DNA from: an uncultured Verrucomicrobiota bacterium
Lineage (GTDB): Bacteria; Verrucomicrobiota; Verrucomicrobiia; Palsa-1439
DNA length: 47,871 nt
Assembly: GCA_903825435.1 (NCBI GenBank)
Contig: CAIKAP010000186.1
Span: 1 to 47,871 of the forward strand
Direction of reading: 5' to 3'
Positions 1 to 47,871 of the stretch are shown here, in pieces (the stretch's first letter is position 1; each line of letters opens with the position of its first letter). Under the pieces are notes generated by a model that ran no database searches, was not told the DNA's origin, and saw only the letters and a list, made by a program, of their open reading frames with translations. Made by a program: the position numbers and the translations under genes.

Positions 1-174
1 GAGCTTGTTAAACTTCGAAAACGCAATCAACGCGAGGTTGGCCGCGTTGAGATTCATCTCCAGCGCCATCAGGATGACCAGCGCGTTGCGCCGCACGATC
101 ACTCCCGCGATGCCGAGCGCGAACAGCAACCCGCTGACGATGAGATAATGATTGAGCGTGATGGTCGCGATCAT
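1..174 (-). CDS. nuoK: NADH-quinone oxidoreductase subunit K (partial, truncated by window edge)
   Basis: Reverse-strand translation MIATITLNHYLIVSGLLFALGIAGVIVRRNALVILMALEMNLNAANLALIAFSKFNKL is typical NuoK; its ATG overlaps the nuoJ stop. Confidence 0.93.
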   Translation of the reverse strand, partial: MIATITLNHYLIVSGLLFALGIAGVIVRRNALVILMALEMNLNAANLALIAFSKFNKL

Positions 175-671
175 TCCATGTCCCTCTTGGAGAGCAACAC
201 CACGCCGACCATTGCCACCAGCAGCAACAAGGCAGTGACTTCAAACGGCAGCATATAATTCGCGAACAGCGGTTTCACAACTGCCTCCAATCCGCCGTGA
301 AGATTGGTGTCAGAACCAGCCAGCGGACGAACGGGCTGTTGCAAAATGAGAATCAATTCCCACGCGAGCGCACCCGCGACGGCGACGCCACCGAACACCG
401 CCAGCAGTTTGACGCGCCGCTGTTGCGACGCACGAACATCGAGCAGCATGATGACGAACAAAAACAGCACCATCACCGCGCCCGCGTAAACCAACACCTG
501 AATCGCCGCGAGGAAAAACGCCTCCAGCAACGCAAACAACCCGGCCATAAACACAAACAGCATCACCAGAAACATTGCGCTCGTCACCGGACTGCGGCTC
601 GCAATCACACCGACGCCGCTCAACAGCATCGCGATACTCAGAAACCAAAATAGTGTATCGAGAAAAGTCAT
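171..671 (-). CDS. nuoJ: NADH-quinone oxidoreductase subunit J
   Basis: 166 aa multi-TM protein in nuo order between nuoI and nuoK. Confidence 0.93.
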   Translation of the reverse strand: MTFLDTLFWFLSIAMLLSGVGVIASRSPVTSAMFLVMLFVFMAGLFALLEAFFLAAIQVLVYAGAVMVLFLFVIMLLDVRASQQRRVKLLAVFGGVAVAGALAWELILILQQPVRPLAGSDTNLHGGLEAVVKPLFANYMLPFEVTALLLLVAMVGVVLLSKRDME

Positions 672-762
672 AATCGCGAATAACCCGAATCAGACACGAA
701 GCAACACGAATACAACCTGATATCGGTTCGTGTCATTCGTGTCTTCTTTGTCCTCTTTGTGT

Positions 763-1263
763 TCATTTGTTTTTCCATTTCTGAATCTTGTCTTCGCGGA
801 CACCGCCGAGTTCCAACAACTTGTCTTTATGGAATTGCATTTCCTCCCGCGAGTAACCACTGACCGAAAAATCGCGCAACAGGAAAATCGCCTCCTCCGG
901 ACAAACCTCCTCGCAGAAGCCGCAGAAAATACACCGATTCATGTTGATGATAAAATCAGACGGCTCCTTCTCGACGCTCGCGTCCGACGCGCCTTCTTTC
1001 CGGAAACCGGGCACGACGCGAATCGCCTTCGGCGGACACACAAACTCGCAGAGCTGACACGCCACACATTTTACGCGGCCATCCGGATCGCGCACCAATT
1101 CCGGCGCGCCGCGATACTTGCCGTACAATGGCGGTTTCTCCTCTGGATATTGCCGCGTGAATTTCTTCCGCGGAATGTGACTCAGCGTCTGCCACAATCC
1201 TTGCAACACCTGCGGCAAGTAGAGCCGTTCCCAGAAAGTAAGTTTGGGGCGTTGTACCAACAT
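763..1263 (-). CDS. nuoI: NADH-quinone oxidoreductase subunit I (two 4Fe-4S clusters)
   Basis: Ferredoxin motifs CVACQLCEFVCP and CIFCGFCEEVCP; start set at MLVQRPKL inside the longer ORF. Confidence 0.95.
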   Translation of the reverse strand: MLVQRPKLTFWERLYLPQVLQGLWQTLSHIPRKKFTRQYPEEKPPLYGKYRGAPELVRDPDGRVKCVACQLCEFVCPPKAIRVVPGFRKEGASDASVEKEPSDFIINMNRCIFCGFCEEVCPEEAIFLLRDFSVSGYSREEMQFHKDKLLELGGVREDKIQKWKNK

Positions 1264-1265
1264 CG

Positions 1266-2306
1266 TCAGCGTCCTCCCCACAACGCCAGCACAATGCCGA
1301 CGAACACAATGTTCACAATTGTCAGCGGAATAAAAATTTTCCAACCGAGCGCCATCAATTGATCATACCGCACGCGCGGAATCGTCCACCGAATCCAAAT
1401 ATAAAGAAACAAAAACACCAATATCTTCGCCAGAAAAATTGCCACGTGCGCCAGCCCGATCCACAGCGTCGTCGCCGGGCGATTGAACGGCGCGAACGGC
1501 AGCGACCAACCGCCGAAGAACAACGTCACCATCATCGCCGACATCACAAACATCGCCGCATACTCGCCGAGGAAAAACATCGAGAACTTCATCGAACTGT
1601 ACTCGGTATTATAGCCCGCGACCAATTCCTGCTCCGCTTCGGGTAAATCAAACGGCGTGCGATTCGTTTCCGCGAACGCGCTGATGATGAAGATAAGAAA
1701 CGACGGCCATTGCCAAGGCATAAAAATCATCCACGTGTGGTGCGTCTGATACTCCACCATGTGACACAGACTCAACGACCCGATCTGCATAAACACCGGC
1801 ACCACGCTCAACGCAAGACAGACCTCGTACGAAATCATCTGCGCGCTCGACCGCACGCCGCCGAGGAACGGATACTTCGAGTTGCTCGCCCACCCCGCCA
1901 GCACAATTCCATATACCGCAAACGACGACGTCGCGAACACGACTAACACCGCCGCGTTCAAGTTCGCCACGACACATTGAATCTGTCGTCCGAACAACGG
2001 CAACTGACTTCCCCACGGAATCGCGCCTGCCGTCACCAGCGCGGGCACCATCGCCATCAACGGGCCGAGCGTGTACAACGCCTTGTCGGTGATGTGGCGC
2101 GGCAACACATCTTCCTTCAACATCATCTTCAAACCATCGGCCAGCGGTTGCAGCAAACCGAACGGACCGACGCGATTCGGCCCGACGCGGTCCTGCATCC
2201 ACGCGCACACTTTTCGTTCGAGCCAGACGGTGTACGCGACGACGGTCAACAACACGCCGAGCATCACGGCAATCTTCGCCATCGTGATGACAACAAACTC
2301 CATCAC
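1266..2306 (-). CDS. nuoH: NADH-quinone oxidoreductase subunit H
   Basis: ERKVCAWMQDRVGPNRVGPFGLLQPLADGLKM and AETNRTPFDLPEAEQELVAGYNTEYSSMKF signatures. Confidence 0.97.
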   Translation of the reverse strand: MMEFVVITMAKIAVMLGVLLTVVAYTVWLERKVCAWMQDRVGPNRVGPFGLLQPLADGLKMMLKEDVLPRHITDKALYTLGPLMAMVPALVTAGAIPWGSQLPLFGRQIQCVVANLNAAVLVVFATSSFAVYGIVLAGWASNSKYPFLGGVRSSAQMISYEVCLALSVVPVFMQIGSLSLCHMVEYQTHHTWMIFMPWQWPSFLIFIISAFAETNRTPFDLPEAEQELVAGYNTEYSSMKFSMFFLGEYAAMFVMSAMMVTLFFGGWSLPFAPFNRPATTLWIGLAHVAIFLAKILVFLFLYIWIRWTIPRVRYDQLMALGWKIFIPLTIVNIVFVGIVLALWGGR

Positions 2307-3898
2307 GATTTCACCTCCACGCCGCTATCGCCAATCTTCGACAAATTCAATCCAGCCAAAGCCGGAACATCGCGAGTCATGTCGGCGAAGACTTCTTGAA
2401 TCGTCGCGTACCGTTTTCCGCCGAGTTCCGCGAGCAACGCCGACAAAATCAAATGTTCCGGTTTTGTTCCGACCAGCGGCGGAATCGCGGGATTCAGTCG
2501 TTGGATCCGGTTTTTCGCGTTGATAAATGTTCCGGACTTCTCGGCAAAGGTGACGCCGGGCAGAATATAATGCGCGGCCTCCGTCGTTTTGCCCGGTAAA
2601 ATGTCGAGCACGATTAACAACTCCAGCTTCGCCAACAACTCCGGTACAATCGCATCTTCGCCGAGTACAATCAGCGTCTTGATTTTACCGTCGGCGATAC
2701 CGTCGGCAATCACGCTATAATCGCTACTAAAGCCGGTCAACATTGCACCGGCTGCGTTCGGATTCCGGTCGGTGTTCAGGAGGAAGTTGTCCCCTGTTCC
2801 AACGCGCGGAATGTATGCGGCGAATGACGGAGAAAATTTCTTGAGCAAATATAATTCTTCCGTCGTTGCGCGGGCGCTGCCGATGACGGCGAGGCTGTCG
2901 CGTTTTGCGGCGCGAAGTTTGTCGACGACTTGCCGGATCGCTTCGGGCCACGTGAGATTGACACGCTGGCCGAGCGTTGCGGATTTTACCGACGGCGTTG
3001 TGAGCCGATGCGGGTCGTTGATGAATTTATAATTGATACGGCCGTAATCGCACATCCAGCATTGGTTCACGTCGTTGTTGTCGCGCGGTGTTTGCCGGTA
3101 GACGACGTCTTCACGCGACCAAATGACGGTGTTACAACCGGTGGCACAATTCGGACAGATGCTCTTCGTCTGTTTCAAAAACCAAACGCGCTGTTGGAAT
3201 CGGAAATCGTTCGACGTGAGCGCGCCGACGGGACAGATGTCCACGATGTTCAAATCGTAATTCGTTTTCGGCTCGTTGCCGAGATAACAAGTCAGCGTCG
3301 AATGGCTGCCGCGCTGGATGAATCCGAGACAATCTTGTCCGGCGACATCGCGCATGAACCGGATGCAGCGCGAGCAGAGAATGCAACGCTCGTCGTCGAG
3401 TGTAATCTTCGCGTTGAGCGCCGTCTTCTTCGGTTTGTGGACTTTCTCCTCGACGAACCGACTTTCGGCTTTGCCGTAGTCAACGGAAAATTCCTGCAAC
3501 CGACACTCGCCCGCTTGGTCGCAGATCGGACAATCGAGCGGATGATTGATGAGGAGAAATTCCATCACGCCTTCGCGCGCCTTCACGACCTTCGGCGATT
3601 TTGTAAGCACAACCATTCCGTCGGCGACGGTGGTGTTACAACCGATGACAAGTTTCGGCCCGAACATGACGACCATTTTTCCGTCGGAACCAATCTCCGG
3701 TTTCCGGTCCGCTCCGAGCTTCGGCATTCCGACATCAACGAGACACATCCGGCAATTACCCGCGATGCAAAGCTTCGGATGATAACAATAATGTGGAATC
3801 TCGATGCCGACGAGCTTGGCGGCTTCGATCAGGTTCATCCCTTTCGGGGCGACGACCGCTTTGTCGTCAATCGTCAAGTTGACGGTATTATCCGCCAT
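2303..3898 (-). CDS. nuoG: NADH-quinone oxidoreductase subunit G (short form, 531 aa)
   Basis: 2Fe-2S ferredoxin N-terminus (CYHPKLCIAGNCRMCLVDV), CPICDQAGECRLQ, CILCSRCIRF, molybdopterin-oxidoreductase-like C-terminus. Confidence 0.95.
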   Translation of the reverse strand: MADNTVNLTIDDKAVVAPKGMNLIEAAKLVGIEIPHYCYHPKLCIAGNCRMCLVDVGMPKLGADRKPEIGSDGKMVVMFGPKLVIGCNTTVADGMVVLTKSPKVVKAREGVMEFLLINHPLDCPICDQAGECRLQEFSVDYGKAESRFVEEKVHKPKKTALNAKITLDDERCILCSRCIRFMRDVAGQDCLGFIQRGSHSTLTCYLGNEPKTNYDLNIVDICPVGALTSNDFRFQQRVWFLKQTKSICPNCATGCNTVIWSREDVVYRQTPRDNNDVNQCWMCDYGRINYKFINDPHRLTTPSVKSATLGQRVNLTWPEAIRQVVDKLRAAKRDSLAVIGSARATTEELYLLKKFSPSFAAYIPRVGTGDNFLLNTDRNPNAAGAMLTGFSSDYSVIADGIADGKIKTLIVLGEDAIVPELLAKLELLIVLDILPGKTTEAAHYILPGVTFAEKSGTFINAKNRIQRLNPAIPPLVGTKPEHLILSALLAELGGKRYATIQEVFADMTRDVPALAGLNLSKIGDSGVEVKS

Positions 3899-5639
3899 GC
3901 TTCTCGAACTCCTCCCGGTATTTTGTCACGAACGCTTTCACTGGCCACGCCGCCGCTTCGCCGAGCGGACAAATTGTTTTGCCGTCAATATTATCGGCGA
4001 CTTCGTACAGCATCTCCACGTCCAGCGGACGACCTTCGCCGCGTTCGATGCGGTGCAACATCTTCTCCATCCACAGCGTCCCTTCGCGGCACGGCGTGCA
4101 CTGTCCGCAACTTTCGTGCGCGTAAAACTGCGCCACGTTCAATGTCGCGCCGACGATGTCAACCGAATCGTCGAGCACAATAATTCCGCCGCTGCCCGCC
4201 ATCGTACCGGCTTTACGGAGCGACTCGAAATCGAGCGGCACATCAATTTGATCCGCTTTCATCACCGGCATCGAACTGCCACCGGGGATGACGCCTTTGA
4301 GCGTGCGACCATCTTTAAGACCGCCGCAAACATCGAAGATAAGTTGGCGCAACGTCAGTTTGCCCATCTCGAATTCGTAATAGCCGGGCCGTTTGACCGG
4401 ACCGCTGACGCACACCAATCGCGTTCCCGTCGAACCGCTGACGCCCATCGTCTTAAACCACGTCGAACCTTTGTTGATGATGTGCGGAATATTTGCGAGC
4501 GTCTCGACGTTGTTGACGACTGTCGGGCAACCGAATAAACCGACAACAGCCGGGAACGGCGGTTTGATGCGCGGATAAGCTCGCTTGCCTTCGAGTGACT
4601 CAATCAATCCGGTTTCCTCGCCGCAAATGTACGCGCCCGCGCCGCGATGAACATAAATCTCGACGCCATTGCCGACATAACCTTTCGCGCGAGCTTCCTC
4701 GATGGCTTTCTGTAAAATCTTCGCGCCGCCCGGCATCTCACCGCGAATATAAATGTAGGCGACCTTCGCGCCGACGGCGTGACACGAAATGAGAATACCT
4801 TCGATGAGAAGATGCGGATCGTAACTGATAAGTTGGCGGTCTTTGAATGTGCCGGGTTCACTTTCGTCGGCGTTGCAGACAAGATAAACCGGCTTACCGG
4901 TTCCTTTCGCGAGGAAACTCCATTTCAAACCGCACGGAAAACCCGCGCCGCCGCGACCGCGAATCTCGCTGTTCTTAACTTCGGCGACAATCTCATCCGG
5001 CTTCATCGCCAGCGCCTTGCGCAACGCCGTGTAGCCGCCTTCGCGCTCGTAATCTGCGAGTGATCCGGTGTAGCCGGGCTTGGTGATATTCGAGAGTAGC
5101 ACGCGTTTCTCCAGCGGATGCGCCGCCAACGGCATCGGCAGCGGTTGCGCGTCGAGTCGGCCTGTCGTTCGGATACGATCAATAATCGCGTCCACTTTTT
5201 CCGTCGTCAGATTCTCGAACGTCTCGTCGTTGATCATCATCACCGGACCGGTGCCGCACAACGCGAGACACTCGACCGTTGAAATTGTGAACAGACCGTC
5301 GGTAGTATTTTCATCGAGACCGACGCCGAGTTTCTTCCGAAGATGCGCGACGATATTTTTACAACCGCACAACTCGCATGAAAGCGTCCGGCAGACTTTG
5401 ACATGAAACTTACCGTGCGGTTTCGTCGTGAACATCGGATAAAACGTCACCACTTCCCAGACATTGATCGGTTGCAAACCGAGCTTATTTGAAATCCACA
5501 ACACCTGTTCGTCACCGAGAAAACCAAAATACTCCTGCAACAAATGACAAAGCCACAGCGTCGCTGCCCGTGTTTTATCCGGCGGATAATGCGTCACGAT
5601 TTCGTCAATGTGACGTTCGAGTTCGACGGGAACTGTCAT
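3888..5639 (-). CDS. nuoEF: Fused NADH-quinone oxidoreductase subunits E and F
   Basis: One ORF contains the NuoE thioredoxin-like 2Fe-2S motif (CRTLSCELCGCKN...CLALCGTGP) followed by NuoF (GRGGAGFPCGLKW, NADESEPGTFKDR, ESCGQCTPCREG). Confidence 0.95.
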   Translation of the reverse strand: MTVPVELERHIDEIVTHYPPDKTRAATLWLCHLLQEYFGFLGDEQVLWISNKLGLQPINVWEVVTFYPMFTTKPHGKFHVKVCRTLSCELCGCKNIVAHLRKKLGVGLDENTTDGLFTISTVECLALCGTGPVMMINDETFENLTTEKVDAIIDRIRTTGRLDAQPLPMPLAAHPLEKRVLLSNITKPGYTGSLADYEREGGYTALRKALAMKPDEIVAEVKNSEIRGRGGAGFPCGLKWSFLAKGTGKPVYLVCNADESEPGTFKDRQLISYDPHLLIEGILISCHAVGAKVAYIYIRGEMPGGAKILQKAIEEARAKGYVGNGVEIYVHRGAGAYICGEETGLIESLEGKRAYPRIKPPFPAVVGLFGCPTVVNNVETLANIPHIINKGSTWFKTMGVSGSTGTRLVCVSGPVKRPGYYEFEMGKLTLRQLIFDVCGGLKDGRTLKGVIPGGSSMPVMKADQIDVPLDFESLRKAGTMAGSGGIIVLDDSVDIVGATLNVAQFYAHESCGQCTPCREGTLWMEKMLHRIERGEGRPLDVEMLYEVADNIDGKTICPLGEAAAWPVKAFVTKYREEFEKHGG

Positions 5640-6871
5640 CGGTCGCACTCTCCCATCACGAAATCGAGACTCGCCAGAATTGCGACGAGGTCGGAGATCA
5701 TGTGACCTTTCGCCATCACCGGCAACGCTTGCAGGTTCACAAAACTCGGCGCGCGAATCTTCAACCGGTGCGGCGTGCCGCCGCCGCGACTGACGATGTA
5801 GAAACCAAGCTCGCCTTTCGGATTCTCCGCCGAGAAATAAACTTCGCCGGACGGTGCATTGAGTCCTTCGGTGACATTGATGAAGTGATGGATCAACTCT
5901 TCCATCTTCGTCAGCACCGCCTTCTTTTCCGGCAACACAATCTTCGCTTCGGGTGCATTCCAGGCGCCGCCCGGCATATTATCAATCGCCTGCTGAATGA
6001 TTCGGATGCTCTGTCGCATTTCTTCCATCCGGCAAAGATAGCGGTCGTAGCAATCGCCGACGGAGCCGACCGGCACGTCAAAATCAAACTTCTCGTAGCC
6101 GCCGTACGGATGCGCCTTGCGCAAATCCCATTCGATTCCGGTCGCACGCAAAATCGGCCCGGTGATTCCAAAATCCACCGCCTGTTCTTTCGTCAACACA
6201 CCGATGTCGCGCGTGCGGTCGAGGAAGATTTTGTTCCGGGTCAATAGCGTGTCCACCTCGGCAATTGTCGCGGGAAGTTCGGCGAGAAATTTCCGGAGCA
6301 TCGGCAAAAATTCCGGAGGCATATCGTTCGCGAGTCCGCCGATGCGCGTGTAACTCGTCGTGAATCGCGCACCGCAGAGGCACTCGCAAAGGTCGTAGAT
6401 TTTTTCGCGTTCCTTGAACGTGTACAGGAACACGGTAATCGCGCCGACATCCATACCGAACGTGCCAATGCCGAGCAGATGCGAACTGATCCGCGCCAGC
6501 TCCGCGCAGACAACGCGAATATACTGGCAACGCGGCGGCACTTCGAGTCCGAGCAATTTCTCCACGGCGTACGCGTACGCGACATTGTTGGCAAGCGGCG
6601 CAAGATAATCGAGGCGGTCGGTGTACGGAATGAATTGCGTCCACGTCATGTTCTCCGCAAGCTTCTCGTCGCCGCGATGCAGAAAACCGATGTCGGGCCA
6701 GACATTGATGATCTCCTCGCCATCAAGTTCGAGCACCAGACGCAACACGCCGTGTGTGCTCGGATGTTGCGGCCCCATGTTGATGATCATCCGCTCGCCG
6801 CGCAATTCGTCCCCCGCCTCCTGCGCGCGCGCCGCCGACTCCATCAACTCAATCTGGTGTTCCGTAGCCAT
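5636..6871 (-). CDS. nuoD: NADH-quinone oxidoreductase subunit D
   Basis: NMGPQHPSTHGVLRLVLELDGE and C-terminal DLVAILASLDFVMGECDR. Confidence 0.97.
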   Translation of the reverse strand: MATEHQIELMESAARAQEAGDELRGERMIINMGPQHPSTHGVLRLVLELDGEEIINVWPDIGFLHRGDEKLAENMTWTQFIPYTDRLDYLAPLANNVAYAYAVEKLLGLEVPPRCQYIRVVCAELARISSHLLGIGTFGMDVGAITVFLYTFKEREKIYDLCECLCGARFTTSYTRIGGLANDMPPEFLPMLRKFLAELPATIAEVDTLLTRNKIFLDRTRDIGVLTKEQAVDFGITGPILRATGIEWDLRKAHPYGGYEKFDFDVPVGSVGDCYDRYLCRMEEMRQSIRIIQQAIDNMPGGAWNAPEAKIVLPEKKAVLTKMEELIHHFINVTEGLNAPSGEVYFSAENPKGELGFYIVSRGGGTPHRLKIRAPSFVNLQALPVMAKGHMISDLVAILASLDFVMGECDR

Positions 6872-6874
6872 TGC

Positions 6875-7507
6875 TCAGACTGATTCCTTTTTGTTTGGAT
6901 GCGCCAACTTCTCCTGCTCCTCCGCAATCGTGTCGACTTGTTGCGGCTCGCGGAGAATCGAACTCGGCGAACCTTGTCCCGGCACGAACGGACCGCCGAG
7001 CATCGGCGCCACTTCAACGCGCCCCGCACCGGATTCCGGATCGCGCAATTCAGCGTCCATGCCGGCAAGCGGGAATTCTTTTCGCAACGGAAAATACGGA
7101 TAGCCGTCCCACATCAAAATCCGTTTCAAGTTCGGATGACCGCGGAATTTCAAGCCGAACATATCGAACGCCTCGCGCTCGTGCCAGTCCGCCGCCGCCC
7201 AAATACCGGTGACGGTATCAATCGTCATGTCGTCTTCCGTTACCGGAACTTTCACGCGCAGACAGCAACGGTTCGTCATCGAGTAAAGATGATAGACAAC
7301 CTCGAATCGCGGCTCCGTGCCGTAATTATCAACACCGGCAAGGTCGGTCAACATGTCGAAACCGCATTCCCACTTCAGAAACCGGCAGGCTTCGACGATT
7401 TTTTCGCGCGCAACTCGCACGGACGTTTCCCCCCGGAACAAAACCGGAACATTGACCGCATCGCCAAACCGCTGGCGTAATTGTTCGACTGCTTGTGATG
7501 GTGTCAT
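6875..7507 (-). CDS. nuoC: NADH-quinone oxidoreductase subunit C
   Basis: [40 protein letters not shown] is the NuoC signature; start set at [10 protein letters not shown]. Confidence 0.95.
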
Positions 7508-8007
7508 GAAGTTAGCTTCGGCGCGTACTCGCCGCGCACGATGATCGGGCTGCTGAGTTTCCCGGTCGTCGCAATCTTGGCTTGAATCGCCATCAACCCA
7601 TCCAGAAACGCTTCCGGCCGCGGCGGACAACCGGAAATATAAACGTCGACCGGTAAAAATTTATCCACGCCTTGCACGACAGCGTAGCTGCGGTACATGC
7701 CGCCGCTGCTGGCGCACGCTCCCATCGCGATGCACCATTTCGGATTCGGCATCTGATCCCAGACGCGTTTGACAGCGCCCGCCATTTTATAAGTGCAGGT
7801 ACCGGCGACAACCATAAGATCAGACTGACGCGGCGAGAAACGCATGACCTCCGCGCCGAACCGCGCGATGTCGAACCGGCTCGCGCCCGCGGCCATCAAC
7901 TCGATGGCGCAACACGCCAACCCCATCGGCATCGGCCAGCAGGCATTCTTGCGCGCCCAACCGATCGCGGCGTCGAGGCGCGTCACAATGAAATCGGGGC
8001 GCGTCAC
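7504..8007 (-). CDS. nuoB: NADH-quinone oxidoreductase subunit B
   Basis: [44 protein letters not shown] start overlapping the nuoA stop (GTGA). Confidence 0.95.
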
Positions 8008-8423
8008 CGTTGATCCTTTTCCGGACGCGGCTTGCTGCGCGGCGGCGCCCAATCCAGTGCGCCTTTTTTCCAGATGTAAATATGTCCGACTTCGAGAATC
8101 GCCAGAAACACGAGCGCGCCGAGTAACATCCGGATGCCGATTTCCTTCAGCATCTCGCGGTAGACCGCCGCCCAACCGAGAAAAAAGACAACCTCGACGT
8201 CGAACAACAGGAACAGCATCGCCACGAGATAAAATTTCACCGTGAGCCGCGGATGCGCCTCGCTGTCAGCCGGCATACCGCATTCATAGGCGGAATCCTT
8301 GATCGCGTTGTGCGTGCGCTTCTTACCGAGGATTCTGGGCACCACCAGCATCCCTCCCCCCATGCCTAAAGCAACGAGGATAAGAAGCCCGACGGCCAGG
8401 TATTGTTGCAGTTCAGTAGTCAT
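8004..8423 (-). CDS. nuoA: NADH-quinone oxidoreductase subunit A
   Basis: [36 protein letters not shown] motif. Confidence 0.95.
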
Positions 8424-8521
8424 TGCCCAATGACAATCCACCGGCAGTCACGCGCCGGCAGTTGCGTGAACGTAGCAAAATGAATCCGCCACGCAAGCGA
8501 TATCTTCACCTTTTATCGTGG

Positions 8522-9376
8522 TCAGGATTTGAAGTCGCGGGAGCAGAACGCCATGGCTCCAATAATCCAGAATGTTGCGCCAAGTGCCATCAGATAAACG
8601 ATCGACTCGCCAATGCTCCACCACGGAATGACGTCGTGGTAAATCCGCAGCCAACTCGACGTGTGGTACGTGATGAAGTATTTCTGGAATGACTGGAAAT
8701 ATGGCACGTTCCGCAATACGAAGTCGGTAAACATCACCGTCAACGTCAAGATCGTCGCCGCTGCAGGTTTCATGCGGAAGCAGGAAAACATAAACGCCAG
8801 CGCTGTGATAACTTGCATTGTGACCGCCAACAGTCCGATGGCGGCCGCGTACCGCACCACCCCATCGGCCGTCGGGAAAACTCCGAAGACGTTCTCATGA
8901 GGCACGAACACAAACAACTGCCCAAGCCGGCCCCGATAAATCACACCCGCAGCCATGCTGGTGAGTCCGAGGAACACCATTAACACACCTGTGTAGAGCG
9001 CACAGGCGAGCCATTTGGTTGCCAGTAACCGCACCCGCGACACGGGGCGCGCCAACACCATCCGCATCGTACCATCCTCGACCTCCTTGGCCACCACATC
9101 ACCAGCGACGAGCGCCAGATACAGCGCGCCCATCAGGAAGATGGTGAACTCGATGATCAACATCGCCAACGTCAACCCTGCATAGTAATCCTCCGGTAGG
9201 TATCCGTTCGTGCTGAGCAGCTTCGTGAACGCCTGTTTAGCCTTCGGTAATTGCAGGAGGAGTAGGATCAACACCTGTAACGCCGCGAATGCGCCAAACC
9301 CGATGTAGGTCCGTTTCCGTGCGAACAGCTTTACCAGTTCGTGCTGCAGTTGCTGACGGAACATCATCGCAGGCAT
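8522..9376 (-). CDS. ABC-2 type transporter permease
   Basis: Multi-TM protein with VAKEVEDGTMRMVLARPVSRVRLLATKW (ABC-2 permease hallmark); overlaps upstream ATPase gene by 13 nt. Confidence 0.88.
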   Translation of the reverse strand: MPAMMFRQQLQHELVKLFARKRTYIGFGAFAALQVLILLLLQLPKAKQAFTKLLSTNGYLPEDYYAGLTLAMLIIEFTIFLMGALYLALVAGDVVAKEVEDGTMRMVLARPVSRVRLLATKWLACALYTGVLMVFLGLTSMAAGVIYRGRLGQLFVFVPHENVFGVFPTADGVVRYAAAIGLLAVTMQVITALAFMFSCFRMKPAAATILTLTVMFTDFVLRNVPYFQSFQKYFITYHTSSWLRIYHDVIPWWSIGESIVYLMALGATFWIIGAMAFCSRDFKS

Positions 9377-10266
9377 CCCGATCCATGAATGGTTTCGAGG
9401 TAGAAGTCCTCTAACGTCCGCTCGATCGGATGGACTGCCTCAACCCGGTAACCGTGTGCGACTAGCCACGCCGCCACCGCTGGCACGTCCGCTTGCTGTG
9501 CGAGACGGGCACGGCTGTCGTACGCTAATTCGTCCACTAATCCTGACGCCAGCAACGCGCGCTCCGCCTCCGCCTGCCGGTCCACGCGCACCCGTAGCCA
9601 GTGACGGTCTGCACCTAACTCGCGCCAGTCGCCCGAGAATAAGAGACGGCCTTCGCGCATCACGGCCAACTTGGTGCAGAGTTGCTGGACCTCGCTGAGT
9701 AGGTGCGACGAGAACAGGATCGTCAGGCCCCAATCGCGGTTCAGGCGGAGGATCAGGTTGCGCATCTCATGGATACCTTCAGGATCAAGTCCATCGCCAG
9801 GCTCATCGAGGATTAGTAACTCCGGATTCGGTAACAACGCCTGTGCCAGCGCAAGCCGTTGCCGCATCCCGTGCGAGTACACGCTGACGCGATCATGGAT
9901 GCGGTCCTCCAACCCGACCAACTTGACGATCTCATGCATGCGTTCCGCCTCGGCGGGCGCCGTGTACTCGCAGAAGATTCGCAGGTTGCGCCACCCGCTC
10001 AGATAGTCATAAAACGCCGGCGTCTCGAAGATGGCGCCAACTCGCGCCAGCGCCGTCGCACGGTCGGCGAACACGTCGCAGCCGTTGATCCGCAACTCGC
10101 CCGCGTCGGGCAACACCTGCGCCAGTAACATACCGATGGTGGTGCTCTTACCTGCACCGTTGTGGCCGAGGAGGCCAAAGATGACGCCGCGCGGCACCTC
10201 CAATGAGAGGTCATCGACGGCGACACGCTCGCCGAACCGTTTACTAGCTTGACGAATCGAGATCAT
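9364..10266 (-). CDS. ABC transporter ATP-binding protein
   Basis: Walker [10 protein letters not shown], signature [16 protein letters not shown], Walker [16 protein letters not shown]. Confidence 0.95.
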
Positions 10267-10790
10267 GGGCCGCTCACTGAGAATTGGAGTTCGCGCGACG
10301 CGTGGCCGTCGCCATAGAGGATGTTAATCTTGTCGCGCAGGTTTGGGTGGAACCCTTCCTTGTCGCATACGAGTGGGATACGCGTCACCTCCGAACCACC
10401 TACGATGGAGAACAAGTTCGCGATATACTGCGTGTTGACGGTGAAGTTCCAGAAATAACTCGTCCCCGTGCTAACGTAGAGCCGTTCGCGATCCGCAGGG
10501 CAAGCGAACAACGCCGACTGCCCACTGACGTACGACAATAGTACTGTGTCTAGTGCGGGCTGTGCATTGTTGGTGCTGGCGCGGTTTTGAAGAAAGGGGA
10601 GACGGCCGTTGTTTTCGTCCGTGTACATCTGCAGTGCCAGACCAATTTGCTTGAGTTGGCTGAGGCACTTTGTCGTGTAGCCTGCCGCCCGCACATTGCT
10701 AAACACTGGCATCAACAGCGCCGCAAGGACGCCGATAATACTGATGACAACCAGTAACTCGATCAACGTAAAGCCGCGCGCTGTTTTCAT
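10263..10790 (-). CDS. Type II secretion / type IV pilin-like prepilin (pseudopilin)
   Basis: [37 protein letters not shown] prepilin signal; C-terminal DGHASREL resembles H-Xn-DG pseudopilins. Confidence 0.92.
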
Positions 10791-11386
10791 CGTCCAGACT
10801 GCATGATGCTCTGGATTTGTTCGATAAACGGTTGCAGGTCCAGCTTCGTCTCTGCGCTGGCGTCGCTAAAGAAACTCCGCATCCCCTCCTCCACCACTCG
10901 TTTCACCGTCTGGTCAGGGAGCGCCCTCTTCCCTTCCGGTTTCTCACTTTCGCCGCGGTAGCGTTCGAGGTCGGCCAACGCACGGGCGATCATCTGCCTG
11001 CGCTTCTGGGGTGTCATCTCGTTGAACGCCGCCATCATCTGCTTCATCCCTTTCGGCAGTGTACGGTCTATGTAATAACGCCGTTCCGTTTCGTTCATCT
11101 GCTCAAACCACCGGCGCAACTCATCATTATAACGAAAAAACTGGCGCTCCTCAAACGGCAACCGGTTCACCCGGTCTGCCATCTCTTCGATGACGGGTTG
11201 CCGTTCTGTCGCTGTGAGGCCGTGCAACGGATGTGCCTTGAGATAATCGATAGTCTTGTCTGCAGTCATTTGCTGACCGCGCACCAGCCAGATGGCGGCA
11301 CCCGCTACGATCCAGGCTGCCGTCAGCGCCATAACACCCCACAGCCAGATTGTTTTTCGACGAAACACTTTTGAAAGATATCCCAA
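10787..11386 (-). CDS. Hypothetical single-pass membrane protein in an ABC/pseudopilin operon
   Basis: N-terminal TM then charged helical domain; ATGA overlap with downstream pseudopilin. Confidence 0.75.
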
Positions 11387-11436
11387 AATCGCATTCCGTA
11401 CAATTTTATATCATAATTATTCTGGCGGCATTTCGC

Positions 11437-13461
11437 TCACCAATGTGCGGCATTGTTGCGTAAACTCAACTCCTGGTAGTGCATTTTTGGAAGTTCGACA
11501 ACAAAACGCGAAGCGCGCTGAAACCCACCGGCGTCGCCACCCATCTGGCGATAGAGCGGATACGTCATGTAGAGTTCGTCCTTGGCGCGGGTGACGGCGA
11601 CGTAGAAAAGACGGCGCTCTTCCTCAACGCCTTCCATGTTGTCGAGCGTCCGGCCAAGCGGGAACATGCCGTCGCAGAGGCCGATGACGAAGACGGCTTT
11701 CCATTCCTGGCCTTTGGCTTGGTGGACCGTGCTAAGACGGATGAATTCTCGTTCGTCGGCGGAGATCAGCGTGGCGTCCTCAGCTTCCAAATTCGTCAGC
11801 AAGGCGAGCTGGCTAAGGAATTCCTCCATCGTCGGGAACTGGAGCGAGAAGGAGGCAAGCTGGTTGATATCTTCTTCGCGGACGCGAGCGTTGTCGTATT
11901 TGACCTTGAGGTAGCCGCTGTAGAAGTTTTCGAGGACGATCTCGATCATCTCGTCGGCGTGTTTGTCGCCGTCGGACTTGTCACGGAGGTTGTTGTGCAA
12001 CTTGGCGATCTGCTTCCAATCGGCGGCGGACTTCTTGGGCACGCTGGGATGCGATGTCGGCAAATCGCCGGTGAGGCCACTGATAATCGGATGGATCTTT
12101 ACCCAGAGTTTGTCGGCTGTCGCAGCACCGACGCCGGTCATGAGCTTTGCGATGCGCTTGAAGGACATCTCGTCGTGCGGGTTCAGCGCGATCTTGAGAA
12201 AACAGGCGGTATCCTTGATGTGAGCCTGCTCGAAGAACCGCAAGCCGCTGGTGATGACGTAGGGGATGTTCCGCCGGGTCAGTTCCATCTGGAGCTCCAT
12301 CGCGTGGAAATGGGCGCGGTAGAGGACGGCGATTTCGTTCAGTTCGACGCCTTCGCCGCGCAGTTCGAGAACGCGCTGGGCAATAAACTGCGACTGCTGA
12401 TTGGCGTCGGCGCACGGGATGAGCCACGGTTTCGCACCGCCTTTGCGGACGGCTTGGAGATTCTTGGCGAACTGGTTCGGGTTCGCCTTGATGGCGTCAT
12501 TGGCGAGGTTGAGGATCGCGGGGACGCTGCGGTAGTTGACCTCGATCTTGTGAACAGTCGCAGACGGATAACGCTCGGGAAAGTTGAGGATGTTACGGTA
12601 GTTCGCGCCGCGCCAAGAGTAGATGGATTGCGCGTCGTCGCCAACGACCATCAGGTTGCGGTGCAGCATCGCGATGGCGTCAATGAGGTCGGCCTGTATC
12701 TTATTCGTGTCCTGATACTCATCCACGAGCACGTACAGGAATTGCTCACGGTAACGGTCGCCGACTTCCTTCTCCTCCTGAAACAGCCGCAGGCAGTTCA
12801 CCAGCAGGTCGTCGTAGTCCATCGCATTGGCTTTCAGCTTCCGCTCGCGATAGACGTCGCGCAGCGTCTTGATCGGCCCCGCAAGGTGCGAGAAGTAGTC
12901 GTACTGCTCGGCAAGGACACGTTCGACGCTACGCTCGGTGTTGACGGCGAGCGAATAGATCTCTGCCAGCACGTCCCCTTTCGGGAACCGTTCCGCCTTC
13001 GTGTCAATCTTCGCCTCGGCAATACAATCGTTCAGTAGGCTCGCGGAGTCTTCGCGGTCGAGAATGGTGAAATCTGGTCCATATCCAAGCAGCTTCGCGT
13101 TCCGTCGAAGGATACGGTTACCGATGTGGTGGAACGTGCCGCCCCAGATTTGCGAGATGTCCATCGGCAGAAGGCCCTCGACACGGCGCAGCATTTCCTT
13201 CGCAGCCTTGTTCGTAAATGTGAGCAGGAGGATGCGCGATGGCTCAATGCCGTGTTCGACAAGCCACGCCACCCGGTAGGTCAACGTCCGCGTCTTGCCG
13301 CTACCGGCGCCCGCGATGACGAGCATCGGCCCGGAGTTTAGCGATCCGTCCGCACCGCGCGCCGTGACGGCGGCATACTGCTGGTCATTGAGTTCCTTGC
13401 GGTAATCAATGTGCAACTCCCTCGGCGCGTGCGACGGGTGAAGGATGTACTCTTGCGTCAT
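11437..13461 (-). CDS. UvrD/PcrA/Rep-type superfamily 1 ATP-dependent DNA helicase
   Basis: LNDQQYAAV (Q motif), IAGAGSGKTRTLTYR (Walker A), VDEYQDTN, GDDAQSIYSWRGA, LSTVHQAKGQEWKAVFV, EERRLFYVAVTRAKDEL. Confidence 0.95.
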   Translation of the reverse strand: MTQEYILHPSHAPRELHIDYRKELNDQQYAAVTARGADGSLNSGPMLVIAGAGSGKTRTLTYRVAWLVEHGIEPSRILLLTFTNKAAKEMLRRVEGLLPMDISQIWGGTFHHIGNRILRRNAKLLGYGPDFTILDREDSASLLNDCIAEAKIDTKAERFPKGDVLAEIYSLAVNTERSVERVLAEQYDYFSHLAGPIKTLRDVYRERKLKANAMDYDDLLVNCLRLFQEEKEVGDRYREQFLYVLVDEYQDTNKIQADLIDAIAMLHRNLMVVGDDAQSIYSWRGANYRNILNFPERYPSATVHKIEVNYRSVPAILNLANDAIKANPNQFAKNLQAVRKGGAKPWLIPCADANQQSQFIAQRVLELRGEGVELNEIAVLYRAHFHAMELQMELTRRNIPYVITSGLRFFEQAHIKDTACFLKIALNPHDEMSFKRIAKLMTGVGAATADKLWVKIHPIISGLTGDLPTSHPSVPKKSAADWKQIAKLHNNLRDKSDGDKHADEMIEIVLENFYSGYLKVKYDNARVREEDINQLASFSLQFPTMEEFLSQLALLTNLEAEDATLISADEREFIRLSTVHQAKGQEWKAVFVIGLCDGMFPLGRTLDNMEGVEEERRLFYVAVTRAKDELYMTYPLYRQMGGDAGGFQRASRFVVELPKMHYQELSLRNNAAHW

Positions 13462-13465
13462 CGGT

Positions 13466-14176
13466 TCAGAGCACTTCCTTCAACGTGAGCCACCCGTCGT
13501 AGAGTCCCTTGCCGATGATTACGCCAGACAGATTCGGATGCTTCAACTCGCGCAAGCGACGAACGTCGTCAGCCGTGGAGACACCGCCACTGGCGATGAT
13601 ATCGCACTTGACCGCGTTGCAAACCGCTAACACCGCCTTGTAATTCGGCCCAGTCAATGTACCGTCGGTGGCGATGTCGGTGAAGATGATCGCGCGCACA
13701 CCCAGCCCGCTGATCTGTTGAGCAAACTCGACAGCGGCAAGCGAGGTCTTCTCGACCCAGCCTTTGACGGCGACAAATCCGTCACGCGCATCAATGCCAA
13801 TGGCAACCTTCTCACCGAACTCAACTACCAACGTTTCCACGAAAGACGGTTCACACGCTTTCGTACCCACAACCACGCGCGCCACGCCCATTGCCAACGC
13901 ATCCGCGATTTGCTGTCGGGTACGCAGGCCGCCGCCCAACTGCACCGGCACGTTCACCGCCGCAAGAATGGCGCGCACTGATTCCCAATTGCGCGGCTCA
14001 CCGGCAAAAGCGGCATCGAGGTCAACAACGTGCAAGCAGTGCGCCCCCTGCTCCACCCAACGCCGCGCGGCGGCGGCGGGGTCGTTGCCGTAAACGGTGC
14101 TCTCGTCGGCGCGGCCTTGGTGGAGACGGACGACTTGACCGTTCTTTAGATCAATGGCTGGATAGATGGTGAACAT
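13466..14176 (-). CDS. hisA: Phosphoribosylformimino-5-aminoimidazole carboxamide ribotide isomerase
   Basis: MFTIYPAIDLKNGQVVRLHQG, LQLGGGLRT-type barrel, GVIIGKGLYDG. Confidence 0.95.
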   Translation of the reverse strand: MFTIYPAIDLKNGQVVRLHQGRADESTVYGNDPAAAARRWVEQGAHCLHVVDLDAAFAGEPRNWESVRAILAAVNVPVQLGGGLRTRQQIADALAMGVARVVVGTKACEPSFVETLVVEFGEKVAIGIDARDGFVAVKGWVEKTSLAAVEFAQQISGLGVRAIIFTDIATDGTLTGPNYKAVLAVCNAVKCDIIASGGVSTADDVRRLRELKHPNLSGVIIGKGLYDGWLTLKEVL

Positions 14177-14240
14177 AGGAGTCAGGAGACAGAATTCAGA
14201 ATGGCAGAGGCGTAGCAGCCCGGTGAAAAAGTCGGACTCC

Positions 14241-14260
14241 GCCGCGTGAGGGCACGCGGC
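14241..14260. repeat. Perfect 8-bp inverted repeat with 4-nt loop (GCCGCGTG-AGGG-CACGCGGC)
   Basis: Read directly from the sequence. Confidence 0.85.
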
Positions 14261-14298
14261 CTACACAAATTCTTCGGAAATTCTTGGCTCGCCACCCG

Positions 14299-14335
14299 CC
14301 ACGAGTGGTGTTGTAGTCCCGCTGACCTCAGCGGG
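14299..14335. repeat. Two adjacent palindromes: CCAC-GA-GTGG and CCCGCTGA-CC-TCAGCGGG
   Basis: Read directly from the sequence (14299-14308 and 14318-14335). Confidence 0.8.
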
Positions 14336-14447
14336 CGTTGTTGTTTAACGGGCTGATACGCATCCGTGAATCGATACACATTCAACGCAAACTGATACGC
14401 CTTCTGCCACACAATAAGGCCACGAAACGTCTTGGCAGGCGGACGGC

Positions 14448-15080
14448 TCACGTTTTCCGTCCTCCTGACTTCTTCACCAACTCCACAAAATTCTCCAGCA
14501 TCTTCAGTCCAACGGCTTGCGACTTCTCCGGGTGGAACTGCGTTGCGAAAATGTTATCGCGCCAGAGCGCGGCGGCAAACTCGGCGCCGTACTCGGTAGT
14601 GGCGGCTACGACAGAGTTGTCACGCGGCTGACCATAGTAGCTGTGGACAAAATAGACGTGGCTGCCGTCGAGAACGCCGCGTAGCAACGGACAGTCGGGG
14701 CGTTTGATGCGGAGCTGATTCCAGCCCATGTGCGGTACCTTGAGTTTGCCGTCGGCAAACCGCGGCACGGTGCCGGGCAACACGCACAAGCCGGGGACGC
14801 CGCGCGATTCGTCGCCGCTTTCGAAAAGCATTTGAAGGCCGACGCAGATGCCAAGGAATGGACGTTTGCTGGCGATGAAGTCGCGGATCGCGTCTACCAA
14901 GTTGAGCTTCGCGAGGTTGCTCACGCAATCGCCGAACGCGCCGACACCGGGCAGGACAACGGCATCGGCGGCGAGCACATCGGCGGGAGCGCTGACGATA
15001 CGCACATCGCCATCGACCTTCGCGAGCGCCTTTTCGACGCTACGGAGGTTGCCGCTGCCGTAATCAATGAGTGCAATCAT
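14448..15080 (-). CDS. hisH: Imidazole glycerol phosphate synthase glutamine amidotransferase subunit
   Basis: MIALIDYGSGNLRSVEKAL, LPGVGAFGDC, FLGICVGLQMLFE, FATQFHPEKSQ. Confidence 0.96.
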   Translation of the reverse strand: MIALIDYGSGNLRSVEKALAKVDGDVRIVSAPADVLAADAVVLPGVGAFGDCVSNLAKLNLVDAIRDFIASKRPFLGICVGLQMLFESGDESRGVPGLCVLPGTVPRFADGKLKVPHMGWNQLRIKRPDCPLLRGVLDGSHVYFVHSYYGQPRDNSVVAATTEYGAEFAAALWRDNIFATQFHPEKSQAVGLKMLENFVELVKKSGGRKT

Positions 15081-15429
15081 GACGGGCAGAGAGATTACAC
15101 GGAATTTGGCAGCGGGCAAGTATTCACGCGTGCCTTCAACGCGCGCTTGCTATCCACGGTCGCCCACAAATTGACCTACGAGCCGTTTTACGATGATTTC
15201 CCGACCGGCTCCCGCGACTGATACGCGGAACTGACCTTCACTGTAGTCACCCCACTCTGCGCCACGGTGGACAAGTGCTGGGGTGTCGTCCGTATGTGCT
15301 ACCGGAACAACTGCCTTGCGACACGATGGGGAAATCGCGTACAAACGCCATCGAAATGAGAAGTGGAATACGGCACGAAGACAGATTCGGAGGACGCGTG
15401 ACGGCAACCGGCAACCTGAATGCCGCTCA

Positions 15430-15510
15430 CTCCCGAATCGAGACAGGAATCCTTTCATCGATTGGCTCATGTAGCCAAACACATGCTCAATCCTCGCTCG
15501 CCGGCAACGG
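15430..15510 (-). mobile_element. Degenerate IS5-like transposase C-terminal remnant
   Basis: Minus-strand translation RRARIEHVFGYMSQSMKGFLSRFG resembles the R-R-R-V/I-E-H-V-F-G motif of IS5-family DDE transposases; flanking frames contain stops. Confidence 0.42.
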
Positions 15511-15559
15511 CCAGCACAGGGTTAGTGAAGCCTTGCCAACGCACCACGCACGGCGGTAA

Positions 15560-15814
15560 GATAGCTCTAACAAGACCGATGCGGATGGCCGGTGTACTGG
15601 CAAAGTCCCAAAATCTGGAACATATGCGTTCTGTGCCCACTTCTCCCGTGTTGTCGGCAAAACATCTGAGAAAGACATTTGGCTAGTCTGGGTCAACCTT
15701 GATGAGACAACCACAAAGAAGGTAATACTAAGCAACGACAACACACTTTTCAGCGGCAGTCCTGACTGTGTTTTTCAGGTTATCCCAATGGCGAAACTAC
15801 CGCCAAACGATTAG
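15560..15814 (+). pseudogene. 5'-truncated orphan reading frame upstream of the HNH-like gene
   Basis: 84 open codons with protein-like composition (TGKVPKSGTYAFCAHFSRVVGKTSEKDIWLVWVNLDETTTKKVILSNDNTLFSGSPDCVFQVIPMAKLPPND*); no plausible start codon near its 5' end. Confidence 0.45.
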
Positions 15815-15841
15815 CTCATCTGCAGCACCGGTTCAGTGATC

Positions 15842-16699
15842 ATGTCGACTCACGGAAGAAAGCAAATCCTTTTCGATATTGGACGTGAGGCGTTTCAGAA
15901 GCTCACAGGCAGAACCGATGTCGGGTATGTTTGCCCAATCTGCTTGGGAAGATTTCCAAACCTTCAAGGACTTTCTGAGGAACACGTCCCTCCTGCTGCG
16001 CTAGGGGGAAAGGTGCTTTGCCTTACATGTCAGGAATGCAATTCTGCCGCGGGACATCGGATTGACACACACATACACCGAGAGCAGATTTCTCAATCGT
16101 TCATGGAGAAGACTGGACAAACGAGGAGAGCAACACTGATCAAAAATGGGCATCAGCTAAATGTTGACGTGCGACATGATAATCAGGGCATCAACATTAG
16201 CATACTGGGCGAGCACAACAATCCGCGAGTCGTCGAAATACTGCAACCACGAGATATCCTCTCTGGTACCAGTTTGCAGCTCCGAGACCGAGTTTCATAT
16301 AGCCAAACCAAGGCAGACATCGGTCATTTGAAATCCGCTTATTTGGCCGCCTTCGCGAAGCTAGGCTATGCCTATATTCTGAGGCGCGAGCTAAATAGCG
16401 TTCGGCAGCAGATTATATCGCCTGAAACCCAAGAATTGGGTCTATTGCGACTTGAGGCACGGGACGGCAGCAATATCCAAAACGATTTGTTCCTCTTTCA
16501 GAGTCCAGTTCGTTGCCTTGGGATCAAGATGGGCAATGTAATCATTTGTCTGCCCGTGGACAGCGAAGGACTGTATGAGAAGCTCCAAGAAATGCGCTCC
16601 GTTGGTTGGAAAGAGACTTGGCAGATAAAAGAGAGATGTGACTGGCCGGATAGGTTCGAGTTGGCGCTTGATTTCAGTGGAAGGTACAGGATCGAATAA
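15842..16699 (+). CDS. HNH endonuclease-like protein
   Basis: CPICLGRFPNLQGLSEEHVPPAALGGKVLCLTCQECNSAAG = two CxxC zinc pairs bracketing E-H-x-P-P-A (HNH-like treble clef). Confidence 0.7.
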   Translation: MSTHGRKQILFDIGREAFQKLTGRTDVGYVCPICLGRFPNLQGLSEEHVPPAALGGKVLCLTCQECNSAAGHRIDTHIHREQISQSFMEKTGQTRRATLIKNGHQLNVDVRHDNQGINISILGEHNNPRVVEILQPRDILSGTSLQLRDRVSYSQTKADIGHLKSAYLAAFAKLGYAYILRRELNSVRQQIISPETQELGLLRLEARDGSNIQNDLFLFQSPVRCLGIKMGNVIICLPVDSEGLYEKLQEMRSVGWKETWQIKERCDWPDRFELALDFSGRYRIE

Positions 16700-16752
16700 T
16701 CCCGTTCCGACTCCACCCACGTCCTTTTGTTGCCTTTGTCTGCCCGGTTCGC

Positions 16753-17433
16753 TCAATCGCGGCTATCGCGGATGGCGAGAAGGTGCAGCAGGTGCGTCAA
16801 TGCCGACAGGAACGCGGCGACGTAGGTCCATGCGGCGGCGTTGAGTACTTTGTTGACGCCGTCGGCTTCGTCGGCCATCACCACGCCGCTCTCGCGGAGA
16901 ATCAGTTTAGCGCGGAGGCTGGCGTCGAACTCGACAGGCAACGTGATGAGTTGGAACACTGTCAGGATGGCGTACACGAAGATGCCGAGCGTGATGAACC
17001 CCATCATGTGGAACCAGAACCCACCAATCATCACCAGCGGCAACAGTTGCGACGCGATCATCGTGACAGGCACGACGGTCATACGCACCTGCAATGGCCA
17101 GTAGGCGTTCTTGTGCTGGATAGCATGGCCGCACTCGTGCGCCGCTATGCCGACCGCCGAGACGGAGTCGCTGTCGAACACACCGGGCGAGAGGCAGAGC
17201 ACCTTCTTGGTGGGATCGTAGTGGTCGCCGAGCCAAGAATCGGTGCGCTCAATCTCGACATCGGTGATGCCGACATCGCGAAGAATCTGCTTTGCGACCT
17301 CGGCACCGGTAAGTCCGCGCATAGTGCGGACCTGACCAAAGCGTTTAAACGCGCCCATCACACGGAACTGCGCGATGATCGCGATGATCGAAGCTCCAAT
17401 GACCAACATCCAAGTTACTGAAACGGATAACAT
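16753..17433 (-). CDS. Membrane zinc metallopeptidase (YugP / Zn_peptidase_2 type)
   Basis: AVGIAAHECGHAIQHKNAYWPLQVR (HExxH-like HECGH), multiple TMs, YugP-like layout. Confidence 0.9.
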   Translation of the reverse strand: MLSVSVTWMLVIGASIIAIIAQFRVMGAFKRFGQVRTMRGLTGAEVAKQILRDVGITDVEIERTDSWLGDHYDPTKKVLCLSPGVFDSDSVSAVGIAAHECGHAIQHKNAYWPLQVRMTVVPVTMIASQLLPLVMIGGFWFHMMGFITLGIFVYAILTVFQLITLPVEFDASLRAKLILRESGVVMADEADGVNKVLNAAAWTYVAAFLSALTHLLHLLAIRDSRD

Positions 17434-17483
17434 CTTCTGTTCTCCTTGTTCGACGGATTAGATACCACACCGCCCGAAATCGT

Positions 17484-18485
17484 TCAAGCAGCGCGCAGGC
17501 CGATGGATGGCGCAACGTCGAGGCTCCAGTCGCTGCGGGCGCCGCGTTGGAGTTTGTGGTACGCGAGCGAGGCGATCATGGCGGCGTTGTCGGTGCAAAG
17601 CTGGGCGCTGGCGAGGAACAGGCGGAGGTTGCGCCGCGGACACTCGGCGGCGAGCCGTTCGCGAAACCGGCTGTTGATGGAGACGCCGCCGGAGGCACTG
17701 ATGGCGCGGACACCGGTGTGGCAGGCGGCGCGCAGCGTCTTGCCGACGAGAACGTCCACGACGGCCTCCTGGAAACTCGCGCAGACGTCGGCAACGACGG
17801 CGTTGGGATTCTTCTTTAGGTAGTAGAGGACGGAGGTCTTGAGGCCGCTGAAGCTGAAGTTGAAACCGGGATCGTCGAGCATCGAACGCGGGAACGCGAT
17901 GGCGGCGCGGTTGCCCTGCTTGGCGAGCCGGTCCACCTCGGGGCCGCCGGGATAGCGGAGGCCGAGAAGCTTGGCGACTTTGTCAAACGCCTCCCCTGCT
18001 GCGTCGTCAACAGTCTGGCCTAGAATCTCGTGTCGGCCAATGTTGGTGACGTGGGCGAGGATGGTGTGGCCGCCGGAAACAATGAGCGAGACCATCGGCA
18101 ACGCGTCGAAGTTGTGTTCAGAAAGCAACGGCGAGTACAGATGCGCTTCGAGGTGGTTGATGCCGAGAAACGGCTTGTTCAACGTGAACGCAACGCCCTT
18201 GGCGGCGTTGAGTCCGATGAGAAGCGACGAAGCGAGACCGGGACCGTAAGTGGCAGCGACGCCGTCAATTTGTTCCGTTTTTGTTCCAGCTGCGTCGAGT
18301 GCCTGCTGGATAACGGACTGGATGAGTTCGAGGTGGTGTCGCGAGGCGAGCTCCGGCACGACGCCACCGTAGGGACGGTGGAGGTCAATCTGACTACTGA
18401 CGACGTTGGAGAGAATCTCCGTGCCGTCGCGGACGACGGCCGCGGAGGTCTCGTCGCACGATGTCTCGACGCCAAGGATGTTCAC
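17484..18485 (-). CDS. tsaD: tRNA N6-adenosine threonylcarbamoyltransferase
   Basis: MNILGVETSCDETSAAVV, NHLEAHLYSPLL, SGGHTILAHV, GPEVDRLAKQGN. Confidence 0.97.
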   Translation of the reverse strand: MNILGVETSCDETSAAVVRDGTEILSNVVSSQIDLHRPYGGVVPELASRHHLELIQSVIQQALDAAGTKTEQIDGVAATYGPGLASSLLIGLNAAKGVAFTLNKPFLGINHLEAHLYSPLLSEHNFDALPMVSLIVSGGHTILAHVTNIGRHEILGQTVDDAAGEAFDKVAKLLGLRYPGGPEVDRLAKQGNRAAIAFPRSMLDDPGFNFSFSGLKTSVLYYLKKNPNAVVADVCASFQEAVVDVLVGKTLRAACHTGVRAISASGGVSINSRFRERLAAECPRRNLRLFLASAQLCTDNAAMIASLAYHKLQRGARSDWSLDVAPSIGLRAA

Positions 18486-18490
18486 GGGCG

Positions 18491-19771
18491 TCAGTGTTTG
18501 GCTTGTTTAACTTGATGGGCGAAGAGTTTGACGCCTTTGAGAACGTCAACCGCACGGTCGAGCTGGACATCAGCGATCTTCTCGACCTTGGTGTCCGGGT
18601 CTTCGGGTAGACCGGCGCGGGCGCGTTGCGCCATCAGAGTCGCTTCGTCTTCGGCGCTGATGGGAACGATGATGTCAGGCGTGACACCGTGTTCGTGGAT
18701 GACCTTGTGGCTCGGCGTGTAGTACTTCGCCGTGGTCAGGCGCATTGCGGAGCCGTCGGGCAACGGCAACACGCTCTGGACGGACCCTTTGCCGAAGGTG
18801 GTTTCGCCAACGAGAACGGCGCGCTTCAAGTCCTGCAATGCCCCGGCAACGATTTCGCTGCCGCTGGCGCTGCCGTTGTTGGTGAGGAGGACGACGGGGT
18901 AGTTGCGTTTCTTGCCGCGGTCGGCGCGATAGACAATCTTGTTGGCGAGGTCGCGGCCTTCGGTCGAGACGATGAGTTCGCCGCCGGCGATGAATTTGCT
19001 GGCGACTTTGCGGGCGGATTCGAGAAGACCGCCGGGGTTGTTGCGGAGATCGAGGATGAGCGCGTCCATCCCCTGCCCTTCGAGTTTGACGAGGGCTTTC
19101 TCGAATTCCTCGGCGGTCGGTTCGTTGAACTGGGTGATGCGGACGTAGCCGATGCCGTCCTGAAGAATCTTGGCGTCCCTGACGCTGTCAACAGGGATGA
19201 TGGCGCGTTCGACGGTATAGTCCTTGATGCGGTCGCCGGGGTTCTTGGCTTTGGCGCGGAAAACGGTGAAGGTGACCTTGGTACCGGGATCGCCGCGGAG
19301 TTGGCGGACGACATCAGGCAAGCCCATCTTGTCGGTGGGTTTGCCTTCGATCTTGATGATGCGATCGGCTGGCAGGATGCCAGCGCGGGCGGATGGGGTA
19401 TTTTCGATCGGGGTAACGACGGTGATGAAGCCCTCCTTGGACATGGAGATTTGGATGCCGATTCCGCCGAACTTGCCTTCGGTGTCTTCCTTCATGTCCT
19501 TGTAGCCTTCAGGCTCCATGAACTGGCTGTGCGGGTCGAGCGAGCTTAGCATGCCGCGGAGCGCGCCGTAGGTCAGATCCTTGTAGCCAACTTTGTCTTT
19601 GTCCACGTAATCCTTGCGGATGGTCTCGAGGACCTTCGTGAACAGCTCCAGTTGCGGGTACGGGTTTTCCTTGTCGGCCTTGGTCGCCGTTTGCGAGTAG
19701 ATGCGGGCGGCAATCGCAAGATTGATCCCCAGCAGTCCGACTACCACCAATACTGTGATTCTCTTGACCAT
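18491..19771 (-). CDS. S41 family C-terminal processing peptidase
   Basis: PDZ domain plus LRNNPGGLLESA, NGSASGSEIVAGALQD, VLVGETTFGKGSVQ catalytic motifs. Confidence 0.95.
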   Translation of the reverse strand: MVKRITVLVVVGLLGINLAIAARIYSQTATKADKENPYPQLELFTKVLETIRKDYVDKDKVGYKDLTYGALRGMLSSLDPHSQFMEPEGYKDMKEDTEGKFGGIGIQISMSKEGFITVVTPIENTPSARAGILPADRIIKIEGKPTDKMGLPDVVRQLRGDPGTKVTFTVFRAKAKNPGDRIKDYTVERAIIPVDSVRDAKILQDGIGYVRITQFNEPTAEEFEKALVKLEGQGMDALILDLRNNPGGLLESARKVASKFIAGGELIVSTEGRDLANKIVYRADRGKKRNYPVVLLTNNGSASGSEIVAGALQDLKRAVLVGETTFGKGSVQSVLPLPDGSAMRLTTAKYYTPSHKVIHEHGVTPDIIVPISAEDEATLMAQRARAGLPEDPDTKVEKIADVQLDRAVDVLKGVKLFAHQVKQAKH

Positions 19772-19780
19772 GTCAGTCTC

Positions 19781-21181
19781 CTACTTCACCAGATCCAATG
19801 CCGCCTGGCGATACGCGGCCAACTGTTTCTTCGTTTTGCCTTCCAGGTAACAGCGGAAAACTGGTTCCGTCCCGGACGCCCGAAACATGACCCAACTTCC
19901 GTCTTCAAGCAAGAACTTGTAACCGTCAATCGTTACGGTACCTTTGACCTTGCGGCCGCCTAAATCGTTCAGGCCCGCCGCGAACTTCTGGAGCAGTTCG
20001 TCCTTGCGCTGCGGCGTGACGCGCAGGTTGATGCGGTCGCTGAGGATCGGCCCCGTCTGCGCCATGATTTCCTTGAGGATTTGTTTCAACGGTTTGCCTT
20101 CGTAGGCGACCAGCTCGCACATCAACAGGCACGCGAGGATGCCGTCCTTCTCCGGCACGTGACCCTTGACGCTGAGGCCGCCACTTTCCTCGCCACCCAC
20201 GATGACCGGCTCGCTCTCCATCACCGCGCCGATGTACTTGAACCCCACGGGCGTCTCGCGCAACGGCACATCGTACAATTTCGCCACGGCATCCACGAGA
20301 TGGCTCGTCGCCACCGTCCGTACCACCGCACCAGTCCACTTCCGATTCTTCACGAGGTGATACAACGCCAGCACGAGAATGTCGTTTGCGCTGATGAACG
20401 ACCCGTCGCTGTCCACGACCGCGAACCGGTCGGCGTCGGGATCGAGGCCGAGGCCGAGCGCGGCCTTCGACTTCTTCAGGCGAGCCAGCAATTCGCCCAT
20501 GTTCTCCTTGATCGGCTCCGGATGGCCGTTGCCGAACAGCGGGTTCAACTCGCCGTGCAACGCGTCCACCTTCCATCCGCTCTTCAACAACAGCGTGTCG
20601 AGATAGCCGCGTCCCGTACCAAACATCAAATCCGTCACCGCCTTCTTCGGCTTCCGTTTCAGCGCCTTGAAATCAATCAGCTTCCGCAACTGTGTGACGT
20701 ACTCCGGCATCGGATTGAAGATCCGCACCTCGCCGCGCGCCGCCGACAACGACGTGCCGTCAAGCGCCTCGGCTTTCGCTTCGATGCCTTTCGCCACTTC
20801 GGACGAACAAGGCGCGCCGTTAGCGCCGTTAAACTTCAGGCCGTTGTACTCCGGCGGGTTGTGGCTCGCGGTGATGTTGATGCCGCCCGACGCCTTGTGC
20901 AGGCGCAAACAATGCGAGATCGCCGGCGTCGGCGCGTCGCGGTCGGTCAACCACGCCTCGAACCCGTAGCCCGCGACGATCTGCGCGCAACGCGTGGCGA
21001 ACTCGCGCGACAAAAACCGCGTGTCGTATCCGACGATGAGCCGTCGCTCGGCGCCGGCGGCCGGGTTTTCGTTCAGGTACTGCGCGATGGAGTGTGCTGC
21101 CAACTCGACGTTGGCGAAAGTGAAGGTGTCACTAATGATGCCGCGCCAGCCGGAGGTGCCAAACTTGATGGCCGATTTCAT
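19781..21181 (-). CDS. Phosphoglucomutase/phosphomannomutase family protein
   Basis: KFGTSGWRGIISDTFTFANV, ITASHNPPEYNGLKF, LDPDADRFAVVD, ESGGLSVKGHVPEKDG, RASGTEPVFRCY. Confidence 0.95.
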   Translation of the reverse strand: MKSAIKFGTSGWRGIISDTFTFANVELAAHSIAQYLNENPAAGAERRLIVGYDTRFLSREFATRCAQIVAGYGFEAWLTDRDAPTPAISHCLRLHKASGGINITASHNPPEYNGLKFNGANGAPCSSEVAKGIEAKAEALDGTSLSAARGEVRIFNPMPEYVTQLRKLIDFKALKRKPKKAVTDLMFGTGRGYLDTLLLKSGWKVDALHGELNPLFGNGHPEPIKENMGELLARLKKSKAALGLGLDPDADRFAVVDSDGSFISANDILVLALYHLVKNRKWTGAVVRTVATSHLVDAVAKLYDVPLRETPVGFKYIGAVMESEPVIVGGEESGGLSVKGHVPEKDGILACLLMCELVAYEGKPLKQILKEIMAQTGPILSDRINLRVTPQRKDELLQKFAAGLNDLGGRKVKGTVTIDGYKFLLEDGSWVMFRASGTEPVFRCYLEGKTKKQLAAYRQAALDLVK

Positions 21182-21978
21182 AGTGGCGAGAGTTTACCAG
21201 CAGCCAGTGCTGCGAGCAAGAGAGCACCGAGCACGAGCCGGTAGATGATGAACACCCACGTCGTGTGCCGGCGCAGGTAACCGAGCAGGAACGCGATGGA
21301 GGCATAACCGACAACGAACGACACGACCGTAGCCACGATGACATTCGTCCAGTCCACCGCCCCGGCATGACGGAGTTCTTTCAACTCGAACATGCCCGCC
21401 GCGAACACCGCGGGCAGCGACAACAGGAACGAAAACCGGGCCGCCGTGTCGCGTTTCATGCCGAGGAACAGCCCACCGGTGATGGTGCAGCCGGAGCGCG
21501 ACGAGCCGGGGATGAGCGCGATGGCTTGGAAACAGCCGACAACGATGGCGTCGAGCCAGCTGAGTTCGTTCATCTCGCGAAGTTTCTGCCGGCGGCGCTC
21601 GAACCACTCGGCCAGCGCAAGTACCAGCGCCAACCCGATGATAGCAGCAGCGATGACATAGAGTGAACGCCAGTTGTGCTCGATGTATTTCTTGCAGGAC
21701 AGGCCGAGCACGACGACCGGAACAGTTCCGGCGCAAATCATCCAGCCGAGTTTACTTTTACCGGTGAACGCGTCGCGGATGATGTTGACGATGTCGCGCG
21801 CGAAATAAATGAAGACGGAGGCGAGTGTGCCGAGTTGGATGACGGCGGTGAATGCCGCACCGGGATCACCCCAGCCAAGCCACGCGGGAATGATGCGCAG
21901 GTGCGCCGTGCTGCTGATCGGGAGAAATTCACTGAGTCCCTGGACGATTCCCAGGACAATGGCCTGCCATAGGGTCAT
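21178..21978 (-). CDS. uppP: Undecaprenyl-diphosphatase (BacA/UppP)
   Basis: GIVQGLSEFLPISSTAHLRI and LIPGSSRSGCTITGGLFLGM. Confidence 0.96.
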   Translation of the reverse strand: MTLWQAIVLGIVQGLSEFLPISSTAHLRIIPAWLGWGDPGAAFTAVIQLGTLASVFIYFARDIVNIIRDAFTGKSKLGWMICAGTVPVVVLGLSCKKYIEHNWRSLYVIAAAIIGLALVLALAEWFERRRQKLREMNELSWLDAIVVGCFQAIALIPGSSRSGCTITGGLFLGMKRDTAARFSFLLSLPAVFAAGMFELKELRHAGAVDWTNVIVATVVSFVVGYASIAFLLGYLRRHTTWVFIIYRLVLGALLLAALAAGKLSPL

Positions 21979-22805
21979 TCTTTGTGGGCCTTGTTGATCT
22001 CTGCGATCCGATTCTTGGCGTCGGCGACGTACCGTGAATCGGGCGTTTCCTTCAAAAGGTCTTCGTATTCTTCCCTGGCCCGTTTCCAGTTACCGGTCTG
22101 TTCGAGCACCTTACCGGCCTTGAACCTGGCCTCGGCCTCGCGCGCGTCGTCGTAATCGTACAACGTCACGACCTTTAGGTAGCAATCGAGCGCTTCGTAG
22201 GGTTTCTCCTTCGCCAACAGGCAATCGCCCATCAACACCAGCGCCTCCGCCATAGTCGTCTCCTGGTCAGGCGGCAGGAAGTCCTTCTTCAATTGCGGGT
22301 CGAGGTAGCCCTTGATGACTTTGATGACCTCGTCATACTTCTTCAGCGAAAACAGCACACGGGCATTCTTCACGTCCACCGCCTGCACCTGCGGCGAATT
22401 CGGATACAGTTGCTTCAACTTGTCAAACGTCATCGACGCCGATGCCGTGTCCTTCATATCCAGGTACGCATCGCCCAGACGCAGAATCGCGTCGATCACC
22501 CAAGGTGCCGGCAGGCCTGCCATGCGGTCCACCAACGGTTTCAACGACTCCACCGTCTCCTGCGGTTTACCCGCCTTCAATGCCGCCAGTCCGCTCTCGT
22601 ACGCCGCAGGCCGTTCGACCTCGACGCGGACGATGTCGCGGCTCAGCACGCCAAACTCGCCTTGATCGAGCTTAATGAAAACGGAACCGCCCTCCACGTG
22701 GGTCACCTGCCCCGTGTAGATGGCCGTGCGCGTCTGCAAGACGTCCGCCCGCGCCGCGACACACACAACCACCAGACCCACAACCAGCATTTTATTCATC
22801 ATCAT
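21975..22805 (-). CDS. Secreted tetratricopeptide-repeat protein
   Basis: Signal peptide (MMMNKMLVVGLVVVCVAARA) and TPR-like repeats; overlaps uppP start. Confidence 0.8.
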   Translation of the reverse strand: MMMNKMLVVGLVVVCVAARADVLQTRTAIYTGQVTHVEGGSVFIKLDQGEFGVLSRDIVRVEVERPAAYESGLAALKAGKPQETVESLKPLVDRMAGLPAPWVIDAILRLGDAYLDMKDTASASMTFDKLKQLYPNSPQVQAVDVKNARVLFSLKKYDEVIKVIKGYLDPQLKKDFLPPDQETTMAEALVLMGDCLLAKEKPYEALDCYLKVVTLYDYDDAREAEARFKAGKVLEQTGNWKRAREEYEDLLKETPDSRYVADAKNRIAEINKAHKE

Positions 22806-22902
22806 GACTCTTCTCCGATATGCGCAAAATAGACGGAGACATCCGCCAACGCCAGCGAAAAACACCACTTGCCGCCGCCCTTAGACGTGCTATAAACCTC
22901 CC

Positions 22903-24303
22903 ATGCCTGAGAAGACCCTCGACAACATCAACCGCATGGCGCGCGAGCAGTACCAGAAGGCGCTCAGCGCCATGGAACGCAACAACTACGACTACGCCAT
23001 TGAGATGCTCCAGCAGTGCCTTGCGCTCGAACCCAGTTTCCTCCAAGGTCGCAAACATCTTCGCGCCATCCAGATGAAACGAGCCGAGACTCACGGTGCA
23101 TTCCGCCGTGCCATGTCCGGGGCGAAGCTCCAGCCCTTGATGATGAAAGCTCGTGCCATCCTTGCCAAAAACCCAACCGAAGCCATGGTCCTGTCCGAAC
23201 AAGCACTCAGCGAAGACCCAAAGAACTCACAAGCCCTCCAACTCCTTGCCGAAGCCGCCGAGACCGCCAACCTCCCCGAAATCACCGCCCAGACCCTTGA
23301 ACACCTCACCAAACTCAACCCCCGCGACATCAAATCCGCCCACTGGCTAGCCCGCTGTTACTCCGCCCTCTCCCGCCACGACCTCGCCCGCGACCTTTAC
23401 GACCGCATCCTCCAGAGCCACCCCAACGATTACGACGCACAGAAAGGCATCAAAGACGCCACCGCTCACGGCGCCATGCAAACCGGCGGCTGGGACGATG
23501 CCAAGTCCTACCGCGACATCATCAAAGACAAAGACGAAGCCGTCTCCCTCGAACAACAGTCCCGCGTCGTCCGCGCCGAGGACATGATCGCCAACCTCAT
23601 CCAGGAAAACCTCACCAAGCTCAATACTGATCCCAACAGCCCCGTCATCCGCCGCGAACTCGGCAAACTCTACGGGCAAAAAGGCGACTACGACCGCTCC
23701 CTCCAATACCTCGAAGCCATCTTCGCCACCGAAGCCGGCGCCGACCCCACCCTCGAAAAAGAAATCACCGAAGTCCGACAGAAGCGTGTCTCCGATAGAC
23801 TCGCCGTCAAGAAGACACAGCTACAGGCCACCCCCGCCGACACCTCCCTTCAGGCCGAAGTCGCCCAACTCGAACGCGAGTTCGACGAGCTTCAACTCCG
23901 CGACGCCATACGCATCGTCGAGAAATATCCTAACGACCTCATGTACCGTTACGACCTCGGCGTCCTCTATATGAAAACCGGCGACGTCCAGAACGCCATC
24001 GAACAATTCCAGCGTTCCATCGGCCAGCCCCAGCGCCGTGTTCCCTCACTGAACTACCTTGGCCAATGCTTCCAGCAACTCGGCCTCCACGACCTCGCCA
24101 TTGACCAATACATCAAGGCCATCGAGGAACTCCCCCTGATGGACGGCGTCAAAAAAGAAATCACCTACAACCTCGGCGCCGCCTACGAAGCCCTCGGCGC
24201 CGCCGACAAAGCCCTCGGCGAATTCAAGAAGATCGCCGCCGTTGACTTCGGCTACCGTGACATCCGCGCCAAGATCACCCGCCGGCCTTCGCCAAAACCC
24301 TAA
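22903..24303 (+). CDS. Tetratricopeptide-repeat protein
   Basis: Multiple TPR units (e.g. NDLMYRYDLGVLYMKTGDVQNAIEQFQRSI, SLNYLGQCFQQLGLHDLAIDQYIKAI). Confidence 0.88.
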   Translation: MPEKTLDNINRMAREQYQKALSAMERNNYDYAIEMLQQCLALEPSFLQGRKHLRAIQMKRAETHGAFRRAMSGAKLQPLMMKARAILAKNPTEAMVLSEQALSEDPKNSQALQLLAEAAETANLPEITAQTLEHLTKLNPRDIKSAHWLARCYSALSRHDLARDLYDRILQSHPNDYDAQKGIKDATAHGAMQTGGWDDAKSYRDIIKDKDEAVSLEQQSRVVRAEDMIANLIQENLTKLNTDPNSPVIRRELGKLYGQKGDYDRSLQYLEAIFATEAGADPTLEKEITEVRQKRVSDRLAVKKTQLQATPADTSLQAEVAQLEREFDELQLRDAIRIVEKYPNDLMYRYDLGVLYMKTGDVQNAIEQFQRSIGQPQRRVPSLNYLGQCFQQLGLHDLAIDQYIKAIEELPLMDGVKKEITYNLGAAYEALGAADKALGEFKKIAAVDFGYRDIRAKITRRPSPKP

Positions 24304-24842
24304 ACCCAGCGTTTCGCCAGTTTGTGGGCGATGCCCAAGTGGTCGAGGATGCGAGCGACAATCGTGTCCAGCAAGTCGGTGATCGTTGCGGCCCCACCGT
24401 AGAAAGACGGACTGGCTGGAATGATGGTGGCACCGGCTTCGGTGATCGCTATCATATTGCGGAGATGGATCAGGCTGTAAGGCGACTCACGCGGCACGAG
24501 AATCAATTTGCGCCGCTCCTTTAGGAACACATCGGCAGCGCGGGCGATGGTCGTGTCGGAGGTGCCGTTGGCGATGCGTCCGATGGTTCCCATCGAAGCC
24601 GGTATGACGACCATGGCGTCGAACTTCGCCGAGCCGCTCACGAAAGGGACGAACATCGAGCCATGTTCCTCGTACACGGTCACTCCTGCCGGTATCTTTA
24701 GGCCACCGGGAAGTTCGAGGGTTTGGACTTCTTTGGCGTGGTGGGTGGAAATGAAATGGACTTCGTGGCCGGAGAGATTGTCGAGCAACCGCTGCGTATA
24801 CAACGCGCCACTGGCACCGGTAGCTGCAACGACGAGTTTCAC
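24300..24842 (-). CDS. ubiX: UbiX-type flavin prenyltransferase
   Basis: [67 protein letters not shown]. Confidence 0.95.
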
Positions 24843-26098
24843 AGCGTCTTCACTGCCTCCCGGGCGGCTCGGAGTGTGGCTTCGATATCGGCTTCGGTGT
24901 GGGCGAGCGACATGAAACCGACTTCAAACTGCGACGGCGCCAAGTACACGCCGTTTTCCATCATCGCATGGAAATACCGGCCATACTTCTTCGTGTCGCA
25001 AGTCTTCGCCGTCGCGTAATCCACAACCGGCACATCCGTGAAGAACACACAAAACTTTGACCCAACCCGTGCATGATAACCTGGCACGATCTTCTTCAAC
25101 CCGTAGCACAGTGCCGCGCTTCGTTCTTCGAGAGTCTTGTAATGACCGGGTTGGAACAACTCCTCCAGTGTCGCGATCCCTGCCGCCATCGCCAACGGAT
25201 TCCCGGATAACGTCCCCGCCTGATACACAGGTCCGTTCGGCGCTAGTAAATCCATGATATCAGTCCGCCCGCCAAACGCTCCTACCGGTAAGCCGCCTCC
25301 GATGATTTTGCCAAGCGTTGTCAGATCTCCGGTGACGCCGTACAACTCCTGCGCCCCACCTTTCGCCACGCGGAACCCGCACATCACCTCGTCCAAAATC
25401 AAAAGCGCTCCGACATCGCGTGTCACCTGACGGAGCGCTTGGAGAAATGCCAGCTTCAAGGGAATTAGCCCCATATTCCCCGGCACCGGCTCGATGATGG
25501 CGCAGGCAATCTCGCTCCAGTTCACGCGTTTCAAACCGGCAACGTCATTTAGTGTCAACGTCAGCGTGTTCCGCGCGAAGTCTGCCGGCACGCCCGCGCT
25601 GTCCGGCACGTCGAACGTCGCCGCACCGCTACCGGCCTTAACCAACAACGAATCGGCGTGGCCGTGATAACAGCCGTCGAACTTCACAATCTTGTCGCGT
25701 TTCGTGAAGCCACGCGCCAACCGGATCGCCGACATCGTCGCTTCCGTCCCGGAGTTAACGAACCGCACCTTCTGGATGGATGGATACGCTTCGCAAACGA
25801 GTTTTGCCAACCGGATTTCGAGCGGGTTGGGGGTGCCAAAGCTCGTTCCATTACGCGCCGCGTCCAGCACGGCTTGAATGACTTTCGGATGCGCGTGACC
25901 GAGAATCATCGGCCCCCATGAGCCGACGTAATCAATGTATTCGTTCCCGTCCACGTCCCAAAGCCGGGGGCCTGTGGCTCGTTGGGTGAAAAACGGCGTC
26001 CCGCCGACGCCGCGAAACGCCCGCACCGGCGAGTTCACGCCGCCCGGGATAATTTGTTGGGCTTCGCGAAAAAGTTTCTCGGAGTAATCGTGTTTCAT
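24839..26098 (-). CDS. hemL: Glutamate-1-semialdehyde 2,1-aminomutase
   Basis: [62 protein letters not shown]. Confidence 0.96.
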
Positions 26099-26127
26099 GT
26101 TCGTGATGTCTAACTTTAGCAAATTCA

Positions 26128-27093
26128 CTACCGCTTACGAGGCAAATTCAAATCGGCAACTACCATTCGATGATCTGAGTTCTTCGTGCGCTGCACAAAA
26201 ACATGCGCAGCATGCACAGCATCGTTGCCCCAAATCTGATCAATGCGTACAAACGGAAATTCGTTGATCAGCGTATTGCCCCATCCGGTGCCGGCAGCCC
26301 GAAACATGTCGTGCAAGCGTGGTTTCAGTGATTGTAGCAGGGCGTCGTTACCGGCCAGATTGAAATCACCACCCACGATCAGCGGTATATCGCGCGGTAT
26401 GCCAGCCGTCCGCTCGATTAACCAATCAATCAGTTTGCGTTGACGCCGTCGCGCATCTGCTTGAGCGCGCCAGCAGTCGGGTGTCCACAGGTCGGTGCGG
26501 AGGTCGTACGGCCAGAGGCGAAGAGAAATGATGGCGACCTGTGACTCGTTTGTCAGGGTCACGCGTGCTTCCGTGATGTGCATGTTCCATGGACGCGCCA
26601 CCGCAACCGGGGTGACGCGCCCGCGAGCAATGAGTGATGTGTTGCCGGTTACGACAAAACCGTCATCCCGTCCGTAAAGTTGGCGTGCTATTGCGGCGAC
26701 CTCGCGTGTGGTGGGCGATTCTTGAAAAAATGCAATGTCAGGATTCAACGCGATGACTTCGGCGGCAGCCAACTTGTTGCCGCAATCACAATTCAACGAG
26801 ACCACTCTTACCGGCACTCCCGTTGGCACTGATGGATGAGGGTGGCAATGCAGTTCTTCAACAAAGATAGCAACGTAGACCAGCCAAACCAGTCCTGCGA
26901 CCATTGCGAAGCGTTTTGCGGATCGGTGCCAGCTAAGACCAGTCAGCAACAAGGCCGGTGCCAACCAGAGCCAACGCGGCCAGATGAGAAAAGCCGCCCA
27001 CGCATCCGGTTGCCACCAACACACCGCCGATACGAAAAAGCAAAACGCGATTGAAGCGACCGAGGCGCTCCAGACTCGGACAGACGTTTTCAT
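26128..27093 (-). CDS. Membrane-anchored endonuclease/exonuclease/phosphatase family protein
   Basis: N-terminal TMs then [35 protein letters not shown]. Confidence 0.88.
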
Positions 27094-27099
27094 GGCAGG

Positions 27100-27429
27100 C
27101 TAGGGCAGGAATGAGCAGACGTATTCGCAGATGCCGGATTTGACTTCGATGTCGAAACCGGAGTTGGCGGGAACGTCGAAGAGTTGGTTGGCGGCGTAAT
27201 CTTTCCAGTTCGATTGGCTATCGAGTTTGACGCGACAGGTGCCGGCAACGATTTCCATTCGCTCGGCGGCCTTGGTGCCGAAGTGGAAGGAGCCGGGGTA
27301 GATGAGACCGACGGTTTTCTTCGAGCCGTCAGGAAACAGGACGGAGTGGCTGACGACTTTGCCGTCGAAGTAAACGTTGGCTTTGGTGAGAACGGTGACG
27401 TTGGTGAATTGTTGTGGGGTGACTGCCAT
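27100..27429 (-). CDS. ppnP: Pyrimidine/purine nucleoside phosphorylase (PpnP, formerly DUF1255)
   Basis: FTNVTVLTKANVYFDGKVVSHSVLFPDGSKKTVGLIYPGSFHFGTKAAERMEIVAGTCRVKL. Confidence 0.93.
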   Translation of the reverse strand: MAVTPQQFTNVTVLTKANVYFDGKVVSHSVLFPDGSKKTVGLIYPGSFHFGTKAAERMEIVAGTCRVKLDSQSNWKDYAANQLFDVPANSGFDIEVKSGICEYVCSFLP

Positions 27430-27681
27430 GGGAATCAGTTAGCCATAGTGTGGCAGAAACGCAAGCGAATCTGTTCGATTCGCGTTGACAACGGAACAAC
27501 GGTGATTCAGCATCCTGCCCGGCGTTGTTCGTATTGCATTTGGGATTGCGGGATATGAGAATTGAGCAACAATTTAATGTAGTTGGCACGCCGTTTCGCC
27601 GTTTCGCCGTTTCGCAATGAACGTGCCACGGTAGAATCTCTCCCTGTTTTTCAATCCGAATCTTCCTCATCCCGCTGCCGA

Positions 27682-27870
27682 GTTGGCTTGCCGCGAGTGC
27701 GTGTTACGCTTCCTGACGGCCAAGCACGGCTGCTTGGCCGCTGGGCGGGCTTACCTGACAGCGCGGTTGCCCTTCCTGACTGTCAGGTTGCCTTACCTGG
27801 CCTTCAAGTTGCCCTTCCTGGCCGTCAGGTAAGTCTGCCGCGCCAGCGGGTTTCCATTCCCAAAATCCGC
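27682..27870 (+). repeat. Nine imperfect 21-bp tandem units, in frame, encoding (V-A-L-P-x-x-Q)n heptapeptides
   Basis: Units such as gttgcccttcctgactgtcag / gttgccttacctggccttcaa / gttgcccttcctggccgtcag; ORF 27583-27885 reads through all nine units. Confidence 0.85.
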
Positions 27871-27903
27871 ACCATCAACCACTAACACCATAAAGGAGCA
27901 GTT

Positions 27904-28176
27904 ATGCCGAAAGCCAAAGTAAAACTAGACCTCCACGGTCAAACCGTTGTCCAGAAGATCGCCTCCACACGGGCGTATATCAAGGCAATGTTCGGGAACC
28001 CGACGTTCGTGGCACCGGCGCCGACGCTCAGCTCGGTGGGCACCGCGACCACCAAGCTGGAGACCCTCCCGGTTCTACCGCGTCCGCCTCGCTCCGTAAG
28101 AGCCGTTGCCATCAGCGGGATCGTCACGGTAATCTTCGCCCGGTTCTATCCGCCAGAGACGGACAATCGCGCCTGA
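27904..28176 (+). CDS. Short hypothetical protein with strong ribosome-binding site
   Basis: aaaggagcagttATG; MPKAKVKLDLHGQTVVQKIASTRAYIKAMFGNPTFVAPAPTLSSVGTATTKLET resembles the N-terminus of a longer protein family I recall from Verrucomicrobiota; probably truncated. Confidence 0.55.
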   Translation: MPKAKVKLDLHGQTVVQKIASTRAYIKAMFGNPTFVAPAPTLSSVGTATTKLETLPVLPRPPRSVRAVAISGIVTVIFARFYPPETDNRA

Positions 28177-28335
28177 CCCATAAGCCGTTGTGCGTTACAG
28201 GAGCGACCGCAACACGCGCAAATTCTCGACATCCTCGTGCAGATCTTCGCTCTTGGGCTTCTCCTACACCATCAGCAGCCTGCGCCAGCGCGTAGCATTG
28301 TGCAATCGCTTTGGCGTGTGCTATCGTGCCCGCGA

Positions 28336-29085
28336 ATGAATGACGCCATCGTCCAGGTCGAGCATCTGCGCAAGGAATTTAGCGGCACCGTTGCCGTCGC
28401 AGACGTGTCGTTCAACGTGCGGAAGGGCGAGATTGTTGGACTGCTCGGCGCCAACGGCGCAGGCAAAACGACGACCATTCAGATATTGCTCGGCTTGACG
28501 ACGCCGACATCGGGCAGCGTACGCGTGTTCGGGAAGGACCTCGAACGACACCGTTGCGAGATTCTCCAGCGCTGTAATTTCTGCTCCGCCTACACTGCGT
28601 TGCCGTCGAACCTGAAGGTGCGCGAGAACCTGCGCGTGTCCGGTGGGCTGTACGGTGTTCCGGATTTGTTCCGGAAGATGGACGCCTTGCTGTCGCTATT
28701 CGAGATCGCGCACTTGAAGAACAAGGTTACCGGTCAACTCTCATCAGGCGAGAGCACACGGGTGAACCTGTGCAAGGCGCTTTTGAATGATCCGGAGCTG
28801 TTGATGCTCGATGAGCCAACGGCGAGCCTCGACCCGAACATAGCGGACAAGGTGCGGAAGTTGTTGCGGAAAATCCAACGCGAGCAGGGAATCACAATGA
28901 TCTACACCTCGCACAACATGCGCGACGTGGAAGAGGTGTGCGACCGCGTACTCTTCTTGCACAAGGGCCTAATCATCGCCGAGGGAACACCGCAGGAGGT
29001 CATCACGCAATTCAATCACAAGACGTTGGAGGAAGTCTTCATCACCGTGGCACGCAGCGGCGACCTGTTGGAGGAGACAACGTGA
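28336..29085 (+). CDS. ABC transporter ATP-binding protein
   Basis: GANGAGKTTTIQILL, LSSGESTRVNLCKALLNDPELLMLDEPTASLDP. Confidence 0.95.
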   Translation: MNDAIVQVEHLRKEFSGTVAVADVSFNVRKGEIVGLLGANGAGKTTTIQILLGLTTPTSGSVRVFGKDLERHRCEILQRCNFCSAYTALPSNLKVRENLRVSGGLYGVPDLFRKMDALLSLFEIAHLKNKVTGQLSSGESTRVNLCKALLNDPELLMLDEPTASLDPNIADKVRKLLRKIQREQGITMIYTSHNMRDVEEVCDRVLFLHKGLIIAEGTPQEVITQFNHKTLEEVFITVARSGDLLEETT

Positions 29086-29882
29086 GCTGGTGCCGTATCC
29101 AAGCGCTGGTGTTGCGTTACACGTACCTGTACACTCGCAGCGTGCCGCGGGTAACGGAGATTTTCTTCTGGCCGCTGATGGACCTGCTGGTGTGGGGTTA
29201 CGTCACGCTCTATCTACAACGTATCGGCGGCGTGTCGGCTCCAGCGAACGTCTTCATGTTCCTGCTCGGCGCGATGATCTTCTGGGACATCCTCTACCGC
29301 GCCCAGCAAGGCGTAACGCTGTCATTTCTGGAGGATGTTTGGGCGCGGAATCTGTTGAACGTCTTCGTCGCTCCGGTGCGCATCGGTGAGTTCGTACTGG
29401 CGACGTACATCGTCGGCTTGTTTCGCATTACCATCACCGTCGCCATGCTGGCGGGGCTGGCGTACGCGCTGTACTCGTTCAATATCTTCTCGCTCGGCAT
29501 GAGTCTGTTGCCGTTCTTCGCCAACCTGCTGTTGATGGGTTGGGCACTCGGCATGGTGACGACATCTCTCATCATGCGTTGGGGTCAGGCGGCGGAAGCG
29601 TTGGCGTGGGGTGTGCCGTTCTTGATCCAGCCAATCGCGGCCGTATTCTATCCGCTCGACGTGTTACCGCGCTGGGTCCAGCCGATCGCACTTTGCATCC
29701 CTGCCACACACGTCTTCGAGGGCATGCGACAAGTCCTGCGCGGCGAAGGCGTCTCCGCCGCGAGCCTGACAGCGGCGTTCGCACTCAACGCTATTTATCT
29801 TGTGGCGGCGGCGCTGTTTTTCCGTTACATGTTCGACGTAGCGCGACGGAAAGGTCTACTGGCCAAACTCGGCACACAATGA
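29082..29882 (+). CDS. ABC-2 type transporter permease
   Basis: Multi-TM; GTG start in GTGA overlap with the ATPase stop; FLIQPIAAVFYPLDVLPRWVQPIALCIPATHVFEGMR. Confidence 0.9.
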   Translation: MSWCRIQALVLRYTYLYTRSVPRVTEIFFWPLMDLLVWGYVTLYLQRIGGVSAPANVFMFLLGAMIFWDILYRAQQGVTLSFLEDVWARNLLNVFVAPVRIGEFVLATYIVGLFRITITVAMLAGLAYALYSFNIFSLGMSLLPFFANLLLMGWALGMVTTSLIMRWGQAAEALAWGVPFLIQPIAAVFYPLDVLPRWVQPIALCIPATHVFEGMRQVLRGEGVSAASLTAAFALNAIYLVAAALFFRYMFDVARRKGLLAKLGTQ

Positions 29883-30610
29883 AACGAATCCTGATTCTGA
29901 CAATCGCATGTTGCGCCGCGGCTGGCGCACAAGGACAACTCTTCGACACCTCGGCGGCGCAGTCGGAACTGGTGGCGACGTTAATGGGCACCGGGCGCGT
30001 CTTCAGCGCGAACGTGACGGTCAAACGCGAGAAACGCGACAAGCAAATCAGAATCGCCGACAACGTCATGTTTATGCGCGACGGCGACCTCCGTATCGAA
30101 CACAAACCCGCCGACGAACCGTCGCTGGCGAAACTGACCGCCAAGCTCAAGAAGGACAACCTCGCCGAGATTGTCACCATTCTCCTTCCGAAAACCAACA
30201 AAGCCTACCTGATCCTTCCCGGTAAACGTGCCTACATCGAAGCATCTTCCGAGAAGACAGCCGCACCCCGCACGGAAAGCAAGCTCTTGCGCGCGGAGAC
30301 CCTGGACGGTCATCTCTGCACCGTCCGTCAGATCACCCTGACCAGCGAGGATGACTCTCGCCAACAGATCATCATCTGGGAAGCCGCCGAACTCCAAGGA
30401 TTCATCGTCAAGAGCCAGATGGACCGCGGCGACGACACCAACGAGATTCTCCTCTTTACCAACATCAAGCTCGAAAAAACCGACGATACAAAATTCGCCA
30501 TCCCCGACGGTTACAGCAAGCTCAAAGGGGAATCCACTGGTGAGATCGCCGAGGTGATGATGGAGTTCGACCTCGACCGCGACGCCGCGCTCGCCGATCT
30601 GCTGCGCTAA
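29879..30610 (+). CDS. LolA-like / outer-membrane lipoprotein-sorting-like periplasmic protein
   Basis: Signal peptide plus ADNVMFMRDGDLRIEHKP... beta-rich domain; ATGA overlap with the permease gene. Confidence 0.6.
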   Translation: MKRILILTIACCAAAGAQGQLFDTSAAQSELVATLMGTGRVFSANVTVKREKRDKQIRIADNVMFMRDGDLRIEHKPADEPSLAKLTAKLKKDNLAEIVTILLPKTNKAYLILPGKRAYIEASSEKTAAPRTESKLLRAETLDGHLCTVRQITLTSEDDSRQQIIIWEAAELQGFIVKSQMDRGDDTNEILLFTNIKLEKTDDTKFAIPDGYSKLKGESTGEIAEVMMEFDLDRDAALADLLR

Positions 30611-32274
30611 CGTTTCCGCTTGCCGGCTTTTACCAGCATCTCCTCGGCGTGCTTTAACGTCACGCTCGTCAGGTCGCGCCCGCCGAGCATCCGCGCCAAC
30701 TCCTCCGCGCGTTCCTTCTCCGCCACCGGCGCGATGTCGGCGGAAGTCCGACCGTCTCGGACGGTCTTCGTCACGACGAAATGGCACGCACCCTGCGCCG
30801 CCACCTGCGGCAGGTGCGTGATGCAAATGACCTGTCGTTTGTCAGCGACAACCTGCAGTTTCTCGCCAACCGCTTTGCCCATCTCACCGCCCACGTTCGC
30901 GTCAATCTCGTCGAACACCAGCACCGGAATCTTGTCGTGCGCGGCGAGCACCACCTTCACCGCCAGCATTACGCGCGACATCTCGCCACTCGACGCGATC
31001 TGTCGCAACGGGCGCGTCGGTTCACCGACGTTCGGCGCGAAGGCGAACTCGATCTCGTCGAGGCCGGACGGCGCCGGCGTTGCCGTATCGCTTAGCGTGA
31101 CGTCGAAGCTGCCATGCGCGAAGCCGAGGTCACGCAACTCCTTCGTGATGGCAGCGGCAAGCTTCTTCGAGGCAGCCTGTCGCAGCTTGCGAAGCTCGCA
31201 TCCGTGCTGCTCAATCTGTGCGACGGCCTTCGTAATCTCGGCGTCGAGTTGTGTGGCGCGCTCGCCGCGTGTTTCGAGGAAACGAAGCCGCTCCTTCGAC
31301 TTTGCGCGGAATGCCAACACGTCGGCGAGTGAGCCGCCGTACTTGCGTTTCAGCTTGTGCAGTGTGGCGAGACGGTCGTCGAGGAACTGGAGGCGTTGCG
31401 GGTCAGCGTCAATCCGCCCGGCGAAGTTCGTGACGCTGCGGTCCAACTCCTGCAACTGCACCGCGACCGACGCGGCCTCGTCTTTCCACGCCGACGCTTC
31501 GGGTGCGATGGCAGCGAGGTCGGCGAGTGGTTTCTGCGCGGCGACCAGCGCGCTGAACGCCGATGACTCGTCGCCAGCGAGCACGGCGTGGATGACATCG
31601 GCGAGTTCGAGGATGCGCGCGGCGTTGGCGACGCGGTTGTGTTCTGCCTGCAACTCCGCCTCGTCGAGGTCGGCGAGTTTTGCGTCTTCGATTTCTCGGA
31701 CTTGGAACTGGAGAAACTCGATCTCCTGCGCCGGGTCGCGTCCGTCCTCAGCGAGCGCGGCGCGGTCGCGCTGGAGTTGCTGCCAGCGCTGGTAGGCGTC
31801 CTTGTAGGCACGGCTCGATTTGTCGTGTTCACCGAACGCATCGAGCAGATCCATCTGAAACTCGCGGCTCAACAGCGATTGGTGGTCGTGCGGTCCGTGC
31901 ATGTCCACAAGCAGATCGCCGACGCGCTTGAGCGACTGCACCGTCGCTGGTGAATCGTTGATGAAGACTTTGCCAGTGCCGTTCGCGTTGAATTGCCGTC
32001 GGATGATGAGCGGTCCATCTTCGCCGTCGGCGAGGCCGAAGTCGTCGAGCAAGCCGCGCGGAGGCGCGGTGAAGACGGCCTCAACAGCGCACTGGTCGGC
32101 GCCGGAGCGGATGAGCGACTTGTCGGCGCGGTCGCCGAGGATGAGATTGAGTGCGCCGACGATGACGGATTTGCCCGCGCCGGTTTCGCCGGTAATGACG
32201 TTGAGACCGTCGCCGAACTCGACGGCGACATCCTCGACGATGGCGATGTTACGGATACGAAGCGACTGGAGCAT
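30607..32274 (-). CDS. recN: DNA repair protein RecN
   Basis: MLQSLRIRNIAIVEDVAVEFGDGLNVITGETGAGKSVIVGALNLILGDRAD; SSGEMSRVMLAVK; LVFDEIDANVGG. Confidence 0.96.
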   Translation of the reverse strand: MLQSLRIRNIAIVEDVAVEFGDGLNVITGETGAGKSVIVGALNLILGDRADKSLIRSGADQCAVEAVFTAPPRGLLDDFGLADGEDGPLIIRRQFNANGTGKVFINDSPATVQSLKRVGDLLVDMHGPHDHQSLLSREFQMDLLDAFGEHDKSSRAYKDAYQRWQQLQRDRAALAEDGRDPAQEIEFLQFQVREIEDAKLADLDEAELQAEHNRVANAARILELADVIHAVLAGDESSAFSALVAAQKPLADLAAIAPEASAWKDEAASVAVQLQELDRSVTNFAGRIDADPQRLQFLDDRLATLHKLKRKYGGSLADVLAFRAKSKERLRFLETRGERATQLDAEITKAVAQIEQHGCELRKLRQAASKKLAAAITKELRDLGFAHGSFDVTLSDTATPAPSGLDEIEFAFAPNVGEPTRPLRQIASSGEMSRVMLAVKVVLAAHDKIPVLVFDEIDANVGGEMGKAVGEKLQVVADKRQVICITHLPQVAAQGACHFVVTKTVRDGRTSADIAPVAEKERAEELARMLGGRDLTSVTLKHAEEMLVKAGKRKR

Positions 32275-32394
32275 GGTGCGGAAGATAGCGAAGACAGGCG
32301 GAAAGCGAAAGCTGGAACATTTAGCGACCCCACTGCTCATTTGATCTTATCATGCTTCTGAAGTTCGATTTGGCTTCGGTTGATCCCACTTTCA

Positions 32395-33315
32395 TTAGTG
32401 TACAAAGCGGCTGGCGGCATCACAGACTTTGGCAATGTCGCGCTCGTTGAAACGCACGATGCTGACGTGTTCGCCACGCGGCTCCCAGATAGGCAAGGAT
32501 GCCGGGCCAAACAACGCGATAGTGGGGGTGCTGACAGCGGCAGCCATATGGGTGATGCCGGAATCGTTCCCCACGAATAGGGTGCACCGTTCGAGCACAG
32601 CGGCCAGCTCGACCAGCTTTAGTCCCCACACCCGATGGAATATAGGGAACTCGATCAACTCGGTCAGGCGTGCCACAACCGCTTCGTCAGCCTCGCCTTG
32701 CACAAGGAGGAGTTGAACTGCCAGTTCGTCTACAAGCCAACGTGCAATAGCCGCAAACTTCTCGACGGGCCAGTTCTTGCGCTCGCTACCACTGCCGGGG
32801 TGGAGCGCGACGATCCGTTTGCCGCCCACCGCCGCCAGAAAACGGGAAGCCAACGCACGGTCAACATCGTTCGGGAAAACCCGTGGTACCGTCTGTTGGA
32901 CGAAGATAGCGAGTGTTTCGAGCGGTTTGCAGTAGTGCTCCGCCGCATGCAACTGGCTGGGGCGAGGCGAGGCTTCGATAACCTGTCCCGCGCCACATCG
33001 GCGGATGTTGTCGGCGAATATGTGGTCAGGGTCAAAGATGTAGGAGAGAACGACGTGAAAGCCGCGGAAGTAGTCGACGAGGGATTCGTTGAACTGGCCG
33101 TTGGGGACGAAAAAGCCGGCCATTGGTCCAGCCTCGATGGATCGGATGGCGTCGGCGTAGTGGCGTTGGTGGGCAAGCTCGATGATATGGGGATAGCCGA
33201 GGATCTCGATATGGGCGTCGGGCCAGCGTTCGCGCAAGGCGCCGACGGCAGGCAGCGTCAGGATGAAGTCGCCAATGGCTCCACCACGCACAACAAGAAT
33301 ACGGGGATGGTTCAC
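32395..33315 (-). CDS. Glycosyltransferase family 9 (heptosyltransferase-like)
   Basis: ILVVRGGAIGDFILTLPAVGALRERWP, HPGSGSERKNWP, FVGNDSGITHMAAAVSTPTIALFGP. Confidence 0.93.
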   Translation of the reverse strand: MNHPRILVVRGGAIGDFILTLPAVGALRERWPDAHIEILGYPHIIELAHQRHYADAIRSIEAGPMAGFFVPNGQFNESLVDYFRGFHVVLSYIFDPDHIFADNIRRCGAGQVIEASPRPSQLHAAEHYCKPLETLAIFVQQTVPRVFPNDVDRALASRFLAAVGGKRIVALHPGSGSERKNWPVEKFAAIARWLVDELAVQLLLVQGEADEAVVARLTELIEFPIFHRVWGLKLVELAAVLERCTLFVGNDSGITHMAAAVSTPTIALFGPASLPIWEPRGEHVSIVRFNERDIAKVCDAASRFVH

Positions 33316-33426
33316 TATTTAGGGCGGTAGGTGCGCAGTTCCAAAGGCTGGTCGTTGGAGTAGATGGCGAGAAGGTCAGCCTGTTCCGTAAATTTCCACT
33401 TCACGCATGTCTCCGTGCCATTCATT

Positions 33427-33771
33427 CTACCGTATCACCTTTGTGAAACCGTCCAGCTCGACGCCCACAACCTTCCCCTTCCCGTCAAAACGAACGATGA
33501 GCCGTTTCTCCGACGGCAGGCTGTACTCCCAAGTCACCCGCGACACCATACCGACGACACTCCTCACGTGGTTAGGTTCTCCCGCGGCTTTCACCACTTC
33601 TGTCTCCGTCATTCCGACTTTGATCACCGATTGCAGATGTTCCAGCTCGATCTCCCACTGTTTCTTGGGGGCAGGCGGTGGTTCGGGGGACGGTGACGAT
33701 TTAGCGGGTTCGCCACAACCGCACGCCAGTAGCAACGCAACTAGGCCACACAAGAAATGCTTCTTCGTCAT
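33427..33771 (-). CDS. Small lipoprotein with BamE/SmpA-like fold signature
   Basis: Lipobox LLLACGCGEP; IKVGMTETEVVKAAGEPNHV. Confidence 0.65.
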   Translation of the reverse strand: MTKKHFLCGLVALLLACGCGEPAKSSPSPEPPPAPKKQWEIELEHLQSVIKVGMTETEVVKAAGEPNHVRSVVGMVSRVTWEYSLPSEKRLIVRFDGKGKVVGVELDGFTKVIR

Positions 33772-33776
33772 GGCGG

Positions 33777-34325
33777 TCAATATGCCAGAACTCCGAGCGC
33801 CATCAAGACGGCGCCAAGGCAGATTCCCAGCGAACAAACCGTGCGGCATCGTTCGTCGTTGGCCATCGCCCAATCGATCAGGTCGCGGAAATGATGCGGC
33901 GCGACCGTCATCCAGATCGACGCCACCACCCAGATGTACGCCAGCACTGTCACAAACAACCGCAGCACCGTCTCACTCGCGTCAGCGGCATCCACCATCT
34001 GCTTGGCCAGCAGCAACAGCAGCGCCGCCGTCGCCCGCAACGCCAAGTAATGCACACTGTAGCGATATACCAGGAACAACGCGACCGGCACACCAATCAC
34101 AACGAACGGCTGCGCCCACTTCCATTCGTCGCTGTCGCGCGCCGCATTGAACATCACCCACCAGGCGATCAATCCCGCGACGGTAATCAGGACACGTCCC
34201 CATAACACCGAGCGCGGGAATTTCACAAGAAATTCCCGGTGCCGCGACGGCACCAGCACCCCCGGCAGCCGCACCGCGATAATCGCACTACCCACCATCG
34301 TCGAAATCAAAGCTAGTCGTGTCAT
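33777..34325 (-). CDS. Hypothetical multi-pass membrane protein
   Basis: Several hydrophobic segments; start overlaps the miaB stop. Confidence 0.7.
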   Translation of the reverse strand: MTRLALISTMVGSAIIAVRLPGVLVPSRHREFLVKFPRSVLWGRVLITVAGLIAWWVMFNAARDSDEWKWAQPFVVIGVPVALFLVYRYSVHYLALRATAALLLLLAKQMVDAADASETVLRLFVTVLAYIWVVASIWMTVAPHHFRDLIDWAMANDERCRTVCSLGICLGAVLMALGVLAY

Positions 34326-35653
34326 AAATTTTGAATTGCCGGCGTGCCGTATAACGTGACATCTGTGGCTCGTTCAATCCGCACCGACAACAGCGCGTTC
34401 TTATGCCGCAAATCGCCCTCAAACACAACCCCCTTATTTGTCCGCGTACGGCCGAACATCCTTCGTGGATTCTTTGCGCTTGGTCCTTCGACCAAAATCT
34501 CGACCGTATGCCCGACAAGCTCGCGATTCTTCCGCAACGCCGTCTCGTTGAGCATCTCCAACAGTCGGTGGTGGCGTTCCTCCTTCACCGCCGTCGGCAC
34601 CTGCTCCTCCATTGCCGCCGCTGGCGTGCCGCGCCGTTTGGAGTACATGAAGATGTACGCCTGCTCAAAGGAAACCTCCCGCATCAACGATGCCGTTTGC
34701 TCGAAATCCGCCTCCGCCTCACCGGGGAAACCGATAATGATGTCACTGGAGAAAACCATCTTTGATTGAGCCGCCCGCAGTTTTTCCACGATCCGCAAAA
34801 ATTTCGCCCTGTCATACCCGCGCTTCATCGCTTTTAAAATCCGGTCCGAACCGCTCTGTACCGGCAGATGTGCCTGCTCGCATAACTTCGGCAGATCGCG
34901 GTATGCCGTGACCAGGTCATCGCCAAACCCCTTCGGATGCGGCGAGGTGAACCGGATCCGCTCAAGCCCATTCACCTCGTGCACGGCCTCCAACAGTTGG
35001 ACAAATGCCGACTTGCCATTCTTCTTCGCAATGAGGCCGCGACCGTAACTCGTCACGATCTGCCCGAGCAACGTCACCTCCTTGACGCCGCAATCCGCCA
35101 ACCGCCGAACCTCATCCACTATCTCCCCAATGTTCCGACTTCGTTCCGGTCCGCGGGTCTGCGGCACGATGCAAAAGCTGCACTGCATGTCGCAGCCTTG
35201 CATAATGCTGACAAACGCCGTCACCCCACCGGCTTGATGTTCCTTGACCGCGGATTCGCTGCCGATCTCCTCCGCGATGTCCACGATGGGAGTCTTTTCC
35301 GTAAAAAGACGATCCAGGTACTCTGGCATGTGATGGAAGCGCTGCGTTCCAACGACCAAGTCCACGGCCGGTAACTTTTTGGACAGTTCCGCGCCACGGC
35401 TCTGCGCCATGCACCCCATAAATCCGAGCCGCAGCGTCGGCTTCGAGCGTTTGCGCCCGGCCAGCGCCGCCATTTTGTTGAGCGCCTTCTGTTCGGCAAG
35501 GTCGCGGACGCTGCAGGTGTTCAACAAAATTGCGTCGGCTTCCTCTTCCGTGGTGACTATAGCGTAGCCGTGTTGCGCCAACATCGCAGCGACCGCCTCG
35601 CTGTCGCGCACGTTCATCTGGCAACCGTACGTCTTGATGAAAACCTTCTTCAC
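34322..35653 (-). CDS. miaB: tRNA-2-methylthio-N6-dimethylallyladenosine synthase
   Basis: FIKTYGCQMNVRDSE, GCDMQCSFCIVPQTRG (radical SAM CxxxCxxC), DIIIGFPGEAEADF, TRAM domain. Confidence 0.96.
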   Translation of the reverse strand: MKKVFIKTYGCQMNVRDSEAVAAMLAQHGYAIVTTEEEADAILLNTCSVRDLAEQKALNKMAALAGRKRSKPTLRLGFMGCMAQSRGAELSKKLPAVDLVVGTQRFHHMPEYLDRLFTEKTPIVDIAEEIGSESAVKEHQAGGVTAFVSIMQGCDMQCSFCIVPQTRGPERSRNIGEIVDEVRRLADCGVKEVTLLGQIVTSYGRGLIAKKNGKSAFVQLLEAVHEVNGLERIRFTSPHPKGFGDDLVTAYRDLPKLCEQAHLPVQSGSDRILKAMKRGYDRAKFLRIVEKLRAAQSKMVFSSDIIIGFPGEAEADFEQTASLMREVSFEQAYIFMYSKRRGTPAAAMEEQVPTAVKEERHHRLLEMLNETALRKNRELVGHTVEILVEGPSAKNPRRMFGRTRTNKGVVFEGDLRHKNALLSVRIERATDVTLYGTPAIQNL

Positions 35654-36243
35654 TAGAACGGCTGCGCAGGATGACGTCCGTGGATTAACGCCAACACCTC
35701 GGTGCGGGTCGAGATGCGTTTACGGAACCCACCACGCATGGCGGAGGTGATGACCGTCGCACCGGGTTTCTTGACGCCGCGCATGGTCATGCAGGTGTGG
35801 ACCGCCTCGCAGACAACGGCGACCCCCTGCGGCTTCAACTCCTGATCGACGATGTCGGCGATCTGGCTGGTCATTCGTTCCTGCACTTGCGGACGACGCG
35901 CAAACGACTCGACCACGCGCGCCAGCTTGCTGATGCCAACGACATGACCGTTCGGGATATACGCCACATGCGCCCTGCCAAAGAACGGCATCAGGTGATG
36001 CTCGCACATCGAGAAAAACGGGATGTCTTTGACCAGCACCATCTCGTGGTGATCCTCATAGAACTGTTTCGAGAGGCTCTCCTTCGGGTCCTCCTCACCA
36101 GCACCGAAGATCTCCTCGTACATCCGCGCCACACGTTCGGGTGTCTCCAGCAATCCTTCCCGTTTCGGGTTCTCACCGATAGCTTCCAGCAACATACGGA
36201 TCGCTTCGGCAATCTTCTTTTGGTTGACGCGGCGTGTTTTCAT
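35653..36243 (-). CDS. folE: GTP cyclohydrolase I
   Basis: [50 protein letters not shown]. Confidence 0.97.
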
Positions 36244-36392
36244 AACAGGAACGGTGAGGAGCATACCCCATCACCTTCCATAGGTCAATTAGCGCCATAC
36301 GTACGCCTTATCGGGAAAGGCATACGCGTGTATGATTGACTTGCATCAATGCCGCTGTTATTGTCAAGCAGAGAATAGGAGAAACTGCTGCG

Positions 36393-37154
36393 ATGAAAAC
36401 AGTTCAAACCGCTACAGACTACAGACGGAAGAAACCAATTGCCTTTACCCTGATAGAGCTGTTGGTAGTGGTTACGATCATCCTCGTTCTGGCTGCCCTC
36501 CTGTTTCCTGCCCTTGCGAACATCAAGGAAAGAGCGAACCGTGTAAAGTGCGCAAGCAATCTGCGCCAAATAACAACCGCCGCTATTCATTTTGCTTCCG
36601 AGACCAAGTTTGATACTGATGTCAAAATAATAGCTAGCGCTGCTGCAGGTGTGCAGGCATATGGCCAATTGCCGCTTCGCTCTACCTGGTGGGGGACGAA
36701 TACGCTGACTGGTACTACCAGTGCGGATTTCATCGGTGGGGATATTTGGCCATACCTCGGCAGAACCAATAACATCGGCATTCCTGGTAACCCGGAAATC
36801 CTTCGCTGCCCATATGACAAGGTTCCGTCAACCGCCTGTAAAGCATGGAAGGACAGCTCCTACGTCATGAACGATTGCGTTTACGCAAATCCTGCCCCTT
36901 ACTCCGGGAGGCAAAAAGTTCTCTATTGTTATCCTGCCGATGCCGTGTTTTTCTACGAAGCCAACCTTTCTACTGTTAATCCAGGCGGGCTTTATTTGAA
37001 TCCAGCCGCGAATAAATTAACTAGCCGTCACGCAAATGGTGGCAACCTGAGTTGTTTTGATGGTCATGTCGAATGGATGTCAATCGCTGAATGGAACGCA
37101 TTGGCCGGAGTCAGTGCAGGCACAACTAATCGGCTATACCCTTTCGGCAACTAA
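36393..37154 (+). CDS. Prepilin-like protein with H-X9-DG motif
   Basis: [43 protein letters not shown] and [12 protein letters not shown] (exactly H-X9-DG). Confidence 0.93.
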
Positions 37155-37170
37155 TCGAGTGCGGCTGACT

Positions 37171-37191
37171 GTCATTGAGAGCCTCAATGAC
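37171..37191. terminator. Bidirectional intrinsic terminator candidate between convergent genes
   Basis: GTCATTGAG-AGC-CTCAATGAC perfect 9-bp stem, 3-nt loop, then T-rich ttctctctgtt. Confidence 0.6.
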
Positions 37192-37217
37192 TTCTCTCTG
37201 TTCCCCTTATTGCCGCA

Positions 37218-39629
37218 TTAGTTCGTCAAGTAATGCAGGTACTTGATTCGAAACTTGACCTGCTTGCCAGCAGGTGCGGCGAGATCTTCGTACCGCTCTA
37301 CAACTGCATGCACGACAACTTCACCAATAACTATGTCAGTGCCCGCGTCGAAATTTCCGTCTGCGTTTACATCCACAATAGCTTGTCCAATAGCCCAGAT
37401 GCTGAATGTGCTGGACCGGGTCGTGATGAGGTTGGCGATGGCACGGACACCAGCTTCGCGTATGGATTTTTTGTTTGCCACTCCGTCGGCGACTCCAGCG
37501 ACTTCGCAAATTTCGCCGACCATTGAATAGCCGCTATTGGTGAATATCGTCCCGAACACATTGAGTGTCCCCCAGTTGGATATGGGGCGATATTGACGGA
37601 TGCTGTTGTTCCAATTCCGATTCTGGATATCGGCCACGTTGAGGGACGCAAGAGAGGTGTTGGTGACGAGAGCGATCAGTACGTCTTGACGCAATTGGCT
37701 TGGCGACGGGTACAGCCATTGAAATGGATATACGATGTATACTGTGTCGTTGATGTTGATGCGGCCTGCCACTGGCTCGTTAGTCGTGGTGAACAGGTCC
37801 AGCATGGCCCAGTCGGGAATGCTGTTTGTTTCCGACACGGGCGCAGGCCCCATACACAAAGTCCGCCACGGCACCCCGGTGTGGATGTAGCCAAGTTCAC
37901 CGAGTGATTTGATGGGGCTACCCGCAACGCTGCCGATGTTGGTGTGGCAGGACCAGTCGGCATCATTACCGGTAATGACGGAATCACTGACGAGCGGCAC
38001 GGAACAGCCGAGTACGGTGTTGGTGAGTCTGTATGTGTTGTACGCGCCACCCTGTCCGTAGCTACCAGAGTTCCAGCCGCCTAGAGTCCCAACGACAAAC
38101 GTCGTCCCACCGCCGAGGCAGTTCCAATACGTATTGACCGGTCTGCAACGCGGATCTATAGAAGCGCTGCCCCAGATCAAATTCGTCACTGGATTAAAGA
38201 AGTCCGGAGCGCCAGCCATAGCGGCTTTGAGAGTGTACGTGTGGTTCGTCATCGGAATGTGGGCATAGTCAAACCGTTGTAGAGGGAGTACCTTTTGAAA
38301 GACCCCGGTGACCATTCCGGAGTTGAAAGTGACGGTGACGTCACTCAAGTTAGCGTTCGTGAACGCGTACTTTTCCGCGCTCACCACCAGTGCCGTGTAC
38401 ACCCCAAAATTCCCCACCACAGGAACCATGACGCCAGTGATGCCGCTCAGCGCGTTGGGATTCGGAAATGTCTTGGTCTGCCCACTGCTAAACTTGATTG
38501 AAGGCTGGTTATAAAGCGTAACGCTGTGCGAAGTCAGAGGATACGAGATCGACGGGTACATATACCACAACTCGACATAGGTAGTTGAATCCATCTGCAC
38601 CATCAATTGGCCTAAAACATTGGTTGCCACTCGAAAGGAATTGGAAACGATTAGCTCATTCAGATAGGGCGTCCGCTGAAGGCCGAGATAGGTTGGCGGA
38701 TTCCCAAGACTATCGACAACGGTGGTGCGGGGGACACGGTAGGCGACGATGTTGGCTGCGATTTGCAGGCAGTTACTCCCGTACTTTTGGGCAAAGGTCA
38801 TCGGGAATAAATTTGTGAGATTGGGGTTTTGGAGATAGGCTGCTATATTTGTAACTAGGTCCGAAGGGAGCGAATAACTTTGGTTGAGGTTGAAGCAGGG
38901 AGCGCCCCACGGTGTCAACTTGGTGTTGGCACTGTAGGCGGTGATGTTAAAAATGCCGTTCATGCAGTCTTGAGTGCTGATGGCAGATGACGACCCCATC
39001 GGCCAGGAGCGTTCGGTCGGATAGCCAGCACTCGTTGCCGTGGTGTAGGAGGTATTGGGTTGGACACTCGCACCGAACACTCTCAGGTCAATGTTCGTTG
39101 GGGTACTACCAAGTGGATCTCCCCGTTGTTTGGCGGTGTTAATGTTGACCTTGCTGGCATCGTCGTCCACCCAATAGGCGTAGCGACCGACAAGGCCCGG
39201 TTGTCCCCATGTATAGTTGATCCAGTTGGCCGTGATGTTTGTTGTTGTGATGCCAGTGATACGTGCGCCCGCGTTGAGATCACAGCTGCCATTAGCCCCC
39301 ATACTGTACATTGAGACAGAGAAACCTACACCGTTGGTGCGAGTGAGAATCAATCCCGGTGCTGTGATATAAGAAGTGGTCGGTGTGATCTGTGGGGTGG
39401 CGGTTCGAAGCTGCATGACAGCCGCATCGATGCCAGCCAAAGCCATTTCTCTCGCTCTGATTTGGTCGCTGAAGGCAAGCGCGGCACTGTTCTCGATGCG
39501 CATGCTAATGGCAAAGGCAACAACCAGAATCGTTACGAGCACCAGTATGGCGAGGGTCAAGATGAGCGCAACGCCACGCTCGTCACGATGGCGGTTCAAG
39601 AGACGGTTGTTCATATGGAGAATCCTCAC
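37218..39629 (-). CDS. GspK/PilX-like minor pseudopilin (large, ~800 aa)
   Basis: RGVALILTLAILVLVTILVVAFAISMRIENSAALAFSDQIRAREMALAGIDAA; last gene of pseudopilin operon. Confidence 0.8.
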   Translation of the reverse strand: MRILHMNNRLLNRHRDERGVALILTLAILVLVTILVVAFAISMRIENSAALAFSDQIRAREMALAGIDAAVMQLRTATPQITPTTSYITAPGLILTRTNGVGFSVSMYSMGANGSCDLNAGARITGITTTNITANWINYTWGQPGLVGRYAYWVDDDASKVNINTAKQRGDPLGSTPTNIDLRVFGASVQPNTSYTTATSAGYPTERSWPMGSSSAISTQDCMNGIFNITAYSANTKLTPWGAPCFNLNQSYSLPSDLVTNIAAYLQNPNLTNLFPMTFAQKYGSNCLQIAANIVAYRVPRTTVVDSLGNPPTYLGLQRTPYLNELIVSNSFRVATNVLGQLMVQMDSTTYVELWYMYPSISYPLTSHSVTLYNQPSIKFSSGQTKTFPNPNALSGITGVMVPVVGNFGVYTALVVSAEKYAFTNANLSDVTVTFNSGMVTGVFQKVLPLQRFDYAHIPMTNHTYTLKAAMAGAPDFFNPVTNLIWGSASIDPRCRPVNTYWNCLGGGTTFVVGTLGGWNSGSYGQGGAYNTYRLTNTVLGCSVPLVSDSVITGNDADWSCHTNIGSVAGSPIKSLGELGYIHTGVPWRTLCMGPAPVSETNSIPDWAMLDLFTTTNEPVAGRININDTVYIVYPFQWLYPSPSQLRQDVLIALVTNTSLASLNVADIQNRNWNNSIRQYRPISNWGTLNVFGTIFTNSGYSMVGEICEVAGVADGVANKKSIREAGVRAIANLITTRSSTFSIWAIGQAIVDVNADGNFDAGTDIVIGEVVVHAVVERYEDLAAPAGKQVKFRIKYLHYLTN

Positions 39630-39632
39630 GGG

Positions 39633-40331
39633 CTAATGGCTCGGTAAATAAACGTCTAGACTGAACGTGCGCGCTGCGGAATTCGTAATGTTGTTGAAAA
39701 CAGCGGAACCAGAAGCGGCGTTAGCTTTGGCCAACCGGGCAGCGGCACGACTGTCAACGATGGTCAGTGAGAGTCTGACAGAAACAGGATTTTGGTTTCC
39801 CCCTGGCAGCGCGCTAGACCATGTTTGATTTGAAGCTACAATTGTCGCGTATTGAAATGACACATCCACTACGTTATCCACCAGAACGTCTCCCCCATTG
39901 GCATCCGCTGTGAGCTTCCAGTTATTCCCAGTCCCAACCGTGAATGTGTTTGTAGCGGTACGGCGCAGGGAGCACAAGCCGTTGGACTCCGTATTCATTT
40001 GGTAGGTGATTGTGAGGATGTCAGGCAGACCGTCATTAGCTGCTGCGGGAAACGCGATCCAGTCAGCACCACCTTGGAGAATTAGTGGCTGGGGATCGGA
40101 ATTGGTGCGCAAGACGGCTTGCGAAATGTCACGCGCAAATAAGTCTAACGCGGCACGGGCCTGCACAAACGTTTCAACTCTATTTTCGGTTAGTAGCCAG
40201 GCTTTGCTGGCCTGATTAAACGCTCCAAACAGAATGGCGCTCAGAATCGCAACGATGGAAATGGCCGCCAGCATTTCCAGCAATGTAAACCCCTCCGCGT
40301 ATCGCGATGATGGAGCCAAGAGTCGTTTCAT
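39633..40331 (-). CDS. GspJ/PilW-like prepilin
   Basis: GFTLLEMLAAISIVAILSAILFGAFNQASKAWLLTENRVETFVQARAALDLFARDIS. Confidence 0.85.
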   Translation of the reverse strand: MKRLLAPSSRYAEGFTLLEMLAAISIVAILSAILFGAFNQASKAWLLTENRVETFVQARAALDLFARDISQAVLRTNSDPQPLILQGGADWIAFPAAANDGLPDILTITYQMNTESNGLCSLRRTATNTFTVGTGNNWKLTADANGGDVLVDNVVDVSFQYATIVASNQTWSSALPGGNQNPVSVRLSLTIVDSRAAARLAKANAASGSAVFNNITNSAARTFSLDVYLPSH

Positions 40332-40753
40332 GGAATCGAATAGTCCGAAATAACGGTATAGTAGTAGTACTGCGCGTATTTGCTATGGCAACTCCACACT
40401 AAGGCGTAATACTTCCTGCTATTGCTCGTAATCATGTCAGGCTGTATCTGTACTTTGAAGTAGTAATCCGAGTACACCCTCACGCCGTTTATGTCGTACC
40501 ATCGTTCGTTGGTAGCACCCGAAGTATTATTCACAGCACTCGGATTGGCGCGAATTTCGGTAAACCGTCTCTCCACGAGCAGGGCAGCCATGGTATGTTC
40601 TAGAGCTTGGCTGGCATTTTGTGCTGTGTTGGTTAGCAGGGCGAGTATTCCCATCAAACCAATAAAACAAACCGTAACAGCGATCAAGACTTCCGCCAGT
40701 GTGAACCCAGCGCAATGACCGCGCCTGAATTTGGAGAGAGATTGTGGTTTCAC
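40328..40753 (-). CDS. GspI/PilV-like prepilin
   Basis: GFTLAEVLIAVTVCFIGLMGILALLTNTAQNASQALEHTMAALLVERR. Confidence 0.85.
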   Translation of the reverse strand: MKPQSLSKFRRGHCAGFTLAEVLIAVTVCFIGLMGILALLTNTAQNASQALEHTMAALLVERRFTEIRANPSAVNNTSGATNERWYDINGVRVYSDYYFKVQIQPDMITSNSRKYYALVWSCHSKYAQYYYYTVISDYSIP

Positions 40754-41379
40754 GGGCGGAGAATCTGAATGCGGCCGACAAGAGCCTTGTAAACAATGTC
40801 GACCCGGTTGCTGTTTAACACGTAGGCTGGCGTGCCATCAGATCGGCGGGTACCCTCATAGATACTTAGGGTGCCAGCGTTACTACCACCGCCCGTTGGA
40901 CTGGTCGCCGCACCGGTGGGTTTGAACTCGATATAGGCAACGGTCCGGGTGCCAAAGCCAAAGTCCATATCCGTACTGTTTAGGCTTGACGCATCATTCA
41001 ATGAACCATTCGTCACACTGCTGTTACCAAAAAGGGCGCCAAGTGGGAGGCTTTCCCAGTTTCCAACTTGGCACCAGCATTCCGGATCGGTTATCATATT
41101 GGTGCGGGCGATGACAGTGTAGGTGCCGTATTGCTTGGAAAGGTTTAGGTCCTGTGTGGTTCCGTCGTAATAGAAAACGACTCGGGTATTGGTGTGTCGG
41201 TTGATGGCGTACTGTCGAGCCAGGTTGAGTGTATTGTAAACAGCCCGGCTACCGGAGGAGACGGCAGTGGCGCGAAAACTCGACAATGCGGGAAGTCCGA
41301 GTGCCAGCAATATGCCTATCAACAGAACGACAGATAGCAACTCAAGTAGAGTAAATGCATTTTGACATCGGGGGGGCAT
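40750..41379 (-). CDS. GspH/FimT-like prepilin
   Basis: FTLLELLSVVLLIGILLALGLPALSSFRATAVSSGSRAVYNTLNLARQYAINR. Confidence 0.85.
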   Translation of the reverse strand: MPPRCQNAFTLLELLSVVLLIGILLALGLPALSSFRATAVSSGSRAVYNTLNLARQYAINRHTNTRVVFYYDGTTQDLNLSKQYGTYTVIARTNMITDPECWCQVGNWESLPLGALFGNSSVTNGSLNDASSLNSTDMDFGFGTRTVAYIEFKPTGAATSPTGGGSNAGTLSIYEGTRRSDGTPAYVLNSNRVDIVYKALVGRIQILRP

Positions 41380-41389
41380 AGCGCGCCTC

Positions 41390-41920
41390 TCACCAACTCG
41401 TACAAACCGAATCAAGGTCATTCGCCGTATCCTTGCTAGTGCCACACGTGCCACCCGCAGGCCCAAATGACCACACCCAAACATTGCGAGATGCATAGCT
41501 TGTTACGCCAGCAAAGGGATACCCAACGCCACCGCCACCCGCATTGGCACCACTGAAATCACCGTCGCATCGGAACCGATACGGCTGCCTCCAAGGATCA
41601 AGATAGTTCCCGGTACTGTCAACACTTCCCTTCCTAGTTGAAAAATCGTAAAAGTTTATGCTCCGGGTATTCAGAAATGTATTTGTCGCAATGTTATAAC
41701 AATTCTGGTTGTTGGTAGGCCAATACCCAAACTCCGTGTAAAATGCTTGGAAAGCTGCTGATAAGTTACGCGCCTCGGCTGTTGCCTTTGCTTTCTGAGC
41801 CGAACGGATCGCGGAACTGATAGCAGGAAACAAAAGCCCAGCGAGAACACCTATGATACTGATTACTACGAGTATTTCAATCAATGTGAATGCGCGCTGT
41901 TTTCGGAAATCTCTTTTCAT
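41390..41920 (-). CDS. GspG-like prepilin
   Basis: [58 protein letters not shown]. Confidence 0.88.
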   Translation of the reverse strand: MKRDFRKQRAFTLIEILVVISIIGVLAGLLFPAISSAIRSAQKAKATAEARNLSAAFQAFYTEFGYWPTNNQNCYNIATNTFLNTRSINFYDFSTRKGSVDSTGNYLDPWRQPYRFRCDGDFSGANAGGGGVGYPFAGVTSYASRNVWVWSFGPAGGTCGTSKDTANDLDSVCTSW

Positions 41921-41942
41921 GGCAGTTGCTCCTTGCATTGAT

Positions 41943-42488
41943 CTATTGCGTCCAGTTGCGATATACCACACTATTGTCCACGCCGATAACCCACAAATCA
42001 TACCCGCCTAGGTTATGGGTGCCAGGGCAAACATATTGGTATTCATTGCCAGCAGGATTGGCGAGTGGATTACTACCGTTGATCCAGCCGGCTTGAACAG
42101 TGCCACCTGCTGAGTCCACATAATGTTCAGCACCATCGGGACCGTGATTGTAATCCCATCCCTGCAAATAGCCTCCACCGAAGCCATCAGCATCGAGAAA
42201 CCTCCCTAAGAGATGGATTCCTTGCCTGCTACCGGCCCATTCTTTATCAGCGCCTGTACCGGCTGCATATGGACTCGCCAAGTTGGTCGGTGGATAATAC
42301 CCATTGTTAGACTTATACGCTTCGATGGCCAATTGGAGAGCCGCAAACTGTGCTTGGCATTTACCCTCAAGGGCTTTCCTTTGCATATACCGGGCACTAC
42401 TAAAAATCATCGAGACTAAGATTATGATGATAAAAACCACCGCCAGCAACTCAAGTAACGTAAACCCTTTGTTTTTAGTCGTCTTCAT
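41943..42488 (-). CDS. GspG/GspH-like prepilin
   Basis: GFTLLELLAVVFIIIILVSMIFSSARYMQRKALEGKCQAQFAALQLAIEAYKSNNGYYPP. Confidence 0.88.
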   Translation of the reverse strand: MKTTKNKGFTLLELLAVVFIIIILVSMIFSSARYMQRKALEGKCQAQFAALQLAIEAYKSNNGYYPPTNLASPYAAGTGADKEWAGSRQGIHLLGRFLDADGFGGGYLQGWDYNHGPDGAEHYVDSAGGTVQAGWINGSNPLANPAGNEYQYVCPGTHNLGGYDLWVIGVDNSVVYRNWTQ

Positions 42489-42766
42489 CTCTCTCCTCTC
42501 GAACGTAGCTCAGTTTCAAGCTTCTCGCTGAGCCACTGTTTCATCATGCTCTGATAATTCAAATATCGCGACCGCGCCAGCCGTTTGATTCGCGCCAACA
42601 TCCGTGGGTCAAAACGTAATGTGATCGTCGTTGACTCGCTCTGGTCAGGACCCGCCACCGATTGTTGCATCAACTTCGCATCCAGCCGGTGCGACAGCCA
42701 GAAGTCGGCCTCGTCACTCTCCGACTCGAAGAACGGTATGTTCTCCCATTTCATCACGAGATCCAT
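42485..42766 (-). CDS. CopG/BrnA-type ribbon-helix-helix antitoxin
   Basis: MKWENIPFFESESDEADFWLSHRLD... STTITLRFDPRMLARIKRLARSRYLNYQSMMKQWLSEKLE; overlaps toxin gene upstream and pseudopilin downstream. Confidence 0.8.
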   Translation of the reverse strand: MDLVMKWENIPFFESESDEADFWLSHRLDAKLMQQSVAGPDQSESTTITLRFDPRMLARIKRLARSRYLNYQSMMKQWLSEKLETELRSRGER

Positions 42767-43038
42767 TCCGATACCTTCCTCTCGTAAAAGTAGCACTCCT
42801 CCTGCGTCATCTCCCTTGCTGCAAAGACGCGTATCTGTTTGCCATCCGACCGATACACACTGAAAACTCCTCGTCCCGACAAAGTCTTCCCCAAGCAAAA
42901 CGTTCGCGATTCCTTTGCAAACCGAGGCGAATCAGGGAAAAGACGGATCCCGTGAGGATCCTCAAAAGACTCTTCAATCTCGCGAGTCGTCGGTCCTTCT
43001 TTCGTATCGAATGGCTGCTCTGACCAGTCAAAGTCCAT
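42754..43038 (-). CDS. BrnT-family toxin
   Basis: FDWSEQ... REIEESFEDPHGIRLFPDSPRFAKESRTFCLGKTLSGRGVFSVYRSDGKQIRVFAAREMTQEECYFYE; start may alternatively be 43047. Confidence 0.82.
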   Translation of the reverse strand: MDFDWSEQPFDTKEGPTTREIEESFEDPHGIRLFPDSPRFAKESRTFCLGKTLSGRGVFSVYRSDGKQIRVFAAREMTQEECYFYERKVSEWIS

Positions 43039-43056
43039 ATCCTCCATCCACACAAT

Positions 43057-43086
43057 GTATCTACATCGTACATACCAACATGTCAA
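43057..43086 (-). promoter_or_regulatory. Sigma70-like promoter with overlapping inverted-repeat operator candidate for the TA-pseudopilin operon
   Basis: Minus strand TTGACA (43086-43081), 17-nt spacer, TAGATA (43063-43058); inverted repeat GTATGTAC-GAT-GTAGATAC (43075-43057, 7/8 match) covers spacer and -10. Confidence 0.6.
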
Positions 43087-43207
43087 GCGCTACTTCTCAT
43101 TTTTTTAGAAAAACATCCGTTCGCCATGGCATCACATGCCAAATCATGGTTTGGAGAGAACTGGAGTTCTTGACTCGCTGTGTTGCCTAGGTAGAATCCG
43201 CAACATC

Positions 43208-43447
43208 ATGAACCTACTCATCATGCTTATCGCCCCCACCGCACTGCTGCAAGCCCTCGGCAACATGGTCATCTTCGCCGCCGTCGGCGTCGGCGTCGCG
43301 ATCCTGGGTTATAAAATATTCGACAAATGCACGCCCGGCGACCTGAACAAGGAGATCGTCGAGAACAAGAACATCGCCGCCGCCATCGTCGCCGGGGCAC
43401 TCATCCTCGGCGTGTGCATCATCGTTGCCGTGGCGATGATCGGTTGA
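43208..43447 (+). CDS. DUF350 membrane protein (YjfL-like)
   Basis: MNLLIMLIAPTALLQALGNMVIFAAVGVGVAILGYKIFDKCTPGDLNKEIVENKNIAAAIVAGALILGVCIIV. Confidence 0.88.
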   Translation: MNLLIMLIAPTALLQALGNMVIFAAVGVGVAILGYKIFDKCTPGDLNKEIVENKNIAAAIVAGALILGVCIIVAVAMIG

Positions 43448-43451
43448 ACCG

Positions 43452-43835
43452 GTGAAACGCAGCCGCCGCGTCAAGCTCGTGCTCCTCAGCAGCCTGTCGG
43501 CAGGCGCGCTGAGCAGCTGCGGTCCGTCAGCGGGCGGACCGCCCGCCATCAGCACCGGCGCTGTTTACACCAACAACTTCCATGTCCCCGGCGCCGGTTA
43601 CTATCATGCACCGTTCCGTCGGTGGTACGTGCTGCCATACAATTATTTTGATCCGCAGACGAAGCGGTACTACTACGGCGGACAATGGGCACTGGAACCG
43701 CACCAAACCATCACCAACATCTCCGCACCGACGGCGGATGCGGTGAACTGGGTCGCCGCCACACGCACCGACGTGCAACGCGGCGGGTTCGGCAGCAGTT
43801 CCCGCGGCTACAGCAGCCATTTCATCGGGTCCTGA
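43452..43835 (+). CDS. Small putative lipoprotein
   Basis: Lipobox-like LSAGALSSCGPSAGG; Y/G-rich (YYHAPFRRWYVLPYNYFDPQTKRYYYGG); TGATG overlap with downstream gene. Confidence 0.75.
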   Translation: MKRSRRVKLVLLSSLSAGALSSCGPSAGGPPAISTGAVYTNNFHVPGAGYYHAPFRRWYVLPYNYFDPQTKRYYYGGQWALEPHQTITNISAPTADAVNWVAATRTDVQRGGFGSSSRGYSSHFIGS

Positions 43836-44956
43836 TGCAACGCCACCATTGCGAACCGCGTCCCGCTTGGCGGGAGAAAGTCGAGGAGATCGGCCTCACC
43901 TTTCACTCACACGAACACGGGCCGTACTGGGACGAGTCCGCCTGTTACGAACTTACCGCCGCCGAGGTGGACACGCTCGAAGCCGCCGCCCACAAACTCC
44001 ACTACCTCTGCATCGAAGCCGCCGAGGCCGTCATCCGAAACAACTGGTGGCAACGCCTCGGCATCCCGGAAATCGCCGCGCCCGCGATCCTCCGCTCGTG
44101 GGAGCGCGACGACTTCAGCCTCTACGGCCGGTTCGACCTCAGCTACGACGGCCAATCGCCGCCGAAGCTCCTCGAATACAACGCCGACACGCCGACTGCG
44201 CTTATCGAGGCAGCCGTCGCGCAATGGTTCTGGCTCCAGGACACGCGCCCCGGCGCCGACCAGTTCAACTCGCTCCACGAACGGCTCATCGAAGCGTGGC
44301 GCCGCTGGGCCGGGCAGACGATTCATTTCAGCAGCATCAAGGAACACGACGAGGACCAGCAGACCGTGCTCTACCTTCGCGACACCTGCGAACAAGCCGG
44401 CGTGAAAACCAAGCCCGTCTTCATCGAGGACATCGGGTGGGATCAACGGCAGAGTTGCTTCGTTGACCTCGACAACGAACGCATCACGCATTGCTTCAAG
44501 CTCTACCCGTGGGAATGGTTCTGGCACGAGGAGTTCGGGCCGCATCTCGCGCGCGAGCCGGTCCAGTTTATCGAGCCGACCTGGAAAATGCTCCTCAGCA
44601 ACAAAGGTCTCCTGCCGGTTCTCTGGGAACTTTTCCCGGACCATCCGAATCTCCTGCCGACATACGAAGACGCCGCGCCGCTCGGTCCCCGCTACGTCCG
44701 CAAACCGAAACTCAGTCGCGAAGGCGCCAACGTCGCCTGGTTCGAAGGCGGCGTCGCCGTCGAGGAAACCGGCGGCGATTACGGCGAGGAAGGCCACGTC
44801 TTCCAGGCGACGGCGTCGTTGCCCGAGTTCGACGGCAATCGCCCGATTTGCGGCGTCTGGATCGTTGACCACGAGCCGGCCGGTCTGGGCATTCGCGAAG
44901 ACACCCGCCGCATCACCGGCAACCTCAGCCGGTTCGTCCCGCACTTTTTCCCATGA
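43835..44956 (+). CDS. Glutathionylspermidine synthase-like ATP-grasp protein (YjfC/YgiC family)
   Basis: FDLSYDGQSPPKLLEYNADTPTALIEAAVAQWFWL; PTWKMLLSNKGLLPVLWELFPDHPNLLPTY; VRKPKLSREGANV; GVWIVDHEPAGLGIRED. Confidence 0.93.
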   Translation: MQRHHCEPRPAWREKVEEIGLTFHSHEHGPYWDESACYELTAAEVDTLEAAAHKLHYLCIEAAEAVIRNNWWQRLGIPEIAAPAILRSWERDDFSLYGRFDLSYDGQSPPKLLEYNADTPTALIEAAVAQWFWLQDTRPGADQFNSLHERLIEAWRRWAGQTIHFSSIKEHDEDQQTVLYLRDTCEQAGVKTKPVFIEDIGWDQRQSCFVDLDNERITHCFKLYPWEWFWHEEFGPHLAREPVQFIEPTWKMLLSNKGLLPVLWELFPDHPNLLPTYEDAAPLGPRYVRKPKLSREGANVAWFEGGVAVEETGGDYGEEGHVFQATASLPEFDGNRPICGVWIVDHEPAGLGIREDTRRITGNLSRFVPHFFP

Positions 44957-46095
44957 GCGACTACACCAATCCAACCGCGTTGCAGGTCGGCATGTCCGGC
45001 AAACTCTGCGGCCTGAACTACCGCGTTGTCGGCCGCGTCGTCCTCGGCATGACGGAAGATGGCGAGACCTACTACTGGAACGAGTACAACCTTGTGGACG
45101 ACTCCGGCCAATCCGCCACGCTCGTCTTCGAGGAGGTGGAGGAAGGCCCCGAATGGAAGCTGTTCATCCTGTTTGACCCGGTCGAACCGATGACTGCCAC
45201 CGAAGCGGCGCGCAAAAAAGTCGGCGACAAGGTGAACCTCAACGGCTCGCTGGTGAAGATCACTCTCGTCAGCCAATCCCGCGTCTATCACATCGAGGGA
45301 CAAGCGCCCGAAGGCGTCGAGGTCGGCGACATTGCCAGCTACTTCAACGCCGACACCGGCGTCGAGATGCAGGTCGCGAGCTGGACCGGCGACGAGATCG
45401 AGTTCTACCGCGGCATCAACGTACCCGTGGACGATGTCGCCTCCGGTTTCAACCTGCCGACGGAGAAACTGACCGGCGGCGGCCCTGCCGTTGAGGAAAC
45501 CGAAAGCTCATCGGGAAGTTCATGGCCGGTATTGCCGAGACTGATCGCCGTGGGAGTGGCCACGCTGATCAGTTTCGTCACCTACTCGTCATGGCGAAGC
45601 CCGCGTCTGACCGGTGGCGCGCCGAAGAAACCGTCAACACGCACCTCACCGTTGCCAACCGGCGCTTCCGGCACTCTCGCCACTAAGCACACCACCATCG
45701 CGGAACACGTCGTCGTCGAGATCGCCAAGGTCGGCGCGTTGTACGACTGGCACGAGTACCGTCTTCGCGACGATACCGGTGAATCGGCGCTGCTCATCTG
45801 CGGCCTGACCGGCGACGCCGCGCAATGGCACCTGTTCCGCAGTGCGCAACCGTTCACGTCGTTGACGCCTCCGCAAGCCGCCGCCCTGCGCGTTCGTGAA
45901 ACGCTGATAATTGGCGAGCGCACACTGCGAATCGAGACGTTGTTCCAAGCGCGCCGCCTCGATGGCGCCGTGTCGTTTGGTTTTCTCGCCCGCGCCGGCA
46001 ACGACTGGGGCGTCGTTCGCTGGACGCAGAACGAGATCGAGTTCTACCTCGGCACTCCGTTACCGGAGAAGGAAGTCCTCGCCGCCTTCAAGTAA
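44953..46095 (+). CDS. DUF4178 protein with two DUF4178-like repeats separated by a TM segment
   Basis: YYWNEYNLVDDSGQSATLVFE...WTGDEIEFYRG and YDWHEYRLRDDTGESALLICG...WTQNEIEFYLG flanking PRLIAVGVATLISFVTYSSW. Confidence 0.85.
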   Translation: MSDYTNPTALQVGMSGKLCGLNYRVVGRVVLGMTEDGETYYWNEYNLVDDSGQSATLVFEEVEEGPEWKLFILFDPVEPMTATEAARKKVGDKVNLNGSLVKITLVSQSRVYHIEGQAPEGVEVGDIASYFNADTGVEMQVASWTGDEIEFYRGINVPVDDVASGFNLPTEKLTGGGPAVEETESSSGSSWPVLPRLIAVGVATLISFVTYSSWRSPRLTGGAPKKPSTRTSPLPTGASGTLATKHTTIAEHVVVEIAKVGALYDWHEYRLRDDTGESALLICGLTGDAAQWHLFRSAQPFTSLTPPQAAALRVRETLIIGERTLRIETLFQARRLDGAVSFGFLARAGNDWGVVRWTQNEIEFYLGTPLPEKEVLAAFK

Positions 46096-46199
46096 GTTAC
46101 AGGACAAGGAAGAACCTCAACGACCTAAGCATCTTTCTGCGCGCCAAGTAGAAGAAGTTCAGGGACACGATATAGTAGGTAAAAGAACAGAGGCTCGTT

Positions 46200-46586
46200 T
46201 TAGTACGATCCCCAGTCAATTCCCACACCGTCCAACGCGCTCTTGGTCGCGTCAGAAACCCTGAATTGATTTGTGCCGACAGTGCCGATGACGAATGAAT
46301 TGCCGAGTGAATCAATGGACCTCCAAGGCACTTTTAGGTAGGTTGCAATTGCAGATTCATTACCAGCAACTGTATCTCCATCTTTTTTTCCGTTTTCTAG
46401 CGCCCACTGATTGATCGCATTGTCCTGTACCCGCGCATCGTTGACGATACGACGGCCTTGGGACACCTTGCGCGATTTCACGAATGTCGGCATTGCCAAG
46501 ACAGCCAGCAGCCCAATAATGGCTACAATGATCATGATTTCTAACAGCGTAAAAGCTGCAGCTTTGTCGGTGGTTTTGCATTTCAT
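46200..46586 (-). CDS. Small GspG-like pseudopilin
   Basis: FTLLEIMIIVAIIGLLAVLAMPTFVKSRKVSQGRRIVNDARVQDNAINQWALE. Confidence 0.92.
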   Translation of the reverse strand: MKCKTTDKAAAFTLLEIMIIVAIIGLLAVLAMPTFVKSRKVSQGRRIVNDARVQDNAINQWALENGKKDGDTVAGNESAIATYLKVPWRSIDSLGNSFVIGTVGTNQFRVSDATKSALDGVGIDWGSY

Positions 46587-46677
46587 GTTGTCTGGTTCCT
46601 CCAGCCAAATGTATCTCTTGCCCATGCCGTCGTCTCGACCTGAACTCTCTAGCCAGTTGCACTACGGCATCTTCCAG

Positions 46678-46725
46678 AAAAAAGCAACCCTGCAACAGCC
46701 ATATTACAGACCGCTGCAGGGATGC
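46678..46725 (-). terminator. Rho-independent terminator downstream of the 46734-47111 pseudopilin
   Basis: Minus strand GCATCCCTGCA...TGCAGGGTTGC stem (10/11 pairs) followed directly by TTTTTT. Confidence 0.8.
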
Positions 46726-46733
46726 AATGTTGG

Positions 46734-47111
46734 TTAGAACTGACCCCAGTCAATTCCTACGCCATCCAACGAACTCTTGGTCGTGGTGGCGATCTTCATC
46801 TGGTTGGAGCCAACCGTGCTGATTGTGAACGAATTACCCAGCAGGTCAGTATCTTTCCATTCGCCCTTCAGATAGGTAGCGGCCTCTGACGTTGTGACGG
46901 TGTCGCCGTCCTTCTTGTGTTTCTCTAGTGCCCATTGATCAATGGCTGAGTCCATCTGACGCGCATCATTCAGGATACGACGGCCTTGCGATTGTTTACG
47001 AGCTTTCACGAAGCCCGGAATCGCCAACGCTGCCAGCAACCCAATGATAGCCACCACGATCATGATTTCCACCAGAGTGAATGCTTGGTTTTTTCGGGTG
47101 TCTCTCATCAC
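46734..47111 (-). CDS. Small GspG-like pseudopilin (tandem paralog)
   Basis: FTLVEIMIVVAIIGLLAALAIPGFVKARKQSQGRRILNDARQMDSAIDQWALE; aligns along its length with the 46200-46586 product. Confidence 0.93.
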   Translation of the reverse strand: MMRDTRKNQAFTLVEIMIVVAIIGLLAALAIPGFVKARKQSQGRRILNDARQMDSAIDQWALEKHKKDGDTVTTSEAATYLKGEWKDTDLLGNSFTISTVGSNQMKIATTTKSSLDGVGIDWGQF

Positions 47112-47282
47112 TGTGTCACTCCTTTCTTTGGTTGGTTAGTGTAACGTTAACTACTGTAACAGATACTGTGCCAGCGACAAGATATATCAATTACTGTGGT
47201 TTTGACTATCTTTAAGACTGAAATAGAAGTTTCTTTGCAAAAACGCGACAGCGCGATGACGCCTAGATGCAAAAGAGAAAAT

Positions 47283-47360
<78 letters not shown>

Positions 47361-47461
47361 CCATAAGCAAAATCCACTTTTTGAGACTTCAGACTTGCCA
47401 TCTGGCACTGCTTTTATATACCGACTCAAATGAAACGCAGCCAAAACGAGCACAAAGGCCC

Positions 47462-47740
47462 GTGGCAAAAAACTCCATACGCCAACTTGATTTGGCACGT
47501 TCCATCTCGCGCACATATTTCGCTCGAATTCGCATCAAAGGCAAGCTCATTGTGAAGTCGTTGAAGACGGACTCCATCGCCGTCGCCAAGCTCCGTTTGG
47601 CGGATTTGGAGAAGGACGAGCGACAGGCGGCTGAACATCGCGATGTTCGTGGCCACGGGGAAAATGACGTTTGGCGATTGTCTGGATCTGTATCAGCAAC
47701 GGCTTCAGGCTGATCCAAAATTCAAACCCAAAAGACGTTC
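47462..47740 (+). pseudogene. Decayed phage-type integrase / tyrosine recombinase N-terminal region
   Basis: YFARIRIKGKLIVKSLKTDSIAVAKLRLADLEKDERQAAEH then, after a +1-type frame change near 47640, AMFVATGKMTFGDCLDLYQQRLQADPKFKPK; similarity lost afterwards. Confidence 0.65.
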
Positions 47741-47871
47741 TTGCAAAACTTCTTTTAGTGGATGGCGATTGGAGTGGAGATGGCGAGCCGAAGGTGTGAA
47801 AACAGTTTTTCCAGAGGCCCTTCGGCTTACTTTTACGATGGGCGACCATGCTCCGCCCTTGGCGTCGGCCC

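Follow-up and report, generated by a model that had tools for sequence, protein, structure and literature searches.

A putatively domesticated BrnT/BrnA-like gene pair as the probable regulator of pseudopilin operons in Verrucomicrobiia

At the head of a six-gene pseudopilin operon of an uncultured Verrucomicrobiota bacterium (contig CAIKAP010000186.1, positions 1 to 47,871, the 47,871-nucleotide stretch analysed here and hereafter called the window) lies a toxin-antitoxin (TA) gene pair which has probably been domesticated into a dedicated regulator, most likely a repressor, of pseudopilin operons, acting in cis at this locus and in trans in other genomes. The suggestion of the initial annotation that a TA repressor could regulate the pseudopilins receives strong comparative support from a candidate operator-promoter found in cis only at pilin-linked loci, from a single site in the window's own genome and from trans sites before pseudopilin cassettes elsewhere.

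On the minus strand, a BrnT-like open reading frame is followed by an overlapping CopG/BrnA-like one and by six prepilin-type genes ending at 37218 (Table 1). All coordinates of the initial annotation, in which the pair headed a six-gene pseudopilin operon with overlaps, were re-checked on the sequence and agree. The start of the BrnT-like protein at 43038 is preferred from the family alignment (M(D/E)FDW), the ATG at 43047 being an alternative. The models of the Verru_Chthon cassette (TIGR02600, TIGR02598, TIGR02599 and TIGR02596) all match the window operon, each below its own cut-off, the Verru_Chthon A protein of the window (803 aa) being shorter and divergent.

Table 1. Features of the pair, its upstream region and the pseudopilin operon (window positions).
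Feature	Position	Strand	Evidence or remark
-35 element TTGACA	43081..43086	-	read from sequence
-10 element TAGATA	43058..43063	-	17 nt from -35, inside candidate operator
Tandem palindromic candidate operator GGTATGTACGATGTAGATACA	43056..43076	-	14/16 consensus bases; conserved in pilin-linked relatives
BrnT-like protein	42754..43038	-	Pfam; AlphaFold model, pLDDT 90.5; Foldseek; residue loss
CopG/BrnA-like ribbon-helix-helix protein	42485..42766	-	PF12441 over cut-off
Pseudopilin 1, GspG-like	41943..42488	-	T2SSG and N_methyl; start overlaps antitoxin stop (ATGA)
Pseudopilin 2, GspG-like	41390..41920	-	profile matches; start inferred
Pseudopilin 3, GspH-like / Verru_Chthon D	40750..41379	-	TIGR02596 E=2e-11; start inferred
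Pseudopilin 4, GspI/PilV-like / Verru_Chthon B	40328..40753	-	TIGR02523 E=2e-11, TIGR01707, TIGR02598
Pseudopilin 5, GspJ-like / Verru_Chthon C	39633..40331	-	TIGR02599 E=2e-12, TIGR01711
Pseudopilin 6, GspK-like / Verru_Chthon A	37218..39629	-	TIGR02600 E=1e-39

The TGA of the antitoxin-like gene overlaps the ATG of the first pseudopilin at 42488-42485. At about 10 of the 26 pilin-linked loci the first pilin could start at such a 4-base overlap, and at most of the others a pilin start is possible 3-32 nt past the antitoxin stop. The conserved feature is the tight packing of antitoxin and pilin, not the exact overlap. A strong independent promoter and terminator between antitoxin and pilin had been named as a finding that would count against coupling, and no promoter above chance was detected at this junction (10 promoter-like sites in the region versus 7.3 +/- 2.6 expected) by a scan which missed the likely promoter before the pair because its -10 rule requires a final T. 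Several T2SSE-type ATPases are encoded in the same genome and could serve the pseudopilus. Further prepilin-type genes are present in the window: two short tandem genes of very similar sequence lie upstream of the locus on the minus strand (46200-46586 and 46734-47111), near a tRNA-Pro (47283-47359), and another with weak DUF1559 similarity (36336-37154, plus strand) converges with the operon end.

The BrnT-like protein matches PF04365 (BrnT_toxin) with E=5e-7 and 30.3 bits, below the 34.5 cut-off, and has no NCBIfam match. When its AlphaFold model was submitted to Foldseek, as the initial annotation had recommended, the best matches were the BrnT structures 7vd7 (prob 1.00) and 3u97 (0.96), and the predicted structure retains the BrnT fold. 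The Lys-His dipeptide equivalent to K16/H17 of BrnT is absent from 74 of 74 family sequences (66 parsed by script and the other 8 read by eye) and is kept in the alignment by five ordinary BrnTs, including one of the window genome and one of a genus-mate. The DxxHS motif is also lost in the family, in which D5, E24, D28, R46, R76 and E82 are invariant. The toxicity of BrnT itself depends in part on K16, H17 and R72; in RelS, substitutions of the K and the H abolish toxicity (PMC13284704). Judged by these residues, ribonuclease toxicity appears to have been lost in the BrnT-like protein, and the idea that loss of the operon would be toxic, as in addiction, is not supported, since the Lys-His needed for BrnT toxicity is absent family-wide. 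An ordinary BrnT with a KHG motif lies in the same genome at the edge of contig C183 (L001, 8-199).

The second protein matches CopG_antitoxin (PF12441) with E=1e-9 and 39.4 bits, over the cut-off of 28, and BrnA more weakly; 24 of its 93 residues are invariant among 25 antitoxin-like sequences. Its structure model is weak (pLDDT 74.5), and a profile search of the PDB returned nothing useful. This CopG/BrnA-like ribbon-helix-helix (RHH) protein is likely the DNA-binding subunit.

Upstream of the pair, a tandem TGTANNTACA-N-TGTANNTACA arrangement overlaps a TTGACA-17-TANATA promoter, the operator consensus TGTAAATACAnTGTAnnTACA corresponding to two palindromes 11 bp apart. At a threshold of at least 13/16 the consensus was found at 23 of 25 pilin-linked loci versus 0 of 55 others (Fisher p 4e-18, relatedness not corrected). 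At L122, one of the two loci below this threshold, the operator probably lies beyond a misassigned start. TTGAC[A/G] at 16-18 nt from TANATA was present at 21/25 pilin-linked loci versus 0/55 others. An operator at its own promoter, as for a CopG/BrnA-type RHH antitoxin, is indicated, on sequence evidence only, at these 23 pilin-linked loci, and was not found in other lineages. Pattern searches of the window's own genome (3.43 Mb) returned a single site with at most 2 mismatches, namely the one before the pair.

In genomes whose pair does not adjoin pilins, 30 non-adjacent sites were inspected, of which 16 have a prepilin or Verru_Chthon A gene immediately after them, an automated rule recovering 11 of the 30 and the other 5 of the 16 having been judged by eye. 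These 16 sites represent 14 genomes of 6 families (G117, G266, G354, G295, G169, G198 with two, G290, G048, G103, G151, G170, G363 with two, G041 and G221, the prepilin motif being nearly 300 bases from the site in the last two) and are partly orthologous, so that independent events number fewer than 16. Automated scoring of pilin starts after sites gave 11/30 versus none in an 873 kb background of other loci, and at representative targets NCBIfam confirmed the A, B and C cassette proteins, A and B over cut-off. Two multi-cassette genomes (G151 and G169) have one site locus each. In pair-less genomes, including the cassette-rich G046 and G047, no operator site was found before pilins. A scrambled version of the palindrome matched at 4 sites across 40 genomes, none of which was at a pilin; the genome list was partly picked for real sites, which biases the comparison of counts and, to a lesser degree, that of locations. 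The remaining 14 of the 30 sites do not precede pilins, and some precede other TA modules; near-consensus sites were seen before AbrB/MazE-like and RelB-like antitoxin modules at L206, L242, L271, L272 and L288. In family f3, which from the tree and names looks like Akkermansiaceae, no site of the window consensus was found in any of 9 genomes with the pair.

Where the initial annotation saw an unusual case, a TA joined to an operon, the comparison shows a gene pair conserved across the class. The antitoxin-like gene is present in 197 of 384 class genomes, nearly always in single copy, about half of the sampled genomes being without the pair, and most genomes compared are metagenome-assembled. 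Among 57 relatives the antitoxin-like protein was found in 27 and the toxin-like protein in 28, with one strong copy each. Both genes are present in 80 of 81 loci (80 named plus the window), and inside the family the pair proteins share 64-77% identity versus only about 38-45% for the GspK-like protein. Named records with the pair come almost exclusively from Verrucomicrobiota, among them Haloferula, Rubritalea, Roseibacillus, Limisphaera and Verrucomicrobium. In 241 genomes of the phylum outside the class, one genome has a strong relative and all other matches score no more than about 55 bits; the plasmid matches are ordinary BrnA-like proteins, none above about 41% identity. The pair does not show the patchy, multi-copy, horizontally moving profile of a mobile or accessory TA module. 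A chance TA insertion was ruled out by the single-copy occurrence, the joint presence of both genes and the pair tree; a mobile element was ruled out for close relatives by the plasmid matches. The pair and Verru_Chthon A co-occur (40/45 versus 15/29 genomes, Fisher p 0.0007); given their shared ancestry, this counts as supporting evidence and no more.

Downstream of the pair, pseudopilins were found at 26 of the 81 loci (25 named relatives and the window), a VanZ-like gene (PF04892) at 24 and other genes at 28, the sequence ending at the remaining 3. The named loci (80) were not sampled at random but are those that match the window's family best. When the two proteins were placed in a tree, the pilin-linked loci grouped in a single clade with support 100/99, with one exception. 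The order of pair and pseudopilins is kept in 25 named relatives; relatives with this operon that always lack the pair, the refuting case named in the initial annotation, are not what was found. The single clade implies a stable linkage that had one origin or was retained once. The exception, L123 (CAIKBP010000095.1), is the only member of this clade whose pair has no pilins after it; its operator is degenerate (11/16) and its genome about 53% complete. In many Verrucomicrobiales the pair adjoins a VanZ-like gene or has no common neighbour, and the searches there returned no operator. The VanZ-like membrane protein gene follows the pair directly in Akkermansiaceae and relatives (L137:1800-2201, L170:10301-10702 and 22 more loci), and upstream of these 24 pairs the operator of window type is absent. 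A pilin-only role throughout the class was ruled out by the 24 loci with VanZ-like and 28 with other neighbours; the comparisons point to pilin control for part of the class.

In the mechanism that we propose, a TA module would have been turned into a dedicated transcription regulator, whose RHH protein would bind the two tandem palindromes overlapping the -10 and repress the promoter from which all eight genes, the pair and the six pseudopilins, would be transcribed. A pair of RHH dimers on palindromes over the -10 fits operon repression. The BrnT-like protein, still encoded next to its partner and seemingly dead in catalysis from its residues, would probably serve as corepressor or sensor, and some signal would relieve repression. 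Autoregulation in cis would result for the window and its clade, and in other lineages of the class the regulator would act in trans on a distant pseudopilin cassette. DNA binding, repression over activation and the corepressor role are what we infer from sequence comparison.

Three other readings were weighed against this regulator. The pair could still be a working TA, the BrnT-like protein remaining toxic through an altered active site and the pseudopilins being kept by addiction or shared transcription. For it speak the retention of both genes in overlapping, toxin-first order, the retained BrnT fold and several invariant arginines and acidic residues. We nevertheless consider this unlikely, since the Lys-His that matters in BrnT and RelS is missing from all 74 family sequences while ordinary BrnTs keep it, and since the pair is single-copy, vertical and class-wide, has no close relatives on plasmids and is found with quite different neighbours. 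In a slightly less likely reading the pseudopilins would be activated by the regulator, or both activated and repressed, in the way that AmrZ, also an RHH protein, acts on some of its targets. RHH proteins are capable of both (AmrZ, PMC3325190), and many trans sites have no recognisable -35/-10 overlap; against this reading, the -10 box lies under the operator in the pilin-linked clade and at the trans sites of genus g72 in family f41, which fits repression.

Least probable of the three is that the pair autoregulates its own two genes only, the pilins lying downstream by history under separate control. Pairs with other neighbours in other lineages speak for it, whereas the tight packing onto pilins, the restriction of the upstream operator to the pilin-linked clade and its recurrence in trans before pilins all argue against it. 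Dedicated regulation of pseudopilin operons by the pair is retained as the best explanation. A wider scenario, which we hold only tentatively and at somewhat less than even confidence, is a single domestication in the class ancestor giving a two-protein switch over pseudopilus genes, composed of an RHH DNA reader and a dead BrnT sensor or corepressor carrying the signal, which would act on adjacent genes in one clade (in cis), on distant ones in others (in trans), and would have been rewired elsewhere to other targets such as VanZ-type genes.

The type II TA system BrnT/BrnA of Brucella abortus resembles the window pair in its toxin-antitoxin order, overlap, BrnT fold and RHH antitoxin controlling its own operon; the window family differs in lacking the catalytic Lys-His and DxxHS motif, in being single-copy and core-like in one class, and in having its operator also before pseudopilin operons. 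The Verru_Chthon models match both the window pseudopilins and the trans targets. MqsA-type antitoxins act on outside targets such as csgD and are thus alike in regulating surface-structure genes, but MqsR stays an active toxin whereas the toxin partner here looks dead, and the pilin link is seen repeatedly, in cis as well as in trans, in different families. AmrZ of Pseudomonas aeruginosa is linked to type IV pili. It is likewise an RHH regulator, of virulence genes (PMC3325190), but is not TA-derived and has no BrnT-like partner. In the literature searched, there was no paper on Verru_Chthon cassettes and no described regulator of them, and titles and abstracts on TA-derived pilin regulators and on BrnT in Verrucomicrobia contained no such case.

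Taken together, a whole TA pair, not an orphan antitoxin alone, has seemingly been turned into a conserved regulator, and sequence-level evidence exists for its targets as well as for the loss of the catalytic residues known from the toxin. For the Verru_Chthon pseudopilin cassettes, which have been little studied, the pair and its upstream palindromes provide a candidate regulator with a candidate operator, and a 'toxin-antitoxin' annotation of the window pair would mislead.
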